Positions 1 through 64,000 of a stretch of DNA of 64,000 bases are shown here, one piece after another. Location of the stretch: positions 620,001-684,000 of the forward strand of contig NZ_CP133597.1 in NCBI RefSeq assembly GCF_031200575.1, given 5' to 3'. Position 1 is the first letter of the stretch, and the number at the start of each line of letters is the position of its first letter. Made by a program: the position numbers and the translations under genes. Source of the DNA: Ferroplasma sp. (GTDB lineage Archaea > Thermoplasmatota > Thermoplasmata > Thermoplasmatales > Thermoplasmataceae). The notes beneath the pieces are model-generated. The model saw only the letters and a list, made by a program, of their open reading frames with translations. It searched no databases and was not told the origin of the DNA.

Positions 1-581
1 CATCAGGAATAAATCTATACTTAAGGAATTACCCCATGAGTGACAATATATCCTTCAGATTTTCTAATGACAGGTGGCCTGGATACCCACTTACTGCAGA
101 TAAATTCATAAAATGGGTTGCTGAAAGCCCTGGAGAAATTATGAATCTTTTTATGGACTATGAAACCTTTGGCGAGCATCAGAAAAAGGAGAGTGGGATA
201 TTTGAATTTGTTAAATATCTTCCGGGATACATGGAAGAATATGGGCTGAAAACCATGAATATCAGGGATATTTCAAAATACCACAGGCCCATGGGAGATG
301 TAAGCATTGAAAAAACCATCTCATGGGCAGATACAGGTAGGGATTTGTCTGCATGGCTGGGAAATTCAATGCAGAATGATGCCTTCAACAGATTGAAGTC
401 CTGCAAAAATCCTGGTAAAATGAAAATATGGAGGTATCTTCAAACATCTGACCTAATATACTATATGTCCATGGGGAATCCTGAGGATTTCAGTGTACAT
501 GAGTATTTTAATCCATATAGATCTCCATACCTGGCTTTTATATACTATATGTTTGCCCTGGATATTTTATGCAGGAAGTAG
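1..581 (+). CDS. GH57 glycoside hydrolase (alpha-amylase type), 3' part only
   Basis: C-terminal part of a family 57 glycoside hydrolase, an enzyme acting on alpha-glucans. The reading frame is open to the left edge: codons from position 3 run without a stop into the ATG at 36, so that ATG is internal and the true start lies before the window. The segment FMDYETFGEH (residues 39-48 counted from that ATG) matches the conserved GH57 block carrying the acid/base aspartate; HRPMGDVSIEKTISWADTGRD and an Asn-Ala-Phe-rich helix are also typical of the archaeal MJ1611-like branch. The nucleophile glutamate would be upstream and is not visible. No signal sequence can be judged. The family is clear; the exact substrate (starch, glycogen or a transferase reaction) is not. 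Confidence 0.8.
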   Translation, partial: SGINLYLRNYPMSDNISFRFSNDRWPGYPLTADKFIKWVAESPGEIMNLFMDYETFGEHQKKESGIFEFVKYLPGYMEEYGLKTMNIRDISKYHRPMGDVSIEKTISWADTGRDLSAWLGNSMQNDAFNRLKSCKNPGKMKIWRYLQTSDLIYYMSMGNPEDFSVHEYFNPYRSPYLAFIYYMFALDILCRK

Positions 582-652
582 ATTGATCAATATTTCTTCA
601 TTAAATACAGGATTTAAAAATATCTTTAATATTTAAAACGAATAAGGCTAAA

Positions 653-1861
653 ATGGTTGGATCTATTGGCAAAACTGCAAGCAGGCATCTACCTGCAGTT
701 ATCCAGAGCATGTTTATCATTGCACTGGGGAATTTTATAGATTCGTCATACGCACCACTTGCACCGTTTATCAAGAATTATTATATTCTGACGGCAACAC
801 AGGTAGGCCTTATAACAAGCATACTTTTCATAGGCTCCTCCAGTGTTGCTGTATTTACAGGATTTCTGGTGGACAGGATAGGCCATCATAATGCCATGAA
901 ATTATCCTTTGGGATAATGGCTATAGGGTCAACTGTCCTTTTCGGCTCAAGGGATTATGCTACTCTCCTGGCCGGGTTTTATTTCATAGGCTTCGGCTAT
1001 GGCATGCTCACTCCTGCAACCAATAGCCAGATAATGGAAGAATATTATCCAGAGCATCTTACCAGAATGGGGGTGAAACAGGCAGGTGTTCCAATGGGTG
1101 CCGCACTGGCAGCAATAATGCTCCCTCCTGTGGTTATTAAGGTAGGAATACCACATGTTTATCTCCTAATCATAACCATGGCAGCAATCTTGCTTATCAT
1201 ACTCCCCCTGAGAAATCCAGTGAATAAAGACAGATTCCAGCTTGGAAAATATATAAAAGAAATGTTTGAAACTGTAAAGGACAAATATCTACTTTTGATA
1301 GGTTTTTCAGCGCTTTTCATGTCGTGGTCACAGCAATCTGTCATGACGTACTATGTACTTTACTTTAGAAATATCAAATTTGGAACCCTCATTGCAGAAT
1401 CATTTCTTTACTCCGTTCTCATCAGTGCCATATTCGGTAGAATCCTGTGGACGAGGCTGGGAAATAGGTTGTTTGGTCAGAACCACATAAAAACATTCTC
1501 ACTTATTATGGTTTTCGCTGCCGCAGTAATTATTCTGCTTCCCAGATTCTCATCTGATATTTTCACTGCTTACATATTCTCTATTTTTGTAGGTATCACT
1601 GCAATTTCCTGGAATGGTGTATTTGTTTCAATGACCTCAGAAATTGCACCCACAGGAAAGGTTGGAATGTACAGTGGGATGGGAATACTGCTGATTAGCT
1701 CTGGAACGATACTGGGAACACCTATTTCAGGGATGATAATAGACCATTTCCATTCATATAATTTGATGTGGATGATTATGGGAGTTACTGTAATGGTAGT
1801 TGGCATAGTGCTGTTTATTATATCCAATAAAATGAAAATAACCTCTAAAAGATCAACGTGA
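653..1861 (+). CDS. MFS transporter, 12 membrane segments
   Basis: Major facilitator superfamily secondary transporter in the cytoplasmic membrane, 402 residues, the usual size. About twelve hydrophobic segments fall in two halves of six with a basic central loop near residues 185-215. The loop between segments 2 and 3 reads GFLVDRIGHHNAMK, the usual MFS signature position (G-x-x-x-D-R-x-G). An AT-rich element about 25 bases before the ATG suggests a leaderless transcript. The gene stands alone between the GH57 gene and a tRNA. Substrate is unknown: nothing visible separates sugar, organic acid or drug transport. Proximity to a glycosidase makes a sugar a possibility only. Confidence 0.85.
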   Translation: MVGSIGKTASRHLPAVIQSMFIIALGNFIDSSYAPLAPFIKNYYILTATQVGLITSILFIGSSSVAVFTGFLVDRIGHHNAMKLSFGIMAIGSTVLFGSRDYATLLAGFYFIGFGYGMLTPATNSQIMEEYYPEHLTRMGVKQAGVPMGAALAAIMLPPVVIKVGIPHVYLLIITMAAILLIILPLRNPVNKDRFQLGKYIKEMFETVKDKYLLLIGFSALFMSWSQQSVMTYYVLYFRNIKFGTLIAESFLYSVLISAIFGRILWTRLGNRLFGQNHIKTFSLIMVFAAAVIILLPRFSSDIFTAYIFSIFVGITAISWNGVFVSMTSEIAPTGKVGMYSGMGILLISSGTILGTPISGMIIDHFHSYNLMWMIMGVTVMVVGIVLFIISNKMKITSKRST

Positions 1862-1898
1862 ATACCAATAAAAAAACAATATAACGGGATGATAAGAT

Positions 1899-1982
1899 GC
1901 GGAGAGTGGGATTTGAACCCACGAATCCCTGCGGAAATGGACCCTGAATCCATCGCCTTTGTCCTAGCTCGGCAATCTCCGC
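1899..1982 (-). tRNA. tRNA-Leu (anticodon CAG)
   Basis: An 84-nt class II tRNA read on the minus strand. The acceptor stem GCGGAGA/TCTCCGC pairs fully, the anticodon stem ATGGA/TCCAT holds loop TTCAGGG with anticodon CAG, a long variable arm follows, and the T arm contains GGGTTCAAATCCC. No intron; 3' CCA is not encoded. Its 5' end overlaps the last 19 bases of the same-strand repair-fusion gene. Confidence 0.95.
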
Positions 1983-2881
1983 TTTCTAAAGTCCACAGTT
2001 GCATTGTGAACTCTTTTCAGTATATCAGGATATTTATCTTTTCCTAATAACTTTATCTTTCTTATACTTGACTCCATTTCAATCATATTCCCGGGGCTGA
2101 CGATGCAGTGCCTGTTAATCATGTACCCCAATTTCTCCCCGTTGTATACTATGTACCCATTCAAATCCGGTTTTCCCAGCAAAAGTGATTTGGCAACGCC
2201 TATTGTGGGTCTTCCCATTATGGTACCTGCAAAGGTTGCCAGCCCGCATTTTCTGGGATGAAGGATCCCATTGGCATCTATGATCAACATGCCATTAAAT
2301 CCTTCTGAAAGCTGCTCTATGAACGGTGTTTCTCTGTACGCCAGATATCCGGGTATATATGGGAAATCCACCTGCTGGTAAAGCGTTTTTATGGCATACC
2401 CGCCATCCTGATAAACTGCCATCGCCCCGTAACCGTTCCTGCCATCGTAGGATACGTCAATGGCCGCATAACTATCGGCCACCTGTACGTCTTCGAAGGA
2501 AGCAAACTGCCCTATTCTTTCCTGTTCTTTCTGGAGCTTTATAAGAGGATAATCTGTCTTGAAATCAGAAAAGAAACGATCATTAAAATTTTCTACTATT
2601 CCGTTGGATATTACAATTCCATCCTTCTTCAATCTTCTTTCCTTTTCTTCAACTCCCAGTGCATACTTTCCAACTCTCCTGTCAGTATGAACAACCCTGT
2701 AGCATGGAACTCCTTCCGGGTCTGAATTGATAGAAAGCATATATCCCACTGCCCTTGCTGCCCTGATATCGCCAAGAGCCCTTGCAAGTTCCCCATAAGT
2801 TGTAATATATCCATCCGGTATCTGTTTCACCAGACTGTAAAAATATTCATAGAGATTTATATGTGTATATTTTAATTGCAT
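1964..2881 (-). CDS. Fused O6-alkylguanine-DNA alkyltransferase / endonuclease V
   Basis: A 305-residue DNA repair fusion. Residues 1-90 are the DNA-binding, active-site domain of O6-alkylguanine alkyltransferase, with winged-helix YITTYGELARALG and acceptor motif PCYRVVH (Cys60); the usual PCHRV histidine is tyrosine here. Residues about 120-300 are endonuclease V, which nicks DNA near deaminated bases such as inosine: Asp142 in AIDVSY, Glu184 in YIPGYLAYRE, Asp202 in the DANGILHPRKCGLA block and Lys231 in IGVAKS match the catalytic acids and lysine. The alkyltransferase part lacks the separate N-terminal domain found in Ada/MGMT. A bifunctional protein of this design was described from Ferroplasma acidarmanus. 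Its last 19 bases overlap tRNA-Leu on the same strand, so transcripts may need tRNA processing to separate them. Confidence 0.95.
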   Translation of the reverse strand: MQLKYTHINLYEYFYSLVKQIPDGYITTYGELARALGDIRAARAVGYMLSINSDPEGVPCYRVVHTDRRVGKYALGVEEKERRLKKDGIVISNGIVENFNDRFFSDFKTDYPLIKLQKEQERIGQFASFEDVQVADSYAAIDVSYDGRNGYGAMAVYQDGGYAIKTLYQQVDFPYIPGYLAYRETPFIEQLSEGFNGMLIIDANGILHPRKCGLATFAGTIMGRPTIGVAKSLLLGKPDLNGYIVYNGEKLGYMINRHCIVSPGNMIEMESSIRKIKLLGKDKYPDILKRVHNATVDFRKRRLPS

Positions 2882-2986
2882 GGTTTTTCATGTATCACGG
2901 CTATAAATTCTTATTGAAATATAATAATTCATGTAAAGAATTATTTACTCATAAACTTTATATTTTAAGCATCCATTACCTTATCA

Positions 2987-5764
2987 ATGTTTGAATCTTT
3001 CTTCTATAGGGTTGGAAAGTATGTTAAAAGGAACAAGAAAAAGGTACTTGTATTCTGGATTATAGCCTTTTTACTCATGGCATATCCGGCAACCCTTATA
3101 TTTACCGATACATCCTATAATCTTACCAATTCACTTGTTACAAAAAATTCTCAGTCTTCCAAGGCCAATGACATACTTACATCACAGTTCAACAGTTCTT
3201 CAGATCCTTCCATAATCATTGTATCCAACGGCACCTCAATTGATAACCTGACAATTAGCAGGGATATGATGGAATTCCAGCATTCCATGGCAGCTTACCT
3301 TAAAAGCATAAATGTTGGGTATAATGGAACCACCAGCATTTTCACAGTTGAAAATAAAACTTTAATGGGCTATTCAAATAGCACTTATAAACTGGAAAAT
3401 GCAACTAAGTTCTTAATTCAGTATACTGCTTCTAATCTTAGCAAGACGCAAAGTATACCGGATGCTATCGCTAATATAACACAAACCTCACCGTACAAAT
3501 CCTCGTTTATATCCATACTTGGTGAACTTTTCCCTAAATCTGTTTCCAACCAAACACTTTTTGAACAAAACGTATATAAATTCGTAGCGACTATAAATTC
3601 TACAATAGTTCCAGTTTTAAACAATAAAATAAGTTTTAATAGCGCTGTAGAAAACTACACTGTAAGCCTTGTCAACTCGAGCCAGGTATATTTAATCAAT
3701 AATGCCAAACCTCTGGCAAATCCCCTCATAAGGATCAATGTACCATATTTCTCAAATTACCTCTTTTCTCTTTACAATAACAGTGGGAAAAATTACCATG
3801 AGTTTGTGAGTTCAATAATGAATAATACAGCGTATAACCAGTATCCTATTCTGCCATCCTCATACGCATCCTCATCCCTTATAAATCCAGGAAATTCAAC
3901 ACTTATAATGATATTTGATTATAAAACAAACATTACAGCTGCACAGCAGTCACATATAGAATCCATGGAAAAAACATACAGTTCAAAGATTTCTAACAGT
4001 TCTTATTATCTTGCGGGATCAACAGTTGCAAATAACCAGCTTGCTAGTGAGTCCATACATGGCCTTATAGTTGCACTGATAATCGGTATAATAATATCCA
4101 TATTCATAGTCGGCATATTTTTCAGGTCACCGGTTGCCGCCTTCCTACCATTCCTGATATTCGTGTTTTCATCCGTTATAGCAGCAGGAATAAACGGGCT
4201 TCTTTATAAATATGTGTTCCATACAACGATTTCGTTTATAACGCCCACGCTTTTACTCATATTAATTCTTGGTATAGCCTCAGATTATTCTGTTTACATA
4301 CTGGCCAGATACCGCAGCGAGGTAAGGGCAAAAAATCCGGACGCGATTCCAGAATCCTCTAAATGGGCCGGGCATGCGGTATTTACATCTGGAACCACAG
4401 TGGCTATTTCATATATTATACTGTGGATATCAAATATACCAATATTCAGTGACGCAGGCCTTACCAATGCAATAGCAGCTGTGGTAACGATCATACTTGG
4501 CAATACATTTTTGATCGCCATACTGGCACAGTGGGGAAAGAAGGCCTACTGGCCCCATAAGCTTGAGGAGAACAGGAAACTTCCATTTGAAAAATCCATG
4601 GAGAAGGTGGCACATGCTGCCCTTAACAACAAGAAGAAAATAATAGTTATCCTTCTTATAGTGGCCCTTGGTGCACTCTTCATATATTCAACAACGCCAA
4701 CAAACATGGATGTTTTCGAGCTTATACCTGCAAGCAGTGGTGTCCAGGCAACAACTGTAATAAACAGCTCACTGCATTATGATTTATTCGATCCAGCATA
4801 TGTTATGGTTAATTTCACATCCCCTATCATGTATACAAACAGTACCGGTGCCCTGCAGTTTAACAGTACAGAATATAATCAGACACTTGCCATGGAGGAC
4901 AATCTTGTTGATTCTCCATACGTTCACAGTATTTCTGGCCCTGGCTATCCATATGAAAAAAGGGTAAATTACACAGACCTGCAATCACCGCTTTATGGCA
5001 ATGAATACAAAAGCCAGACTGCCACATATATAGGACATAATAATAATAGATCTGTGGAAATAGTGGTTTATCTTTCCAATGTGGCATGGAGCAACCCATC
5101 AGCAAATTTTGTTAATAAGATGCCATCCATTGTGTCTAATGTGGCCGGGCCTTCAGATTACAAGGCATACGTGGGCGGCACAACAGAATACCTTAACAAT
5201 GCATATTCCTTTACATCACATTCCTTTGATAACATGGTTCCACTTCTTGGAATAACAATTTTCATAATACTGCTCATACAGCTCGCATCGGCACTTACCC
5301 CTGTAAGGCTGATACTCATGGTTATGGCCGCTGTCATGATGGCCCTCTCAATCACATATATAATATTCTACTATATTCTGCATCTGCCTGTAATAATATT
5401 CCTGCCACTGTTTGTCTTCATTACACTGCTGGCTGTTGGCCTGGATTATGATATATTCATGATTACAAAGGTCCAGGAAAACATCATGAAGGGGATGAAG
5501 AACGATGATGCCATAAAAAATTCTATAATAGAAAATGGTGGGGTAATAATCACCCTTGGTTCACTGCTCTTTGCAACATTTGGTGCCCTCTACTTCAGTG
5601 GACTGGGCATTATAGAGGAGATAGGGGTTGGCCTTGCACTTGGCGTCTTAATAGATACATTCGTGAGCTGGATGTTCTTCGTTCCTGTAATTATGGCTGT
5701 AATGAATAAGTATAACTGGTGGCCATCAAAGATTGGAAATGAGGTAACTTCCAAGGAAAAATAA
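2987..5764 (+). CDS. RND/MMPL-family exporter, large membrane protein
   Basis: A 925-residue transporter of the RND superfamily, MMPL branch. A first membrane segment (residues about 20-40) is followed by a long Asn/Ser-rich outward domain (about 45-355), five or six membrane segments (about 358-520), a second membrane start near 555, a second outward domain (about 575-755) and a final membrane block to about 910. The two-fold repeat and SDYSVYILARYR / GLDYDIFMITKVQE segments, the acidic intramembrane motifs of MMPL proteins, support the call. The outward domains are rich in N-x-S/T sequons, as in surface proteins of acidophilic archaea. It probably exports a lipid or other hydrophobic compound using the proton gradient; the substrate is unknown. 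TATA-like ACTTTATATTTTAAG lies about 30 bases before the ATG. Confidence 0.85.
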   Translation: MFESFFYRVGKYVKRNKKKVLVFWIIAFLLMAYPATLIFTDTSYNLTNSLVTKNSQSSKANDILTSQFNSSSDPSIIIVSNGTSIDNLTISRDMMEFQHSMAAYLKSINVGYNGTTSIFTVENKTLMGYSNSTYKLENATKFLIQYTASNLSKTQSIPDAIANITQTSPYKSSFISILGELFPKSVSNQTLFEQNVYKFVATINSTIVPVLNNKISFNSAVENYTVSLVNSSQVYLINNAKPLANPLIRINVPYFSNYLFSLYNNSGKNYHEFVSSIMNNTAYNQYPILPSSYASSSLINPGNSTLIMIFDYKTNITAAQQSHIESMEKTYSSKISNSSYYLAGSTVANNQLASESIHGLIVALIIGIIISIFIVGIFFRSPVAAFLPFLIFVFSSVIAAGINGLLYKYVFHTTISFITPTLLLILILGIASDYSVYILARYRSEVRAKNPDAIPESSKWAGHAVFTSGTTVAISYIILWISNIPIFSDAGLTNAIAAVVTIILGNTFLIAILAQWGKKAYWPHKLEENRKLPFEKSMEKVAHAALNNKKKIIVILLIVALGALFIYSTTPTNMDVFELIPASSGVQATTVINSSLHYDLFDPAYVMVNFTSPIMYTNSTGALQFNSTEYNQTLAMEDNLVDSPYVHSISGPGYPYEKRVNYTDLQSPLYGNEYKSQTATYIGHNNNRSVEIVVYLSNVAWSNPSANFVNKMPSIVSNVAGPSDYKAYVGGTTEYLNNAYSFTSHSFDNMVPLLGITIFIILLIQLASALTPVRLILMVMAAVMMALSITYIIFYYILHLPVIIFLPLFVFITLLAVGLDYDIFMITKVQENIMKGMKNDDAIKNSIIENGGVIITLGSLLFATFGALYFSGLGIIEEIGVGLALGVLIDTFVSWMFFVPVIMAVMNKYNWWPSKIGNEVTSKEK

Positions 5765-5789
5765 TTATAGGTTGCGGGATTACGGTAAT

Positions 5790-6014
5790 ATGAAAACATT
5801 CCTTAAGGTGATATTTAATAGCGAGGGTACAAAACCCAGTGAAGTAGTAGGTAGATTAAGGTCGCTGGGATTTTCCCTAATAAAAGGAGAACAGGATATG
5901 GTATATAACTGGCCTGATTCAGCAACAGCAGACGATGCCATATGGTTCGCAGATAAAATTCAGGCAACGCTTCAGGGTTTTAACGTTTATTTTGAACTTG
6001 AAACAATGGATTAA
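5790..6014 (+). CDS. Small conserved-looking hypothetical protein
   Basis: I do not recognise this 74-residue protein. It begins MKTFLKVIFNSEG; an in-frame TTG at 5772 would add six residues but the ATG at 5790 is preferred. The sequence is compact, mixed alpha/beta and soluble, with a hydrophobic amino-terminal strand, a central helix and an acidic end (ELETMD). The start is 26 bases after the exporter stop, so the two may be cotranscribed. It converges with rnp4, whose stop lies one base beyond this stop codon. Composition matches neighbours, so it is probably a real lineage gene, but no function can be argued. Confidence 0.6.
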   Translation: MKTFLKVIFNSEGTKPSEVVGRLRSLGFSLIKGEQDMVYNWPDSATADDAIWFADKIQATLQGFNVYFELETMD

Positions 6015-6015
6015 T

Positions 6016-6306
6016 TTATTTCTCCTCTTTATCTAAAGGTATCCTCCTTATATTGCCGCAGTAGGGGCAGTGGATCAAGACCATTTTATTTTTCACCTTT
6101 ACAGATATATTTCTATACGGGGTTTTGCAAATCTTGCAGTACATTCTTTTTATATTTTTATCAACTGTTATGTTCATTCTCATTCCTATTTTTTCCATAA
6201 TTTTTATATAGCGCCTGGAGAGTTCAATATTATCAGTTTTCATTGCCTCTGAAAATAAGGTGTTGATTCTTTCCAGTGAAATGTTTATCAGCATTCTATC
6301 TTTCAT
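6016..6306 (-). CDS. rnp4: Ribonuclease P protein component 4 (Rpp21/Rpr2 family)
   Basis: Protein subunit of archaeal RNase P, which trims 5' leaders from precursor tRNAs; homologue of eukaryotic Rpp21. At 96 residues it has the expected size. The amino-terminal half is two helices, and the second half is a zinc ribbon with Cys pairs in MYCKICKTPYR and IHCPYCGNIRRIP, the family's hallmark. The carboxy end is lysine-rich. It is transcribed alone, divergent from the phosphoglycolate phosphatase gene with only about 40 bases between start codons, so the promoters overlap. Confidence comes from the zinc-ribbon spacing plus the RRIP ending. Confidence 0.88.
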   Translation of the reverse strand: MKDRMLINISLERINTLFSEAMKTDNIELSRRYIKIMEKIGMRMNITVDKNIKRMYCKICKTPYRNISVKVKNKMVLIHCPYCGNIRRIPLDKEEK

Positions 6307-6346
6307 TTCCTATAAATATTTATTAGCATTATAAATATTGCCAATT

Positions 6347-7018
6347 ATGATTAAAATTACGGTCCTGGACGTGGACGGAACAATAACTGACCAGAACAGG
6401 GTACTGAACCCTGAGGCTGTTTCCTGTATCGCAAATGGAATTAAGAAAGGACTCAAATTTTCCCTGATAAGCGGTAATGTAATCCCTGTAATGTACGGGT
6501 TGAGAACCTTTCTCGGGATAAACGGCCCTGTCTTCGGGGAAAATGGTGGCATTATGTATTATAATAGCACTATTGAGAAATTTTTCGATAAATCCAGGCC
6601 ATTCAGATTTCTTGAATATATTTCAAAGAAATCCTCAGCTGTGCCATATTTTACAAACCAGTGGAGGGAGACCTCAGCTGCATTTTCCATGAATCCGGAG
6701 GATGAATCTCTTGTTAGCAGTGAGGCTGCTAGATGGGATCTGGAAATAGTTAACAGTAAATTTACATGGCATATAATGAATAGAAATCAGAACAAGGGCT
6801 ATGCAGTTGAAATGATAAGGAAAATGCTCAATATAGAATGGGATGAAATCCTTGTTGTTGGCGATTCAGACAACGATAACGCAATGTTCCAGCTGCCTGT
6901 ACACAAGGCCTGTCCATTTAACGCCACCGATTCTATAAAGTCCATGAGCGATTATGTCTCAAAAAAATCATATGGCTATGAAATAAAGGACGTAATGAAT
7001 CAATTCGGTTTATCCTAG
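6347..7018 (+). CDS. Phosphoglycolate phosphatase, HAD superfamily (archaeal type)
   Basis: HAD-superfamily hydrolase of the archaeal phosphoglycolate phosphatase / sucrose-phosphatase-like branch, 223 residues. It removes phosphate from 2-phosphoglycolate or a similar small phosphoester. HAD motif I is V-L-D-V-D-G-T (nucleophile Asp8, Asp10); motif II lies in SLISGN; the cap domain spans roughly 80-155; motif IV is VVGDSDNDNAMF near residue 175. The Thermoplasma protein TA0175 is the structural reference for this family. The ATG at 6347 is chosen over an in-frame TTG nine bases upstream. It is followed convergently by pyrC. Confidence 0.85.
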   Translation: MIKITVLDVDGTITDQNRVLNPEAVSCIANGIKKGLKFSLISGNVIPVMYGLRTFLGINGPVFGENGGIMYYNSTIEKFFDKSRPFRFLEYISKKSSAVPYFTNQWRETSAAFSMNPEDESLVSSEAARWDLEIVNSKFTWHIMNRNQNKGYAVEMIRKMLNIEWDEILVVGDSDNDNAMFQLPVHKACPFNATDSIKSMSDYVSKKSYGYEIKDVMNQFGLS

Positions 7019-7022
7019 AAGT

Positions 7023-8249
7023 TTAAAGGTCATTTACATACTTTCCGGTCCTATCATTTACCAGTTCCCTGTTCTCTATAACTGATTCGCCCCTGATTAT
7101 CACATTATCAGGAAAAATTGCATCAAATCCATTAAATGGTGAACCGGGATTTTTAGAGTGCAGCCTGTAATCATTTATTCTTTCCATGGAAGAGAAATCA
7201 ACGGAAATAAAGTCAGCGTAGTTCCCTGTATCTATTTCTCCCTTTTTCAGGTTGAACATCCTTGCGGGATTCAGTATGCAGGTTTTATAAAATATCTCAA
7301 ATGGGACAATTTTTTTCTGAACCAGTGCCAGTATAAGTGGAACCCTGGTTTCAACTCCTATAATGCCAGATCTGGCAAATTCAAATTCGCCCTTGTCACC
7401 CTGAACATGTGGTGCATGGTCAGATGAAACCACGGCAAAACTTCCGACAGCATAATTATGCAACAGGTCCATCTGTGTTTCAGGGGATCTCAGTGGTGGG
7501 TTTACCTTTCCATATGAGCCCAGGGGCATATCATAATTCAGGAGAAGGTGGTGCGGGGTAACCTCCTTTGTATACGGTGTATCAATAAAATGTGTCATAT
7601 GTGTAATTACGCCCTTATTGAAGCCCATAGCTGTAGCGTTTTTTACTGCCACATTCTCACATTCCTCAGGCCTTATAGCAGAGTATTCTTTTAGGTTCCT
7701 GGCCATTCCATTGTGGCTTCCAAGGCATTTTCCATCCTCTGCATGAAAAACTACCGGTATATTCATTGCATTTACAGATTCAATGCCCGATTCACTGAAA
7801 CTGGACGTGCCTGATGCATTGGTTGTTTCTCCCATGTAAATTTTGATCCCGGAGGACTCCTTTGAAATAATCTGTGCATTGTTTCCGGTAAACATTGAAT
7901 ATAGGCCGAAATCACAGAAAGCCTTTCTCCTCACAATTTCGAGTTTATCACTGTATGCTGAATAATTATCTATCTTTACCCTGTTATTGGGCATGTCGAA
8001 AATCGTTGAGGTTCCACCATATACTGCGGATATTGTCCCTGTTGCAAAATCCTCCTTGTCTGTTTCTCCCGGGTCCCTGAAATGTACATGTGTATCGGTG
8101 CCTGCAGGCATTACTGCATGTTTCAGGATTTTCCTTTCCCCTGCTATATGTTTTTTAATTCCTGCAATAATCCCATTATTAACGCCGATATCAAGTTCCT
8201 GAAATGAACCCCTGTAAAGGAATCTTCCAGAAAATACCTGGTCATACAT
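7023..8249 (-). CDS. pyrC: Dihydroorotase
   Basis: Amidohydrolase-superfamily enzyme closing the dihydroorotate ring in pyrimidine synthesis, 408 residues. H54-V-H56 followed by FRDPGETDKEDF is the class I dihydroorotase signature. Further family markers are the lysine of GIKIYMGE (carboxylated metal bridge), the histidine of VFHAEDG, a histidine in ITHMTH and SSDHAPH near the second metal aspartate. FDMPNN contributes to substrate binding. Allantoinase is the nearest alternative, but the motif set fits PyrC and no purine-degradation gene is nearby. No other pyr gene is in the window. It is divergent from the prolidase gene. Confidence 0.9.
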   Translation of the reverse strand: MYDQVFSGRFLYRGSFQELDIGVNNGIIAGIKKHIAGERKILKHAVMPAGTDTHVHFRDPGETDKEDFATGTISAVYGGTSTIFDMPNNRVKIDNYSAYSDKLEIVRRKAFCDFGLYSMFTGNNAQIISKESSGIKIYMGETTNASGTSSFSESGIESVNAMNIPVVFHAEDGKCLGSHNGMARNLKEYSAIRPEECENVAVKNATAMGFNKGVITHMTHFIDTPYTKEVTPHHLLLNYDMPLGSYGKVNPPLRSPETQMDLLHNYAVGSFAVVSSDHAPHVQGDKGEFEFARSGIIGVETRVPLILALVQKKIVPFEIFYKTCILNPARMFNLKKGEIDTGNYADFISVDFSSMERINDYRLHSKNPGSPFNGFDAIFPDNVIIRGESVIENRELVNDRTGKYVNDL

Positions 8250-8327
8250 GGAAGGTTATTGCCGGTGGATTAAAATATATTCCGCTTCAGAGCGAAATAG
8301 TTATATTAACAGTCTAAATAAGTAATA

Positions 8328-9401
8328 ATGAAAGAAAGGAGAATATTTGACTATGTTAGAAATGTTGATTCCATACTGGTTATGAATGGAGGGGAAAACC
8401 AGATAGACAAGACCTTTTTTTATCTTACAGGAGCAAAATCAGGTATATTTGAGGGTTCACTTCTTCATGTTAAGCCTGAAAAGGTAACTATTATCACATC
8501 TGCCCTTGAGGAGGAAGCTGCCAGGGAGACGGGCCTTGATGTCATTGTTTATAAAAATGCAAAGGACAGGGATGAAATAGTAAAAAATACTTTCAAAAAC
8601 GATGTAAATGTTGGCCTTAATTATTCGGCACTCACACTTGACCTCTATAAACAGCTGATGAAACTGATACCTGACAAGGAATTCATTGATGTCTCCCAGT
8701 CTATAGATGAGGCCAGGAAAATAAAAGAAGAAAGTGAATTAAAGGATATAAGGGAGGCTGCTAAAATTGCCAGTGATTCATTTGAAGATTTTACAAAAAC
8801 ACTCCGTGAAGGCATGACAGAATCGGAACTTGCTGCCAATATAGTTTATGCCATGATGAAAAATGGGGCATCAGGAGAATCATTCAAAACAATTGTTGCC
8901 TTCGGAAAAAATTCTGCCATACCACATTACTCCCCTGGAAATGCAAAACTCAAGAAAAATGACTTTGTATTAATGGATTACGGAGCCCTGTACAACCGTT
9001 ACTGCTCCGATACAACAAGAACCGTGGTGTTTGGGAGGGCAGATGAAAAGCAGAGAGATATATATGAAACAGTTAGGCTTGCACAGGCAGAGAGCAAGAA
9101 AGCCCTTACCGCCATGGCTAACGGCAAGGATATAGATAAAATAGCCCGTGACATCATAGACAGCAAGTATCCGGGGCGGTTCATACATGGGCTGGGGCAC
9201 GGAGTAGGCCTTGACGTTCATGACCATCCCGCCCTCTCTCCTACTTTAGATTTCATTCTGAAGCCAAACATGGTTGTTACAGATGAGCCAGGGATATATA
9301 TCCCAGGATTTGGCGGTGTTAGGATAGAGGACGACATAATAATCAAAAAGAATGGCCATGAGGAAATAACCACTGCAACCAGAGACCTTCTGGAACTGTA
9401 G
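8328..9401 (+). CDS. Xaa-Pro dipeptidase / aminopeptidase (M24 family)
   Basis: Dinuclear-metal peptidase of family M24 acting on Xaa-Pro bonds in small peptides, cytosolic, 357 residues. The amino-terminal creatinase-like domain (1-125) is followed by a pita-bread catalytic domain. Metal ligands are recognisable: Asp of LMDYGA, Asp of SDTTRT, His of HGLGHGVGLDVHD, Glu of TDEPGIYI and Glu of RIEDDI. Methionine aminopeptidase is less likely because of the amino-terminal domain and the length. The stop is two bases before the priL ATG, so the two genes are probably one transcript, although their functions are unrelated. Confidence 0.9.
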   Translation: MKERRIFDYVRNVDSILVMNGGENQIDKTFFYLTGAKSGIFEGSLLHVKPEKVTIITSALEEEAARETGLDVIVYKNAKDRDEIVKNTFKNDVNVGLNYSALTLDLYKQLMKLIPDKEFIDVSQSIDEARKIKEESELKDIREAAKIASDSFEDFTKTLREGMTESELAANIVYAMMKNGASGESFKTIVAFGKNSAIPHYSPGNAKLKKNDFVLMDYGALYNRYCSDTTRTVVFGRADEKQRDIYETVRLAQAESKKALTAMANGKDIDKIARDIIDSKYPGRFIHGLGHGVGLDVHDHPALSPTLDFILKPNMVVTDEPGIYIPGFGGVRIEDDIIIKKNGHEEITTATRDLLEL

Positions 9402-9403
9402 AA

Positions 9404-10420
9404 ATGATAACCTCTAATTTTTTTGTTGATTTTAAATTTATAGAAAATTCCCGTAAAATAGACGATACTGTAAATTCACTGGATCTGGATGACAGGAGAT
9501 CCGTAAGGGAGGCTCTAGATTATTTGAATGGGCTCATAAGAAAATACAGTGAGGAAGAAGCATATAGCATTACCCTTGGCAAGAAGGCATTTGCCATAGT
9601 TATGTGGATGCTTCGCTACATAAATGAAAACGGGCTAACATCCAGATTTGTGATAACACAGAGGGACGTTTTCGAAAAAGAACTGCACAGGATTTCAAGG
9701 GAAGATAATGAAAACATTATTTTCTACTGTGATAGTGCCGGCATAGATGCAGTTGTAGAAGGCAACAGCTTCATAATACCATTTGATTTCTTTATCAAGA
9801 ATAATAGAAAATTATCCGGTTATAAATACAGGCTCATCTACCAGAAATTGAAAAATGGTACCATAAATGTTACAAAGGAACAGTTTATACATCTCCTTAG
9901 GGAGGACTTTGTGGTAAAAATAATGGGCATATACGGTGCAATGTCCGCAGGTGATTCACAGAATATATTCAGGAAATACATAGACCAGCTGGATCAAATA
10001 AAAAACGAATTCCTAGAAATCAAGGCAAAAAGCACAATATCACTGGGGGATGTGGATTTTACAATGTTTCCTCCCTGTATTAAAACATATATTACACAGA
10101 TGAGAGACGGAGAAAATCTCGCACATCTAGCCAGATTTACACTTGTTAGCTTCCTTCACAATGCAGGCATGACGAATGAGGATATGATATCCCTTTTTAG
10201 AACTGTTCCGGACTTCAAAGAAGATTTGACCACTTATCAGGTAAACCATATTACCGGAATAATTTCTGGTACGGAGTATTCTCCACCGAAGTGCGCCACA
10301 TTGAAATCAAACCATTTATGTTTCATGGGTAACGACCCACTATGCCCGAAAATTAAACACCCAATGCAATACTATGAATATAAAAAGAAATACTCGGGCA
10401 AACATAGGTCGCATAGTTAA
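9404..10420 (+). CDS. priL: DNA primase large subunit PriL
   Basis: Large regulatory subunit of archaeal/eukaryotic-type DNA primase; with PriS it makes RNA primers at replication forks. It has 338 residues: a helical amino-terminal half and an iron-sulfur carboxy-terminal domain. The four cluster cysteines expected of the family are Cys225 (FPPCIKTY), Cys297 (PPKCATL), Cys306 (NHLCF) and Cys314 (DPLCPKIKHP), with the usual spacing, and HP-x-x-YY follows the last one. The start codon follows the prolidase stop by two bases. PriS is not in the window. The basic tail KKKYSGKHRSHS may help bind nucleic acid. Confidence 0.93.
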   Translation: MITSNFFVDFKFIENSRKIDDTVNSLDLDDRRSVREALDYLNGLIRKYSEEEAYSITLGKKAFAIVMWMLRYINENGLTSRFVITQRDVFEKELHRISREDNENIIFYCDSAGIDAVVEGNSFIIPFDFFIKNNRKLSGYKYRLIYQKLKNGTINVTKEQFIHLLREDFVVKIMGIYGAMSAGDSQNIFRKYIDQLDQIKNEFLEIKAKSTISLGDVDFTMFPPCIKTYITQMRDGENLAHLARFTLVSFLHNAGMTNEDMISLFRTVPDFKEDLTTYQVNHITGIISGTEYSPPKCATLKSNHLCFMGNDPLCPKIKHPMQYYEYKKKYSGKHRSHS

Positions 10421-10625
10421 CATGTCCATTATACCCATTGTAAACCAAAGCCTTAAAGCCATTCCCTGTAGACTATTCTCTTGCTTTACCGCACCATTTA
10501 TCCGCTGGGCAGTCTTTCTATTCCAGAGAAATATATTTCAACGTTCACATTGAATCAAAATTTGTACGAGAATGAGTTGTGCAACCCACTTCTCCTGAAA
10601 TGGGAGTAAATAAAATAACCTGGAG
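10421..10625. other. Intergenic stretch of about 205 bases, no gene seen
   Basis: Space between the convergent priL and srp19 genes. No reading frame or tRNA fold is visible. On the minus strand a 5-bp stem (10470-10474 with 10511-10515) is followed directly by ACA, which resembles the outline of an H/ACA guide RNA, but I could not find convincing internal helices. Short CCCA/TGGG pairing near 10590-10610 could contribute to transcript ends. Confidence 0.4.
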
Positions 10626-10877
10626 CTACTGCAATTTTTCTTCTACAATTTTTATGAGTGTAGATTTTTTTATATCTCCATCCACAATAAACATTTTGGA
10701 ATCTTCATAGGGTATTCTGGAATAATGGGCATCCCTTACCTCATATTTTACATTCATGGATTTCAATATCTGCTCAAGTTTTCCATCAGAATAGTTTTTA
10801 GCCCTTTCCCTGCTTATTTTTCTGCCGAGTCTTCTGGAAATTCCAGAATTGAAATACTGTGAGTATAAAACTATCAT
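10626..10877 (-). CDS. srp19: Signal recognition particle 19 kDa protein
   Basis: SRP19 binds SRP RNA and prepares it for SRP54 during targeting of membrane and secreted proteins. It has 83 residues, close to the short archaeal form. The family pattern is present: an amino-terminal strand, then SRRLGRKIS, whose basic residues contact SRP RNA, then VRDAHYSRIPYEDSKMFIVD, matching the conserved R-x-P-W/Y region. The start codon overlaps the stop of rps8e by four bases (ATGA), indicating translational coupling with the ribosomal protein gene upstream. Confidence 0.85.
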   Translation of the reverse strand: MIVLYSQYFNSGISRRLGRKISRERAKNYSDGKLEQILKSMNVKYEVRDAHYSRIPYEDSKMFIVDGDIKKSTLIKIVEEKLQ

Positions 10878-11254
10878 TTCAACAGTACTGCATTAATAAT
10901 TCCATCCTGGCCTGGCCTTGATGTAATTCTTGCATTGCCTTCATCTGTTGATATTATGGTGCCACGGTTCATTATATTTCTCTGCACATAATGAGGATCA
11001 GCATTATTTTCCTTCACTGTAAGGATTTTAAGCTTCTTGGTTGTTTTGTCCTCTGGATTGTATATATTTGCATACTGTTCCTTTAGCAAAAGCAGCTTTC
11101 TGTTGCCTCCCATGGTTCTTAGCGCCCTGCGTTCTGTTTCCCCGATCTTTGTGAATGATGGTTCCCTTCCAAGCTCGTATCTTCTTTTTGAGTGGTTTCT
11201 CCTTAATTTCCCACCAGTAAACTTCTTTGTGCTTTTACCCTGATAAATTGTCAT
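10874..11254 (-). CDS. rps8e: 30S ribosomal protein S8e
   Basis: Ribosomal protein S8e, a small-subunit protein shared by archaea and eukaryotes. It has 126 residues, the archaeal length. The start (GKSTKKFTGGK), the KRRYELGREPSFTKIG block and the ending ITSRPGQDGIINAVLLK are diagnostic. It is first in a two-gene unit with srp19. AGGT lies about 6 bases before the ATG and a TATA-like ACTTATATAATT lies farther upstream, so this promoter probably drives both genes. Confidence 0.96.
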   Translation of the reverse strand: MTIYQGKSTKKFTGGKLRRNHSKRRYELGREPSFTKIGETERRALRTMGGNRKLLLLKEQYANIYNPEDKTTKKLKILTVKENNADPHYVQRNIMNRGTIISTDEGNARITSRPGQDGIINAVLLK

Positions 11255-11364
11255 ATAATACCTTAATTTAATGTAATTATATAAGTTTATTTATTAAAAA
11301 TCTGCGGCTCCTGAGGGTTATTCTGATGTGGCAAATTCATTAAGCCCAGGATCTTTTATTCCCG

Positions 11365-13125
11365 GTGAAAAATACAAAAAATAAAAATAAACATAAACAA
11401 TGTTTACTTACTGTGAACAGATATTCAATAATATTCAGAAATATAAGGGGTGTGTGGCATCTCATAGTGGTGGTAATAGCCTCATCGCTTGCCTATGCCT
11501 ATCTGAGGCTTCTTGTTCCTTTATATATAGGAGATTCAGTTAACGAGCTTGTATCAAGGAATTATGCAATAATACTCCACTTTGCCCTTCTTATATTTTC
11601 TGTAACAGTGGCATCCTCCGTGTTCGACTTTCTGATTGATTACCTGTCCAACAAGGCCAGTCAGAAATTTGTGTACAACCTTAGAAAGAATGAATTCCAT
11701 AAACTACTGTCAAAAAATTATGAGTATTTCAATAGCAATTCCACCGGCAATATACTATCTAAATTTACAATGGATATAGAAACCCTGAGGAGGCTTGTAA
11801 ATATGTCTCTTTCAAACCTGTTCAGCGTGACATTCCTTATAGTCATAGCTGGAATAGAGTTAACACGGCTTTATTACGGATTTACGATAATATTCTTTAT
11901 AGTGATAGCACCCATAATTTACTTTACTGTGGTAATGCAGAGAAAACAGAGAACATTCTGGAGGTCTCTCAGAAATAAATATGGAAAAATGAATAGCATA
12001 ATAAATCAGAATATTATAGGAAACAGGGTAGTAAGGAGTTTTACTGCAGAGCAGGAGGAAATAGACAAATTCAACGATTCTACTGATTCATATTTTCAGG
12101 ATTACCGTGGAATAGCAGGTGTCAGGTCACTATACAATCCACTCCTGACACTGCTTTTGAGCCTGGCAATTGGCTTTGTCCTCATATACGGCGGCATTGA
12201 AAGCATAGACTCCGTAATCTCTGTTGGAAGCGTCATAGCTGCGGTAAATATATTTACACTTGTGCTCAGGCCTGTAAGATTTTATGGAAGATATATATCA
12301 TTCTATGAAAATGGTATGGCAAGCCTGGATAGAATAAATTCCATAAACAGTGATGGTTTTGAGACGCACGGAAATCTTGTCCCTGAAATCAAGGGAAATA
12401 TAAAGCTGGAGAATCTATCATACAGTTCGGGCAAAACAACCATACTTTCAGACATAAATATGGAAATAAAAAGGGGAGACCGCGTCGCCATAGTTGGGGA
12501 AACCGGCGCAGGCAAAACCACACTGGTAAATATAATTTCCGGGCTTTACAAGAATTATACGGGCCATGCCTACCTGGATGGAAACGAGTTAAAGGAGGTT
12601 GACGATAAAATTATCAGGGAGAAGATAGGCATAGTTTCCCAGGATGCCATACTGTTCTCCGGGACAATCAGATATAACATAACCATGGGAAATGAGTACC
12701 CTGACAGTGAGGTAAAAAGGGCGGCAAGGCTTTCCATGCTGGATGACTTCATTGAAAGCCTTCCATTGGGATATGAAACTGCTGTGGGAGAAAGGGGAAT
12801 CACCCTTTCAGGGGGGCAGAAGCAGAGAATTGCTATAGCCAGAATTATTGTAAGAAATCCGGAAATAATAATATTCGATGATTCAACGTCCAATCTTGAT
12901 GCGGATACCGAAACACATTTCCTCAGTACAATAAGGGAATTTATAACAGGAAAAACCACCATAGTAATCAGCCACAAGCTCTCATCTGTGATGCTTGCTG
13001 ACCGTGCATTTGTCCTTGAAAATGGAAGGCTGAGGGAGGAGGGAGAGATTTCTGATTTAATCCATAAAAACGGTTACTTCTCTGACCTGTTTTCCGGAAG
13101 ATTCCGGGGTGATAACATTGAATAA
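11365..13125 (+). CDS. ABC exporter half-transporter A (membrane domain + ATPase)
   Basis: Type IV (ABCB/MsbA-like) half-transporter of 586 residues: six membrane segments in residues about 25-320, then a nucleotide-binding domain. Walker A is GETGAGKTT, the signature is LSGGQKQR and the switch histidine is in VISHKL. Walker B reads IIIFDDSTSNLD, so the catalytic glutamate after the Walker B aspartate is replaced by aspartate. The assigned start is GTG; a later start is possible because the first 20 residues are Lys/Asn-rich. The gene overlaps the next half-transporter by 17 bases. Heterodimeric exporters often have one degenerate ATP site, and this subunit would supply it. Substrate unknown: lipid, peptide or drug. 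Confidence 0.88.
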   Translation: MKNTKNKNKHKQCLLTVNRYSIIFRNIRGVWHLIVVVIASSLAYAYLRLLVPLYIGDSVNELVSRNYAIILHFALLIFSVTVASSVFDFLIDYLSNKASQKFVYNLRKNEFHKLLSKNYEYFNSNSTGNILSKFTMDIETLRRLVNMSLSNLFSVTFLIVIAGIELTRLYYGFTIIFFIVIAPIIYFTVVMQRKQRTFWRSLRNKYGKMNSIINQNIIGNRVVRSFTAEQEEIDKFNDSTDSYFQDYRGIAGVRSLYNPLLTLLLSLAIGFVLIYGGIESIDSVISVGSVIAAVNIFTLVLRPVRFYGRYISFYENGMASLDRINSINSDGFETHGNLVPEIKGNIKLENLSYSSGKTTILSDINMEIKRGDRVAIVGETGAGKTTLVNIISGLYKNYTGHAYLDGNELKEVDDKIIREKIGIVSQDAILFSGTIRYNITMGNEYPDSEVKRAARLSMLDDFIESLPLGYETAVGERGITLSGGQKQRIAIARIIVRNPEIIIFDDSTSNLDADTETHFLSTIREFITGKTTIVISHKLSSVMLADRAFVLENGRLREEGEISDLIHKNGYFSDLFSGRFRGDNIE

Positions 13126-14827
13126 ATATTTTATAAGGCTGATCAGGGAGGTGCTCTCATACCGGCGGAATTCCAGCATAATTGTTGGATCAATACTTGC
13201 TTCATCCCTTATAGCCATGATCGGCCCGTACCTTATAGGAATAGCAACAGACTCAATCATAGCACTGAAATTCAGAATACTCATATTCCTGGCAGCGGGA
13301 TACCTTGCCATATACCTGGCAAATTATGCTGCAGAAAACAGGAGGACAAAGTATATGATGAACACCTCCCAGGAGGTTATTAAAAATCTGAGAAACCGGG
13401 CTTTCAAAAAACTCCAGTATGTGCCACTTAAATATTACTCAGGCAAAAATGCTGGACAGATAATAAGCAGGATCACAAATGATGCGGAAACCCTCTCTGA
13501 CTTCCTTACATTCCAGCTTCCACAGGTTGTTGCTGGAATAGCCGGAATTATAGCATCCATTATAATAATGGTCTACCTTGATCCGGTTCTAACACTTTAT
13601 GCAGTTATCATAATTCCCATGCTACTGGCAACGATACTGCTGATGAATAAGAAAATAAAATTTAACTATATAAATGTAAGAAGGCGTATAGCAGAACTTA
13701 CGGGAAATGTGGGCGAATCAATAAACGGAATCAAGGCCATAAAAAGTTCTGGTACAGAGGATGTGTTTAATAACAATTTCGAATCGGTAAATTCCAGGAA
13801 TTACGATGCAAATGTCAGGGCTGTAAGGTTGACATCCATATTTTCCAGTATTGTCCAGGTTATAGAGGGACTGGGAATAATGATAGTCCTTTACGAGGGT
13901 GGATCGGAGGTTTTCGGAAGGGTAATCAGTATAGGAATACTGGTTTCATTTATAGTTTATGTCCAGAGTTTCTTCAACCCCATAGTCCAGTTATCCCAGT
14001 TTTATAATTCCTATCAGTCCTCATCAATTGCTATTGAAAGAATATACAAAATAATAGACGAGGATGTTGATTACAATACCGGAGGAAATAAACTCCCTGT
14101 GTTCAAAAACAAAATTTCTTTTGAAAATGTCTCGTTCGCATATGATAGGGAGAGAATAATCAACAATATCTCCATGGATATCAGAAAGGGGGAGAAAATA
14201 GCCATAATCGGAAAAACTGGGGCTGGAAAAACGACCCTGTCAGGCCTTATTCTGAACTTTTATAAGCCCACTTCCGGCTGCATAACCATGGACGGTGTTG
14301 ATATAAATAACTTCAATACGCTGGAATACAGGAAGCTCTTCGGGGTCATACTGCAGGACCCGTTTCTATTTGAGGGCAGCATACTGGAAAATGTGAGGTT
14401 TGCTAGCCCTGACATCCCTGAACACACAATAAATGCGAAGATGGAAGAACTGGGACTCGCAGCAATTCTTGGGCCGCTGGGATTGGATTATGAGGTCGGT
14501 GAAAGGGGTACAAATCTATCAGAGGGCCAGAGGCAGGCAGTATCAATACTTCGGGCAGCTGTAAATAATCCACAGATCATAATAATGGATGAGGCCACCT
14601 CACAGCTCGATCTGAAAAATGAGGGCATCATTCAGAATGCAATCTTCCGGTTTATGGATGGTAAAACAATAATAATCATAGCACACCATCTGGAAACTAT
14701 TGTAAATTCGGACTATATTTATTACATAGATCATGGAAGCATACTGGAGGAAGGCACCCCAGAGGATTTGATGAACCGTGGTACAAGATTCTATGATTTA
14801 TATCTAAAAAATAAACTGTTAATATAA
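13109..14827 (+). CDS. ABC exporter half-transporter B (membrane domain + ATPase)
   Basis: Partner of the preceding gene, 572 residues with the same layout: six membrane segments (residues about 20-310) and a nucleotide-binding domain. Walker A is GKTGAGKTT, Walker B with canonical catalytic glutamate is IIIMDEATSQLD, and the switch histidine is in IIAHHL. The signature reads LSEGQ instead of LSGGQ. The GTG start lies inside the end of the upstream gene, so translation is coupled and a heterodimer is likely. ATP hydrolysis should occur mainly at the site formed with this Walker B glutamate. It converges with the MazG-type gene four bases beyond the stop. Confidence 0.88.
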   Translation: MITLNKYFIRLIREVLSYRRNSSIIVGSILASSLIAMIGPYLIGIATDSIIALKFRILIFLAAGYLAIYLANYAAENRRTKYMMNTSQEVIKNLRNRAFKKLQYVPLKYYSGKNAGQIISRITNDAETLSDFLTFQLPQVVAGIAGIIASIIIMVYLDPVLTLYAVIIIPMLLATILLMNKKIKFNYINVRRRIAELTGNVGESINGIKAIKSSGTEDVFNNNFESVNSRNYDANVRAVRLTSIFSSIVQVIEGLGIMIVLYEGGSEVFGRVISIGILVSFIVYVQSFFNPIVQLSQFYNSYQSSSIAIERIYKIIDEDVDYNTGGNKLPVFKNKISFENVSFAYDRERIINNISMDIRKGEKIAIIGKTGAGKTTLSGLILNFYKPTSGCITMDGVDINNFNTLEYRKLFGVILQDPFLFEGSILENVRFASPDIPEHTINAKMEELGLAAILGPLGLDYEVGERGTNLSEGQRQAVSILRAAVNNPQIIIMDEATSQLDLKNEGIIQNAIFRFMDGKTIIIIAHHLETIVNSDYIYYIDHGSILEEGTPEDLMNRGTRFYDLYLKNKLLI

Positions 14828-14831
14828 TAAG

Positions 14832-15209
14832 CTACTGTTTATTAGAATTATCCGGCGATGGTATCTTTGTAAGTTTTCCTCTAACCTTATCTGGATTGTA
14901 TCTCACATCAAGTTCCTTCATTTTCTCCATATAGGCGTCTTCAAGGTTAAAATTTAAATGATCTGCTATTGCAAGGCAGGAGAATAAAATATCAGAAACC
15001 TCATTTTTTATCATTGTAAGCGACTTTTTATCATTACCCTCCAGGATAGATTTCTCAAAATTTTGGTCCCTCCACAGTAGTATCTCCATTAGTTCATTTG
15101 ACTCTATTGAACAGTTCATTGCAAGATCCTTTATAGTATGAAACTGTCGCCAGTCCCTTTTATCAATAAACTCTTTGGCTATTCGCTGAAGTTCTGATAG
15201 ATCAGACAT
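14832..15209 (-). CDS. MazG-like nucleotide pyrophosphohydrolase
   Basis: All-alpha NTP pyrophosphatase of the MazG/RS21-C6 (dCTPase) group, 125 residues. Such enzymes hydrolyse non-canonical or excess dNTPs to monophosphates. The metal-binding pattern is visible as E-x-x-E-L in IESNELMEILLW and E-x-x-D in NEVSDILFSCLAIAD. The WRQFHTIKDLAMN start is characteristic of the short RS21-C6-like branch. The active form should be a dimer or tetramer. It is a single gene convergent with the ABC exporter; which nucleotide it prefers cannot be read from sequence. Confidence 0.85.
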   Translation of the reverse strand: MSDLSELQRIAKEFIDKRDWRQFHTIKDLAMNCSIESNELMEILLWRDQNFEKSILEGNDKKSLTMIKNEVSDILFSCLAIADHLNFNLEDAYMEKMKELDVRYNPDKVRGKLTKIPSPDNSNKQ

Positions 15210-15367
15210 GATAATGGAGGTTAATTTATGATAAATATATTTTGATTAAATGAACTATACTGTATGATTCATCCAAGAAATTCCCTGGCCCTAAATCAAA
15301 AATTTTATCCTATACTATTTATATGTAAAATTATATAACCTAAATTGATTAAGTTTAAAATAATGTA

Positions 15368-15421
15368 TTTCAGGCGCAAATCTGGCAAATCATAAACAGG
15401 GTTGATACATAGTGCCTGAAA
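15368..15421. repeat. Inverted repeat with 8-bp perfect arms and 38-nt loop
   Basis: TTTCAGGC (15368-15375) and GCCTGAAA (15414-15421) are exact inverted copies, with a possible extra G-U pair inside. The element lies in the 276-base gap between the MazG-type gene and the membrane regulator, about 65 bases before the regulator start. It could be a small RNA hairpin or a protein-binding site. No coding capacity is apparent around it. Confidence 0.45.
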
Positions 15422-15485
15422 CAGGTAGCTTTGGCATGTGTGGTATGGTATTAAAAGCTTATTTAAAGGTAGAGGTTTATATTGC

Positions 15486-16052
15486 ATGAAAAGTAAGGAG
15501 CATACTAATGGAGAAAACTCAAAAAAGGCAAACGAAAACTCAATTGTGAAATCGGTAGTTTTTTATGTTATCTCAATTTTCCTTTCAGTTATTATAATAA
15601 TGATTTCAATTACCATAATGACAACCGTTGTTCTTCTTGGATACCGTTTGAATTTATATTATTATTACCTAATTTTCATTGTTGTATCAATCAATATCGG
15701 CATTCTTGGAGTTTCCCTCCGCGGTATTATCCATACATATCCGTTGTTTGCAGATCATAATAATGGAAAAATCATAATGGTACCATCACCTGGCCCCAAG
15801 AAAATTGACGATAACCCCCCTGGAAAAGAGATACTAACAACAGAATTTTTTTCCCAGACAGAACTTGGCATTATTGATCTCCTCATGAAGCACGGTAATG
15901 TAATGCTTCAGAGCACGATTGTTTCCTCTTCAGGAATATCCAAGGCATCAGCCTCAAGAGCCATTACATCCCTGGAAAACAAAGGAGTAATATTAAAACA
16001 AAGAAAAGGTGTAACAAATGAAATAATTCTTCCTGAAACCTATTTCAAATAG
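15486..16052 (+). CDS. Membrane-anchored winged-helix (MarR-like) regulator
   Basis: A 188-residue protein with two membrane segments (residues about 20-50 and 58-80) followed by a cytoplasmic winged-helix domain. The domain, from FSQTELGIIDLLMKHGNV through SGISKASASRAITSLENKGVI to a basic wing, matches MarR-type DNA-binding folds common in archaeal membrane-linked regulators. The ATG at 15486 is chosen rather than an in-frame ATG 48 bases upstream, because TTATTTAAAG sits about 25 bases before it (leaderless promoter). It probably senses something at the membrane and binds DNA directly. Targets are unknown; the adjacent SHOCT protein is a candidate partner. Confidence 0.72.
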   Translation: MKSKEHTNGENSKKANENSIVKSVVFYVISIFLSVIIIMISITIMTTVVLLGYRLNLYYYYLIFIVVSINIGILGVSLRGIIHTYPLFADHNNGKIIMVPSPGPKKIDDNPPGKEILTTEFFSQTELGIIDLLMKHGNVMLQSTIVSSSGISKASASRAITSLENKGVILKQRKGVTNEIILPETYFK

Positions 16053-16107
16053 TTCCATGAAACTGGTTTCAGATAGAGTTTAAAAGCTATTCCCGAATAT
16101 ATAGAGT

Positions 16108-16476
16108 ATGGAAAAGAAAATTTGGAATATGGTCTGGATACTGGTGGCGCTTGTTGCTGTTATGGCAACTATTTCAGTCGTGATGGCTGTGCTTTTCGGC
16201 AGGAATTACTATAATGGTCCTTACCCCCCGTTCAATATGCCAGCTAATATGTATGCACGCATAGGCATAGCTATTATGATGCCTGTAATGGCAATAATAA
16301 CCATTATATTCGTTATAATATTTGTGCGTTTCTTACTGGCGAATGTAAGGGGCACTTACATGGAAAGACATGGTATGTGGTCCAATAATGCAGAAAACAT
16401 TGCAAAAGAAAGACTGGCAAAAGGAGAAATAACTGAGGAACAGTATCAGAAGATAATTGAAACGTTAAGGAAGTAA
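16108..16476 (+). CDS. Small membrane protein with C-terminal SHOCT domain
   Basis: A 122-residue protein with two membrane helices (residues about 8-30 and 50-76) and a cytosolic carboxy-terminal SHOCT motif (AKERLAKGEITEEQYQKIIETL). SHOCT segments are short helical hairpins, often at the ends of membrane or oligomerising proteins, and are thought to mediate assembly. A Pro/Asn/Tyr-rich loop separates the two helices. The gene follows the membrane winged-helix regulator by 55 bases with its own AT-rich upstream element. No enzymatic function is suggested. Confidence 0.75.
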   Translation: MEKKIWNMVWILVALVAVMATISVVMAVLFGRNYYNGPYPPFNMPANMYARIGIAIMMPVMAIITIIFVIIFVRFLLANVRGTYMERHGMWSNNAENIAKERLAKGEITEEQYQKIIETLRK

Positions 16477-16505
16477 AGGTGGATATTCTTCATAATACCC
16501 ACCTT
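16476..16505 (+). terminator. Possible terminator hairpin after the SHOCT gene
   Basis: Arms AAGGTGG (16476-16482) and CCACCTT (16499-16505) are perfect inverted copies with a 16-base loop, starting at the SHOCT stop codon. No T-run follows on the plus strand, so it may stabilise the transcript end rather than terminate. Confidence 0.4.
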
Positions 16506-16669
16506 AAAAACTATTATTTTAAGGGTTCGGGATACTATTAATTTTTATGCCAATCCGGTATTAATAATTCTAACAAAATTGGATAAATTTCAAATCTACT
16601 GGTACACTATCAAGAATATTAGATTTTGATTTCTCTATAGAAAACCATAAAATGTTTGTATTATCAAAT

Positions 16670-16753
16670 GCGGAGGGTCGGATTTGAACCGGCGAACCCC
16701 TTTGGGAACAGATTTTGAGTCTGTCACCTTTAGCCTGACTCGGTAACCTCCGC
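16670..16753 (-). tRNA. tRNA-Leu (anticodon CAA)
   Basis: An 84-nt class II tRNA on the minus strand. Acceptor GCGGAGG/CCTCCGC pairs fully, anticodon stem ACAGA/TCTGT holds loop CTCAAAA with anticodon CAA, a long variable arm is present and the T arm carries GGTTCAAATCC. No intron, CCA not encoded. It shares the acceptor start and T loop with the tRNA-Leu(CAG) gene at 1899-1982. Confidence 0.95.
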
Positions 16754-16933
16754 TTTTTTATGTATAGCATGTATAATGTCATACAAAGCTCAATTGTTAT
16801 TGATTTTAGAGCTTATAAATTCAGTATCACAGGACTGCATAAAAATTTTAGCATTGTAATTTTTATAACAGGGCATTCCCCTCAGTATCAGCATGAAACA
16901 GAAATATCATAATATATCATATCATACCATTTT

Positions 16934-17140
16934 ATGGAAATATGCATAACAATAGACGAAGAACACTGCAATGAATTATATAATTCACTAATACAGGACA
17001 ATAATCAGGACATCTCTATGGAATGCAACGACAATAAAATAATTATTGAAATCAAAAATGCAAAAATTTCATCTATATACAATCTCATTGATGATATAGT
17101 AAGAGATTATGAAACCTTTAAAAAAATAGAGGAATTATAA
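16934..17140 (+). CDS. Probable KEOPS complex subunit Pcc1
   Basis: A 68-residue protein whose pattern fits Pcc1, the dimerising subunit of the KEOPS complex that makes t6A at position 37 of ANN-decoding tRNAs. Family-like features are an opening strand (EICITIDEEHCNELYNSL), a middle strand pair (ISMECNDNKIIIEI) and a closing helix (ISSIYNLIDDIVRDYETF). Pcc1 proteins are short and diverge strongly, so identification rests on length and secondary-structure pattern rather than fixed residues. It converges with tfb, two bases apart. Other KEOPS genes are not in the window. Confidence 0.6.
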   Translation: MEICITIDEEHCNELYNSLIQDNNQDISMECNDNKIIIEIKNAKISSIYNLIDDIVRDYETFKKIEEL

Positions 17141-17142
17141 AT

Positions 17143-18078
17143 TTATTCCTCAATTGTGAGGTTGAGTTTTTCAGTCAATTCCTTGTATCTGTTCCTTATG
17201 GTTACCTCTGTTACCCCGGCTACCTCTGCAATTGCCCTCTGTGTTCTCCTCTCTCCTGTAATCAATGAGGCTATGTAAATTGCTGCAGCAGCTACCCCTG
17301 TTGGTCCCTTTCCAGATGTAAGGTCGTTATCTATTGCCATTTTCAGGATTTCCTCTGCTCTCTTTCTGGCCTCCATTGAAAGCCTCAGTTTTGAACAGAA
17401 CCTGTTGACATAGTCATCAGGTTTTGATGGAAGTATATTCAATTTCAGATACCTTGCCATTATTCTGTAAGTTCTGCCGATTTCTTTCTTTTTCACTCTA
17501 GTTACAGATGCGATTTCATCAAGGGTCCTGGGCACATTAGTTATTCTGCATGCAGCATATATTGATCCTGCAACAACTCCTTCTATGGATCTTCCACGGA
17601 TCATGTTCTGCTTTACTGCCTTTCTATATATGACTGCAGATGTTTCCCTCACATCGTTTGGTATGCTCAGATTGGATGCCATTCTTTCTAATTCCTGCAA
17701 TGCCTGTGAAAGGTTACGTTCTGCGGCATTTGAAACCTTAATTCTTTTCTGCCACTTCCTTAGCCTGTACAGCTGGGCCCTGTTCCTGGTGGGTATAGAT
17801 TTTCCATATGAATCCTTATTTTTCCATGATATATCTGTAGACAAACCCTTATCGTGTATTGTATATGTCATCGGTGAACCTGTCCTTGCCCTGCTTTCAC
17901 TCTGTTCTGAGTCAAAGGCTCTCCATTCAGGTCCCTCATCAATGTAACTGTCATCAATGACCAAACCGCAGTTTGAGCATACAAGCTCTCCACGCTCATA
18001 ATCTCTAACAAGCTGTGAAGAACCACATTCCGGGCATTTATCTATTTCGTAAATATTTTTTTTCTTTTCATTTGCCAT
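17143..18078 (-). CDS. tfb: Transcription initiation factor B (TFB), copy 1
   Basis: Archaeal TFIIB homologue that bridges TBP-TATA and RNA polymerase. From the ATG at 18078 it has 311 residues: zinc ribbon (CPECGSSQ...CSNCG, residues about 15-36), B-finger/linker with [12 protein letters not shown] and ARTGSP, and two cyclin-like repeats (about 115-205 and 215-305), the second ending in the recognition helix [14 protein letters not shown]. An upstream GTG could add three residues, but AGGTGAT ends five bases before the ATG and fixes the start. It follows gar1 by 10 bases in the same transcript. A second TFB gene diverges from this pair. Confidence 0.95.
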
Positions 18079-18088
18079 TTTTATCACC

Positions 18089-18301
18089 TTAGCATTTTAT
18101 ATATATTTTCTGGATATTGCTATCTTTCCCGGATATGTATGCAAGTGCATACGGATCCCTGGTAGGTCCCAGTACTTTTGTAATTTTTCCGATAACTGCG
18201 TCATGTTCATTAACCAGTTTATTATGAAGTCCGATGCAATTATCAGCCTTCAATAATATCTCATTATTGAAAGTATGTATTATGGTGCACTCACTTTTCA
18301 T
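18089..18301 (-). CDS. gar1: H/ACA RNP protein Gar1
   Basis: Gar1-like subunit of the H/ACA ribonucleoprotein, which guides pseudouridylation of rRNA. From the ATG at 18301 it has 70 residues, a single Gar1/Naf1 beta-barrel domain. [23 protein letters not shown] is the signature segment (IGK-x-x-x-x-x-GP-x-x-x-PY). A TTG six codons upstream is not needed. It is cotranscribed with tfb downstream; this gar1-tfb pairing recurs in archaeal genomes. Partners Cbf5, Nop10 and L7Ae are not in the window. Confidence 0.88.
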
Positions 18302-18518
18302 ATCTATTAGTAAATGCAATAAGAGTATATAAACTTACCGTAATATTATTAAAACTACCTGTTATCATATTAAAATATTCGTGCATAAACATGTATATTG
18401 CTTGTTTTGCTTAACTGTTATACAGTTTACTGATAAAATTTTAGCCCTGTTTTTAGCTCCCAAATATAATAAAGCTTTAATACTTATGGTAATATCTATT
18501 TAATATTTGGGTGTGCTT

Positions 18519-19436
18519 ATGGAAACAGATGAAATAAAAAAATGTCCAGAATGTAACTCCACTCATCTGGTTAAGGATTATGACAGAGGAGAATTAACAT
18601 GTTTTGACTGTGGCATAGTTATTGAAGATTCCCTAATAGACCAGGGCCCCGAATGGCGTTCTTTTGATTCTGAGCAGGATGAAAAAAGGGCCAGGACTGG
18701 ATCACCCATGAGTTTTTTGAGCCATGATAAGGGGCTGGTAACAGAAATATCCTGGTCGAATAAAGATTATTATGGAAAACGCATACCCCATAAAAACAGG
18801 TCTCAGATTTATAGGGTCAGAAAATGGCACCAGAGAATCCGGGTAAGCAATGCGGTCGAGAGAAACCTGGCACTGGCATTGCAGGTTTTGAATGAAGATG
18901 GTGCAAAGCTGGGAATTCCGAAGGACATAAAGGAAAATGCTGCCCTTATTTACAGAAAGGCGGTAGAAAAGAATCTTATAAGGGGAAGAAGCATAGAAAG
19001 CATTGTATGCGCGGCAATTTACGCATCATGTAGAATGATTAATATTCCCAGAACCCTGGATGAAATTGCCCGTGTTTCTGACGTCAATAAAAAAAAGATA
19101 GGAAAGGCATACAGGCATCTGGCAAAAGAACTGGCCCTTAATATAAAACCCACAACCCCCTATTCATATATATCGCAGTTCTGCAATAAACTGGAACTGG
19201 ATAAACAGGTAATAATGGACAGCGAACATATTATAAGGCTTGCAGGAGAAAATGGTATATCTACAGGGAAGGGCCCCACTGGAATTGCTGCAGCAGCAAT
19301 ATATATAGCAGCTATGAAAAATGGGAAGGCAAGAACACAGAAGGATGTTGCCAGGGTATCAGGGGTAACAGAGGTAACTATAAGGAACCGTTATAAGGAA
19401 ATAAGCAAGACACTGGGAATAGAAGAACCAGAATGA
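18519..19436 (+). CDS. Transcription initiation factor B (TFB), copy 2
   Basis: Second full-length TFB paralogue, 305 residues from the ATG at 18519 (GGGTGTG precedes it; an in-frame TTG 12 bases upstream is less likely). Zinc ribbon CPECNSTH...CFDCG, linker DQGPEWRSFDSEQ, core repeats and the carboxy-terminal helix [14 protein letters not shown] are all intact, so it should be functional. Overall it is clearly similar to copy 1, with differences concentrated in the first cyclin repeat (LNEDGAKLGIPKDIKENA) and inter-repeat linker. Two TFBs allow promoter-selective initiation. It diverges from gar1-tfb with about 215 bases between start codons, carrying back-to-back TATA-like elements. Confidence 0.93.
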   Translation: METDEIKKCPECNSTHLVKDYDRGELTCFDCGIVIEDSLIDQGPEWRSFDSEQDEKRARTGSPMSFLSHDKGLVTEISWSNKDYYGKRIPHKNRSQIYRVRKWHQRIRVSNAVERNLALALQVLNEDGAKLGIPKDIKENAALIYRKAVEKNLIRGRSIESIVCAAIYASCRMINIPRTLDEIARVSDVNKKKIGKAYRHLAKELALNIKPTTPYSYISQFCNKLELDKQVIMDSEHIIRLAGENGISTGKGPTGIAAAAIYIAAMKNGKARTQKDVARVSGVTEVTIRNRYKEISKTLGIEEPE

Positions 19437-19451
19437 CTACCTACCCTGTTG

Positions 19452-20192
19452 TTAAATTCCTGATTTTCTTATTGCAAATGTTATAAATGCAGTGTGGTCA
19501 ATTATATTATTATCCGGCCTTGTTGCATTTTCCCTGACTATGATATTCCTCTTTATGAGTTCTACCGTTTCCAGTACCTGAAATCTGTAATTTTTCATTG
19601 CAACTACATTTTTCTCCGCCTGGTTGAAGTTGGGAGAATATGTTACAAGAAAAGATCCTGGCTTCATATACTTCCTCACATTTTCTACGGCATTCCACGG
19701 ATCTGGAATGTCCAGTATGGCCACATCAAATTTTCCATCCAGGGCAGCTGTTCTGATATCTCCTGCATGCGTTTCCCAGTTTTCAACAGGAATAAAGCCT
19801 GCCACTTTCTCCCTGGCCAGCGCTATGTTACTTTCACTGATATCCATGCTTGTGAGACTTCCTTCTATTCCCACTGCCTTAAGAATTCCATAACTGAGTG
19901 ATCCGGTTCCTACCCCTGCCTCCAGGACCCTCTTCCCCGGAGATATCCCGGCAGCATAAATGATGTAAGACGCATCAAATGGAAGTATAACCTGGGTGTT
20001 TCGGCCAGATATCTCACTGAAAAATGCAGGGTCTGGATTTACTGCTATAAACTCCCTGTTTTTTATTTTAACAGTATCTCCGGGCTCTATACAGGCATTT
20101 CTGGGCAGATGTATCTTATCATTCCCAAAATATGCTATTAGATTTTTATCGTCCAGTATCCCTGTTAATGTATCTGACTTCAAAATAAGCAT
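19452..20192 (-). CDS. trmI: tRNA (adenine-57/58-N1)-methyltransferase TrmI
   Basis: SAM-dependent class I methyltransferase that makes m1A at positions 57/58 of tRNA T loops, a thermostability modification in archaea. It has 246 residues. An amino-terminal beta domain (1-70) precedes the Rossmann domain with VLEAGVGTGSLSYGI (SAM-binding loop, near residue 88), MDISESN and AILDIPDPW, the D-x-P-x-x-W of TrmI/Gcd14. VTYSPNFNQAEK is the conserved oligomer/tRNA-contact segment. It lies 14 bases after guaAA in the same direction and converges with the second tfb gene. Confidence 0.92.
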   Translation of the reverse strand: MLILKSDTLTGILDDKNLIAYFGNDKIHLPRNACIEPGDTVKIKNREFIAVNPDPAFFSEISGRNTQVILPFDASYIIYAAGISPGKRVLEAGVGTGSLSYGILKAVGIEGSLTSMDISESNIALAREKVAGFIPVENWETHAGDIRTAALDGKFDVAILDIPDPWNAVENVRKYMKPGSFLVTYSPNFNQAEKNVVAMKNYRFQVLETVELIKRNIIVRENATRPDNNIIDHTAFITFAIRKSGI

Positions 20193-20206
20193 AGACTTCC
20201 ACCTTA

Positions 20207-20773
20207 TTATTTTTTACAGACACTTATGAAGTTTCTGAAAATTTCTGTTCCGTATTCTGTATTGTTTACCTCTGGATGAAATTGCACTGCAAATATATCC
20301 TTGCTTTTATGATAGAATGCCTGGACCCTGCATGTATCTGAAGATGCACACAGTATATATTCTTCTGGCAGGACCTTTATCTCATCATTATGGCTTTCCC
20401 AGACGTTAATATGCTCAGGTATTTTCTCGAAAATTGACTCACTCCTGGTAAACGTCACTTTCTTTTTTCCATACTCAGGATGCACGGCCTTTTCCACCCT
20501 GCCCCCAGAATCTAGTGCTATAAACTGTGCACCTGCACATATGCCTAAAATAGGGTAATTATGTGATTCTATGTACTCTTTAATATAACCAAGTTTTCCA
20601 ATCTCCGATTCTATGCTGGCAGGTCCACCGGAAAGCACCAGGCCATCCAGGTTATCGAGCTCATGATTATCAACGGTATTCGGGTATATCTCTGAATCCA
20701 CATCCAGAGACCTGATTACACGCCATTCTCTGTGTGTCCACTGGCCGCCATTATCAATAACGCCTATTTTCAT
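20207..20773 (-). CDS. guaAA: GMP synthase, glutamine amidotransferase subunit
   Basis: Class I glutaminase subunit of the two-subunit archaeal GMP synthase; it supplies ammonia to the ATP-pyrophosphatase subunit that converts XMP to GMP. It has 188 residues. The start IGVIDNGGQWTHREWRVIRSL is typical of archaeal GuaA-A. Cys79 in LGICAGAQFIA is the nucleophile, and His and Glu of VQFHPEVNNTEYG near residue 165 complete the triad. The synthetase subunit is not in the window. TTTAAATA centred about 26 bases before the ATG suggests a leaderless promoter, with an inverted repeat just upstream. Confidence 0.93.
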   Translation of the reverse strand: MKIGVIDNGGQWTHREWRVIRSLDVDSEIYPNTVDNHELDNLDGLVLSGGPASIESEIGKLGYIKEYIESHNYPILGICAGAQFIALDSGGRVEKAVHPEYGKKKVTFTRSESIFEKIPEHINVWESHNDEIKVLPEEYILCASSDTCRVQAFYHKSKDIFAVQFHPEVNNTEYGTEIFRNFISVCKK

Positions 20774-20811
20774 TTCTTGATAATAACTTACCTGTATTTA
20801 AATTGAAAGAA

Positions 20812-20829
20812 ATATTAGGATTCTAATAT
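20812..20829. promoter_or_regulatory. Inverted repeat upstream of guaAA
   Basis: ATATTAG (20812-20818), GATT, CTAATAT (20823-20829): perfect 7-bp arms. It starts 39 bases upstream of the guaAA ATG, just beyond the TATA-like element at about 20796-20803, so it could be an activator or repressor site. Confidence 0.45.
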
Positions 20830-20956
20830 GGAACCATTCGAAGGTTATAGTATTCCAGCAATACATACCTACCTATCAGGTTTAAAAATGTTGTTTTAGC
20901 GCATATTGAACGATAGTGTTAAATATTGTCATTGATTTATTATATCGTGGTGCAGT

Positions 20957-21562
20957 ATGAATGGTGAACGTTATTTTTACTATCTGAAACTGATAAATAA
21001 CCCTCCAGAGGAATCGGTTGTTGAATATTACGTAGATCTATCCATCCAGCTGGAAAATGATTACGATCTCTCATCCACGCAGGTCAATGAGCTGGAATCA
21101 TTAATAAGCAATTATATCAAAATAAAGGCAAATCCACACATTAAGGTAATAAATGCTGTTACTGGCATAGAGGAAGACCCGCCCAAGACTGTTATAGATG
21201 ATTTTGGCGGAAATGCTGTATTTACGGGAAGGGAAACAAGATACGGAATCACATGGAATATCTATGAACCCCGTGCGAGCAATAATTTATTTTTCAAAAA
21301 GTGGTACTACAATGAAAAGATAGCATCCATACTGGATAAAGTTCTGGGAAAGGCCGTACCGCATAATATCCCAAACTACTTTGACATACCTCCGTGGATA
21401 TTTGGAAACTTCTCATACAAGGGCATGAGATATGTACCCCTAAAAACAATAATAGACAATGCAGTTGAGATGGAAATAATACCGAATAAGTACTATCTTG
21501 TCCAGAAAGGAATAAGCAGGGAATTCATAGACAATTTAGATGATAACAATATGTGGTTATAG
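20957..21562 (+). CDS. Hypothetical protein, unrecognised family
   Basis: I do not recognise this 201-residue protein. It is predicted soluble: no membrane segment or signal sequence. Residues 1-75 look helical (acidic, PEESVVEYYVDLSIQLENDY then DLSSTQVNELESLISNYIKI). A middle part (90-140) has strands and aromatic residues (TRYGITWNIYEPRASNNLFFKKWYY), and a Pro/Phe-rich segment follows (NYFDIPPWIFGNFSYKG). GTGGTG lies just before the ATG and a TATTATAT element upstream. Codon use matches neighbours. It is a single gene, divergent from guaAA, followed by the DtxR-type regulator 147 bases later. Confidence 0.65.
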   Translation: MNGERYFYYLKLINNPPEESVVEYYVDLSIQLENDYDLSSTQVNELESLISNYIKIKANPHIKVINAVTGIEEDPPKTVIDDFGGNAVFTGRETRYGITWNIYEPRASNNLFFKKWYYNEKIASILDKVLGKAVPHNIPNYFDIPPWIFGNFSYKGMRYVPLKTIIDNAVEMEIIPNKYYLVQKGISREFIDNLDDNNMWL

Positions 21563-21690
21563 AAACACAGGGCCACTTTCTTAATTATCTATAGGAACCC
21601 TATTATTTATCAGGGAAGCGTGAAGCCCGCCTTCCTGGCCGGAGAATGACATCACTAGATGGTCAATGGCATCAATTAAGTTTAAATATT

Positions 21691-21705
21691 TTAGTATTAT
21701 ACTAA
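21691..21705. promoter_or_regulatory. 15-bp palindrome over the DtxR-like gene's transcription start
   Basis: TTAGTAT-T-ATACTAA is a perfect inverted repeat. It lies directly between the TATA-like TTTAAATATT (21681-21690) and the ATG (21710), where polymerase would start a leaderless transcript. A repressor bound here would block initiation, so autoregulation by the adjacent DtxR-family protein is likely. Confidence 0.65.
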
Positions 21706-21709
21706 TATC

Positions 21710-22108
21710 ATGGAATATAATATTACCAGGAAAGAGCGGGACTGCATTGTGGCACTGCATGAAAATTCTGGTTTTCCTATAAGGCTATTCAATATAGCAG
21801 ATATATTAAAAATCAAAGCTCCCACAGCATTTGAGCTTGTAAAGAGGCTCGAGTCCAAAAATATAATAAGCAAAACCAACGGTGTGATTTCCCTGACACC
21901 CTACGGCAATTCTATTTACAGTGAAATTATTATGGCACACAGGACCCTTGAACTCATACTGACCAGAAGTGGGGTAAATTCAGATAAGGCATGTGAGCAA
22001 ATAGAAAAAATTGACTATTTAATGGATGACTCATCAGTGCAGAAATTATTTAAAAGCCTGGGACAGCCACAGACATGCCCTCACGGGAAACCAGTTAAAT
22101 TAAGTTAA
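21710..22108 (+). CDS. DtxR/MntR-family metal-dependent regulator
   Basis: A 132-residue transcription regulator with an amino-terminal winged helix (residues 1-65; IADILKIKAPTAFELVKRLESKNII) and a DtxR-type helical metal-binding/dimer domain (66-132). The second domain starts IMAHRTLELIL, and the protein ends CPHGKPV, matching the ending of iron/manganese regulators of this family. The usual E-H pair in the dimer helix appears as EKIDY, so one expected histidine ligand is missing and metal choice may differ. No SH3 third domain. The ATG is leaderless, 19 bases after the TATA-like element and behind the palindrome. Its stop overlaps the convergent histidine phosphatase gene by four bases. Confidence 0.85.
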   Translation: MEYNITRKERDCIVALHENSGFPIRLFNIADILKIKAPTAFELVKRLESKNIISKTNGVISLTPYGNSIYSEIIMAHRTLELILTRSGVNSDKACEQIEKIDYLMDDSSVQKLFKSLGQPQTCPHGKPVKLS

Positions 22109-22677
22109 TCACTGAATAAGCTTTTTATTCTTCTGGATAGAAGCAAGGACCCAACTGATAATATTTTTCCAGTTTCAGAATTGATAATAGACATGGACGC
22201 ATGCCTTATGTCTATTCCGAAGCTCTCCTCCTCACAGAGGTCAAGATAGTATGAAATGGCGCATTTTATTGGGAAGGCATGGCTTACTACTATATAATTC
22301 CCTTTAAATGAATTTATAAGGTCCACCATTCTTTTCTGCTGTGATTCAAATGATTCCATGCCAAGTTCATCCCGTGACTTATCCGGTATGTCAACTATCC
22401 TCTTTCCATTGTATTCTCCAAAATCAGATTCTATTGCCCTTTCATCAGTTTTTATTTCTAAATTCAGGTATTGATTTATAATGTTTGCAGTTTCAACTGC
22501 CCTAAGCACGGGGCTGGTTATAATTCCATCAAATTTTAATCCCTTAAGCTGCTCACCTGTAAACCTCGCCTGCTCTATCCCCTCTTCAGTAAGTCTGTAC
22601 CTGTTAAGTTCACTGGAAAGTATACCATTTCTGTTTGTGTAGCTTTCCCCGTGCCTTATAAGTACGACATACTTCAT
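22105..22677 (-). CDS. Histidine phosphatase family protein
   Basis: Phosphoglycerate-mutase-like phosphatase of branch 1 of the histidine phosphatase superfamily, 190 residues. LIRHGESYTNRNG (phosphorylated His9), arginine of TSPVLRAVETAN, glutamate of ESDFGEYNG and second histidine in VVSHAFPIK form the catalytic pocket. Possible substrates include 3-phosphoglycerate-like metabolites, sugar phosphates or cobalamin-5'-phosphate. A true phosphoglycerate mutase role is unlikely because ApgM is encoded at 38314-39522. Substrate cannot be decided. It is divergent from the YyaL-type gene. Confidence 0.85.
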   Translation of the reverse strand: MKYVVLIRHGESYTNRNGILSSELNRYRLTEEGIEQARFTGEQLKGLKFDGIITSPVLRAVETANIINQYLNLEIKTDERAIESDFGEYNGKRIVDIPDKSRDELGMESFESQQKRMVDLINSFKGNYIVVSHAFPIKCAISYYLDLCEEESFGIDIRHASMSIINSETGKILSVGSLLLSRRIKSLFSD

Positions 22678-22767
22678 TGAGATTATATTATTTTGTGGTT
22701 TATAATTTTATTGAATTTGAATCTGGCTATTACAATATATTTGTATATAAAAATGCCATAGCATATT

Positions 22768-24684
22768 ATGAACAAACTTGCAAATGAAAACAGTCCGTAT
22801 TTACTGGAACATTCAAATAACCCTGTAAACTGGTATCCATGGTCAGATGAGGCATTCAATATTGCCAGGGATCAGGATAAACCAGTATTCCTCAGCATAG
22901 GTTATTCCAGCTGCCACTGGTGCCATGTTATGGAGCAGGAAAGCTTTATGGATAAAAGTGTGGCAGAAAAAATGAACGATACCTTTGTGTGCATAAAGGT
23001 TGACAGGGAGGAAAGGCCTGATATAGATAACCTCTATATGACATTCAGCCAGGTCATGACAGGGACCGGAGGCTGGCCTCTGAATCTTGTTCTGACTCCT
23101 GATAGAAAGCCAGTTTTTGCATTTACATACATACCTAAGATTTCCAGAAATAATATGATAGGTATGATGGACCTGTGCGATAATATATCCTACCTGTGGA
23201 AGAATAAACGGGATGAACTTGTTAAGAATGGGGATGAAGCCATATCCAGGCTGAAAAACATAGAAAACAGTAACAGTGGGACACAAAAAATTGATTATAG
23301 CAAATACATAGATTCTGCCTATGAATCCCTTAAGAGGAATTATGATAGGGAATACGGCGGATTCGGCAGTGCCCCAAAATTTCCATCATTCCAGCATCTC
23401 ATCTTCCTCATGAATTACCATAAGAAGACAGGTGACGGAACCGCCATGGAAATGGTGGAAACCACCCTGAAAAATATGTATTTAGGTGGTATGTATGACC
23501 ATATAGGCGGTGGATTCCACAGATACTCAACTGATCCGTTTTTCAGGATACCCCATTTTGAGAAGATGACCTATGATCAGGCCATGGCTATCATGGCGTA
23601 TTCCTATGCTTACGATATAACACATAACGACTTCTACAGGGATGCAGTTTATGAAATATACAAATTTCTGAAAGACAATATGTTCTCTAGGGGATTTTAT
23701 ACCGCGGTGGATGCTGATTCAGAAAACCAGGAAGGGAAATTTTATACATGGACTTATTCTGAATTAAAGTATAACACCAGTAAGGACTTTCTTTACGATT
23801 TCAACATACTTCCGGAGGGAAATTTTTATGATAACAATTCAAGGCAGTCAGGCAGGAACATTCTATTCATGAACCGTGATGTAAAGGGCAATCCGGCCAG
23901 ATTATACAGGAGCGAACTTGATAAACTGAAGCAAATACGGAATTTGAGGAAAAAACCCCTAGTTGATGATAAAATTCTTGCAGATATCAATGGACTCGTG
24001 ATAAAGGCACTATCGCTGGCATCCATGGTTTTCCAGGATAAGGATATGCTTGCCACCGCAGAGGATTCAGCGGATTTTATAATGAATGACATGTACTGTA
24101 ATGGAAAACTAATGCACTCCTTCAGGAACGGGTCAGCAGCAGTTGAGGGCATGTTTGATGACTATTCCTATATGGTATCAGGCCTGCTTTCACTTTACGA
24201 AGCATCACAGAATGATATATACCTGAATTATGCCAGGGAGCTTCACGAAAAACTGATCAGGAGCTTTTATGACAGTGCAAATGGTGGTTTTTACTCTGCA
24301 GGCAGTGACCTACTTGTAAGACTGAAGGAAACATACGATAACGCCATACCCTCAGGATTTTCATTTGAAATCGGAAACCTTGCAGTACTGAACTATCTGG
24401 ACGGTAATTTAGAGGAGGTGCTGGATAAGTCCATAGGATCAATAGCCCCTGATATGGAAAGACAGCCCATGTTCTTTTCCTATACCATCTCAAATCTCTT
24501 CAATATGATTGAATTTTATAAGGTTGAAACTGGATCAGGTGAGGTTCTGGAGTACCTGGGAAGCCACTATCCATATAATTATTATTTCATCGGGTCAAAT
24601 AGCAATGAAATATCTGTATGCGACACAAATAAATGCTTTATAGTAAAGAGCCTCTCTGATCTAAAGGGTTTAATCAAATGTTAA
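22768..24684 (+). CDS. Thioredoxin-fold / six-hairpin protein of the YyaL (DUF255) family
   Basis: A 638-residue member of the YyaL/SPATA20 family, found in all domains, with an uncertain role. Residues 1-160 form a thioredoxin-like domain that starts with the family signature ([20 protein letters not shown]) and has a redox-type C49-H-W-C52 motif. The remainder is an (alpha/alpha)6 barrel-like region resembling glycosidases or N-acylglucosamine epimerases ([30 protein letters not shown] repeats). No signal peptide is seen, so it is cytosolic. Length is near the family norm of about 650-700. The nmd3 gene follows 13 bases later, in the same direction. Confidence 0.9.
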
Positions 24685-24697
24685 ATAGCCTTTTGCA

Positions 24698-25702
24698 ATG
24701 CTTAGAGTTATGAAATGTATTATTTGCGGCAAAAATGAGGCGTATAAATCAGGCATCTGCCGAAGCTGCCTTTCAGATAAAATCCAGCTCAAAGCCGAAA
24801 ATATGGACATGACCGTATGCCCGAAATGCGGTGCGGTCAGGGTGAATAAATCATGGCATTACGATGATGCAGACCGTTATGTGATAAGGGCTGCAGAATC
24901 TCATATCAAATTTGATAAAAACGATAAGATTGCCAGGGTTGAAAGTTATAATATAGATGAAAATGGGGTTTCACTGGATCTTATAATTAATGATAAAAAT
25001 CTCGGCGAGGTAGAAAAGGAAGTATATGTGCCTTTAAAAATTTCAAAGGAAAGCTGCCCTGTATGTAATAAGGTAACGGGATCATATTACGAATCAGTAA
25101 TACAGCTGAGGACATATACAACGGAATACGGGAAAATTCTGGAGGATGCCAGAGATGCAATAGTGAAATTCATGAAGGGACTCAATAAAAATGACCCAAA
25201 TTCTTTTATATCAAGGATCGACACACTGAAAGAAGGGCTGGATATCTATCTTGGGAAAAAGGAGGATGCCATTAAAATAGACAAATTGATGGAGCTTGAT
25301 TACTTCTGCAACATGAAAATTACCAAATCCCTTGCCGGGAGAAAGGATAGCAAGGATCTTTTCAGGTACACGCATTTAATAAGAATACTTGACCTTGTGC
25401 CGGGGTCAGTTATTTACGGGGGGGCATATCTCATGGTTAAAACTATCAGGTCCAATACTATGGATGTTATAGATACCGGAAATGGCAACACACTAACTAT
25501 AAGTTCCAAGGAGTTTTTTAGGGGGTCTTACCGTGTAATTTCTAAGGAACCAGACAGGGAAAAATTCATTGTACTGTCCAGCCATGATGGGGAATCACAG
25601 CTAATGAATTCCAGAACCTTTGATATTATGACCTTTAGAAAAGAATTCAGCGGGAAGGAAATTGATCTCTACAGGTATGAGGATAAATTTTACCCTCTGT
25701 GA
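24698..25702 (+). CDS. NMD3-like ribosome biogenesis protein
   Basis: Archaeal homologue of NMD3, the 60S export adaptor of eukaryotes; in archaea it probably assists large-subunit assembly. It has 334 residues. The amino-terminal zinc-binding region has repeated C-x-x-C pairs (CIICGK, CRSC, CPKCGAVRVNKSW, CPVCNK), followed by eIF5A-like and Nmd3-specific domains. It lacks the eukaryotic carboxy-terminal export signals, as expected. The start may be the ATG at 24698 or the in-frame ATG four codons later, directly before KCIICG. The stop overlaps the arginine deiminase start by four bases. Confidence 0.85.
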   Translation: MLRVMKCIICGKNEAYKSGICRSCLSDKIQLKAENMDMTVCPKCGAVRVNKSWHYDDADRYVIRAAESHIKFDKNDKIARVESYNIDENGVSLDLIINDKNLGEVEKEVYVPLKISKESCPVCNKVTGSYYESVIQLRTYTTEYGKILEDARDAIVKFMKGLNKNDPNSFISRIDTLKEGLDIYLGKKEDAIKIDKLMELDYFCNMKITKSLAGRKDSKDLFRYTHLIRILDLVPGSVIYGGAYLMVKTIRSNTMDVIDTGNGNTLTISSKEFFRGSYRVISKEPDREKFIVLSSHDGESQLMNSRTFDIMTFRKEFSGKEIDLYRYEDKFYPL

Positions 25703-26982
25703 AAAGCATTTTAAATCCATTGCAATACTCAGGCATGGAAATAAAGTCTGAGTGGGGTAGATTGAACAGGGTTATTATGCACAGGCCGGGAACGGAAATC
25801 ACATATGCCATGCTGGCCCCAAAGCCATTTCTGTTTGAAAGGCCGTTCAATTACTCCATTGCCAAACGAGAGCATGAAAATCTTCAGCAGGTGCTGGAGG
25901 AAAACGGTGTGCATGTGGACATACTGGAGGATTTAATTGTTAATGAGGCAGAAAGGAATTCCTCGTTCAGGAGGAAACTGGAGGAAAAGATTCTTTCACT
26001 TGTGAATTTTTACGGAACCAGCGAATCCATGGAAAATGCCAGGAAGGATATGGAAAAAAACATAGGGTACGTTGATTCACTGTCCCTATTTCAGGCCCTG
26101 ATAATGGAGCCATCCATTGATTTAAAAGAGTATGTTTCAGGAATTCAGTATCCAAGGGTATATTCAAATTTGCCGCTTGCCAACCTTTACTTTATGAGAG
26201 ATCAACAGGCAGTATCCTCCGGTGTTCTCATAGGTAATATGAAAATGCAGCAGAGGAGAAAGGAAACTGATATAACCTCATTTGTATTCCGGGAAATCCT
26301 GGGTGCAAAGATCAAAAGCATAAAGAATGGCTTCTTTGAGGGTGGTGATTTTATCCCTGCAGGAGATTTCTGCCTCATAGGAAAGGGGAATAGAACGGAC
26401 GAGGCAGGAGCAGAAGAGGCAATGAATTCGGGAATCTTTAACTTTGACAGGATAGTAATTATTTCAAACCCGATATATAATTTTATGGATGGCCATGACA
26501 TCATGGTAAATATGCATCTGGATACATATTTCAATATACCTGCTGCAGGAACTGTGATTACATCTGTTGAGCTGGCGAAATCTGCCGAGGCAACAGTATA
26601 CGTTCGTAATTCTGGGAATACATACTCAGAGGACTCTAAAACAACCCTGTATCAATTCATGAAAGATGAGGGATATAATTTCATAGATCTGGGCATAAGC
26701 GAGCAGCTTTCATATTCATCCAATTTCCTTACTGTTTCGGATGGAAAGATAATTGCCATAGATTCCTCAAGAGTCATAGACAAGCTTCTTGCTGAGAATG
26801 TCTTTGATAGTTCAACCAGGGATAGAATAATTAAGGACATACAGATGAGAAAAGGTAAAATGTTTCCGGATAGTAAGGAGATCCGTGAAAGTGGTGTGGA
26901 TGTAATAAAAATAGATCTCAGTGAAATAACTGGGGGATATGGCGGTGCCCACTGTATGACATCTGCAGTTGATAGGGCATAA
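25699..26982 (+). CDS. arcA: Arginine deiminase
   Basis: Converts arginine to citrulline and ammonia; the ammonia can raise cytosolic pH and the citrulline can feed ATP formation. It has 427 residues from a GTG overlapping the nmd3 stop; the ATG at 25735 (MEIKSEWGRLNRVIMHRPG) is an equally plausible start, nearer the usual length. Family landmarks: LYFMRDQQAV (FTRD-like), FFEGGDFIPAG, DGHDIMVNMHLDTYFNIP and the catalytic cysteine in GGYGGAHCMTSAVDR near the end. Ornithine transcarbamoylase and carbamate kinase genes are not adjacent, so the rest of the pathway must be elsewhere if present. Confidence 0.92.
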   Translation: MKSILNPLQYSGMEIKSEWGRLNRVIMHRPGTEITYAMLAPKPFLFERPFNYSIAKREHENLQQVLEENGVHVDILEDLIVNEAERNSSFRRKLEEKILSLVNFYGTSESMENARKDMEKNIGYVDSLSLFQALIMEPSIDLKEYVSGIQYPRVYSNLPLANLYFMRDQQAVSSGVLIGNMKMQQRRKETDITSFVFREILGAKIKSIKNGFFEGGDFIPAGDFCLIGKGNRTDEAGAEEAMNSGIFNFDRIVIISNPIYNFMDGHDIMVNMHLDTYFNIPAAGTVITSVELAKSAEATVYVRNSGNTYSEDSKTTLYQFMKDEGYNFIDLGISEQLSYSSNFLTVSDGKIIAIDSSRVIDKLLAENVFDSSTRDRIIKDIQMRKGKMFPDSKEIRESGVDVIKIDLSEITGGYGGAHCMTSAVDRA

Positions 26983-26988
26983 CATAAA

Positions 26989-27015
26989 GAGATAAAGGAA
27001 CTGATCTCCTATCTC
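26989..27015 (+). terminator. Possible terminator hairpin after arginine deiminase
   Basis: GAGAT and AGGA pair with TCCT and ATCTC around a seven-base loop, with a two-base bulge, starting seven bases after the stop codon. An AT-rich tail follows. Stem stability is modest. Confidence 0.4.
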
Positions 27016-27207
27016 TGAAATATTTTCTAAACTACCACATTAACCTGCACACAATTTAAATCTTAGTTGATTTTTATATCAGGCATTCCTTAAGCCATTC
27101 ATGCAATGAAATAACACTTAAAAGGTGCTGGAAACAATAACCTTATAAATTTATAAGCAATAATGTATTTCACTAATAAGTTAAGCTCAATTAATAAGAG
27201 GGATTTA

Positions 27208-27837
27208 ATGGCAGATAGAAGAAGATCAACTACAAAGGATAAATGGAAGGAGAAATCTTGGTACACAATAGTTGCACCATCCTATTTCGGGGAAAAGGAA
27301 ATCGGTCTTAGTCCTAGCTCTGACCCAAAGTACATGATTGGCAGGACCATTGCAGTTCCAGTTTCAACATTTACAGGGAATTTCAAAAAGGCAAGTTCGA
27401 TGGTTCTCTTTAAAGTGGATAACTGCGAGGGCAAGAGGTGCACAACCAGGTTCATCGGTCATGAGGTCAGTGATGATACAATTAGGAGAATGGTAAGAAG
27501 AAGAAGGGAAAGGATGGATATTGTTACCGATGTAAAAACCAAGGATTTCTTCAACATTGCAGTCAAGCTTGTCCTTGTTGCTGATCAGAAACTTACCGGG
27601 ACCAAAAGATCTGAGATCAGATCCTCTGTAGTTAATTTCGTTAATGAAAAAGCCTCAGAAATGGAACTGGGACCTTTTGCAAATTATATAATCGGTGACG
27701 ATGTATATGGAGACCTTGTGAATGCCCTTAAGGATGTCTATCCCATAAGAAAGATTGAAATCAGGAAGACTGAAATTGGACAGCGCGAGGCACCAGAAGC
27801 AAACACACAGGAGCCTGTTGAGGCAGTTCCAAACTAA
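27208..27837 (+). CDS. rps3ae: 30S ribosomal protein S3Ae
   Basis: Ribosomal protein S3Ae (eukaryotic S1e), small subunit. It has 209 residues from the ATG at 27208, chosen because GAGGG lies seven bases upstream and the protein then starts ADRRRSTTKDKWKEKSWY as in relatives; an in-frame ATG 45 bases earlier is not used by the family. DKWKEKSWYTIVAPSYFGEKEIG, GRTIAVPVSTFTG and MVRRRRERMDIVTDVKTKD are diagnostic. The last 20 residues are a Glu/Pro/Gln-rich tail. tRNA-Met follows 10 bases later, and both could share a transcript. Confidence 0.95.
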   Translation: MADRRRSTTKDKWKEKSWYTIVAPSYFGEKEIGLSPSSDPKYMIGRTIAVPVSTFTGNFKKASSMVLFKVDNCEGKRCTTRFIGHEVSDDTIRRMVRRRRERMDIVTDVKTKDFFNIAVKLVLVADQKLTGTKRSEIRSSVVNFVNEKASEMELGPFANYIIGDDVYGDLVNALKDVYPIRKIEIRKTEIGQREAPEANTQEPVEAVPN

Positions 27838-27847
27838 TATTTTACAT

Positions 27848-27936
27848 GCCGGGGTGGCTCAGTTGGAAGAGCGTCGGACTCATAAGCCAACAGCTGAGAT
27901 ATCCGAAGGCCTCGGGTTCAATCCCCGACCCCGGCA
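27848..27936 (+). tRNA. tRNA-Met (CAT), elongator, with 16-nt intron
   Basis: Acceptor GCCGGGG/CCCCGGC with discriminator A (27936), D arm GGCTCAG...GAGC, anticodon stem TCGGA/TCCGA, T arm TCGGG/CCCGA. The intron occupies 27885-27900, between positions 37 and 38. Around it, helix CTCA/TGAG of four pairs is flanked by two three-base bulges (TAA and ATA), a canonical bulge-helix-bulge cut by the archaeal splicing endonuclease. Removal leaves loop CTCATAA. G1-C72 indicates elongator rather than initiator Met; an Ile2 (CAT) identity is possible but less likely. Confidence 0.93.
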
Positions 27937-28046
27937 TTATACTTAAATACAAATCCTAACAATTTAATGTATAATCATAATCTAGCCAAACCATGTTTTA
28001 GTATTTATGCATCTTAATACAGGCATAAAATTATATGTATAGAAAT

Positions 28047-28592
28047 CTAAGCATAAACTACTATATATGCCATCAGGCTTATTATCGCAACCTGTAATAT
28101 CAGTTGAACTGTGGCAACCCTTGAAATATTCATCAGGTTTTTTGATACAGTCTCCCTGTTTAAGTTTTCTGAAAACTGTTCCCGGTAAATTTTTAAAGAC
28201 ATGGGTAAAATGAAGAAAATTGTGAGTATGAGCAATAATGCAGCTATGGAAAAAATGCCAATAAATAGCGGATCAAATGAAATTATTTTTTCACGTATTG
28301 CCAGTGTAATTCCTGATGAAACAGTAAATATAGATAGTGCCGGAATAAAATAGAGGGTCATAGGTATCAGCCTCCTGGCTATATCTGCCTTAATATTGTT
28401 ATCTAAACTGTTGATCACTATGAAGAATATTGCGCCCAGAAAAACGTCTGTGCCAGTCCATAATGCGCCATATAATACATGCACATAATCCAGTACAAGA
28501 ATTCCTGGTGTAATTATTCCTATAGAGAACACTATTGCCAGAACTATAACTGATATCAAACCTGTAGTTGACTCCCGCTGCAGAGAATTCAT
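28047..28592 (-). CDS. Four-helix membrane protein, paralogue of its neighbour
   Basis: A 181-residue integral membrane protein of unknown function with five or so hydrophobic segments. It is a clear paralogue of the next gene: both contain the YVHVLYGALWTGTDVFLG / YVHVVSGSMWTGMDLVMG motif (His in a helix followed by Trp-Thr-Gly-x-Asp), RRLIPMTLYFIPALS / MRLTPTMLFFMPSIS and a final VQLILQVAIISLMAY helix. The motif resembles DUF2269-type and related heme- or copper-associated membrane proteins, where the helix histidine could bind a metal or heme; that is inference. Its start overlaps the upstream paralogue's stop by four bases, so the two proteins probably pair. Confidence 0.75.
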   Translation of the reverse strand: MNSLQRESTTGLISVIVLAIVFSIGIITPGILVLDYVHVLYGALWTGTDVFLGAIFFIVINSLDNNIKADIARRLIPMTLYFIPALSIFTVSSGITLAIREKIISFDPLFIGIFSIAALLLILTIFFILPMSLKIYREQFSENLNRETVSKNLMNISRVATVQLILQVAIISLMAYIVVYA

Positions 28593-29179
28593 AGCGGTGC
28601 CCCCGTTGCGAAATGCGCCATCAGCGCTATTATGGCTATCTGCAGAATGACCTGGCTTAGGGATAATCTGAGATTAAACATTGTAAGTCTCACAATTTTG
28701 TCCTTATCTCTGGCTCCATGGAGTATTTCATTATAAACTCTCAGCTCATTGGGCAGAAATATTCCTATCCCTTGGATCAGAAGTGCGAAGGCTATAACCA
28801 GTGCGGCAATTATATATGGGGATGAAAATGGTATGTGCATGGATATGGCGAGATATATTACCGCAGTTATGGTTACAGAGGAAATTGAAGGCATGAAGAA
28901 AAGCATTGTAGGGGTAAGCCTCATGGAAATATTTGTTTTTTCAGCATTGTTCAGGCCTTTCATTACATATGAAAAAAAGAGGCCCATGACAAGGTCCATT
29001 CCAGTCCACATAGATCCAGACACCACATGCACATATTCAAGAAAGTAGAAGTTATGCAGATACAGTACCACTGCAAGCAGGATTGGGGGTATAAGGAGCA
29101 TTGGTAGCCCCCTAGACATGGAATTTTTTATATCAAAACGCCTGTCAAAATACACTGATCTGGAGCCGTCTGTTATCAC
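28589..29179 (-). CDS. Four-helix membrane protein, first of a paralogous pair
   Basis: A 196-residue membrane protein, first gene of a two-gene unit. The amino-terminal 20 residues are charged and cytosolic, then hydrophobic segments at about 23-43, 50-70, 85-110, 118-140 and 170-190. It shares HVVSGSMWTGMD, the M-R-L-T-P region and the closing Q-V-I-L-Q-I-A-I-I-A-L-M helix with the downstream paralogue. Tandem duplication followed by divergence is the simplest origin. Function unknown; a heterodimeric membrane complex with histidines in the bilayer is a plausible model. Confidence 0.75.
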   Translation of the reverse strand: MITDGSRSVYFDRRFDIKNSMSRGLPMLLIPPILLAVVLYLHNFYFLEYVHVVSGSMWTGMDLVMGLFFSYVMKGLNNAEKTNISMRLTPTMLFFMPSISSVTITAVIYLAISMHIPFSSPYIIAALVIAFALLIQGIGIFLPNELRVYNEILHGARDKDKIVRLTMFNLRLSLSQVILQIAIIALMAHFATGAPL

Positions 29180-29252
29180 ATCTTCAAAATATTATGAAAT
29201 ATAAAAGGATATTTATGGAAACAATTCTATTAAATGTCAATAATAAAGATAT

Positions 29253-29324
29253 GCGAGTGCCGGGATTTGGACCCGGGTTAGTGGCTTGGGAAGCCACTGT
29301 GATACCAGGCTACACTACGCTCGC
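29253..29324 (-). tRNA. tRNA-Gly (anticodon CCC)
   Basis: A 72-nt tRNA on the minus strand. Anticodon stem GTGGC/GCCAC holds loop TTCCCAA (anticodon CCC). T stem CCGGG/CCCGG has loop TCCAAAT. The acceptor arms GCGAGCG and CACTCGC pair except for a C6-A67 mismatch. Discriminator A, CCA not encoded, no intron. Confidence 0.93.
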
Positions 29325-29516
29325 TTTTTTAATTTCTTCTGGGAGTGTTTTCTAAGCCATATTTTAAGTAATTCCATAATCAGCCAGCAATGCTGAACTG
29401 CAGGCTTTATATGGTAAACCTTTCCAAATCAAAACGGTTATGTTAAAAATATTTATAAACGTTCCTATGGCAATGTAAATTACAATATCCGGTATTTCTC
29501 ACAGGAATATGGTTAT

Positions 29517-30005
29517 TTATATCTTTATCTGTCTTCTTCTGGCTAGGTCAAGTACTTTCAATCCCATTTCCGTTGGCTCATAATTTTTATCCATAATACC
29601 CATCTCATAGAGCTTCTGGCATTTTTCTGCATTATCCTTCCTTTCCCTTTTCAGGAGGATAAGCCTGAGGCATGGGATATCAACATATTTTATGTACTCC
29701 CTCTCTGTCATATCCCGCAGTATATAATGTCCCTTATTTGCAATATGGTAATATGTATGGTGTTTATGAACCTCATTTGTCTTTTTCAATTTTGCCTCTG
29801 TCCTTTTTACAGATGAACCTGAATACTTTTCTATGAGCCCCATTGCATAGAGCCTCTCTATGTATATCTGAACCTTATCCTGCGGTATGCTGGTATAAAT
29901 TTTTATATTTTTGGCATAATCAAGCTTGGCAAGTTCAAAGTGTTTCAGTACCATAAGCATTTCATGATCCATAACAAGCATTTTTTTTATTTCTTCATCC
30001 TCCAT
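29517..30005 (-). CDS. DUF2250-like protein with winged-helix fold
   Basis: A 162-residue basic, helical protein that fits the archaeal DUF2250 family, predicted winged-helix proteins of unknown role. The first half (HFELAKLDYAKNIKIYTSIPQDKVQIYIERLYAMGLIEKY) reads as a helix-turn-helix, and the second half (LYEMGIMDKNYEPTEMGLKVLDLARRR) as another helical DNA-binding-like unit. A Lys/His-rich linker joins them. It is a single gene divergent from glutamate dehydrogenase with about 130 bases between starts, so regulation of gdhA by this protein is conceivable but untested. Confidence 0.7.
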   Translation of the reverse strand: MEDEEIKKMLVMDHEMLMVLKHFELAKLDYAKNIKIYTSIPQDKVQIYIERLYAMGLIEKYSGSSVKRTEAKLKKTNEVHKHHTYYHIANKGHYILRDMTEREYIKYVDIPCLRLILLKRERKDNAEKCQKLYEMGIMDKNYEPTEMGLKVLDLARRRQIKI

Positions 30006-30133
30006 ATATTATTTATAATGTTAACACTCTATAAAAATCTAAGTTATTGCTGGATACGCGTTATCAATTGTCATACAATAGGTGTCAAAGCAAACCTTAA
30101 ACTACTCCTTCGTGATTTCAACCCGGTGTTTAT

Positions 30134-31384
30134 ATGGAAGATTTAGATCCGTTTGATATAGCGCTGGCCCAGCTAAACAAGGCTGCGAAGGTAATGAAGC
30201 TAGACAGTGCAACTGTAGATGTGCTGAGTTCTCCCAAGGAGATTCTCCAGGTAAGTATACCTGTAAAGATGGATAACGGCGAAACAAAGGTATTCACCGG
30301 ATTCAGGGTACACTATAATAATGCAAGGGGGCCAATGAAGGGCGGAATAAGATATTATATAAAAGAAAACCTGTCAGAGGTAAAGGCTCTTTCTGCTTGG
30401 ATGACATGGAAAACAGCACTTCTGGGACTTCCATTCGGCGGTGCTAAGGGTGGAATTATATGCGATCCGAAGAAAATGAGCAAGAATGAACTTGAAAAAT
30501 TGAGCAGGGGATACATAGACGCAATTGCTGACTTTATAGGTCCAGAGATTGATGTTCCTGCTCCTGATGTCTACACAACCCCCCAGATAATGGGATGGAT
30601 GATGGATGAATATGAGAAGATAGTCAGGCATTCTGCTCCAGGCGTCATAACAGGAAAGCCACTTACAGTTGGCGGATCCCTTGGAAGAGGGGATGCCACA
30701 GCAAAAGGCGGAATGTACGTTCTGAGAGAGGGGGCAAAATACAAGGGAATCGATCTGTCAAAGGCAAAGTATGCCATACAGGGATTCGGAAACGCCGGGC
30801 AGTTCGCTGTTAAGTTCGTGAATGAGATGTTCCACGGAAAGGTTGTTGCAGTTTCAGATTCCAGTGGAGGAATATACAAGGAAAGCGGAATAGATTACAA
30901 GGAACTTCTTGAGCACAAGGAAAAGACAGGAACGGTGGAAAACTTCCCCGGGTCTAAGAATATAACAAACGAGGAGCTTCTGGAATCTGATGTTGACGTA
31001 CTTATTCCTTCCGCAATAGAGGATCAGCTTACAGGTGAAAATGCATCAAAGGTAAAGGCAAAAATAGTGCTGGAGCTTGCAAACGGGCCATCAACTCCTG
31101 AGGCTGATGAGATATTCTTCAAGAAAGATATTCTCCTACTGCCAGATTTCCTGTCAAATGCAGGGGGAGTTACAGTATCATACTTTGAATGGGTACAGAA
31201 CATAACCGGTGATTACTGGACAGAGGACGATGTATACAGCAGGCTTGACCAGAAAATGACTGCCGCAACCAAGGATGTACTGGATGTACATGAAAAATAC
31301 AAGACCGACCCAAGGACAGCAGCATACATAATAGCCATACAGAGAGTCGTAGACGCCATGAAGGCAAGAGGACTCTTAAATTAA
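30134..31384 (+). CDS. gdhA: Glutamate dehydrogenase
   Basis: Reversible oxidative deamination of glutamate to 2-oxoglutarate and ammonia, linking carbon and nitrogen metabolism. It has 416 residues, hexameric archaeal type. [24 protein letters not shown] and the catalytic-lysine block LPFGGAKGG near residue 105 form the substrate site. The Rossmann motif is [11 protein letters not shown] near residue 217, and [12 protein letters not shown] follows as the nucleotide-binding strand; coenzyme choice (NAD or NADP) is not firmly readable. Codon use is strongly optimised, consistent with high expression. It starts leaderless-style after an AT-rich element. Confidence 0.95.
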
Positions 31385-31445
31385 TTTTTTGTATTTATTT
31401 TTTTGAAAAGAATGTTTATAATATACCTATCTATGTCATGACTAT

Positions 31446-32186
31446 ATGACAAGAATGAATATTTCTGTGAAAAATCTAAAAGACGTAGTAGAAATGCTAA
31501 ACACTGTGGTTACTGAGTCAAAGTTCAAGATAACCCCCTCTGGCATAACTGTCAATGCTGTTGATCCCGCACATGTTGCCATGGTTTCTCTTGAAATACC
31601 AAAAAACGTTTTTGCGGAATATGATGTGGAAGCTGAGGAGGAAATATCACTTGACCTTGAGAAGGTAAAAAGCATTTTAAAGCTTGCCTCAAGCAACGAT
31701 TCCATGGTAATTGTTAAGGACAGGGAAAAATTGAAATTTGAAATAGGGAATATAATAAAGAGTATATCACTGCTGGACAACAACCAGATTACAACCCCAA
31801 GAGTCCCCCAGATTGTCGCAGAGGATTATGTGGTAATGATCAAGGGGGAATTCGAAAAGGGGCTCAGGGCAGCAGAGGACGTTTCTGACGCAATAAGGCT
31901 CACAATGACCCCTGATAACTTTTCTGCCAGGTCAATGTCAGATGCAGATGAAAGTGAAATGATATTACAGAAGGATATGCTGAAAGAAATCCAGTGCCAT
32001 GAGACCATAAAATCATCCTATCCACTGGAATACCTTCTGAAATTCATGAGATCAATATCGCCCAGTGAAGAGATAAAGCTTTCATTTAAGAGCGATTATC
32101 CCCTTACAATTGAGTTTAATCTTGGTACTGATTCACCTGAAAGAATAAAAGGAAGGTTTCTTCTGGCACCAAGAATGGAATCATAA
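31446..32186 (+). CDS. pcn: DNA polymerase sliding clamp (PCNA)
   Basis: Ring-shaped clamp that tethers DNA polymerase, ligase, FEN1 and other enzymes to DNA. It has 246 residues, the standard length, with two PCNA folds joined by the interdomain connecting loop near residues 115-130 (DNNQITTPRVPQI). The first domain has the typical FKITPSGITVNAVDPAHVAMVSLEI, and the carboxy-terminal part contains YPLEYLLKFMRSI. A single PCNA implies a homotrimer. The start could be the ATG at 31446 or the ATG at 31455. It follows gdhA and abuts tRNA-Arg on the opposite strand. Confidence 0.95.
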   Translation: MTRMNISVKNLKDVVEMLNTVVTESKFKITPSGITVNAVDPAHVAMVSLEIPKNVFAEYDVEAEEEISLDLEKVKSILKLASSNDSMVIVKDREKLKFEIGNIIKSISLLDNNQITTPRVPQIVAEDYVVMIKGEFEKGLRAAEDVSDAIRLTMTPDNFSARSMSDADESEMILQKDMLKEIQCHETIKSSYPLEYLLKFMRSISPSEEIKLSFKSDYPLTIEFNLGTDSPERIKGRFLLAPRMES

Positions 32187-32188
32187 GC

Positions 32189-32262
32189 GGGCACGAGGGG
32201 ATTTGGACCCCTGATTTACAGCTTAGGAGGCTGTTGCCCTATCCATGCTAGGCCACGTGCCC
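32189..32262 (-). tRNA. tRNA-Arg (anticodon CCT)
   Basis: A 74-nt tRNA on the minus strand, two bases beyond the pcn stop. Acceptor GGGCACG/CGTGCCC pairs fully; anticodon stem ACAGC/GCTGT holds loop CTCCTAA (anticodon CCT). T arm GGGGTCCAAATCCCC. Discriminator G, no intron, CCA not encoded. Confidence 0.94.
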
Positions 32263-32337
32263 ATTTCATAGGTAATTAAACAAAAGCATTTAATTTTTTT
32301 TAATTGTATGCCAAAAATATATTTATTGTGGTCAAAT

Positions 32338-32754
32338 TTACAGGGAATTAATTTCCCTTATCATTTTGACACAGCTCTCCATGGCATCCTTTGCCATATC
32401 GATTCTGGCCTCAGCCTGCAGCCTGGATTCCCCGGACCCGGAAATGCCCAGTGCAACAGGTTTTTCATATTCCAGTGACAGATCAGTTATCTTCCTGGCA
32501 GCGTTATCCATAATAACCCTGTGGTGGTCAGTTTCTCCCCTGATCACTGCTCCAAGGGTAACAACACCATCTATACTGTCCATCTTGAGCAGCTTTTTTA
32601 TGGCCAGTGGCATATCAAATGTGCCAGGCACCCTGAAAATCTTGGATACCTCGACTCCGAGGAATTTCGCATGATCTACTGCCCTTTCCATCATCATCTC
32701 TGTTATATCAAAGTTAAATTCCGCAACAACTATTCCAACTCTTATCTTTTCCAT
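32338..32754 (-). CDS. ribH: 6,7-dimethyl-8-ribityllumazine synthase
   Basis: Condenses 5-amino-6-ribitylaminouracil with dihydroxybutanone phosphate to lumazine, the penultimate riboflavin step. It has 138 residues, archaeal size. The family pattern is clear: VAEFNFDITEMM start, RVPGTFDMPLAIKKL substrate loop, GAVIRGETDHHRVI with the catalytic His pair, and a final PVALGISGSGESRLQAEAR. It is the last gene of the riboflavin operon; AGGTGAT lies seven bases before the ATG and the gap after ribC is eight bases. Confidence 0.96.
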   Translation of the reverse strand: MEKIRVGIVVAEFNFDITEMMMERAVDHAKFLGVEVSKIFRVPGTFDMPLAIKKLLKMDSIDGVVTLGAVIRGETDHHRVIMDNAARKITDLSLEYEKPVALGISGSGESRLQAEARIDMAKDAMESCVKMIREINSL

Positions 32755-32762
32755 ATTATCAC

Positions 32763-33946
<1,184 letters not shown>

Positions 33947-33966
33947 TATATTTAATATTTTAGTAT

Positions 33967-34974
33967 CTACTCAGAAATACGTATAATAGAGGATCTAAAA
34001 TAATGTTTTTTTGTTACGATCTGGTATTCATTGAGCAGCTGATTTTTAAAGAATAGATATGCCCCACCTGTATCCACCCCATTTTTTTGCAGGAATTTTC
34101 TGGGGTTGTCTATTGCAAACTTAAGTATGTCAGATGGGTTAATGTACGTGCTGAAGCGCTGATACCTGTAAAGAAAATCCATCTCGCTGAAGATATCCGG
34201 CTCCGTTATAAACACATTATCTGTGCCTATCATCATTTCAATGCCATATTTCATATATCTTCCATAGTCTGGCCGTTTTCCATAAAAAATATTAGATCTT
34301 GGGGTTATTGCTACAGGAATCCCTAATTTCCCAAGCAAAGTAAGGTCTCTATCATCTGCCGCTATACCGTGTACCAGGAAAGATGGCTTAAGATCCAGAA
34401 TTCTTTCAATATCCTCTCTCCTATTCTCGCTGAAATGAAGAGCGAATATCTTTCCCTTTTTTCTGGTTTCTACAGATGCCTTCATTGCCTCCTCATAATC
34501 TATATCTGAAATAGAGCTCAGTGCAATTCCATCAGAAGAATCCAGTATCCACTCAAGGGAATCGTTGCCGAATGGCCTGCCAAGAATGACGGGGCGTATA
34601 TGCCACGGTTTAGACTTCCTGATAAGTTTAACCCCCTTCAGTCCGCCCTCCCTGAAATCAATATATGAAACCGTGCCATTTTCCCGCATAAAACTGTTTG
34701 AACTCCTGATTCCCCTGATAATAGAATCCTCACTAGCATGCTCGAGCATTCTATGTTTTAGCCCCCCGGGGCCCACTATATCAGGCAGCGAGCCTGAAGG
34801 CTCATCACAAATGAATGAATCGCCTATATGTGTATGGGCATTCACAGGCATTGGCATAATGGTTCCATAAAGCCCATCATTTGCAATACCTTCTTTGAAC
34901 TCCGGATCTCCGGAGAGATCAATAGTCCCTTGCCTTAACCTTCCATTGAAATATACATGACCGCTGACCCTCAT
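33967..34974 (-). CDS. Deaminase-like amidohydrolase heading the riboflavin operon
   Basis: A 335-residue member of the amidohydrolase superfamily with the mononuclear deaminase layout seen in guanine and SAH/MTA deaminases: H47-T-H49 on strand 1, H180-F-S-E183 on strand 5, H202 on strand 6 (LVHGI) and D252 on strand 8 (IGTDN), plus TPRSN at 224-228. There is no bridging lysine as in dihydroorotases. It is the first gene of an operon with ribB, ribC and ribH and diverges from arfC, all riboflavin genes. Because guanine deaminase removes the same 2-amino group that must be lost from the 2,5-diamino-6-ribitylaminopyrimidinone phosphate, it is a candidate for the archaeal riboflavin deaminase. 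The family is certain; the role is inferred. It could instead act on formylaminopyrimidine (deformylase) or an unrelated purine. Confidence 0.8.
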   Translation of the reverse strand: MRVSGHVYFNGRLRQGTIDLSGDPEFKEGIANDGLYGTIMPMPVNAHTHIGDSFICDEPSGSLPDIVGPGGLKHRMLEHASEDSIIRGIRSSNSFMRENGTVSYIDFREGGLKGVKLIRKSKPWHIRPVILGRPFGNDSLEWILDSSDGIALSSISDIDYEEAMKASVETRKKGKIFALHFSENRREDIERILDLKPSFLVHGIAADDRDLTLLGKLGIPVAITPRSNIFYGKRPDYGRYMKYGIEMMIGTDNVFITEPDIFSEMDFLYRYQRFSTYINPSDILKFAIDNPRKFLQKNGVDTGGAYLFFKNQLLNEYQIVTKKHYFRSSIIRISE

Positions 34975-35094
34975 AAACTCACCTCCATTGGATTATTCTG
35001 GTACTGTTACTTTTTTTCTATATTGCCAGCAGTTATAAATACTTATTTTTTAGTAGTATCTCAAAATTGTTATATTAGAACATTATTAACCTAT
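34975..35094. promoter_or_regulatory. Bidirectional promoter region between the two riboflavin transcripts
   Basis: 120 AT-rich bases between the amidohydrolase-ribBCH operon and arfC-ahcY. AGGTGAG sits about seven bases before the amidohydrolase ATG, so that transcript has a leader. T-rich and TATA-like elements around 35030-35075 could serve either direction. No FMN riboswitch fold is visible, as expected for an archaeon. Confidence 0.45.
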
Positions 35095-35664
35095 ATGCTT
35101 CCAAGGATAACAATAAACGTTGCCATGTCTTTGAACGGGAAAATATCATCAGAAAGTGGGCGCTATACCATCTCTGACCCAGATGATATGGAAAGGGTAT
35201 TTTTGCTGCGGAAATCTGTGGACGCCGTGCTCATTGGTGCCAATACTGTTATTGTGGATGACCCTGTTCTCCGTTATTCCAGATGCAGAATAATCCTTGA
35301 CGGGGAATTCAAGTTATCTGATAAGTATAAAATATTTGATGGGGGTGTGAAAACCTATATAGTTTCCAGGAAAAATAAACACATAAAGAATGCCCAGACC
35401 GTTACTGTAAATGATACAGGGATAAAAGGCATAATGGAAAAATTATACTCATTCGGAATAAAATCTGTACTTGTGGAGGGCGGTATGCAGGTTATAAACG
35501 AATTCCTGGATTCTAATTTATTCGACCAGTTTTTTGTATATGTCAATCCAGGGCTTATCCTGTCAGGCAAATCGCTCTTTCCAGCCGTGGACAAAAAACT
35601 GGAATATACTGTGGAGGAATGTGGCAGGGGAATTCTTTTAAGCATCAAAAGTATATACATATGA
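35095..35664 (+). CDS. arfC: 2,5-diamino-6-ribosylamino-pyrimidinone 5'-phosphate reductase (ArfC/RibD-C)
   Basis: NAD(P)H-dependent reductase that turns the ribosyl side chain into ribityl in archaeal riboflavin synthesis, where reduction precedes deamination. From the ATG at 35095 it has 189 residues and one RibD carboxy-terminal (DHFR-like) domain, without the RibD zinc deaminase domain. PRITINVAMSLNGKIS, AVLIGANTVIVDDP and SVLVEGGMQVINEFL are signature blocks. The short form is slightly smaller than the methanogen MJ0671 type. Its stop overlaps the SAH hydrolase start (ATGA). The missing deaminase may be the divergently encoded amidohydrolase. Confidence 0.9.
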   Translation: MLPRITINVAMSLNGKISSESGRYTISDPDDMERVFLLRKSVDAVLIGANTVIVDDPVLRYSRCRIILDGEFKLSDKYKIFDGGVKTYIVSRKNKHIKNAQTVTVNDTGIKGIMEKLYSFGIKSVLVEGGMQVINEFLDSNLFDQFFVYVNPGLILSGKSLFPAVDKKLEYTVEECGRGILLSIKSIYI

Positions 35665-36896
35665 TTATGATGGAAAGCAATGGGTTTTTAAGATTAAAAT
35701 GGGCAAGGGACCATATGCCAGTGTCTGCAAATATAAGGGAACGTTTTTTGAGGGAAAAGCCATTTAAGGGTATAAGAATAGCCATGGCATTGCACGTTGA
35801 GGCTAAAACAGGCATATTTGCACTTCTACTCTCAGAGGGAGGTGCGGAGGTAAGGCTTGCCTCATGCAACCCCCTGAGCTCCGATGACAGTGTTGTTGAA
35901 TCACTCAGAAAGGATTATGACTATATGGTATACGCAAGAAAGGGTGAAACAGAAACAGAGTATTATGACAATATTAAGAAAACTGTTGAGGTTGCGCCGG
36001 ATATCATAATAGATGATGGAGGAGACCTAACAAATCTGGTCGCATCTGACCCTGATCTTGTAAGGAAAGTAATGGGTGGCAATGAGGAGACCACAACCGG
36101 AGTTGTTAGGCTCAAGGCAATGGAAAAGGCAGGAGCCCTGAAATTTCCAATGTTCGATGTAAATGATGCACAGATGAAACATTTCTTTGACAATAGATAC
36201 GGTTCTGGACAGAGTGCCCTGGACGGATTTATGAATGCAACAAACATACTGATAGCAGGAAAAAATGCCCTTGTAGCAGGCTATGGCTATGTAGGAAAGG
36301 GAGTTGCAATGCGGCTGAAGGGAATGGGTGCAAGGGTAACAGTCACCGAGGTTGACCCTGTAAAGGCAATAGAGGCAGTCATGGATGGTTTCAACGTTGA
36401 CCGCATGAATAACGCTATCCGGGATGCTGATCTTCTATTTACAGCCACAGGTATGAAGAATGTAGTTAGCTATGATGATATGCTTGTTGCCAAAAAGGGA
36501 ATAATAATGGGAAATGTTGGGCATTTCAATAATGAGATTGACTACACCTCACTGGAGAAGAGGAATACAGGTAAGGTCCAGGTAAGGAACCTTGTAACAG
36601 AGTACAGGCTTGAAAATGGAAATACAGTGGATCTTATCTCTGATGGAAGGCTTTTAAACCTCGCCGCAGGCCAGGGCCATCCGGTTGAAATTATGGATCT
36701 GAGCTTTGCACTTCAGGCTCTTACAGCAGAATACATAGTAAAGCACAGGCAAAATCTATCAAACAAGGTATACCCGGTCCCTGATGAAATTGATAATGAA
36801 GTGGCGAGAATTGCACTTGAATCAATGAATTTCAAAATAGACAGCTATACAGAGGATCAGTTGAAATACCTAAACAGCTATGAGGAAGGGACATAG
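35661..36896 (+). CDS. ahcY: S-adenosyl-L-homocysteine hydrolase
   Basis: Cleaves S-adenosylhomocysteine to adenosine and homocysteine (or works in reverse), recycling the product of SAM-dependent methylation. From the ATG at 35661 it has 411 residues. IAMALHVEAKTGIFALLL, DDGGDLTNL, LKFPMFDVNDAQMKHFFDNRYGSGQSALDG and the NAD-binding GYGYVGKGVAMRLKGMGA are diagnostic. It ends QLKYLNSYEEGT, lacking the Lys-Pro-x-x-Tyr-Arg-Tyr tail of bacterial and animal enzymes, as in other archaea. Its start overlaps the arfC stop (ATGA), so translation is coupled although the pathways differ. Confidence 0.95.
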   Translation: MIMMESNGFLRLKWARDHMPVSANIRERFLREKPFKGIRIAMALHVEAKTGIFALLLSEGGAEVRLASCNPLSSDDSVVESLRKDYDYMVYARKGETETEYYDNIKKTVEVAPDIIIDDGGDLTNLVASDPDLVRKVMGGNEETTTGVVRLKAMEKAGALKFPMFDVNDAQMKHFFDNRYGSGQSALDGFMNATNILIAGKNALVAGYGYVGKGVAMRLKGMGARVTVTEVDPVKAIEAVMDGFNVDRMNNAIRDADLLFTATGMKNVVSYDDMLVAKKGIIMGNVGHFNNEIDYTSLEKRNTGKVQVRNLVTEYRLENGNTVDLISDGRLLNLAAGQGHPVEIMDLSFALQALTAEYIVKHRQNLSNKVYPVPDEIDNEVARIALESMNFKIDSYTEDQLKYLNSYEEGT

Positions 36897-36925
36897 ATTT
36901 TTATATAATTTTCATATTAATCAAC

Positions 36926-37750
36926 ATGAAACTAACTGCAGTTAATATAAACGGGCAGAGGCATCTGGCACTGTATAAAAATGGAATGCTGGCTCTTCTT
37001 GATGACTATGGCATAAAAACAACCAGGATTTCCTCTCTCTCCGGTGAGGACTTCAAAAAAATTAATGGTATAGATGATTTTAAGGATTATGACTTTTCAT
37101 TTGAATCAATAATAGATAGGGAATCAACACTTATGTGCATAGGTCTTAATTATAAAAGCCATGTTTCAGAGCATGAGGGCGGGAAAGTACCAGAAACACC
37201 GGTAGTTTTTACCAAATCTAATAATACTTTTGCCGGTAGCGGGGCTACAGTAGAGACCGGAAGTGGATTGAAGGTTGATTATGAGGGCGAGCTCTGTGTA
37301 ATGATTGGAAAGAAGGCAAGAAATGTCCCGGAAAGGGAGGCCCTGGATTATGTACTTGGATACTTTGCTGGAAACGATGTAAGTTCAAGGCTTATGCAGT
37401 ATAAGACCACACAGTTTTATCTTGGGAAAAGCTTCGATAACTTTTACCCAAACGGACCATATATATCCATAGATGAGATCAATGACCCGCAGAAACTTAA
37501 TATACAGACAAGGGTCAACGGGGATCTTAGGCAGAATTCTAACACAGAACTAATGATATTCCCGGTGAATACTCTTATCAGCTACATATCAAAATATATT
37601 ACATTGAGGCCGGGGGACTGCATTTCAACAGGCACCCCAGCAGGGGTTATAATGGGAATGCCAGAGGAAAAGCAAAGATGGCTGGGAAATGGCGACAGGG
37701 TGGATGTTAGCATAGATTCCCTGGGGACATTATCCGCAAGTTTTAAGTGA
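36926..37750 (+). CDS. Fumarylacetoacetate hydrolase-family protein
   Basis: FAH-superfamily enzyme, 274 residues. A short amino-terminal domain precedes the catalytic beta-roll with CIGLNYKSHVSEH, metal ligands in DYEGELCVMIGKKA and aspartate of YFAGNDVSSR, then LGKSFDNFYPNGPYI and STGTPAGVIMGM. Members hydrolyse or decarboxylate acylpyruvates or dehydrate sugar acids (2-keto-3-deoxy-arabonate dehydratase in Sulfolobus and Picrophilus relatives). Substrate is not decidable from sequence. The gene starts 29 bases after ahcY and ends one base before the 2H phosphoesterase. Confidence 0.85.
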   Translation: MKLTAVNINGQRHLALYKNGMLALLDDYGIKTTRISSLSGEDFKKINGIDDFKDYDFSFESIIDRESTLMCIGLNYKSHVSEHEGGKVPETPVVFTKSNNTFAGSGATVETGSGLKVDYEGELCVMIGKKARNVPEREALDYVLGYFAGNDVSSRLMQYKTTQFYLGKSFDNFYPNGPYISIDEINDPQKLNIQTRVNGDLRQNSNTELMIFPVNTLISYISKYITLRPGDCISTGTPAGVIMGMPEEKQRWLGNGDRVDVSIDSLGTLSASFK

Positions 37751-37751
37751 A

Positions 37752-38291
37752 ATGCAGTACACCCTTATATTAAAGCCACCAATAAACATCCGCAACAGGA
37801 TAACGAGGATAAAAAAGAATCTGGAGGCCCTTTATGGGTATACAGGGTCACTGAGCTGCAAGGGGGTGCACATAACCATGGCATATCTCAGAAATCCAGA
37901 ATCCCTGGATATCAATGCCGTGGAAATGATATGTAAAAGTACTTCTCCTTTCTACTTTGACATAGGCGGTGCCGGTTATTTCCAGAAGGAAAAAAATGGT
38001 AAAAAATCCTATATTGTATATCTCAGCGTTATACCATCCCCGGAAATGGTGGCATTCCATTCCATGCTTGTTAGATCGCTGGATCTGAATGCCATGGATA
38101 GGGGGATATTCGTTCCCCATATTACCCTTATAAGGAAAAATGTTGACGGTACAAGGCTAAATGGGATAATGGAATATGTGAAAAATTTAAATGTCGGTGG
38201 CCATTTTTATTCAGAATATCTAATAATGGGTAAAAGAAAAAAACAGAACACCCACTGGCATTTCGAGCATTTTGATTTCAGCAAAATTTAA
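37752..38291 (+). CDS. thpR: RNA 2',3'-cyclic phosphodiesterase (2H family, ThpR/LigT)
   Basis: 2H phosphoesterase of 179 residues, acting on RNA ends with 2',3'-cyclic phosphate (historically called 2'-5' RNA ligase). The two catalytic H-x-T/S motifs are GVHITMAYL near residue 39 and FVPHITLIRK near residue 118, with the typical two-lobed repeat. The carboxy tail GKRKKQNTHWHFEHF is basic and His-rich, possibly RNA-binding. It starts one base after the FAH gene and is followed by apgM, all in the same direction, so the four genes from arfC on may be cotranscribed. Confidence 0.85.
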   Translation: MQYTLILKPPINIRNRITRIKKNLEALYGYTGSLSCKGVHITMAYLRNPESLDINAVEMICKSTSPFYFDIGGAGYFQKEKNGKKSYIVYLSVIPSPEMVAFHSMLVRSLDLNAMDRGIFVPHITLIRKNVDGTRLNGIMEYVKNLNVGGHFYSEYLIMGKRKKQNTHWHFEHFDFSKI

Positions 38292-38313
38292 AAGCATTTC
38301 ATAATAACAATAT

Positions 38314-39522
38314 ATGAAAAATGTCATTCTTTTGATAATGGACGGCCTTGGGGATAGGCCAAATGTGGAACTTGGAGACAAAACAGCGCTCCAGGCTGCT
38401 GTAAGGCCAAATTTGAATAAGCTTGCATCCTGTGGGGCCACGGGACTGATGTCGCCGGTATCAACAGGAATTAGGGCCGGGTCTGATACGTCCCACCTTT
38501 CCATACTGGGATACGATCCGTTAAAATATTATACGGGAAGGGGCCCGTTTGAGGCACTGGGCCTGGGAATTGAACTGAGGCCGGGAGATATTGCATTCAG
38601 GGCGAACTATGCAACAGTCAGTGATGGGAAAGTTGTGGATCGCCGTGCAGGGCGGGTTCACGATACAGACACTCTCTCCTCAGACCTTGAAACCGAGATA
38701 GATGGTGTGAAATTCATAGTAAAATCAGGAGTGGAACATAGAGCAGCAGTGGTCATGAGGGGAAAAAACCTGTCGGATAAGGTGTCAGAAACCGATCCGC
38801 ACTCTATAAATTCTCCACCAGAATTTGCCAGGGCCCTTGAACCGGATGCACAGTTCACGGCAGATGTAATCAATAAATTTCTGTCAAGATCAAGAAAAAT
38901 ACTGGAGGAACATGAATTCAACAGAAAACTTGTCTCACAGGGTAAGATGCCGGCTAATGAAATCATGCTCAGGGGCGCTGGCAGAATACCGGAAATTCCT
39001 CCATTTAAAGAAAAATACGGGATGAAGGCGGCGTGCATATCAGGTACACCCCTGATAAGGGGTATAGCAGGGCTGGCAGGATTTACCAACATAAAAGTTG
39101 ATGGTATGAACGGAAGAATAGATACAAACTACAAAAACATAATTTCTGCTGCAGTTGATGCCCTTGGTGAATATGATTTTGTGCTGGTAAATATAAAAGG
39201 CACCGATATTGCAGGCCATGACAAAAAGCCTGAGTTAAAAAAATACGTGATAGAACAGGTAGATTCTGTCATAGACCCACTGCTGGGCAGGCTCAATGAT
39301 ACACTGGTAGTGGTTACAGGAGACCACAGCACGCCCTGCTCCTATGGAGACCATACAGGTGACCCAGTCCCTATAATGTTTTCAACACATGGAATTCTAA
39401 ATGATAATGTCAGGTGTTTTGATGAGCTCAGTGTCTCCACAGGTTACTATAAAATCAGCAGCAACGACATTATGCCCATTATCATGTCCTACTCTGACAG
39501 GGCCGAAAAATACGGTGCATAA
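38314..39522 (+). CDS. apgM: Cofactor-independent phosphoglycerate mutase, archaeal ApgM
   Basis: Interconverts 3- and 2-phosphoglycerate in glycolysis/gluconeogenesis; alkaline-phosphatase superfamily with two metals. It has 402 residues. The start KNVILLIMDGLGDRP carries the first metal aspartate, and AGSDTSHLSILGYDP holds the catalytic serine region (residues about 55-65). GRGPFEALGLGI, NIKGTDIAGHDKKPELK and VVTGDHSTPC contain further metal ligands. This fills the mutase role for the organism, so the histidine phosphatase at 22105-22677 is probably something else. Confidence 0.95.
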   Translation: MKNVILLIMDGLGDRPNVELGDKTALQAAVRPNLNKLASCGATGLMSPVSTGIRAGSDTSHLSILGYDPLKYYTGRGPFEALGLGIELRPGDIAFRANYATVSDGKVVDRRAGRVHDTDTLSSDLETEIDGVKFIVKSGVEHRAAVVMRGKNLSDKVSETDPHSINSPPEFARALEPDAQFTADVINKFLSRSRKILEEHEFNRKLVSQGKMPANEIMLRGAGRIPEIPPFKEKYGMKAACISGTPLIRGIAGLAGFTNIKVDGMNGRIDTNYKNIISAAVDALGEYDFVLVNIKGTDIAGHDKKPELKKYVIEQVDSVIDPLLGRLNDTLVVVTGDHSTPCSYGDHTGDPVPIMFSTHGILNDNVRCFDELSVSTGYYKISSNDIMPIIMSYSDRAEKYGA

Positions 39523-40455
39523 TTATTCCATTTTAATTATTTCTTCTGGCTTGTTAACGTCATAGGCGAGAAGCTCGTGGCTCAGGAATGATTCAGGAAA
39601 AACCGACCTCGCATCTTCCAGGAGAACGTTCAGGTCGTTATACCTTGAGCTATAATGGAATAAAAATAATTTTTTTACTGATGCCTTAAGTGCTATTTCC
39701 GCAGCCTGCTTTGAAGAGGTATGGCCATATTCGTTCACTGTTGGCTCCATGGACGAATCCATTGTTGTGTCATGTATGAGCACATCTGCATATCTGGCAA
39801 ATTCCGGCATGTCCCTCACCGGTCTTGTGTCACCGGTATATACAATCTTTCTTCCGCGCTTTATGCCCTCTGCCATATCCCTTAATTCATATTTTTTGCC
39901 GGCTATTGTTACACTTCCCTCATTGCGCAGCTCCTCAAGCCGGTAAACCGGGAACCCGGCCTCGTCCACCTTCTGCCTGTCTATCTTTACCAGATCTTTT
40001 TCCTGAAGTGAGTATGTTACTGATGGCACAGTGTGGTCATTGGTCATGCTTTTTATGGTAAATTTTCCGAAGTCATACACCATTCCAGGAGTGACTGTGT
40101 ATACATTTATGTTATAGGTTATTCTGCTATAACCCAGGTTCATAGCATTTCTGATAAATGTGGGAGCACCAGGAGGGCCAAATATATTAAGGTCTTCCGT
40201 ACGCCCTAAAAACGCAAGGGAATTAAGCAGCCCCGGCAATCCAAGAAAGTGATCTGCATGGAAATGGGATATAAATATATTTTTTAATGACATAAATGAT
40301 ATACCACTTTTCATAAACTGTTTCTGTGTACCCTCCCCGCAGTCGAAGAGATTCAGCATATCATCCACCTGAACTGCCACCGCAGGCAGGGCCCTTCCGG
40401 GCTTTGGCATTGATCCTCCAGTCCCAAGAAAGGTAATTCTTATATTGGATGCCAT
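39523..40455 (-). CDS. rnz: Ribonuclease Z
   Basis: Metallo-beta-lactamase endonuclease that cuts 3' trailers from precursor tRNAs; essential here because the tRNA genes in this window lack encoded CCA. It has 310 residues, the short tRNase Z-S form. FLGTGGSMPKPGRALPA start, zinc motif H64-F-H66-A-D68-H69, YTGDTRPV, HDTTMDSS and HTSSKQAAEIALKASVKKLFLFHYSSRY are all canonical. It converges with apgM, stop codons adjacent, and is transcribed alone. Confidence 0.95.
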   Translation of the reverse strand: MASNIRITFLGTGGSMPKPGRALPAVAVQVDDMLNLFDCGEGTQKQFMKSGISFMSLKNIFISHFHADHFLGLPGLLNSLAFLGRTEDLNIFGPPGAPTFIRNAMNLGYSRITYNINVYTVTPGMVYDFGKFTIKSMTNDHTVPSVTYSLQEKDLVKIDRQKVDEAGFPVYRLEELRNEGSVTIAGKKYELRDMAEGIKRGRKIVYTGDTRPVRDMPEFARYADVLIHDTTMDSSMEPTVNEYGHTSSKQAAEIALKASVKKLFLFHYSSRYNDLNVLLEDARSVFPESFLSHELLAYDVNKPEEIIKME

Positions 40456-40522
40456 ATATCTGTATTTATTGATAATATATTATTTTTGATAAATTAATTA
40501 TATTCTTTCGTTATGTATTGTT

Positions 40523-40810
40523 ATGATAAACCAGGAAGTAGAAATTGGGAATAAGAAATACCAGTATATAAATGAAAAGCTCGGCAGGAAGGCACCCATG
40601 ATAGTTATCAAGGGAGAGGTCGGTTATATTATGTGTGGATATCTGAATATAGATGCCGCCAACTCGCTTGGGGATACAGCAGTACGCGTAACCGGGGTAA
40701 ATGATATCAACGATGTTCTGAATAGCCAGGTAAATTCCTGTACGGATAACGCCGCCAGGCTCGGGATCAAGCCAGGAGATAAAATAATGGATATTATAGG
40801 TAAACTTTAG
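40523..40810 (+). CDS. DUF1805 family protein
   Basis: A 95-residue member of DUF1805 (YunC family), small single-domain proteins of unknown function with a compact mixed fold. APMIVIKGEVGYIMCGYLNIDAANSLGDTAVRVTGV is the family core; the MCGYLN and carboxy-terminal DNAARLGIKPGDK segments are typical. No catalytic site is established. It is divergent from rnz and followed by an inverted repeat and the RHH-like gene. Confidence 0.85.
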   Translation: MINQEVEIGNKKYQYINEKLGRKAPMIVIKGEVGYIMCGYLNIDAANSLGDTAVRVTGVNDINDVLNSQVNSCTDNAARLGIKPGDKIMDIIGKL

Positions 40811-40818
40811 AAATATGG

Positions 40819-40846
40819 TAAACCAGTAATCTTATATACTGGTTTA
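40819..40846. promoter_or_regulatory. Perfect 10-bp inverted repeat flanking a TATA box
   Basis: TAAACCAGTA (40819-40828) and TACTGGTTTA (40837-40846) are exact inverted copies with spacer ATCTTATA. The TATA-like CTTATATA inside it is centred about 25 bases before the ATG at 40859, the right distance for a leaderless promoter. A protein binding both arms would occlude TBP. It may also end the DUF1805 transcript as a hairpin. Confidence 0.65.
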
Positions 40847-40858
40847 TAATATATCTTT

Positions 40859-41332
40859 ATGGCAAACGAGAATAATGAAAATGAAACCACACCAGAAGAC
40901 GAAAAGATAGTAAGAAAGACAATATCAATAAAGGGCGTGAGCGCTGACCTGTATAAAAGGATACAGAAGGTATCAACTGAAACTGGAAAAACCATAGGCC
41001 AGGTTACAGATGAAGCATACAGGTCATTTATGGGCACTGTAGAGAACGCAAAGCGCCTGTCTGATGGATTTGTAAAGGGCATGAAAGAAGGCTCATCCCA
41101 GTATATAGAAAATATTAAAGAACTTGAGATAACCGGAGATGACCTGCAGGAAATTGGAAGAAAGATAATCTTCAAAAATATAGATACCCTGACATTCAAA
41201 AACATTGACAATGATATGTTTGACAGATATGTTAACGCTATAATAATGGTAAAGACCGTAAATATACCAAAATCTGTGAGCAAGGCAAGGGTGCTTTTAA
41301 AGGGAAGCTTTATAGACAGAATTGTCCAGTAA
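40859..41332 (+). CDS. Ribbon-helix-helix-like protein, unknown family
   Basis: A 157-residue protein with an acidic start (ANENNENETTPEDEK) then RKTISIKGVSADLYKRIQKVSTETGKTIGQVTDEAYRSFM (residues about 20-60), which has the strand-helix-turn-helix pattern of ribbon-helix-helix (CopG/Arc-like) DNA-binding domains. The remaining 95 residues form a mixed domain with repeated KNID segments that I do not recognise, perhaps a ligand or oligomer domain. A perfect inverted repeat surrounds its own TATA box, suggesting autoregulation. The stop is four bases from the convergent hypothetical gene. The DNA-binding call is inferred from pattern only. Confidence 0.6.
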   Translation: MANENNENETTPEDEKIVRKTISIKGVSADLYKRIQKVSTETGKTIGQVTDEAYRSFMGTVENAKRLSDGFVKGMKEGSSQYIENIKELEITGDDLQEIGRKIIFKNIDTLTFKNIDNDMFDRYVNAIIMVKTVNIPKSVSKARVLLKGSFIDRIVQ

Positions 41333-41336
41333 TGGA

Positions 41337-41882
41337 CTATAAATTCTTTTCCCTGTAGAAAAATGCACTTTCAACATCAGTAATAACGGTATCAAAACTA
41401 TTTTTTTCTTTTTCAATGTACCGGTATATTTCCATATGCAAGGGATTCCAGTATTTTTCAATGTAGTTATGGTTGACGGATTCTATAAATTTATTCTTAA
41501 CCTTGAAGATGCTATCGGTGATTTCAGAATTTACAGTTTCGGGGTTCTTCCAGTATCCTGTTAAATATGAATCTATAACCGTCTCAATTATGTCAGTAAT
41601 GTTCTTTTTGGTAATATCCTCGGCGTTCTGTGACTTTAAAGCATATTTCTCAGAGAGTCCATAATATTTCTGATAATCTATTTTTGGGAAATGCACGTTG
41701 AATTTCTCCTGTAGCATCTGTATTTCAATATAATCTTCTCTGTTATTAACAAAATTTTTCTCCGAGGTATATGTAACTATCAGGTTTTTGGGATTATTCT
41801 TCATAATGTACCTGATAAAGTCCTCATAGGAATACCCAGCAGTTTTTCCATGCAGTTTGCCTATGGTTGAAATTATATTCAT
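41337..41882 (-). CDS. Hypothetical protein, unrecognised family
   Basis: I do not recognise this 181-residue protein. The start (MNIISTIGKLHGKTAGYSYEDFIRYIMKNNPKNLIVTYTSEKNF) resembles an alpha/beta nucleotide- or metal-binding fold: strand, His-containing loop, helix, strand. The rest is strongly helical and charged, with many Lys/Glu/Asn and a basic end (FFYREKNL). No membrane segment. It converges with the RHH-like gene, four bases between stops. Higher A+T than the housekeeping genes nearby, but not extreme. A lineage-specific cytosolic protein is the most that can be said. Confidence 0.6.
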   Translation of the reverse strand: MNIISTIGKLHGKTAGYSYEDFIRYIMKNNPKNLIVTYTSEKNFVNNREDYIEIQMLQEKFNVHFPKIDYQKYYGLSEKYALKSQNAEDITKKNITDIIETVIDSYLTGYWKNPETVNSEITDSIFKVKNKFIESVNHNYIEKYWNPLHMEIYRYIEKEKNSFDTVITDVESAFFYREKNL

Positions 41883-42016
41883 AACATGTTATGCTATGCT
41901 AGCATTTAAAACTAATTTCGCATCTCCAGTATGGCTATTCCCGTAAACAGTTATAATTAACTCATAGGTATGAAAGATAACTATTTATACATTTAATCAT
42001 TGTTAAATTGATTAAA

Positions 42017-42574
42017 ATGTCAGTGTTAGGTGAAAAGACAGAAGCTGGTCTTAAAGATCTCTTGACAGCCAATGCAGAAGACCATATGAGACTGAATGCA
42101 GCAGCCAGTTATTTCGAGAAGATGGGGGACTACAAAACAGCAAAGGAATTAAAGGACAAGGCAAATGTTGAGCTTGGGCATTTCAATGCAATTTTCGCAA
42201 CCCTTGTAAAATACGAAGGCATAAACGGTCTGGTAAATGGCATGGCAAAGGAAGAAACAGAACAGCACGTTTCTGAGTACACAAACGTAGCCAATGCTGC
42301 AAAGGCAGAGGGCCACGATGACATAGAAGCAATGTTATGTGCATTTTCCGAGCAGGAGAAGGGCATAGCTGAAACTCTTAACAGGGTCGGTATGCAGAGA
42401 ATGATCTCGGATATGGCAAAGGAAGAAACAGAACAGCACGTTTCTGAGTACACAAACGTAGCCAATGCTGCAAAGGCAGAGGGCCACGATGACATAGAAG
42501 CAATGTTATGTGCATTTTCCGAGCAGGAGAAGGGCATAGCTGAAACTCTTAACAGTGCCAAAAAAGCTTTCTAA
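42017..42574 (+). CDS. Ferritin-like/rubrerythrin-like protein with exact internal duplication
   Basis: A 185-residue all-helical protein from the ATG at 42017 (an in-frame TTG nine bases earlier is not preferred). The first 70 residues form a helix pair with ANVELGHFNAIF (an E-x-x-H motif). A module starting MAKEETEQHVSEY and ending EQEKGIAETLN follows twice, separated by RVGMQRMISD. The E-x-x-H and E-x-x-E pattern fits ferritin-like four-helix bundles that bind di-iron, though the simple bundle would need only one copy. The two modules are identical at DNA level over 143 bp. A leaderless-type promoter (ACTATTTATACATTT) precedes it. Role in iron or oxidative stress handling is inferred. Confidence 0.7.
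   Translation: MSVLGEKTEAGLKDLLTANAEDHMRLNAAASYFEKMGDYKTAKELKDKANVELGHFNAIFATLVKYEGINGLVNGMAKEETEQHVSEYTNVANAAKAEGHDDIEAMLCAFSEQEKGIAETLNRVGMQRMISDMAKEETEQHVSEYTNVANAAKAEGHDDIEAMLCAFSEQEKGIAETLNSAKKAF
42242..42384 (+). repeat. 143-bp direct repeat, copy 1
   Basis: Runs from ATGGCAAAGGAAG to CTCTTAACAG and is base-for-base identical to 42413-42555. Offset between copies is 171 bases, a multiple of three, so the reading frame is kept. Confidence 0.97.
42413..42555 (+). repeat. 143-bp direct repeat, copy 2
   Basis: Exact copy of 42242-42384 inside the same gene, separated from it by 28 unrelated bases. The absence of even silent differences means a very recent duplication, ongoing conversion, or an assembly effect. 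Confidence 0.97.
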
Positions 42575-42605
42575 AAACAATCCAAAATATTTTTATACAT
42601 ATTAT

Positions 42606-43127
42606 TCAACATCTTTTTTCTATTATATGTATGGGTTTTACAGAATTAATCATTTTGGAAATGAATTCCCTTGTACTTTTATTGACAGAATCTCCCAGGT
42701 CCTGCATATCAAAATAGGCAGCTTTAAGTGCATCTGATCCAGGTTTGATATCCCCATTCACCGGGATGCAAATATAGTCAAGTATTATGTAATGAAAATA
42801 TTCTGTAATAATCTCTGATATCCCGGCCAGATCCCTTACCTCAACATCCAGTGAAAGTTCCTCATTTATCTCCCGTTTCAATCCATCTTCAAGCGTTTCG
42901 TTTAATTCAAGTTTCCCACCAGGTATTGCCCACTTATATCTGTCAGGTTCATCACGCCTTAGTGTCAAAAGAATTTTATTATCCTTCAGGATAATCCCAC
43001 CAACCGCGACTCTAGGATACCTTACCATTGTTATATATCCGCTTAATTTATTTATATATTCCCCGGGGTTTTCAGTGTATGTGTGCCTATAATCACCACT
43101 TAATATTAGCATATCTGGATAGCCCAT
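42606..43127 (-). CDS. Nudix hydrolase
   Basis: Nudix-superfamily pyrophosphohydrolase of up to 173 residues. The Nudix box G-x5-E-x7-R-E-x-x-E-E is visible from GGKLELNETLEDGLKREINEELSL (residues about 70-93). IPGGKLE and LTLRRDEPDRYKWAIPGG resemble ADP-ribose or nucleoside-diphosphate hydrolases. The first 33 residues are not part of the domain; the ATG at 43028 (MVRYPRVAVGG) could be the true start. A TATA-like element at about 43172-43186 favours a start nearer 43127. Substrate unknown. Confidence 0.82.
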   Translation of the reverse strand: MGYPDMLILSGDYRHTYTENPGEYINKLSGYITMVRYPRVAVGGIILKDNKILLTLRRDEPDRYKWAIPGGKLELNETLEDGLKREINEELSLDVEVRDLAGISEIITEYFHYIILDYICIPVNGDIKPGSDALKAAYFDMQDLGDSVNKSTREFISKMINSVKPIHIIEKRC

Positions 43128-43242
43128 CTACATGAAAACTCTATCATTGGCGGAATAAGAAATAATTCCGTTAAAGTATATATTTCCTTAATAGTGAAAG
43201 GAGACATATGCTGGTGTATGGCACCATTATCCTGCTTATCCC

Positions 43243-44769
43243 TCATCCCACAAATTTTCTAAGAAGTGCCATTTCATAAGCATATCTCCCGACCTCATCG
43301 AATTTTTTGTTTTTGAATGCAAGAAGCAACAACGTGGAAAATATGTTATGTTTTTCCACACTGTATGAACTGTCTGTGGATACTCCTACATTGCTTTCTA
43401 TATACCTGATGTCCTCCCTTATCATTTTTATTATATCAGAGTCAATGCCCCAGATATCTGTTAGGTATTTCAGTGATTCATAATTGAAATATCTGGAGCT
43501 CGAGCGTAGGTCAAAATACATATTTTTGTAGTTCTGGTCCAGCAATGCGTGGTATTCCTCAGGCAACCCCGCGAGCACTGATGCTCCCAGTATCTCCGGC
43601 GGTATTCCCAATGAATAAAGTGCGCCGACAAATGCAATGGCCCTTGGGAGCCTGGCACTTCCTGTGCTTCGTGAATACCCGAAAAGCCCTGTATGTAATT
43701 TCCTTGTTCTCCTTTTCGGGAGGTAGGTTGTAATATCATTAATTGGTTTTGATATTCCCTCTATTATTTTCTGAAATCTTGAAGAATACAGGTCTATTAT
43801 ATGTTTTATAATTATTTCCTGATCCCTATCAAATAAATTAGGAATAACAGGCTTATGGGCATTGATCATGGAAACAGCCTCCTTAACTGATACTTCGCTA
43901 TAGTCATACCTGAAGGCCGACTGCACAGAGAATGTATAATATGAATCATATTCAGACAGGGCCCTCTTAATGTTGTCAGGGCCCAGGTTGCCTCTGAATG
44001 GTGAGGAACCTGCCCCGATAATTGGATAAAGTTCCATTCCTGTTTTCTCAGAAATTCTGTACATTCCAGATACAGCATATTTTGAAAGCAATGTTGCAGG
44101 TATCATCCCATAGTTCATGGCAGGATCTGACCTTGCTATAAAGACCCTCATATAATGGGGTTTTATGATTTCACTGTATTTTCCAATTATAGACTCAATG
44201 TTAAATATAGAATCCCTGTCTTCTATGAGGGGTATCAGATTTATTTTCTCAGGCATTACTTTTCCGGTAATGTCCTGAACACGCACATCATCGTAAAGTT
44301 TAATATTCTCGGAATCCACAATACCTTTTTCATAGAATTTCACCACATTTAGCATACTCCTGTAATCTGTGGTGAATGGGAGTATAACCTCGAATACAGG
44401 TGCAATATCCCGTTCGTACACCCTCCTGGCCACATCATAATTCAGAGGTATGCTGCTGAGGGTTTCGTTCAGTATTTTTCTTTCCGCCCCCTCAATGAGT
44501 GGATTCGGAACCCTGTATGTCAGGAAAATATCCCTCCCGAGAACATTTTTATCAAAGAATTCTCTGTCTTTCGAAAATAATTTTCTTATAACATGCGTGT
44601 CAACATCCTTGCCCTCAGCATCCCACATAACCTCCTGTATTCCTAGGTACTTGTATGCAATATACGCCTCTTCTATTTCATCCTCGTTTGAAATTATACT
44701 CCTGCCACTGGCCCATGAAGGCATCTTTGCATTGTCGGGATGCTGTGTGGACATAGTCTTAGGTATCAT
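43243..44769 (-). CDS. ppcA: Phosphoenolpyruvate carboxylase, archaeal type
   Basis: Fixes bicarbonate onto PEP to form oxaloacetate, replenishing the citric acid cycle. This is the compact archaeal form, 508 residues, compared with about 900 in bacterial enzymes. The start IPKTMSTQHPDNAKMPSW and GIQEVMWDAEGKDVDTHV are diagnostic of PpcA. FLTYRVPNPLIEGAERK, FIARSDPAMNYG and GAGSSPFRGNLGPDN contribute substrate contacts. It is single, with a leaderless-type ATG. Oxaloacetate supply fits amino-acid synthesis from gluconeogenic or peptide growth. Confidence 0.96.
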   Translation of the reverse strand: MIPKTMSTQHPDNAKMPSWASGRSIISNEDEIEEAYIAYKYLGIQEVMWDAEGKDVDTHVIRKLFSKDREFFDKNVLGRDIFLTYRVPNPLIEGAERKILNETLSSIPLNYDVARRVYERDIAPVFEVILPFTTDYRSMLNVVKFYEKGIVDSENIKLYDDVRVQDITGKVMPEKINLIPLIEDRDSIFNIESIIGKYSEIIKPHYMRVFIARSDPAMNYGMIPATLLSKYAVSGMYRISEKTGMELYPIIGAGSSPFRGNLGPDNIKRALSEYDSYYTFSVQSAFRYDYSEVSVKEAVSMINAHKPVIPNLFDRDQEIIIKHIIDLYSSRFQKIIEGISKPINDITTYLPKRRTRKLHTGLFGYSRSTGSARLPRAIAFVGALYSLGIPPEILGASVLAGLPEEYHALLDQNYKNMYFDLRSSSRYFNYESLKYLTDIWGIDSDIIKMIREDIRYIESNVGVSTDSSYSVEKHNIFSTLLLLAFKNKKFDEVGRYAYEMALLRKFVG

Positions 44770-44882
44770 GACTTTAACATGGAAAACTATTATAAATAAA
44801 AATGGCTGGAAAAAATGCCAGTTATCTCATATCCTGGAATGAGAAACTACAGATGGCGGAAAACTGGTAAATTATATTAAAC

Positions 44883-45650
44883 TTAGAGATTTCCAATATC
44901 CTTAACTGTTTCCCTGAACTCAAGGGGGTAAAATCTGATACCTTCTGGAGACATATAACTATCAAATTTCGCGTCATATGCTGCTTCCAGATTTTTTATA
45001 GTTACTGCAGCATCCCTTGTTCCGGAAGATATAATTTTGCCATCTTTCATAAGGATAATAGAATCAGAAATGTTATATGCGAGGTTTATGTCATGTAGGA
45101 CCAGCAGTATGCCCTTCCCTTCGCTTCTTAAATCTTTAAGTATCTTTATTAGCAGATTAATTTTATCAATATCAAGAAAAGACGATGGTTCATCCAGCAT
45201 GATATATTCTGGATTCTGATATATGACTGCAGAAATCATAACCATCCTTTTTTCTCCGCCGCTCAGGGTAGAATAATCACGGTCTATGAAGGTTTCAACA
45301 CCACACATTTCCATAGAATTATACAGATCATGATAATCATATTTTCTTGTGAAACCGTTTATTTCCATGATGTCCCTAACATTTAATCCCAATGGCTCTG
45401 GAAGTTCCTGCTGTACGTAACCTGTATACCTTGAAATTTCCAGGGATTTGAGACGTTTCAGGCACCTGCCATTTATTGCTATTTCTCCAGACTCTGGTTT
45501 TATCTCCCTGTTAAGGGCCAGCAGCGTTGACGTTTTTCCAGAACCATTCTTGCCGCATATTGTCAGGATCTCACCTGGATGTAGGGAAAAATTTATGGGT
45601 CCTATATTCAAATTTCCTCTCTTGAACGATATGTTCCTGAGTTCAAGCAT
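44883..45650 (-). CDS. Corrinoid/iron-type ABC importer ATPase (BtuD-like)
   Basis: ATP-binding subunit of a type II importer, 255 residues. Walker A is CGKNGSGKTSTLLAL, the Q-loop lies in VQQELPEP, the signature is LSGGEKRMVM, Walker B is YIMLDEPSSFLD and the switch histidine is in LVLHDINLAYN. The FepC/BtuD family handles vitamin B12, siderophores or heme. The operon's divergent neighbour CbiZ acts on cobinamides, so corrinoid uptake is favoured. Its start overlaps btuC by eight bases. Third gene of the operon. Confidence 0.88.
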   Translation of the reverse strand: MLELRNISFKRGNLNIGPINFSLHPGEILTICGKNGSGKTSTLLALNREIKPESGEIAINGRCLKRLKSLEISRYTGYVQQELPEPLGLNVRDIMEINGFTRKYDYHDLYNSMEMCGVETFIDRDYSTLSGGEKRMVMISAVIYQNPEYIMLDEPSSFLDIDKINLLIKILKDLRSEGKGILLVLHDINLAYNISDSIILMKDGKIISSGTRDAAVTIKNLEAAYDAKFDSYMSPEGIRFYPLEFRETVKDIGNL

Positions 45651-46674
45651 TGTAGTACCCCCTCTTAGAAATTCTTGTCATTAAAAGCATAAAAAACGGA
45701 ACTCCAATTATTCCAGTTATTATTCCAACGGGGATTACCTCACCGATTATTATCATATGTGCTATATCATTGGCAATGATTAAAAACGTCGCACCAAGGA
45801 TCGCTGAGGATGGTATTACATATTTATTTGAACCTCCATAGATCATCCTTGAAACATGCGGAAATATAAGCCCTACAAAGCCTATGAGTCCAGATATTGA
45901 TACACAGGCTGCAACAGAAACAGTGGTTAATCCCATGGAGACAAGTTTCGATTTCTCCACATTAATTCCGGCCGATCTGGCATATACATCTCCCAGCTGC
46001 AATGCGTTTAACTGCCTGTACATAAAAAATAGGGCTACTGAGGTAAAAATTACCAGGGGAGCCACAATATAATCATCAGCCCATGATATACCTGACAGGG
46101 AACCCAGTAACCAGAAAAACAGTGAATTTATGTATTTTGGCCTCGAATAAAGAAGAAGCGCAACAAATGATGAAACAAATAAGGATATTGCTATGCCTGA
46201 AAGTAGCAGTACCAGTGGAGGTGCCCTGCCATTTCTGATTGAAATGGCATAAACAAGCCCAACCACAATAATGGCAAATATAAAAGCAAGCAGGGGAAGT
46301 GTAAGTATCCCGAAAATAGTCAGCCCGAAAACAATAGCAAGCACCGCTCCAAGGGTTGCACCGCTGGATACCCCTGTAATGTATGGCTCAGAAATGGGGT
46401 TCCTGAATATGCTCTGTATCACTGCACCTCCTACCCCCAGCGATGCTCCAACAGCAGCGGCACCTATAGTTTCAGGCTCCCGTAGCTGGGTAACAATGAT
46501 ATAATCCGATAATTTAACATGTCCATAGATGCCAAACTGGGCAAGCACAGATTTAATTACATCCATAATAGGTATTTTTACTGGGCCGATATCAAGTGAG
46601 ATAATAAAAGATGCTAAAAGTGCAAGTATCGATACCATGAAATAAAAGTAAATTTTACCCTGAATTATTTTCAA
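45643..46674 (-). CDS. Corrinoid/iron-type ABC importer permease (BtuC/FecCD)
   Basis: Membrane permease of the FecCD family, 343 residues with about ten membrane segments, forming a homodimer. TQLREPETIGAAAVGASLGVGGAVIQSIFRNPISEPYITGVSSGATLGAV is the family signature region (R-x-P, G-x-x-Q, N-P-x-x-x-P), and FVGLIFPHVSRMIYGG near residue 260 contains the G-L-x-x-P-H-x-x-R loop that couples to the ATPase. It starts 20 bases inside the end of btuF and overlaps btuD, so all three are translated together. Corrinoid specificity is inferred from context. Confidence 0.9.
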   Translation of the reverse strand: MKIIQGKIYFYFMVSILALLASFIISLDIGPVKIPIMDVIKSVLAQFGIYGHVKLSDYIIVTQLREPETIGAAAVGASLGVGGAVIQSIFRNPISEPYITGVSSGATLGAVLAIVFGLTIFGILTLPLLAFIFAIIVVGLVYAISIRNGRAPPLVLLLSGIAISLFVSSFVALLLYSRPKYINSLFFWLLGSLSGISWADDYIVAPLVIFTSVALFFMYRQLNALQLGDVYARSAGINVEKSKLVSMGLTTVSVAACVSISGLIGFVGLIFPHVSRMIYGGSNKYVIPSSAILGATFLIIANDIAHMIIIGEVIPVGIITGIIGVPFFMLLMTRISKRGYYNA

Positions 46675-47647
46675 TGTTAACCACCGCCCCAGGCTCTGGA
46701 CTCGCCTTCAGGTTAAATGGAAATTGTGGTATTGTTACATTCTTGTTAAATGCACTTGAAATCATCCACTGGATTGCATAAATATCCCTGAAGTTCGGCT
46801 CTGCAAATATGTTATAGCTGAAAGCTTTATAGTACTTATTATGGGCAACTGCATAGGTTTTATTATAAGGTGTATACTTTAGATCTGTCTTATTAAATGA
46901 TGGGCCCAGTATCAGTGTGGAAATATTTTTACTTGCAATGATTTCATTTGATATCTGGTAAAAACTGGATCCATTTGCAATATTTATAAGGTGTGAATAC
47001 TTCATCATGGAGGATATAAATGTGTTGTTCCCTGCTGTATAGGTTTTACCATCGTAAATGCACATAGCATACATTGCCGTTTCATTTTTAACATTTACAT
47101 TTTTAAAGTCTGTCAGAGAAGTGGCGATCCAGTTATTCAGAAGTGTTGCATTATGTAAGTTCCCGGTTATTTCTCCCAGAAATGTATCCTGCTTTTCAAT
47201 AACGTTAAATGTTGTATTTGCACCTGATGACAGAAATATGTAATCTATTCCTGCATTCAGTAATTCATTGATCTGCGATTGTTTGTAATCCGAAAATGAT
47301 ATTACAGCCTGTGGACTTAAATTGAGTATCTCCTCTACATCCATGCTGGGATACGCTGACACTGCCGTTATATTCTCTGTGATATTGGAGCCAGGCCACA
47401 ATCCAGGGTATGCATATACTCCTTTAACATCTTTAATCGCGCCTATTGCGTAGAGGGTTGCTGTTACACTGGGGTCAAGCGACACAATTTTATTGAAATG
47501 CAGGCCACTTACATTTGAATTTACCGTCAGTTCCACGCCTTTTTTTACTGCAGGATGGTACCCGTAAACATCTGCAACATAAATGCCTGATGCGACCACT
47601 ATGATCGCAACGATTACAATTCCAAGTAATTTGATATGTTTATCCGT
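46655..47647 (-). CDS. Corrinoid/iron-type substrate-binding protein (BtuF-like), start codon apparently ACG
   Basis: Class III periplasmic-binding-type protein, membrane-anchored outside the cell. The binding domain runs from FNKIVSLDPSVTATLYAIGA; VEEILNLSPQAVISF and the closing helices match BtuF/FhuD. The first ATG/GTG in frame is a GTG at 47599, but it falls inside the signal/anchor helix. Reading upstream the frame continues through LLGIVIVAII to an ACG at 47647 (ACG GAT AAA CAT ATC AAA), with a stop a few codons farther. TTTATAAATA on the minus strand is about 25 bases before that ACG, where a leaderless transcript would begin. So the authentic start seems to be ACG, an ATG lost by one base, or a sequence error. 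Confidence 0.75.
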   Translation of the reverse strand, partial: TDKHIKLLGIVIVAIIVVASGIYVADVYGYHPAVKKGVELTVNSNVSGLHFNKIVSLDPSVTATLYAIGAIKDVKGVYAYPGLWPGSNITENITAVSAYPSMDVEEILNLSPQAVISFSDYKQSQINELLNAGIDYIFLSSGANTTFNVIEKQDTFLGEITGNLHNATLLNNWIATSLTDFKNVNVKNETAMYAMCIYDGKTYTAGNNTFISSMMKYSHLINIANGSSFYQISNEIIASKNISTLILGPSFNKTDLKYTPYNKTYAVAHNKYYKAFSYNIFAEPNFRDIYAIQWMISSAFNKNVTIPQFPFNLKASPEPGAVVNIENNSG

Positions 47648-47691
47648 GCAGGTAGATTTAATTACTATTTATAAAGTTTATTTAATTATAC

Positions 47692-47705
47692 TAAAGTATA
47701 CTTTA
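47692..47705. promoter_or_regulatory. 14-bp perfect palindrome between btuF and cbiZ
   Basis: TAAAGTATACTTTA reads identically on both strands and lies in the divergent region, upstream of TATA-like elements for both genes (about 47666-47675 minus, 47711-47720 plus). A likely shared operator. A partly overlapping ATACT-AA-AGTAT pair adds a second symmetry. Confidence 0.6.
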
Positions 47706-47744
47706 CAAGAAATAAAATATTCCAGATATAATAAGGAATATGCA

Positions 47745-48359
47745 ATGAGGGCAAAATTCAGCATTTATGACAGATATTACTGCATAGAATTTCCTCAAAG
47801 GGCCAGAAAATACAGTTCTGCCCCTTACCAGGGAGGTACTGGAATATCTTACGGCTATGTAAACATGCATGTGGAAAATAACTATAATTCTGATGTAAAT
47901 GAATACATAAAGTCATTTCTTATAAAAAACAATTTAAGCACTGAATTAACCGTGAACATGACCTCAGCAGATATACATAATCTCAGAAGAAGTGATATAT
48001 ATGTTGACAGTTATTCCGTTGATGCTTTTATAACGGCAGGATTTGATAATGCACTTTCCATAGGCAATAAATCAGGCAAACCCGGTACAATAAATATATG
48101 CATTGTCACTGATTATCCACTTACCGATTCCGGCGCAATGAATCTGTATCAGACATGCATAGAGTCAAAGGCACAGGCATTGAACGATATGGAAATAAGA
48201 GATATCAGGACCGGGATGCTGTCTCCTGGAACCTCTACAGATACCCTGAGTATTTTTGTCTTAAATAAGACTAGAAAGTATAATTATGCCGGTAGATTGA
48301 CAGAAATAGGTTATTCAACATCCATGCTTGTTTATAATAACCTCTTGAAATTTGGATAA
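47745..48359 (+). CDS. cbiZ: Adenosylcobinamide amidohydrolase CbiZ
   Basis: Removes the aminopropanol side chain from adenosylcobinamide to give adenosylcobyric acid, letting archaea re-use external corrinoids. From the ATG at 47745 it has 204 residues; longer frames starting earlier would run through the btuF region and are not credible. ISYGYVNMHV, FITAGFDNALSIGN, GTINICIVTDYPLTDSGAMNLYQTCIESKAQAL and GTSTDTLSIFVL, YAGRLTEIGYSTSMLV are family blocks. AATAAAATAT about 25-34 bases upstream suggests a leaderless start. It is divergent from the BtuFCD-like importer, giving an uptake-plus-remodelling unit. Confidence 0.88.
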   Translation: MRAKFSIYDRYYCIEFPQRARKYSSAPYQGGTGISYGYVNMHVENNYNSDVNEYIKSFLIKNNLSTELTVNMTSADIHNLRRSDIYVDSYSVDAFITAGFDNALSIGNKSGKPGTINICIVTDYPLTDSGAMNLYQTCIESKAQALNDMEIRDIRTGMLSPGTSTDTLSIFVLNKTRKYNYAGRLTEIGYSTSMLVYNNLLKFG

Positions 48360-48445
48360 AGTTTCTATTTCAGGATGCCATGTTATTTGCACTGAATAAG
48401 CAACAGCCAATCCAGAAGCACTAAAATGTTAAATATTCTTTAATA

Positions 48446-49747
48446 ATGGTAGTCAACATGACTGAAACTGATGAAATACTTCAATATCTTAATATCAGTA
48501 GCGATGAAGATCTTTTTGCCGATATACCAGGCAGGTTAAGGGTGTCAATGGACCTTGGATCTCCAATGGATGAACTTTCTTTAATTAATTCAATCTCAAA
48601 AACTGCAGGAAAAAACATACCCCCAGAAATGAATTTCCTGGGAAATGGAATATATGATAGATTCATTCCACCCCTGGTTGATGAAATAATAGGCAGAAAT
48701 GAATTTCTTACATCTTACACCCCATATCAGCCAGAAATTTCTCAGGGTATACTGCATTCCCTATTTGAATACCAGAGCATTATTTCTGACCTCACGGAAA
48801 TGGATGTTACGAACTCTTCCATGTATGATGGATTCACATCCCTTGCTGAGGCAGTCAGAATGGCATACAGGATAAATGGCAGAAACGAGGTGCTTGTTCC
48901 GGAGAACATCTACAGGAGCCAGTTAAGCATTATAGAGAATTATGTTATTGGCCTGAATTTGAGAATAATCAAATATAAATTCGGAAATGATGGGTTAATA
49001 GACATGGAAGACCTAAAATCAAAAATATCAGACCGTACCTCATCCATAGTGGTTGCAAATCCGAATTTTTTTGGGCTCATAGACGAAAATTCATTTCATG
49101 TCAGTGAAATCAAGAAAGATGCGCTGTTGATAACATATTATGACCCCGTTTCCCTGGGACTTATCATACCACCTGGTGGGTATGGAACCGATATTGCAGT
49201 TGCCGAGGGGCAGCAGCTCGGGATTCATATGAATTACGGCGGCCCTCTTCTGGGGCTATTCTCGTTCAAGAAGGAATATGTTCACCGGTCGCCCGGAAGG
49301 CTCATAGGCCTTTCAAACGATAATGCCGGAAGAAAGGCATTTGTTATGACACTCCAGGCAAGGGAACAGCATATAAGGCGTTCAAAGGCAATGAGTAACA
49401 TATGCTCCAATCAGGCACTTCTGGCAGTGGCATCACTTGCATACCTTTCCATAATGGGATCTGATGGACTGAAAAAGATAGCCCTTATTACCATGAATAA
49501 GAGCAAAAGGATGAAAAGCGCCCTGAGCCATGCCGGAGTGGCACCTGTATTTAACGGGATCAATTTTTCTGATAATCTGTTCTATTTCGACAGGCAGGAA
49601 AAACTGGCTGCCAATAATATATCTGGAGGCATAAGGCTCTCTGACCTTTCAGATTACCAGGGTTATAAAAACTCAGCATTCTTTTCGGTTACGGAGAAAA
49701 CGGCGGATGAGAGCATAGAAAGGCTTGCCGGGATAATAGGTGAATAA
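48446..49747 (+). CDS. gcvPA: Glycine dehydrogenase (decarboxylating) subunit 1
   Basis: Amino-terminal-half subunit of the glycine cleavage P-protein, which decarboxylates glycine onto lipoyl-H protein. It has 433 residues in the split (two-subunit) form common in archaea and Gram-positive bacteria. FLGNGIYDRFIPPLVDEI, FLTSYTPYQPEISQGILHSLFEYQSII, GMNYGGPLLGLFSFK-like HMNYGGPLLGLF and PGRLIGLSNDNAGRKAFVMTLQAREQHIRRSKAMSNICSNQAL are diagnostic. The ATG at 48458 is an alternative start. Subunit 2 follows directly. H and T proteins are not in the window. Confidence 0.95.
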   Translation: MVVNMTETDEILQYLNISSDEDLFADIPGRLRVSMDLGSPMDELSLINSISKTAGKNIPPEMNFLGNGIYDRFIPPLVDEIIGRNEFLTSYTPYQPEISQGILHSLFEYQSIISDLTEMDVTNSSMYDGFTSLAEAVRMAYRINGRNEVLVPENIYRSQLSIIENYVIGLNLRIIKYKFGNDGLIDMEDLKSKISDRTSSIVVANPNFFGLIDENSFHVSEIKKDALLITYYDPVSLGLIIPPGGYGTDIAVAEGQQLGIHMNYGGPLLGLFSFKKEYVHRSPGRLIGLSNDNAGRKAFVMTLQAREQHIRRSKAMSNICSNQALLAVASLAYLSIMGSDGLKKIALITMNKSKRMKSALSHAGVAPVFNGINFSDNLFYFDRQEKLAANNISGGIRLSDLSDYQGYKNSAFFSVTEKTADESIERLAGIIGE

Positions 49748-49748
49748 G

Positions 49749-51182
49749 ATGTATAAACAGGCACATTATGATGAGGATTTTTTGAATTCGTTCAACACAG
49801 GAAACGATTTTTATATGGAGGATGTGGAAGACACATACCCTGTTTCAATAAAGAGAAAAAAGCTTGAACTGCCCAATGTAAGAAGTGTTGACGTATCAAG
49901 GCATTTTACCAGGCTATCTGAAATGAACTACTCTGTAGACCTTGGTATGTACCCACTTGGTTCCTGCACAATGAAATTCAATCCGAAATATGCAGATTAT
50001 GTTGCTTCCTTTCCGCAATTTCAGAATGTGCATCCACTGGAATCTGAATCGAGGATTCAGGGAACCCTCGAGGTTATGTACAGGCTACAGCAGCTGCTTG
50101 TTAAAATTTCTGGAATGGATTTCGCATCCCTTCAGCCTTCGGCCGGAGCACATGGGGAATTTACAGGCATATTAATAGTCAGAAAATTTTTTGAGGTTAA
50201 GGGTGAGCTTGATAAGAGAGATGAAATTATAATACCCGACTCTGCACATGGCACAAATCCTGCCTCAGCGGCAATGGCAGGCTTCAAGGTGGTTGAGGTC
50301 CCCTCCAATTCAAAGGGCCTTGTGGATATTGATGCCCTTAAGGCCGCTGTGACACCCAGAACTGCAGCTTTTATGATAACCAATCCCAACACCCTGGGAA
50401 TTTTTGATGATCAGATAGTTGAAATCGCAGACATAATACATAAAAATGGTTCCCTGCTCTACTATGACGGGGCAAATTTCAATGCCATTCTTGGTATAAC
50501 AACACCGGGTATAATGGGTTTCGACATTGTGCACTTCAATTTGCACAAAACCTTTGCAACCCCACATGGAGGCGGCGGTCCGGGTGCCGGTCCAGTGGCA
50601 GTGAAAGCCTATCTGAAGGAATATCTCCCGGTTCCCGTTGTTGTAATGGAAAACGGCAAATATTCACTTTATTATGGCCTAAAAAACAGCATTGGGAAGG
50701 TATCATCGTACAATGGATCATATGGGGTGGTCTTGAGGGCATATGCATACGCCCTGAAAAATGGGAATAATCTCAGCCTAAATGCAAGAAGGGCGGTAAT
50801 GAATTCAAATTATATGGCAAGGAAACTGTCAGCATCTTTCGAGATCCCATATAAAACACTGAAAAAACACGAGTTCGTATTATCCACAGCCAGAACCGGC
50901 AGGAGGGCCCTTGACATATCCAAGTTTATACTGGATTACGGTATACATTCTCCAACAACGTACTTTCCACTTATAGTGAAGGAGGCCATGATGATTGAGC
51001 CCACAGAATCCGTAACCAAGAAGGATATGGATTACTATATAGACGTAATGGAGAAAGCTCTGGAGGTACCTGAGGACACGCTGAAGTCATCTCCTGTAAA
51101 TACATCTGTGGGGCGGATAGACGAAATTGCTGCCGCAAGAAACCTCATACTAAAATGGCCCGACCCATTTGAAAACTCTTAA
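49749..51182 (+). CDS. gcvPB: Glycine dehydrogenase (decarboxylating) subunit 2
   Basis: PLP-bearing subunit of the glycine cleavage P-protein, 477 residues. MYPLGSCTMKFNPKYAD, PSAGAHGEFTGILIVRKF, DSAHGTNPASAAMAGFKVVEV and the PLP lysine in HFNLHKTFATPHGGGGPGAGPV (about residue 266) are conserved. AGGTGA, at the end of gcvPA, ends five bases before the ATG at 49749 and makes this start better than the GTG at 49740. Coupled with gcvPA; the pair makes the (alpha-beta)2 enzyme. Confidence 0.95.
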   Translation: MYKQAHYDEDFLNSFNTGNDFYMEDVEDTYPVSIKRKKLELPNVRSVDVSRHFTRLSEMNYSVDLGMYPLGSCTMKFNPKYADYVASFPQFQNVHPLESESRIQGTLEVMYRLQQLLVKISGMDFASLQPSAGAHGEFTGILIVRKFFEVKGELDKRDEIIIPDSAHGTNPASAAMAGFKVVEVPSNSKGLVDIDALKAAVTPRTAAFMITNPNTLGIFDDQIVEIADIIHKNGSLLYYDGANFNAILGITTPGIMGFDIVHFNLHKTFATPHGGGGPGAGPVAVKAYLKEYLPVPVVVMENGKYSLYYGLKNSIGKVSSYNGSYGVVLRAYAYALKNGNNLSLNARRAVMNSNYMARKLSASFEIPYKTLKKHEFVLSTARTGRRALDISKFILDYGIHSPTTYFPLIVKEAMMIEPTESVTKKDMDYYIDVMEKALEVPEDTLKSSPVNTSVGRIDEIAAARNLILKWPDPFENS

Positions 51183-51205
51183 ATAAACTCAAGAGATGCG
51201 AAATA

Positions 51206-52255
51206 ATGAAATTAGATGAAATACATGGAGAAACCCCCAATTTAGAACTCAGAGTTAAAATACTTTCACTGTCTAAAAGGGAAACAACAACATCCCGTGG
51301 TGAAACCGTTTATTATTATGGCCTTGTGGGGGACGAGACGGGGGTGCTTCCGTATACTGCATGGGAGTTCCCGGCACCTATTAAGGCCGGAGATGTTGTA
51401 CAGATAAGATATGCAAGATCCAGGGTTTACAATGAGAGGATAAGGTTATATTTTGATTCTAAGACAGAGATACTGCTTAAGCCCGGGGAGGATATTGAGG
51501 TAAAAAGGACATACAAAGAGACAAAATTAATGGATCTTTCCCTGAAAAATCCCTTTGTTACCGTAACAGGAAAGATAAGTAACATGACGGGCAAGGAATA
51601 CAGCAAGGCTGGAAATACATTTACAATATATAATGGATTTATAGAGGATGATACCTCCCGTGTCAGAATTTCATCCTTCGGGCAGCCGCTGGAAAACGGC
51701 AAAATTTACAGGATCGTAGGTGCACGTGTCTCTGAATTCAACAAACAGCTCGAAGTCTCAATAGGGGACAAGACGGAGGTTTATCCTGAAAATGAGGACA
51801 TGGATTTTGAAAGATATTATAAATTATTTGAGGTTGACAATCCTGCAGGGGGCATAACAATACTGGGATTCATAATAACACTGGGCACAAAAAGCGGAAT
51901 AATAAAACGCTGCAGTGAGTGCAATAAGCCATTAAGTACCGGGGTCTGCCCTGATCATCCAGATAAGCCAACAAAACTGGACATATTTTCATATTTCACC
52001 CTAGATGACGGAACAAGGTATATACAGTGCATAGCCGGGAAAAAGGCAGTAATGCCATTTCTCGGAATAAAGGAGGAGGATCTTCCCAGAGTTGCTGGAG
52101 ATATCTACAGGATGCTTGAGGACAGGCTATACGGGCATGCAGTCCGTGTCAATGCAGATTTTATTAAAAATGATGATGACCTGTCACTGAGGGTTAATGC
52201 CATAAATGCTATAACCAGGGAAGACATAGAAAAAGATATAAAGGTCAGTCAATAG
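51206..52255 (+). CDS. Replication protein A (single-stranded DNA-binding, OB folds + zinc finger)
   Basis: Archaeal RPA41-like ssDNA-binding protein, 349 residues. Three OB-fold stretches are suggested: residues 1-100 (LELRVKILSLSKRETTTSRGE...VYYYGLVGDETGVLPYTAW), about 110-195 (PFVTVTGKISNMTG...TRVRISSFG-like) and a last one with the zinc finger RCSECNKPLSTGVCPDH near residues 237-253 followed by FSYFTLDDGTRYIQCIAG. This is the euryarchaeal design with one carboxy-terminal zinc-OB domain. RPA-associated protein is encoded nine bases downstream, the usual partner arrangement. Confidence 0.9.
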   Translation: MKLDEIHGETPNLELRVKILSLSKRETTTSRGETVYYYGLVGDETGVLPYTAWEFPAPIKAGDVVQIRYARSRVYNERIRLYFDSKTEILLKPGEDIEVKRTYKETKLMDLSLKNPFVTVTGKISNMTGKEYSKAGNTFTIYNGFIEDDTSRVRISSFGQPLENGKIYRIVGARVSEFNKQLEVSIGDKTEVYPENEDMDFERYYKLFEVDNPAGGITILGFIITLGTKSGIIKRCSECNKPLSTGVCPDHPDKPTKLDIFSYFTLDDGTRYIQCIAGKKAVMPFLGIKEEDLPRVAGDIYRMLEDRLYGHAVRVNADFIKNDDDLSLRVNAINAITREDIEKDIKVSQ

Positions 52256-52264
52256 GTGATTTAA

Positions 52265-53143
52265 ATGGCGTATACAAAAAGAGAAACTTCATACTGGGTA
52301 TTTTCACGTGAACTTAAAGATTCTAGCAGGCTTGAGGGTGAGGAAAAGAGGCCATATGTAATAACTCCACTGGGCACAAAGCTGAAGAGAATCCTGCTTG
52401 CAGGAATCATAACATATAAAAGCTCAGATGACCGGATGGTAAAGGTAACCGTTGCGGATTATCTGGGATCTTTCTATCTAACCGGGTTCAAGACAGGTTT
52501 CAGCAGTGAAATGGCAGAGGAGCTTGATAAATATAATGTAAACGATACCGTTGTTGTAATGGGAAAGGTAAGTTCATTTAAAACAGACGATGGCATATTC
52601 TACTTTTCAATCAATCCTGAGCTGATAAAAAAGATATCAGACACGGAAAGGTATTTCTGGGGGATAAGAACGTCATATGTTACCAGGAGAAAACTTCTGG
52701 GCATCACAGAGGCATTGAAGGACGAGAACGCTACTGCCGATACACTTGTGGGCCTGGGATACTCCAGGGATGAGGCAGATGACGCTATACGGGCAAGGGA
52801 AAATTACCACGACTATGATTTCACCTCCTATATGAATGCCCTGTCATCAATAAACTTTGACTCACCGATACCTATAGAAACCCAGACAGGTTACAGTGGA
52901 GAGGCCGGACAGGCCACACTGGAAGATGAAAAACCCACATCCGGTGAAACAGTAAACGTTGAGGCATTCATTCTTGATTATATAAAAAATAATGATAGCG
53001 GACCGGGATGCAAATACGATGATATTGTAATTTCATGCTCCAATGCAGGAATTCCCCGGGAGAGGGTGGATGAAATACTGAACTCTCTTGGTTCCATGGG
53101 AGAGATATATGAGGTTTCTTTAAAAAGGTACAAGGCACTATGA
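52265..53143 (+). CDS. RPA-associated protein (COG3390 family)
   Basis: Partner of archaeal RPA, 292 residues. It starts KRETSYWVFSRELKDSS...RPYVITPLGTKLKRILLAGIITY, the hallmark of RPA-associated proteins, then one OB fold (about 40-130). A middle part has Asp/Tyr-rich low-complexity sequence. The last 65 residues (KYDDIVISCSNAGIPRERVDEILNSLGSMGEIYEVSLKRY) form a winged helix resembling the RPA32 carboxy-terminal protein-interaction domain. AGGTGAT is seven bases before the ATG. Coexpressed with rpa; probably forms the RPA complex. Confidence 0.88.
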   Translation: MAYTKRETSYWVFSRELKDSSRLEGEEKRPYVITPLGTKLKRILLAGIITYKSSDDRMVKVTVADYLGSFYLTGFKTGFSSEMAEELDKYNVNDTVVVMGKVSSFKTDDGIFYFSINPELIKKISDTERYFWGIRTSYVTRRKLLGITEALKDENATADTLVGLGYSRDEADDAIRARENYHDYDFTSYMNALSSINFDSPIPIETQTGYSGEAGQATLEDEKPTSGETVNVEAFILDYIKNNDSGPGCKYDDIVISCSNAGIPRERVDEILNSLGSMGEIYEVSLKRYKAL

Positions 53144-53231
53144 TGGTATTATAAAAAAAAGAAAATAATATGCATTCTGAATATTTACCTTATAATGAAA
53201 CATTTAAAATACTTTCCCGCGTTATAAGTTT

Positions 53232-53840
53232 ATGGTTACTTCAGACGAAATTGTTAAATGGCTTAGTTCAGGAAACGATAATGCAAAAACGCTTATAGAC
53301 CTAAAATGGACTATATCCAAGGCCGGGGATTATACGGTGCTCCAGAATGAAAAAATTCCCTTTGATATATTTCTCTATGTTGACAGTGACAAGGGTGCAA
53401 TAAACCTCATAGTGAGAACCGGCATGGAAACAGCAACAATTGAAAATGAACCCAGATTGAAGATCTATAGAACACTGCTCCTGCTTAACGCAAGGGTGGA
53501 ACTTGTAAAATTCATGCTTGATGGAATAAATGAGGAGGTTGTGGCAAGGGAAGATTTTGATGCAGCTACATTTACCAGGGATGTTCTTAATACCGGCCTT
53601 AACACCATTCTTGCAGCTTTTTACCTCATGGTAAGGGCATTAAATCTTGAGGACGAATTCAACGCAGGCATAATAGAAAGAACAGGCATGATGATAAAGG
53701 AAATGGCAAAAGCTGGAAAATCCAGGGAGGATATAAAGAATTATTTGATGTCTTCATTAGGCCTGGGTAGCGAGGATGCCGAGAAACTTATATCAGAAGT
53801 TCTGGATGCAGGTGCCGCACCGAAAAACATGTACCAGTAA
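53232..53840 (+). CDS. Hypothetical protein next to the RPA genes
   Basis: I do not recognise this 202-residue soluble protein with confidence. Residues 1-125 (AGDYTVLQNEKIPFDIFLYVDSDKGAINLIVRTGME, then ENEPRLKIYRTLLLLNARVELVKFMLDGINEEVVARED) resemble the alpha/beta fold of YbjN and type III secretion chaperone-like proteins. The remaining 75 residues are helical, ending with a short Ala/Gly stretch. It lies 88 bases after the RPA partner, same direction, with a TATA-like element of its own. A DNA-metabolism role is only suggested by position. Confidence 0.6.
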   Translation: MVTSDEIVKWLSSGNDNAKTLIDLKWTISKAGDYTVLQNEKIPFDIFLYVDSDKGAINLIVRTGMETATIENEPRLKIYRTLLLLNARVELVKFMLDGINEEVVAREDFDAATFTRDVLNTGLNTILAAFYLMVRALNLEDEFNAGIIERTGMMIKEMAKAGKSREDIKNYLMSSLGLGSEDAEKLISEVLDAGAAPKNMYQ

Positions 53841-53926
53841 TTCCCATTATAATATTTATTAAATAGTTGGTTGCATCTTTAAATAACTAATAGAAATTCT
53901 TTTAATAAAGTATGGTATATTAATCT

Positions 53927-54289
53927 ATGATATACAGCATTATAACTTATGCTCCAGTGGACTATGCCAGTGCAGTACCTGGCAGCCTTATATTCGCGGT
54001 AATTTTGGCCATTGTGGCATTTATCGTAATAATCACATTTACCGTTTATTATCTTTATAAAATTATTTCATCTCAGCGTGGGAGGCATTATACCGGTTCA
54101 GAATCAATGACAAATTCCATAGGAGTTGCCAGCAATAAAATCAGTAAAAACGGCAGCGGGTTCATTACCATCGACGGTGTTTCATGGGAGGTTGTAAATA
54201 TAGGGGAGGAAGATATCGAAAAATTTGACAGGGTTGTGGTAACAGGGCGCAGTGGCCTGAAATTAATGGTAAGGAAGATCAATAAATAA
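53927..54289 (+). CDS. NfeD-like short membrane protein
   Basis: A 120-residue protein: an amino-terminal hydrophobic helix (residues about 20-43), a short linker, then a beta-rich OB-like domain (GVASNKISKNGSGFITIDGVSWEVVN ... FDRVVVTGRSGLKLMVRKI). That is the short NfeD (1b) architecture; such proteins cooperate with stomatin-like proteins in membrane quality control. No stomatin gene is in the window. The single helix suggests the OB domain faces the cytosol. Single gene. Confidence 0.8.
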   Translation: MIYSIITYAPVDYASAVPGSLIFAVILAIVAFIVIITFTVYYLYKIISSQRGRHYTGSESMTNSIGVASNKISKNGSGFITIDGVSWEVVNIGEEDIEKFDRVVVTGRSGLKLMVRKINK

Positions 54290-54347
54290 ATGGTATGTAA
54301 ATTTACGAGCAGCGATAAATTTAACATCTGCAAATTCATAGGGTATC

Positions 54348-54647
54348 ATGGAATACGGATGTTATGTATGCAACAAAATAATAAAGACAGGTGAGAAATT
54401 TACCTTCACCAAGGAAGGGCCGGTACATATGGATTGCTTTGTGGCTGCAGAGAGAAAGAAGGTGCCAGAGGGAAAGGCTGAATATCTCAGAAACCTTAGC
54501 ATGATACTTGATTATGAATTAACCATGCTTGTAAGCCTTCTAAGCCTGAAATCAGAAGATAAAGAAACATCTGAATTGATAAGGCGTAGAATAAATGCAA
54601 TAGAAAAACAGGCCGGGGAAACAACCGGGCTTATTTATAATTTATAA
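54348..54647 (+). CDS. DUF2175-like small zinc-motif protein
   Basis: A 99-residue protein beginning EYGCYVCNKIIKTGEKFTFTKEGPVHMDCFVAAE. Two Cys in C-x-x-C and a later H-x-x-C make one probable zinc site, as in the archaeal DUF2175 family. The remainder is a helical hairpin (ILDYELTMLVSLLSLK...ELIRRRINAIEKQ). Function unknown; a nucleic-acid or protein-binding role is typical of such zinc motifs. It converges with rps27ae three bases away. Confidence 0.75.
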   Translation: MEYGCYVCNKIIKTGEKFTFTKEGPVHMDCFVAAERKKVPEGKAEYLRNLSMILDYELTMLVSLLSLKSEDKETSELIRRRINAIEKQAGETTGLIYNL

Positions 54648-54650
54648 AAA

Positions 54651-54806
54651 TTATTTTTTCTTTTTGAATTCAGTATAGCCACACTTTCCACATGTATAGC
54701 GGTCTGAGTGCTCTGCAAGATAAACACCTGCACCGCATCTGGGGCATGTTCTTCTTTTTCTTACTATCTTTCCTTCTTCAACTGCGTACAATTCTCTCTT
54801 TTCCAT
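54651..54806 (-). CDS. rps27ae: 30S ribosomal protein S27ae
   Basis: Small ribosomal protein of 51 residues, easily overlooked because of its length. The translated protein starts [20 protein letters not shown] and has a zinc ribbon with Cys21, Cys24, Cys39 and Cys42 (CPRCGAG and CGKCGYTEF), ending in four lysines. This is the archaeal S27ae without ubiquitin fusion. Its ATG shares one base with the stop of rps24e (TAATG), placing it as the last gene of the rpoE1 operon, where it is normally found in archaea. Confidence 0.95.
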
Positions 54807-55123
54807 TATTTACTCTCCTTTTCCTTTAATCCATTCCTTATGAGTTCATAATCTGGCTCATATAACATAGCATGCTCCTTGGTATCATATATTTTAACAT
54901 AGCCCTTAAGTGAATCCTTTCCCGTCTCCTGTATATTCCTGTCCACTATTATTACATCTTCCTTGGCCTTATAATAATCCACAAAAAGATCCTTTATTTC
55001 CTTTCTGCTTACAGTTTTTCCAGATTTGAAATCCAGAGTATATTTTATCTCCTTCCTGAACAGCAGCTTGTTATCCCTTTCGGAATCGACGCTGAAATTT
55101 TTTATCATTTTTTCATTGCTCAT
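54806..55123 (-). CDS. rps24e: 30S ribosomal protein S24e
   Basis: Small-subunit protein shared with eukaryotes, 105 residues. [47 protein letters not shown] is diagnostic, followed by [26 protein letters not shown]. It lies within the rpoE1-spt4-DPCK-rps24e-rps27ae operon, overlapping the DPCK gene by 11 bases and sharing a base with rps27ae. Confidence 0.95.
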
Positions 55124-55619
55124 TTCTATACATCTCCATTATCATATTTTCAATTTCCTTTTTTATATCCTCATTAACTTTTATGAATGCCATACCTGTA
55201 TCAGGTACACCATAAACTATTACTGTATTATTATCTGCATAAAAGATTATTGGTATTACCGCCAGGTCTTCCTCTCCCCTAACCTCGATTCTCCCACTTC
55301 CATCTCCTTCCATAAAACTTGCTATGGCATTCATCAACTGGAGTGATATTGTTCCGGGTGGATTCACCACCTCACAGGAACCCTTTACATGCTCAAAATG
55401 CCTCTCATCCCTCTTTGTTACAAGGTCAACAACCTGAAGCTTAATCCCTATTCCTGCCTTTAGAAGATTTTCTGTTGTAACATCACCCACAGATACAATT
55501 TTATTATGCATTGCAAGAAGCCTTATATCGTCTAAATTACATAAAGAATATTTGAAACTCTTTATGGTATTCCGTGCATTATCCCCTACTGTAATGTCAC
55601 GATCTAACTTTAATGGCAT
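55113..55619 (-). CDS. GTP-dependent dephospho-CoA kinase (DUF359 family)
   Basis: Last step of coenzyme A synthesis in archaea, using GTP instead of ATP; the DUF359 family was assigned this role in Thermococcus. It has 168 residues. [51 protein letters not shown] and [38 protein letters not shown] are conserved blocks. It begins 23 bases before the end of spt4, and no other in-frame start would shorten the overlap without losing the first domain. Position between spt4 and rps24e is a common archaeal arrangement. Confidence 0.9.
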
Positions 55620-55788
55620 ATATACCTGGTTCCCTTATATCTGCCTTCTGGGCTATCTGTGAGTTTACGTCATTTATTATCAAAAATCCGAACCAGTCAG
55701 GTTTTGTTCTTTCCTCACCATGGACGGGGCAGACATCCTCTGTTGTCAATCTTTTGCATATCCTGCAGGCCTTATATACTTTCGCCAT
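55597..55788 (-). CDS. spt4: Transcription elongation factor Spt4
   Basis: Zinc-ribbon partner of Spt5 on RNA polymerase, increasing processivity (also called RpoE2). From the ATG at 55788 it has 63 residues; a TTG four codons earlier overlaps rpoE1. Cys8, Cys11 and Cys20 with His23 (CRICKRLTTEDVCPVHGEE) form the zinc site, then the conserved W-F-G-F-L-I-I-N-D and carboxy-terminal [18 protein letters not shown] is about six bases before the ATG. It sits directly after rpoE1 in the operon. Confidence 0.94.
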   Translation of the reverse strand: MAKVYKACRICKRLTTEDVCPVHGEERTKPDWFGFLIINDVNSQIAQKADIREPGIYAIKVRS

Positions 55789-55796
55789 CTTATCCC

Positions 55797-56372
55797 TCAA
55801 TTATTTATGTCCTGTTTTTGTGCCCACTCAGGCTTTCCAAGACCCGGCTGCTTAGCCGTAAATCCTATTTTGCTATCAGAGAGTGATGCAGATGCAAGGT
55901 TCAATGCAACTATTCTAACCCTGATCTTATCTCCGACTTTAAGTTCCATCTTTGTATCCTTTCCTACTATTCTTTGATTATCCATATCAACATTTATGGA
56001 ATCATCCATGATCTGGCTGATGTGCAGCAAGCCCTCAAATGGCCCGAATCTTATAAATGCGCCAAATTTCTGAATTCCCTCTACGATTCCATCAACAACC
56101 TCCTGCATCCTGGGAAAATATGCAAGGGCAGTATAATGAATTGGCTGGTAGACCCCACCATCTCCATGAACTATAGTGCCTTCCCCCTTCATTTCAATGT
56201 TGCTTACTGAAACTATATATGCTTTCCCCAGGCTCTTTTCACCTTCCAGTATGTCTACCAGTTTCCCCTCCAGAATTGATTTTGATGCCTCAATAACGGC
56301 CTCGGAATAATCATCATTTAACAGTTCAGGCGGAACCCTGATTACGTATTCATCTTCAAGCAATATGTACAT
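55797..56372 (-). CDS. rpoE1: DNA-directed RNA polymerase subunit Rpo7 (RpoE1)
   Basis: Stalk subunit of archaeal RNA polymerase, homologue of Rpb7, pairing with Rpo4 and binding emerging RNA. It has 191 residues: an amino-terminal RNP-like tip domain (1-80) and an S1/OB RNA-binding domain (about 81-160; VVDGIVEGIQKFGAFIRFGPFEGLLHISQI). VRVPPELLNDD and GRIVHGDGGVYQPIHYTA-like IVHGDGGVYQP are family features. First gene of the operon leading to spt4, DPCK, S24e and S27ae; divergent from asnS. Confidence 0.94.
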   Translation of the reverse strand: MYILLEDEYVIRVPPELLNDDYSEAVIEASKSILEGKLVDILEGEKSLGKAYIVSVSNIEMKGEGTIVHGDGGVYQPIHYTALAYFPRMQEVVDGIVEGIQKFGAFIRFGPFEGLLHISQIMDDSINVDMDNQRIVGKDTKMELKVGDKIRVRIVALNLASASLSDSKIGFTAKQPGLGKPEWAQKQDINN

Positions 56373-56451
56373 ATTAATTCTCCTCTAAAATACTGATAAA
56401 GAATTTAATAATATTATAAATATTTATGTATTTTAGAAACCTAAAAAATAT

Positions 56452-57765
56452 ATGCATAATTCCTATTCACCCCTAATGGAAAAAATCAGGGACATATTAT
56501 CAGATAATTTTACTGGCAAGGAAGTCTCCATAAGGGGCTGGGTATACAGAATTAGGAGCTCTGGCAGGATCACCTTTATCGTCCTGCGGGATTCAACAGA
56601 TATTGTACAGTGTGTGGCATCCTCAGATGATCTGAGCCCGGAGGCCATGAAAGACCTGTCATCTCTTACGGTAGAAAGTAGCCTGGAGCTATCTGGGACA
56701 TTAAGAAAGGATCCCAGGGCAGTTACAGGTTATGAGCTTTCAATAAATACATACAAAATTTACGAAAGGAATGAAAATTTTCCCATAGCCAGGGATCTGG
56801 GCGAGGAATTTCTACTGGACAACAGGCATCTATGGCTAAGGAGCCGGGAATTTACCGCTGTGTTGAAAATAAGGTCAACGGTGTTCAAGGCTTTTACAGA
56901 TTACTTTTACGGGAATGGGTACTATCAGGTCCAGGCCCCCATGTTTGTTTCCACAGCGACCGAGGGCGGTGCATCGCTTTTCAATGTGGATTACTTCGGT
57001 GAGAAGGTTAACCTGACACAGAGCTCACAGTTTTATCTTGAAACCATGATATTCAGCCTGGAAAAGGTTTTTACAATAGCCCCCAGTTTCAGGGCGGAAA
57101 AATCCAGGACAAGAAGGCACCTCACAGAATACTGGCACGCAGAGGGCGAGGCCGCGTGGTATAACAATGAGGATATGATGGAGGATGAGGAAAAGATGAT
57201 CAAATTCATCATTGATGCGGTGCTGAAAAATAACATGGATGATCTTAAAATAATCAACAGGGACCCGGCCAAACTGGAAAACATAAAAGTGCCTTTTCAG
57301 AGAATAAGGTACAGGGACCTGATAGAAAAGGCCAGAGAATTTGGCATGAACCTGAAATATGGCGATGATCTGGGTGCAGATGAAGAATATGGAATAATGG
57401 TACATTTCGACAATCCAATATTTGTTACAGACTACCCGGAATCATTAAAGACTTTTTACCACAGGCCTGATCCAGAAAGCCCCGGGGAGATACTCTGCCA
57501 TGATCTGCTCGCCCCTGAGGGCTACGGTGAGGTACTTGGTGGCGGTGAAAGAATTTATGACCTGGAAGAGCTCCTTGACAGGATCAAGAAAAATGGGCTC
57601 AGCCCGGAAGATTATTACTGGTACGTTGACCTAAGAAGATATGGAAGCATACCCCATAGCGGCTTTGGTCTGGGTCTTGACAGGCTTGTTATGTGGATAT
57701 GCGGGCTTTCCAATATAAGGGAAACAATCCCGTATCCAAGGACAATAAGGCGGGTAAAGCCATGA
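56452..57765 (+). CDS. asnS: Asparaginyl-tRNA synthetase
   Basis: Class IIb synthetase charging tRNA-Asn, 437 residues. An OB-fold anticodon domain (1-105; [23 protein letters not shown]) leads to the catalytic core: motif 2 region [24 protein letters not shown] and motif 3 [61 protein letters not shown] is the archaeal AsnRS pattern; an aspartyl enzyme differs in these blocks. Presence of AsnRS implies direct Asn-tRNA formation. Its stop overlaps hemE by four bases. Confidence 0.93.
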
Positions 57766-58775
57766 ATAATTTTATTGCGGCGCTGCGCGGAGACCAGCAT
57801 GAGAGGATACCTGTGTGGTTTATGCGCCAGGCAGGGCGGTACATGCCTGAATATCAGGAAATCAGAAAAAACTATAATATAAGGCAGATGTGCATGGACC
57901 CTGCTATTACGGAAAAAATAACCTATCTCCCGGTAAACGCACTGAATGTTGATGCGGCAATTATATTTGCAGATATAATACTTCCACTGGAGGCAATGGG
58001 ATACAGCATAGATTTCAATGCAAATGGTCCGGTGATCCAGAATGGTTACAGAAATAATCCCGAGATGAACGGTATCCATGAATTTGATAGCAATGCACTT
58101 CAATACAGGACAATGGACGCCATAAGGCTGTTCAAGCAAAAACACCCTGAGACACCTATAATAGGGTTTTCCGGGGGGATCATAACAGTGCTGTCCTATC
58201 TTCTGTCCGGCACGTCGGATAATAACCTCATATATACCAAAAAAATTATGCTCAACGACAGTGCTTTTACAGTCATCAAGAATATGATTAAAAATATGAT
58301 CATAACCTATTTGAAAATGCAGATCAGTGCCGGTGTGGATGCAGTACAAATTTTCGATTCATGGCTGGGATCGCTTTCTCCCTATATGTTTGAGAAATAT
58401 CTGAAAAAGGACATAATGGAAATCGTGGGTGAAATAAAGGGCAAAATACCCCTTATATACTTCTCAACAGGAAATTCAGGCATGATTGAACAGTTCAATG
58501 GCATTAAACCAGATGTTATAAGTCTTGACTGGAGAATCAGCATAGACCGTGCAGGAAAAATACTCAGGCCGGAGATTGGAATCCAGGGTAACCTTGACCC
58601 CTATGTTGCTCAGTACGGTAAAGGACCAGCTATAGAGGAAACAAAATCAATTCTGAAACAGGCCGCAGGAATAAACAACTATGTGTTCAACCTGGGGCAT
58701 GGTGTGCTTCCTGAAACATCACCAAACACGCTTAAGGAAATCGTTGAAACAGTACATGATCACAATTTTCATTAA
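57762..58775 (+). CDS. hemE: Uroporphyrinogen decarboxylase
   Basis: Removes four carboxyl groups from uroporphyrinogen III to make coproporphyrinogen III. From the ATG at 57762 it has 337 residues, the usual length; it overlaps the asnS stop (ATGA). [56 protein letters not shown] and [14 protein letters not shown] are conserved pocket blocks with the invariant Arg and Asp. It indicates heme synthesis through coproporphyrin, not the siroheme branch used by many archaea. hemH follows. Confidence 0.93.
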
Positions 58776-58828
58776 CCTTTATAATTATTTTTAAGAAAAT
58801 AATAAATCTGTGGAAAAAATATGCAGTA

Positions 58829-59704
58829 ATGAAAAAGGTAATACTGCTCAGTTATGGCAGCCCTGAGAGGATAGAAGATGTGCCGGCATACCTGTCCGGA
58901 ATTTTTGAGGGAAAGCCCGTACCGGAAAAAATTATGGATGAGAACATAAAAAAATATGAGATGGTAAATGGTCAATCCCCCTCAAATCAGATTATAAAAA
59001 ATCTGATGAAGAAGGTAGGGAGGCTCCTGGCCAAATACGGAGATTTTGATATTGTGGACGCATACAAGCACTGGCATCCCGGTATAGAAGAGGTTGTCTC
59101 ATCCCTTGATCCGGATTACGAGGAAATTATAGCACTTCCACTTTTTGCATTTAAGTCAAACAACATTAAAAAATCTTATGAAATTCCGCTGCAAAAAGGA
59201 TTGAACGGGAAAAATGTAAAATTAAAATTCATTAATGGACTGGATAGAAACATACTCGCCTGTATGTGGGCATCTGAAATAAGCAGGTATATGTATGAAT
59301 ATGACAACTTCCTGTTTACAGCCCACAGCCTCCCTTTGATTGATGATGAAAGTGATTATGTCAGTTCTCTTGAAAGAAATGCAAAGGACATTTCCAGAAT
59401 ACTTGGTATAAATAAGTACTACACTGCGTTCTATAGCCAGGGCCCCTATGGGAAATGGATCCAGCCATCAATTTATGACCTGCTGGATCAGTTCAGGAAG
59501 GATAATGTGGACAGCATCCTGGTATCGCCTGTTGGATTCCTTTATGAGCACCTGGAAATCCTCTACGACCTGGACGTAAAATACAGGGACTTTTTATCAG
59601 ATCATGGAATAAAATACGCCCGTGCAAAAACACCATCGGATTCTGATGAAATGGCAGTGCTGATCAAGAATATAATACTTGATAGCGCTGGTCTCAGGGA
59701 TTGA
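58829..59704 (+). CDS. hemH: Ferrochelatase family protein (heme or coproheme)
   Basis: Inserts ferrous iron into protoporphyrin IX or coproporphyrin III, 291 residues, monofunctional and soluble. LLSYGSPERIEDVPAYLSGIFEGKPVP opens as in ferrochelatases, FTAHSLP is the signature with the metal-side His, QGPYGKWIQPS and VSPVGFLYEHLEILYDLD hold the catalytic Glu/Asp region. Lacks a [2Fe-2S] tail. With hemE it suggests the coproporphyrin-dependent route, but the next enzymes are outside the window, so substrate choice is open. About 50 bases separate it from hemE. Confidence 0.88.
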   Translation: MKKVILLSYGSPERIEDVPAYLSGIFEGKPVPEKIMDENIKKYEMVNGQSPSNQIIKNLMKKVGRLLAKYGDFDIVDAYKHWHPGIEEVVSSLDPDYEEIIALPLFAFKSNNIKKSYEIPLQKGLNGKNVKLKFINGLDRNILACMWASEISRYMYEYDNFLFTAHSLPLIDDESDYVSSLERNAKDISRILGINKYYTAFYSQGPYGKWIQPSIYDLLDQFRKDNVDSILVSPVGFLYEHLEILYDLDVKYRDFLSDHGIKYARAKTPSDSDEMAVLIKNIILDSAGLRD

Positions 59705-59817
59705 AATTCATGAATTCTATATAAATATTTTTATAAATTTGTTTTTAAGCTGGTGACATTCTCCCATAGATAATGGAAGTGGCTTCTCGCTTAAGAGTTA
59801 AATCTTTTTAAGCTTTA

Positions 59818-60732
59818 ATGCATAACTATGCTATGGAATCATACAGCATCTTTTGCTACAATGCCTCCGATTACATAAAGGAGATTGCCAAGGTTGGAAC
59901 CAATAGCGATATACAGTTATACCATAGAAAGGACGGTGATACCATAATGACATTTATCGAGCCGGTTAAGTACCCAGAGAAAATCTCATCCCTAACGGAC
60001 TCTATATACCCTTCCGATATGGCAATAATAAAGGTAACTGCAATAAACCGTGATCTCGGCGAAGTTATAGTTGCACTTGACCTAATGGGGAAAACTACAG
60101 GATTTATAATAGCTACAGAAGAACAGCAGCCAGCAGTGAGGAAAATCCTGGAAAACACATCCCTGAAAGGGTTCAAATTTTTCCAGGGAAAACCAATGGA
60201 GCTTATAGACGAAATAAAAAAGGTGAAAATAAGCCGCAGTGATAAGGATAATCTTACTGTTATAGATCATTTCTTCAAGGTAAAGGGAGTAGGCACAGTG
60301 GCACTGGGTTTTGTTCTTTCTGGCAGCGTGTCAAGGCATCAGAAGCTCATACTATCAGATCTGGATAGGGAGGTTGAGGTAAGGTCAATACAGATGAATG
60401 ACGAGGACGTTGAGACTGCGCCTGCAGGGTCCAGAGTTGGGCTCGCCCTTAAAAATATAGAGCCCACAGACATGGAGCGCGGCATGTTTCTGTCTGATAA
60501 ATCTTTCAAATATGCAGGGGAAATAAAGGGGAATGTACTTCCCCAGAAAAGCCTAAAACTGAATCTGGGAGATAACTTCGAGGTTTTCGTATCGGATATA
60601 ATGAGATTCCAGAGGGGGAAGTTTGAAAATGATCATATTCTCCTTGATAAAAAAATCCCTGTGGTAAAAAACAGGGTTGTTGTTGCCAGCAATAATATAG
60701 TTCCAAGGGTATTTGGAACCATTAACCTTTAA
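59818..60732 (+). CDS. EF-Tu/SelB-like protein lacking GTPase motifs
   Basis: A 304-residue protein related to translation GTPases. Residues about 145-230 match EF-Tu domain II (VIDHFFKVKGVGTVALGFVLSGSVSRHQKLILS...VRSIQMNDEDVETAPAGSRVGLALKNIE), and the end resembles domain III. The first 135 residues occupy the GTPase position but show no P-loop (GxxxxGK[ST]), no DxxG and no NKxD; the related region ITVTAI-like AIIKVTAINRDLGEVIVALDLMGKTTGFII remains. So it cannot bind GTP in the usual way. Similar proteins occur in several archaea. The ATG at 59833 is an alternative start. Its end overlaps convergent purD by 11 bases. Role in translation is inferred. Confidence 0.75.
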   Translation: MHNYAMESYSIFCYNASDYIKEIAKVGTNSDIQLYHRKDGDTIMTFIEPVKYPEKISSLTDSIYPSDMAIIKVTAINRDLGEVIVALDLMGKTTGFIIATEEQQPAVRKILENTSLKGFKFFQGKPMELIDEIKKVKISRSDKDNLTVIDHFFKVKGVGTVALGFVLSGSVSRHQKLILSDLDREVEVRSIQMNDEDVETAPAGSRVGLALKNIEPTDMERGMFLSDKSFKYAGEIKGNVLPQKSLKLNLGDNFEVFVSDIMRFQRGKFENDHILLDKKIPVVKNRVVVASNNIVPRVFGTINL

Positions 60733-61999
60733 TTTTTCTCTTCAGCATCTGTTCAGTCCCTATGTCGTGCCGGATATAATAATCACCGGATATATACTGC
60801 AATTTTTCCTCCACTATATCAGAAGCTTCATAAATGCTATCACCAATTCCTATAAGGGCCAGAGCCCGGGATTTAGAAGTTTTTACCCTGTTCATTGTTC
60901 CGGAAACAGAAGAATAGTACAGCCTGAAATTATCAGATTCTATATTGTCCTTAATTGTAATTTCCGACTCGGCAGGTTTTATTCCATATCCAGGAGGCAC
61001 AATATATTTCAGAACGGTGGCTTTACTCATAAACTTAATATTGTCCTTGAGGGTTTCGCTGTAAATATCCAGAAAAATATCTACAAGATTTGATTTCAGG
61101 ATCGTAAGGACATTTATGCCCTCCGGATCTGCAAACCTTGAATTGACCTCAATAACCTTTACCCCGTGATCCGTATCCATGAACTGACCGTATATAACGC
61201 CCTTAAATGGATTGCCATCCTCCTTCATTGAATTCACAATTTTTTTCAGAATTTCCCTAGCCTCGTTAACGGTATCTATGGTAATGAATGGAAGGATGAA
61301 ATTCTTATCTGAGATAGATCCCATGCCTCCTGTATTAGGGCCAAGATCATCCTCATAAAGCCTTTTATAATCCTGTACAACCGGCATAAAAGCAATATGT
61401 GTCCCATCTGTGAATGCCTGAATTGAGAACTCCTCACCGATCTCCCTCTTTTCCAGCAACACCTTTCCATCCCTTTCAAGGATTTCTGATCCGTATGCTA
61501 TTGCCTCAGCAGCTCCATTTATCTGGAGCCCCATGACCTTTACACCCTTTCCACCTGTGAGCCCTATTGGTTTAATTGCATATTCACCATCATTTTCCTT
61601 GAAGAATTTTTCAAGATCTTCCCTGCTCTTTATCAGTGTGTTTTCAATATCCCCTTTTATCCTGTATTTTTTCATAAGGCCACGCATGTACTCCTTGGAA
61701 GTTTCAATCATTGCGGCCTTCTGTGTCGGAGATGCCACCGGTATATGATTCTCCAGAAGCCTGTCAACAAGGTCCGTTTCCAGGACCCCGTCAGGTCCAA
61801 TAAATGCAATGTCAATTTTATTTTTTTTGGCAAAATCAACTATCTTATATGAATCTGCACTGTATTCCATAACATCTTTCGATAGCCTCAATATTGATGG
61901 ATTGTCATTGGTAACTACAGAATATAGCGTATCAGTTTCCCTGATTTTCCTTGCAATCGCATCTTCCCTGCCTCCACTGCCTACAAGTAAAACGTTCAT
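60722..61999 (-). CDS. purD: Phosphoribosylamine-glycine ligase
   Basis: ATP-grasp ligase, second step of purine synthesis, joining glycine to phosphoribosylamine. It has 425 residues, standard length. MNVLLVGSGGREDAIARKI start, IAFIGPDGVLETDLVDRL, PSPTQKAAMIETSKEYMRGLMKKY-type segment, YAIKPIGLTGGKGVKVMG (ATP-grasp loop), DYKRLYEDDLGPNTGGMGS and EVNSRFADPEGIN are diagnostic. The start overlaps scpB by four bases (ATGA), so the pair is cotranscribed. guaAA is the other purine gene in this window. Confidence 0.95.
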   Translation of the reverse strand: MNVLLVGSGGREDAIARKIRETDTLYSVVTNDNPSILRLSKDVMEYSADSYKIVDFAKKNKIDIAFIGPDGVLETDLVDRLLENHIPVASPTQKAAMIETSKEYMRGLMKKYRIKGDIENTLIKSREDLEKFFKENDGEYAIKPIGLTGGKGVKVMGLQINGAAEAIAYGSEILERDGKVLLEKREIGEEFSIQAFTDGTHIAFMPVVQDYKRLYEDDLGPNTGGMGSISDKNFILPFITIDTVNEAREILKKIVNSMKEDGNPFKGVIYGQFMDTDHGVKVIEVNSRFADPEGINVLTILKSNLVDIFLDIYSETLKDNIKFMSKATVLKYIVPPGYGIKPAESEITIKDNIESDNFRLYYSSVSGTMNRVKTSKSRALALIGIGDSIYEASDIVEEKLQYISGDYYIRHDIGTEQMLKRKIKG

Positions 62000-62475
62000 T
62001 GTTCCTCTGCACGTAATGTCCTCTTGTTAATATTAAATTTACGGTGAAACTCTGTTGTAACCTTATATTTATGTGTATTCCTGTATTTCCTTGATGATAC
62101 CATACCACCCTTCTTCAATTTTTCAAGGTCCTCCTTATAGTCATATCCGAAATTTTCCCTGAGGTCTCCTGATATTGCCTCACCATTCATCTTGAAAATA
62201 TAGGAAAGCATAGCAAGCTGTTTCTCTGAGAATTCCTTCTCTATAAAAGGTTCCACAACTGGAACCATATTCTCACTCAATTTAATCTTATAACTGTTTC
62301 CGAACTGCCCAACCTTCAGGGAGCTATTTATGTCCTCATAGTTTCTTGATATCTCCTTTATTGCCCTGCTGAACTCTGCAGTACTGATGCCAAGATACTC
62401 TGAAATTTCTGATGCCTTCAATGGCTCCCGTGATGAATAAAGTATAGCCTCAATTTTTTTGGAGATGTCGTTCAT
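61996..62475 (-). CDS. scpB: Segregation and condensation protein B-like (ScpB)
   Basis: ScpB-type protein, 159 residues, a pair of winged-helix domains that bridge ScpA and SMC in chromosome condensation. SKKIEAILYSSREPLKASEISEYLGIS and SEKQLAMLSYIFKMNGEAISGDLRENFG give the two winged helices; the ScpB-style linker is LKVGQFGNSYKI. The SMC and ScpA genes are not in the window. First in a unit with purD, overlapping it by four bases. Confidence 0.85.
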   Translation of the reverse strand: MNDISKKIEAILYSSREPLKASEISEYLGISTAEFSRAIKEISRNYEDINSSLKVGQFGNSYKIKLSENMVPVVEPFIEKEFSEKQLAMLSYIFKMNGEAISGDLRENFGYDYKEDLEKLKKGGMVSSRKYRNTHKYKVTTEFHRKFNINKRTLRAEEQ

Positions 62476-62585
62476 TGTAAATCATTATAAAAAATAGAAT
62501 TTAAATGTATTGAATTAAATTTCCATCTTGATTTTAGATTACTGGACATTAGAAAAACTAATTATATAATTTTGCATATCTCGCT

Positions 62586-63935
62586 ATGCATTTTGAGAAG
62601 AAGGACGGTGTAAATCCTCAATATGCATACGGGGAATTCGATCCTGTCCCATATGACATGCGGAAAAATAATTCTTCAGAACTTTTTACCATATGGTTTG
62701 CCTCCAACCTGACTGTAGGGGATTTTGCCATCGGGTTTATACCGGTACTGCTTGGCCTTAGCATCCAGATGGCCCTATTTTCAATGATCCTCGGCAGTAT
62801 AATGGGGTCTCTCCTGGTAGGGTTTATGTCAAAAACAGGCACGCTTACAGGGCTTCCCCAGATGATACTGGGGAGGCGTGCCTTCGGGAAGCATTTTGGC
62901 ATATTCATGACAGGACTTCAGTGGCTAAATACACTGGGCTGGCTTACAGTTAATCTTATACTTGCATCATTTGCCTTTTCACTGGCTTTCCATATACCCT
63001 ATTATGAAATTTCAATACTTGCCATGGCGGTTGTAATATTCCTGATATCTAATTCGGGAAGAAAGGCCATTTCGTATTTTGAAAAAACAATGTCACTTGT
63101 GCTGGGAATTCTGTTTATCTTTATAGTAGCCAATGCCACTTTCCATGCAGGCGAACTTTATGCATATAAACCCATGTATTATGGTTTCGGTGTAGCATTT
63201 GGAATAACACTTGCAACGTCATTTTCGTATCTTATGTCATGGGGCCCCTATGCTGCTGATTATTCCCGTTACAACAAAACCAGGAACTCGTTTATATATA
63301 CCTTCAGTGGTGGGCTTCTGGCTACTGTATGGGCTGAAATTGCGGGACTTTTAGTGGCAATAATGTCCCTGAATCCATCTGGAAACCCGGCAGGCGATCT
63401 CAGCTCTGTCCTTGGGTCTTACGGGGTTATAGGGCTATCTGCGATCTTCCTGGGAGGAATAGCTGCGGATGCCATAAACCTCTACTCAAATTCAATATCA
63501 CTGAAAAGCACAGGCCTGAATCTAAGAAGGATATACACTGTTGCCACAGGGATTATTATAGCAACAGTGCTATCCATAATACTCTATACCAGATTTTATT
63601 CATTTTATGAGGATTTCCTGTTCCTGCTTGACTACTGGATAACTCCGTGGCTCGGAATAATGATTGCCGATTTTTTCATAGTGAATAAAAATAATGCATT
63701 CAATTTCAAATCCATACCGGGATTCAATGTTTCAGGAATATTTTCATACTTTATGGCCCTGGCAATTTCCATACCATTCATGGACCCGGGAATAATTTAT
63801 GAGGGCGTTATATCAAAATTATACCTGGGCGGTGTTGATATAAGCTATTATATATCCTTTATTCTGGCACTTTTACTGTATCCACTTATGAGAAAAATAA
63901 TTAATAGATTCAATATACACATACATGCTGAATGA
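62586..63935 (+). CDS. NCS1-family nucleobase permease (purine/cytosine type)
   Basis: Cytosine/purine/allantoin-type permease of 449 residues, 12 hydrophobic segments. FDPVPYDMRKNNSSELFTIWFASNLTVGDFAIGFIPVLLGLS matches the NCS1 start, GLPQMILGRRAFG and SYLMSWGPYAADYSRY are family blocks, and the carboxy part keeps the LDYWITPWLGIMIADF segment. Probable proton- or sodium-coupled import of a nucleobase. The last 11 bases overlap the start of a likely dCTP deaminase, so pyrimidine salvage is suggested: cytosine or uracil as substrate. Confidence 0.88.
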   Translation: MHFEKKDGVNPQYAYGEFDPVPYDMRKNNSSELFTIWFASNLTVGDFAIGFIPVLLGLSIQMALFSMILGSIMGSLLVGFMSKTGTLTGLPQMILGRRAFGKHFGIFMTGLQWLNTLGWLTVNLILASFAFSLAFHIPYYEISILAMAVVIFLISNSGRKAISYFEKTMSLVLGILFIFIVANATFHAGELYAYKPMYYGFGVAFGITLATSFSYLMSWGPYAADYSRYNKTRNSFIYTFSGGLLATVWAEIAGLLVAIMSLNPSGNPAGDLSSVLGSYGVIGLSAIFLGGIAADAINLYSNSISLKSTGLNLRRIYTVATGIIIATVLSIILYTRFYSFYEDFLFLLDYWITPWLGIMIADFFIVNKNNAFNFKSIPGFNVSGIFSYFMALAISIPFMDPGIIYEGVISKLYLGGVDISYYISFILALLLYPLMRKIINRFNIHIHAE

Positions 63936-64000
63936 CGTGGAAATATCATCCCTAATTATGCAGGGAAAACTGATCTCAGAAAATTATGAACCTGATTGCC
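63925..64000 (+). CDS. Probable dCTP deaminase, 5' end only
   Basis: The window ends 25 codons into this frame. MLNDVEISSLIMQGKLISENYEPD resembles the dCTP deaminase start (L-x-D-x-x-I-x-x-x-I-x-x-G-K-L), which continues with Q-P-A-S-Y-D in relatives. Starts with an ATG overlapping the permease end. The remainder is not visible, so the call is provisional; dCTP deaminase would make dUTP for thymidylate synthesis. Confidence 0.55.
   Translation, partial: MLNDVEISSLIMQGKLISENYEPDC

Follow-up and report, generated by a model that had tools for sequence, protein, structure and literature searches.

A divergent rubrerythrin-like gene of Ferroplasma, an iron-loving archaeon of acid habitats, carries tandem copies of a helical hairpin that, judged from comparison of the genes across genomes, undergo concerted evolution within the gene and change in number between related archaea, both conclusions being real and well-supported. 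Taken as a whole, the best explanation, and a very probable one, is an old in-frame duplication of the hairpin that was later homogenised and resized by recombination in a divergent rubrerythrin-like protein.

The gene lies in the 64-kb stretch of DNA that was analysed (the window), which belongs to a genome assembled as one 1.86-Mb contig, where the gene occurs as a single copy. A sequence-only reading of the window had described an exact 143-bp in-frame duplication, and this stands: the two stretches are identical at 143 of 143 bases, with a period of 171 bp from start to start. Such a repeat is far beyond chance because, when the 64-kb window was scanned for 25-mers, none outside this pair was found twice. 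The repeated unit comprises 57 amino acids, namely the C-D helical hairpin and a 10-residue linker that shares its first two bases with the identical stretch of unit 1. The 28 bases between the copies, formerly taken as unrelated, are part of this conserved linker. The features of the locus are collected in Table 1.

Table 1. Features of the repeat gene and its upstream region (window coordinates).
Feature	Position	Strand	Basis
Stretch resembling an archaeal promoter, conserved, GAAAGATAACTATTTATAC, ~27-47 nt before the ATG	41970..41990	+	Upstream comparison of 11 genomes; archaeal promoter spacing
Rubrerythrin-like (sulerythrin-type) gene with repeated helix C-D hairpin, 185 aa	42017..42574	+	ORF, profile matches, alignment with archaeal rubrerythrins, model of one-unit homologue
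N-terminal helices A-B, not repeated; E52 and H55 (ExxH) equivalent to rubrerythrin E53/H56	42017..42211	+	Alignment, nucleotide tree
B-C loop YEGINGLVNG, positional equivalent of the later linker	42212..42241	+	Loop/linker comparison
Identical stretch in unit 1, forming the helix C-D hairpin MAKEETEQHV...IAETLN	42242..42384	+	Unit comparison
Linker RVGMQRMISD	42383..42412	+	Homologous to RAGM(K/Q/E)K(I/V)I-type linkers of other Ferroplasma and Acidiplasma
Identical stretch in unit 2, a 100% match to that of unit 1	42413..42555	+	Unit comparison
C-terminal tail SAKKAF and stop; beyond the homogenised stretch from 42556 on	42554..42574	+	ORF, relatives

The sequence-only reading had placed the gene start at TTG 42008. 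The ATG at 42017 is most likely the true start codon, to judge from the sequence, because all relatives have the MSVLG-type N-terminus in common and because a TATA-like box, TATTTATA, is conserved ~30 nt upstream. This distance agrees with a leaderless transcript, for which archaeal promoters follow a spacing rule between box and start. An 8-bp inverted repeat, TTTAATCA-N9-TGATTAAA, is located between the TATA-like box and the ATG (41992-42016); it was considered as an operator and rejected, being kept in the genome G006 and decaying in the other relatives. No terminator-like site was found.

As to the surroundings of the gene, the adjoining ORFs at 40859-41332 (+) and 41337-41882 (-) have no convincing Pfam or NCBIfam match. 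An operon for a FecCD-type ABC transporter of the iron/B12 type (ATPase, permease, and binding protein; 44883-47599, minus strand) lies ~2.3 kb downstream, past a NUDIX gene and a PEP carboxylase gene. In the genome G004, a ~1-kb insertion with a transposase-like ORF (L004:2090-3013) is found directly downstream of the two-unit gene and is absent from F. acidarmanus Fer1.

The gene product is best explained as a divergent, rubredoxin-less rubrerythrin of the sulerythrin-like type, with helices A-B-C-D. Curated profiles stay below their cut-offs: rubrerythrin PF02915 gives 12.5 bits against 22.8, NF045767 gives 20.3 against 200, and Ferritin PF00210 gives 15.8 against 24.5. Sub-threshold Pfam matches to Oxidored_FMN, spectrin, DUF892, and DUF7474 are inconsistent between members of the family and were dismissed as chance or compositional. 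A phmmer search of PDB with the single protein returned only TPR-like noise, and an alignment profile was needed; the profile built from ten homologues retrieved only rubrerythrin sequences from PDB, weakly (best E 0.017). In the window genome, a single PF02915 match was found, in a 329-aa protein (G000:C1:341320-341688; L048:1456-2445) that looks like an Rbr-VIT1-type fusion, its second half having been judged by eye.

When the protein is aligned with eleven archaeal rubrerythrins, an LGxKTExxL-type N-terminal motif proves to be common to all, and E52 and H55 of helix B, E80 (rubrerythrin E94), and E114 (rubrerythrin E127) are among the few invariant columns. The positions of rubrerythrin E20, E97, and H130 are occupied by N19, Q83, and I117, so that four of the seven metal ligands of the rubrerythrin set (E20, E53, H56, E94, E97, E127, H130, in D. 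vulgaris numbering) are kept. The duplicated module had been said to carry the E-x-x-H residues; in fact, the sole ExxH, E52-L-G-H55, lies in the unduplicated N-terminal half, and the module contains E79/E80/E82, Q83, H84, C108, E112, and E114. The second unit therefore adds no complete classical di-iron site. There is no C-terminal rubredoxin domain either: CxxC motifs are absent, and the protein ends after helix D or D'.

An AlphaFold2 model of a one-unit homologue, computed from an alignment of 18 sequences, has a pLDDT of 89 and adopts the four-helix ferritin-like fold. Its top PDB matches are all sulerythrins or rubrerythrins (probability 1.00), evidence that is not fully independent, as the input alignment contained rubrerythrins. 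Sulerythrin chains fit best (TM ~0.75, rmsd ~3), the domain-swapped rubrerythrin of P. furiosus (1nnq) fits with an rmsd of 3.6, and the classical rubrerythrin 1ryt fits only at an rmsd of ~16, so the model predicts for the chain the open form that domain-swapped erythrins have. The alignment reveals a short B-C loop, and the single-chain model matches swapped structures; the literature links such a loop to domain swapping, which sulerythrin and the P. furiosus rubrerythrin both show (PMC3317640). The model of the 185-aa two-unit protein, based on five sequences, is too poor to use (pLDDT 56).

The gene is found in few lineages. In the 117 genomes of the order that were searched, it is present in nine of the genus Ferroplasma (the window included), one of Acidiplasma, and two of a third genus of the same family, and a single marginal match lies outside these. 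Among 390 sampled genomes of the phylum, the only addition is one more marginal match, which falls on a true rubrerythrin. Because of this narrow spread in both searches, the gene can be regarded as a lineage-specific offshoot.

The sequence-only reading had expected copy number to vary, and related species indeed have one, two, or apparently three units. There is one unit in Fer1 (G009; NC_021592.1), which is a complete genome, and in G008 and G043, whose MAG genes could in principle be collapsed repeats. Two units occur in the window, G006, G003, G002, and G004, the last of which, a single contig of 1,826,943 bp, we take to be F. acidiphilum Y. Three units are assembled in G007 and G005, where the counts cross 10-N gaps and any true number from two upwards is conceivable. 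In Acidiplasma aeolicum VT, a contig break interrupts the array, which comprises two units or more. Two of the 6 contigs of G027 (L081 and L082, at the ends of C1 and C3) terminate inside the module with an exact overlap of 42 bp, which suggests that this genome, too, has a repeat array that the assembly did not resolve. The array is cut by scaffold gaps or contig ends in G005, G007, G042, and G027, as is expected of unresolved repeats. A comparison with single-module homologues, advised at the outset, is provided most directly by Fer1 and G004: Fer1 lacks exactly one 171-bp unit relative to G004, while the N-terminal part differs at 1 of 225 bases and the flanks are 97.5-99% identical, although the two are classed as separate species. 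On a nucleotide tree of the N-terminal part, the transition between one and more units requires at least three changes of state.

Within one genome, the units differ at 0-4 of 141 nucleotides, and between Ferroplasma species at 3-27; the corresponding dS is 0-0.08 within a genome versus ~0.1 to >1 between species (~1.1 for the window against G004 and 1.5 for the window against G002). Units that descend from an old duplication are thus more alike within a genome than between species. In the unit tree, they cluster by genome, except that the single unit of Fer1 stands beside unit 2 of the near-identical G004, and the data reject a single clade of all first units (AU p = 0.0005). Within G004 and within G003, the units differ in the last codons only, and the second units of these two genomes differ in one terminal residue (N to K). 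The homogenised stretches end at the diverged loop or linker on one side and at the C-terminal tail on the other; in Acidiplasma, the pair is half-homogenised, with the first 55 readable bases identical and 24 of the following 71 different. As read from the alignments, these boundaries are what is expected if unequal crossing-over or conversion acts only where the sequences are similar. Since dS is low within and high between genomes, the copies are identical owing to homogenisation.

The age of the duplication is indicated by the linker, which can be recognised in Acidiplasma VT as well as in seven Ferroplasma species and occurs only in repeated genes (RVGMQRMISD, RAGMKKIISD, RAGMQKVIEG, or RAGMEKVITD). 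A two-unit gene therefore probably existed before Ferroplasma and Acidiplasma separated. Hence, of the earlier proposal of a very recent event or conversion, conversion or recombination is supported as the source of unit identity, and a recent duplication is not. The one-unit genes of three lineages, one of them represented by a genome from a different genus, and the near identity of copies in every species could also be produced if a one-unit ancestor had had the same hairpin doubled separately, and recently, in several lineages. Fresh duplications, however, would copy the local B-C loop, whereas the linker is common to species and genera and, in the Ferroplasma genomes, differs at 0-13 (mostly 2-13) of 30 bases from the linkers of other species but at 14-19 of 30 from the B-C loop of its own gene; repeated independent doubling is accordingly improbable. 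Exact repeats are also a classic source of assembly errors, and an artefact in the window genome was the refutation that the sequence-only reading had envisaged. This is very unlikely, as the same 171-bp layout is assembled in five Ferroplasma genomes with sequences of their own, two of them (the window genome included) single-contig, and the linker and tail are unique sequence.

Least probable, to the point of being barely credible, is that selection acting on DNA, RNA, or protein, and not recombination, keeps the units identical. The module protein is highly conserved, with a dN of 0 among the first units of the window, G006, G003, and G004 (up to 0.1 in the N-terminal part), but selection leaves unexplained why synonymous sites differ so widely between species and hardly at all between the units of one genome, and Rfam gave no family match. 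We favour an old duplication of the C-D hairpin, in frame and probably preceding the split of the two genera, after which the near-identical 171-bp units would recombine by unequal crossing-over and/or gene conversion, indistinguishable here. Recombination of this kind would keep the units of one genome identical and would add or remove whole units with the frame intact. The old linker, the homogeneity within genomes, the change in number by 171 bp, and the strong conservation of the module are documented by the compared genes, and homologous recombination between units would be the process behind them.

The same sequence history is compatible with different roles for the repeat. It may be neutral, merely tolerated by a modular protein, and we give this appreciable weight while leaning against it: one-unit forms survive in natural species such as Fer1, and no phenotype is known, but the two-unit layout is kept in most Ferroplasma, the linker amino acids and the frame are conserved, and the dN of the module is near zero. 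As to structure, the A-B and C-D hairpins may exchange between chains as in sulerythrin. With their pairing probably taking place between chains, any additional C-D hairpin would be left without an A-B partner of its own; each could pack onto a hairpin of an adjacent chain, or pair with another extra C-D hairpin within or between molecules, enlarging the assembly. The number of units would then set assembly size rather than add complete di-iron sites, and, given the resemblance of the structure model to the swapped sulerythrin chain, extra hairpins would probably extend a swapped assembly. A bolder and rather unlikely extension is that hairpin number is a reversible, recombination-driven setting of assembly size. 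One-unit proteins would form closed swapped dimers. Extra identical hairpins, paired as C-D against C'-D' and each bearing the ligands E80/E114, would build further four-helix bundles whose metal sites, located between chains, are rich in carboxylates. The resulting filaments or enlarged assemblies would serve as a buffer for iron or peroxide where iron is extremely abundant, and unit number would vary among subpopulations.

These closely related archaea, with one, two, and apparently three hairpin copies, constitute a compact natural experiment, and the otherwise near-identical Fer1 and G004 pair permits a direct test of how repeat number affects assembly and metal handling in a ferritin-like protein. 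The case also documents intragenic concerted evolution in archaea. Hairpin arrays break or confuse short-read assemblies, and their true lengths are probably under-reported.

Concerted evolution is known for tandem repeats in other protein-coding genes, where units are likewise similar within a genome, differ between species, and vary in number; the present case differs in that the repeated unit forms a helical hairpin in a ferritin-like archaeal protein. Our literature search found no comparable ferritin-like archaeal case and no description of this repeat. The accessible part of a survey of rubrerythrins from acidophilic archaea distinguishes five architectures, including small domains without di-iron motifs, and makes no mention of an internal repeat (PMC8773360). 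Sulerythrin of Sulfolobus tokodaii (1j30, 7o91) and other short-loop rubrerythrins without rubredoxin, e.g., ferriperoxin, are the closest structural counterparts, sharing the single ferritin-like domain, the short B-C loop, and, in the single-chain model, the open or swapped chain shape; the Ferroplasma protein differs from them in its low identity (18-20%), in the replacement of ligands E20/E97/H130, and in the tandem C-D hairpin units. With the classical rubrerythrins (PF02915/NF045767), it has in common the LGxKTExxL-type motif, the ExxH of helix B, the E94/E127 equivalents, and the EG(F/H)DDI turn, but it falls below the family cut-offs, has no rubredoxin, has lost three ligands, and is poorly fitted by the non-swapped 1ryt structure.
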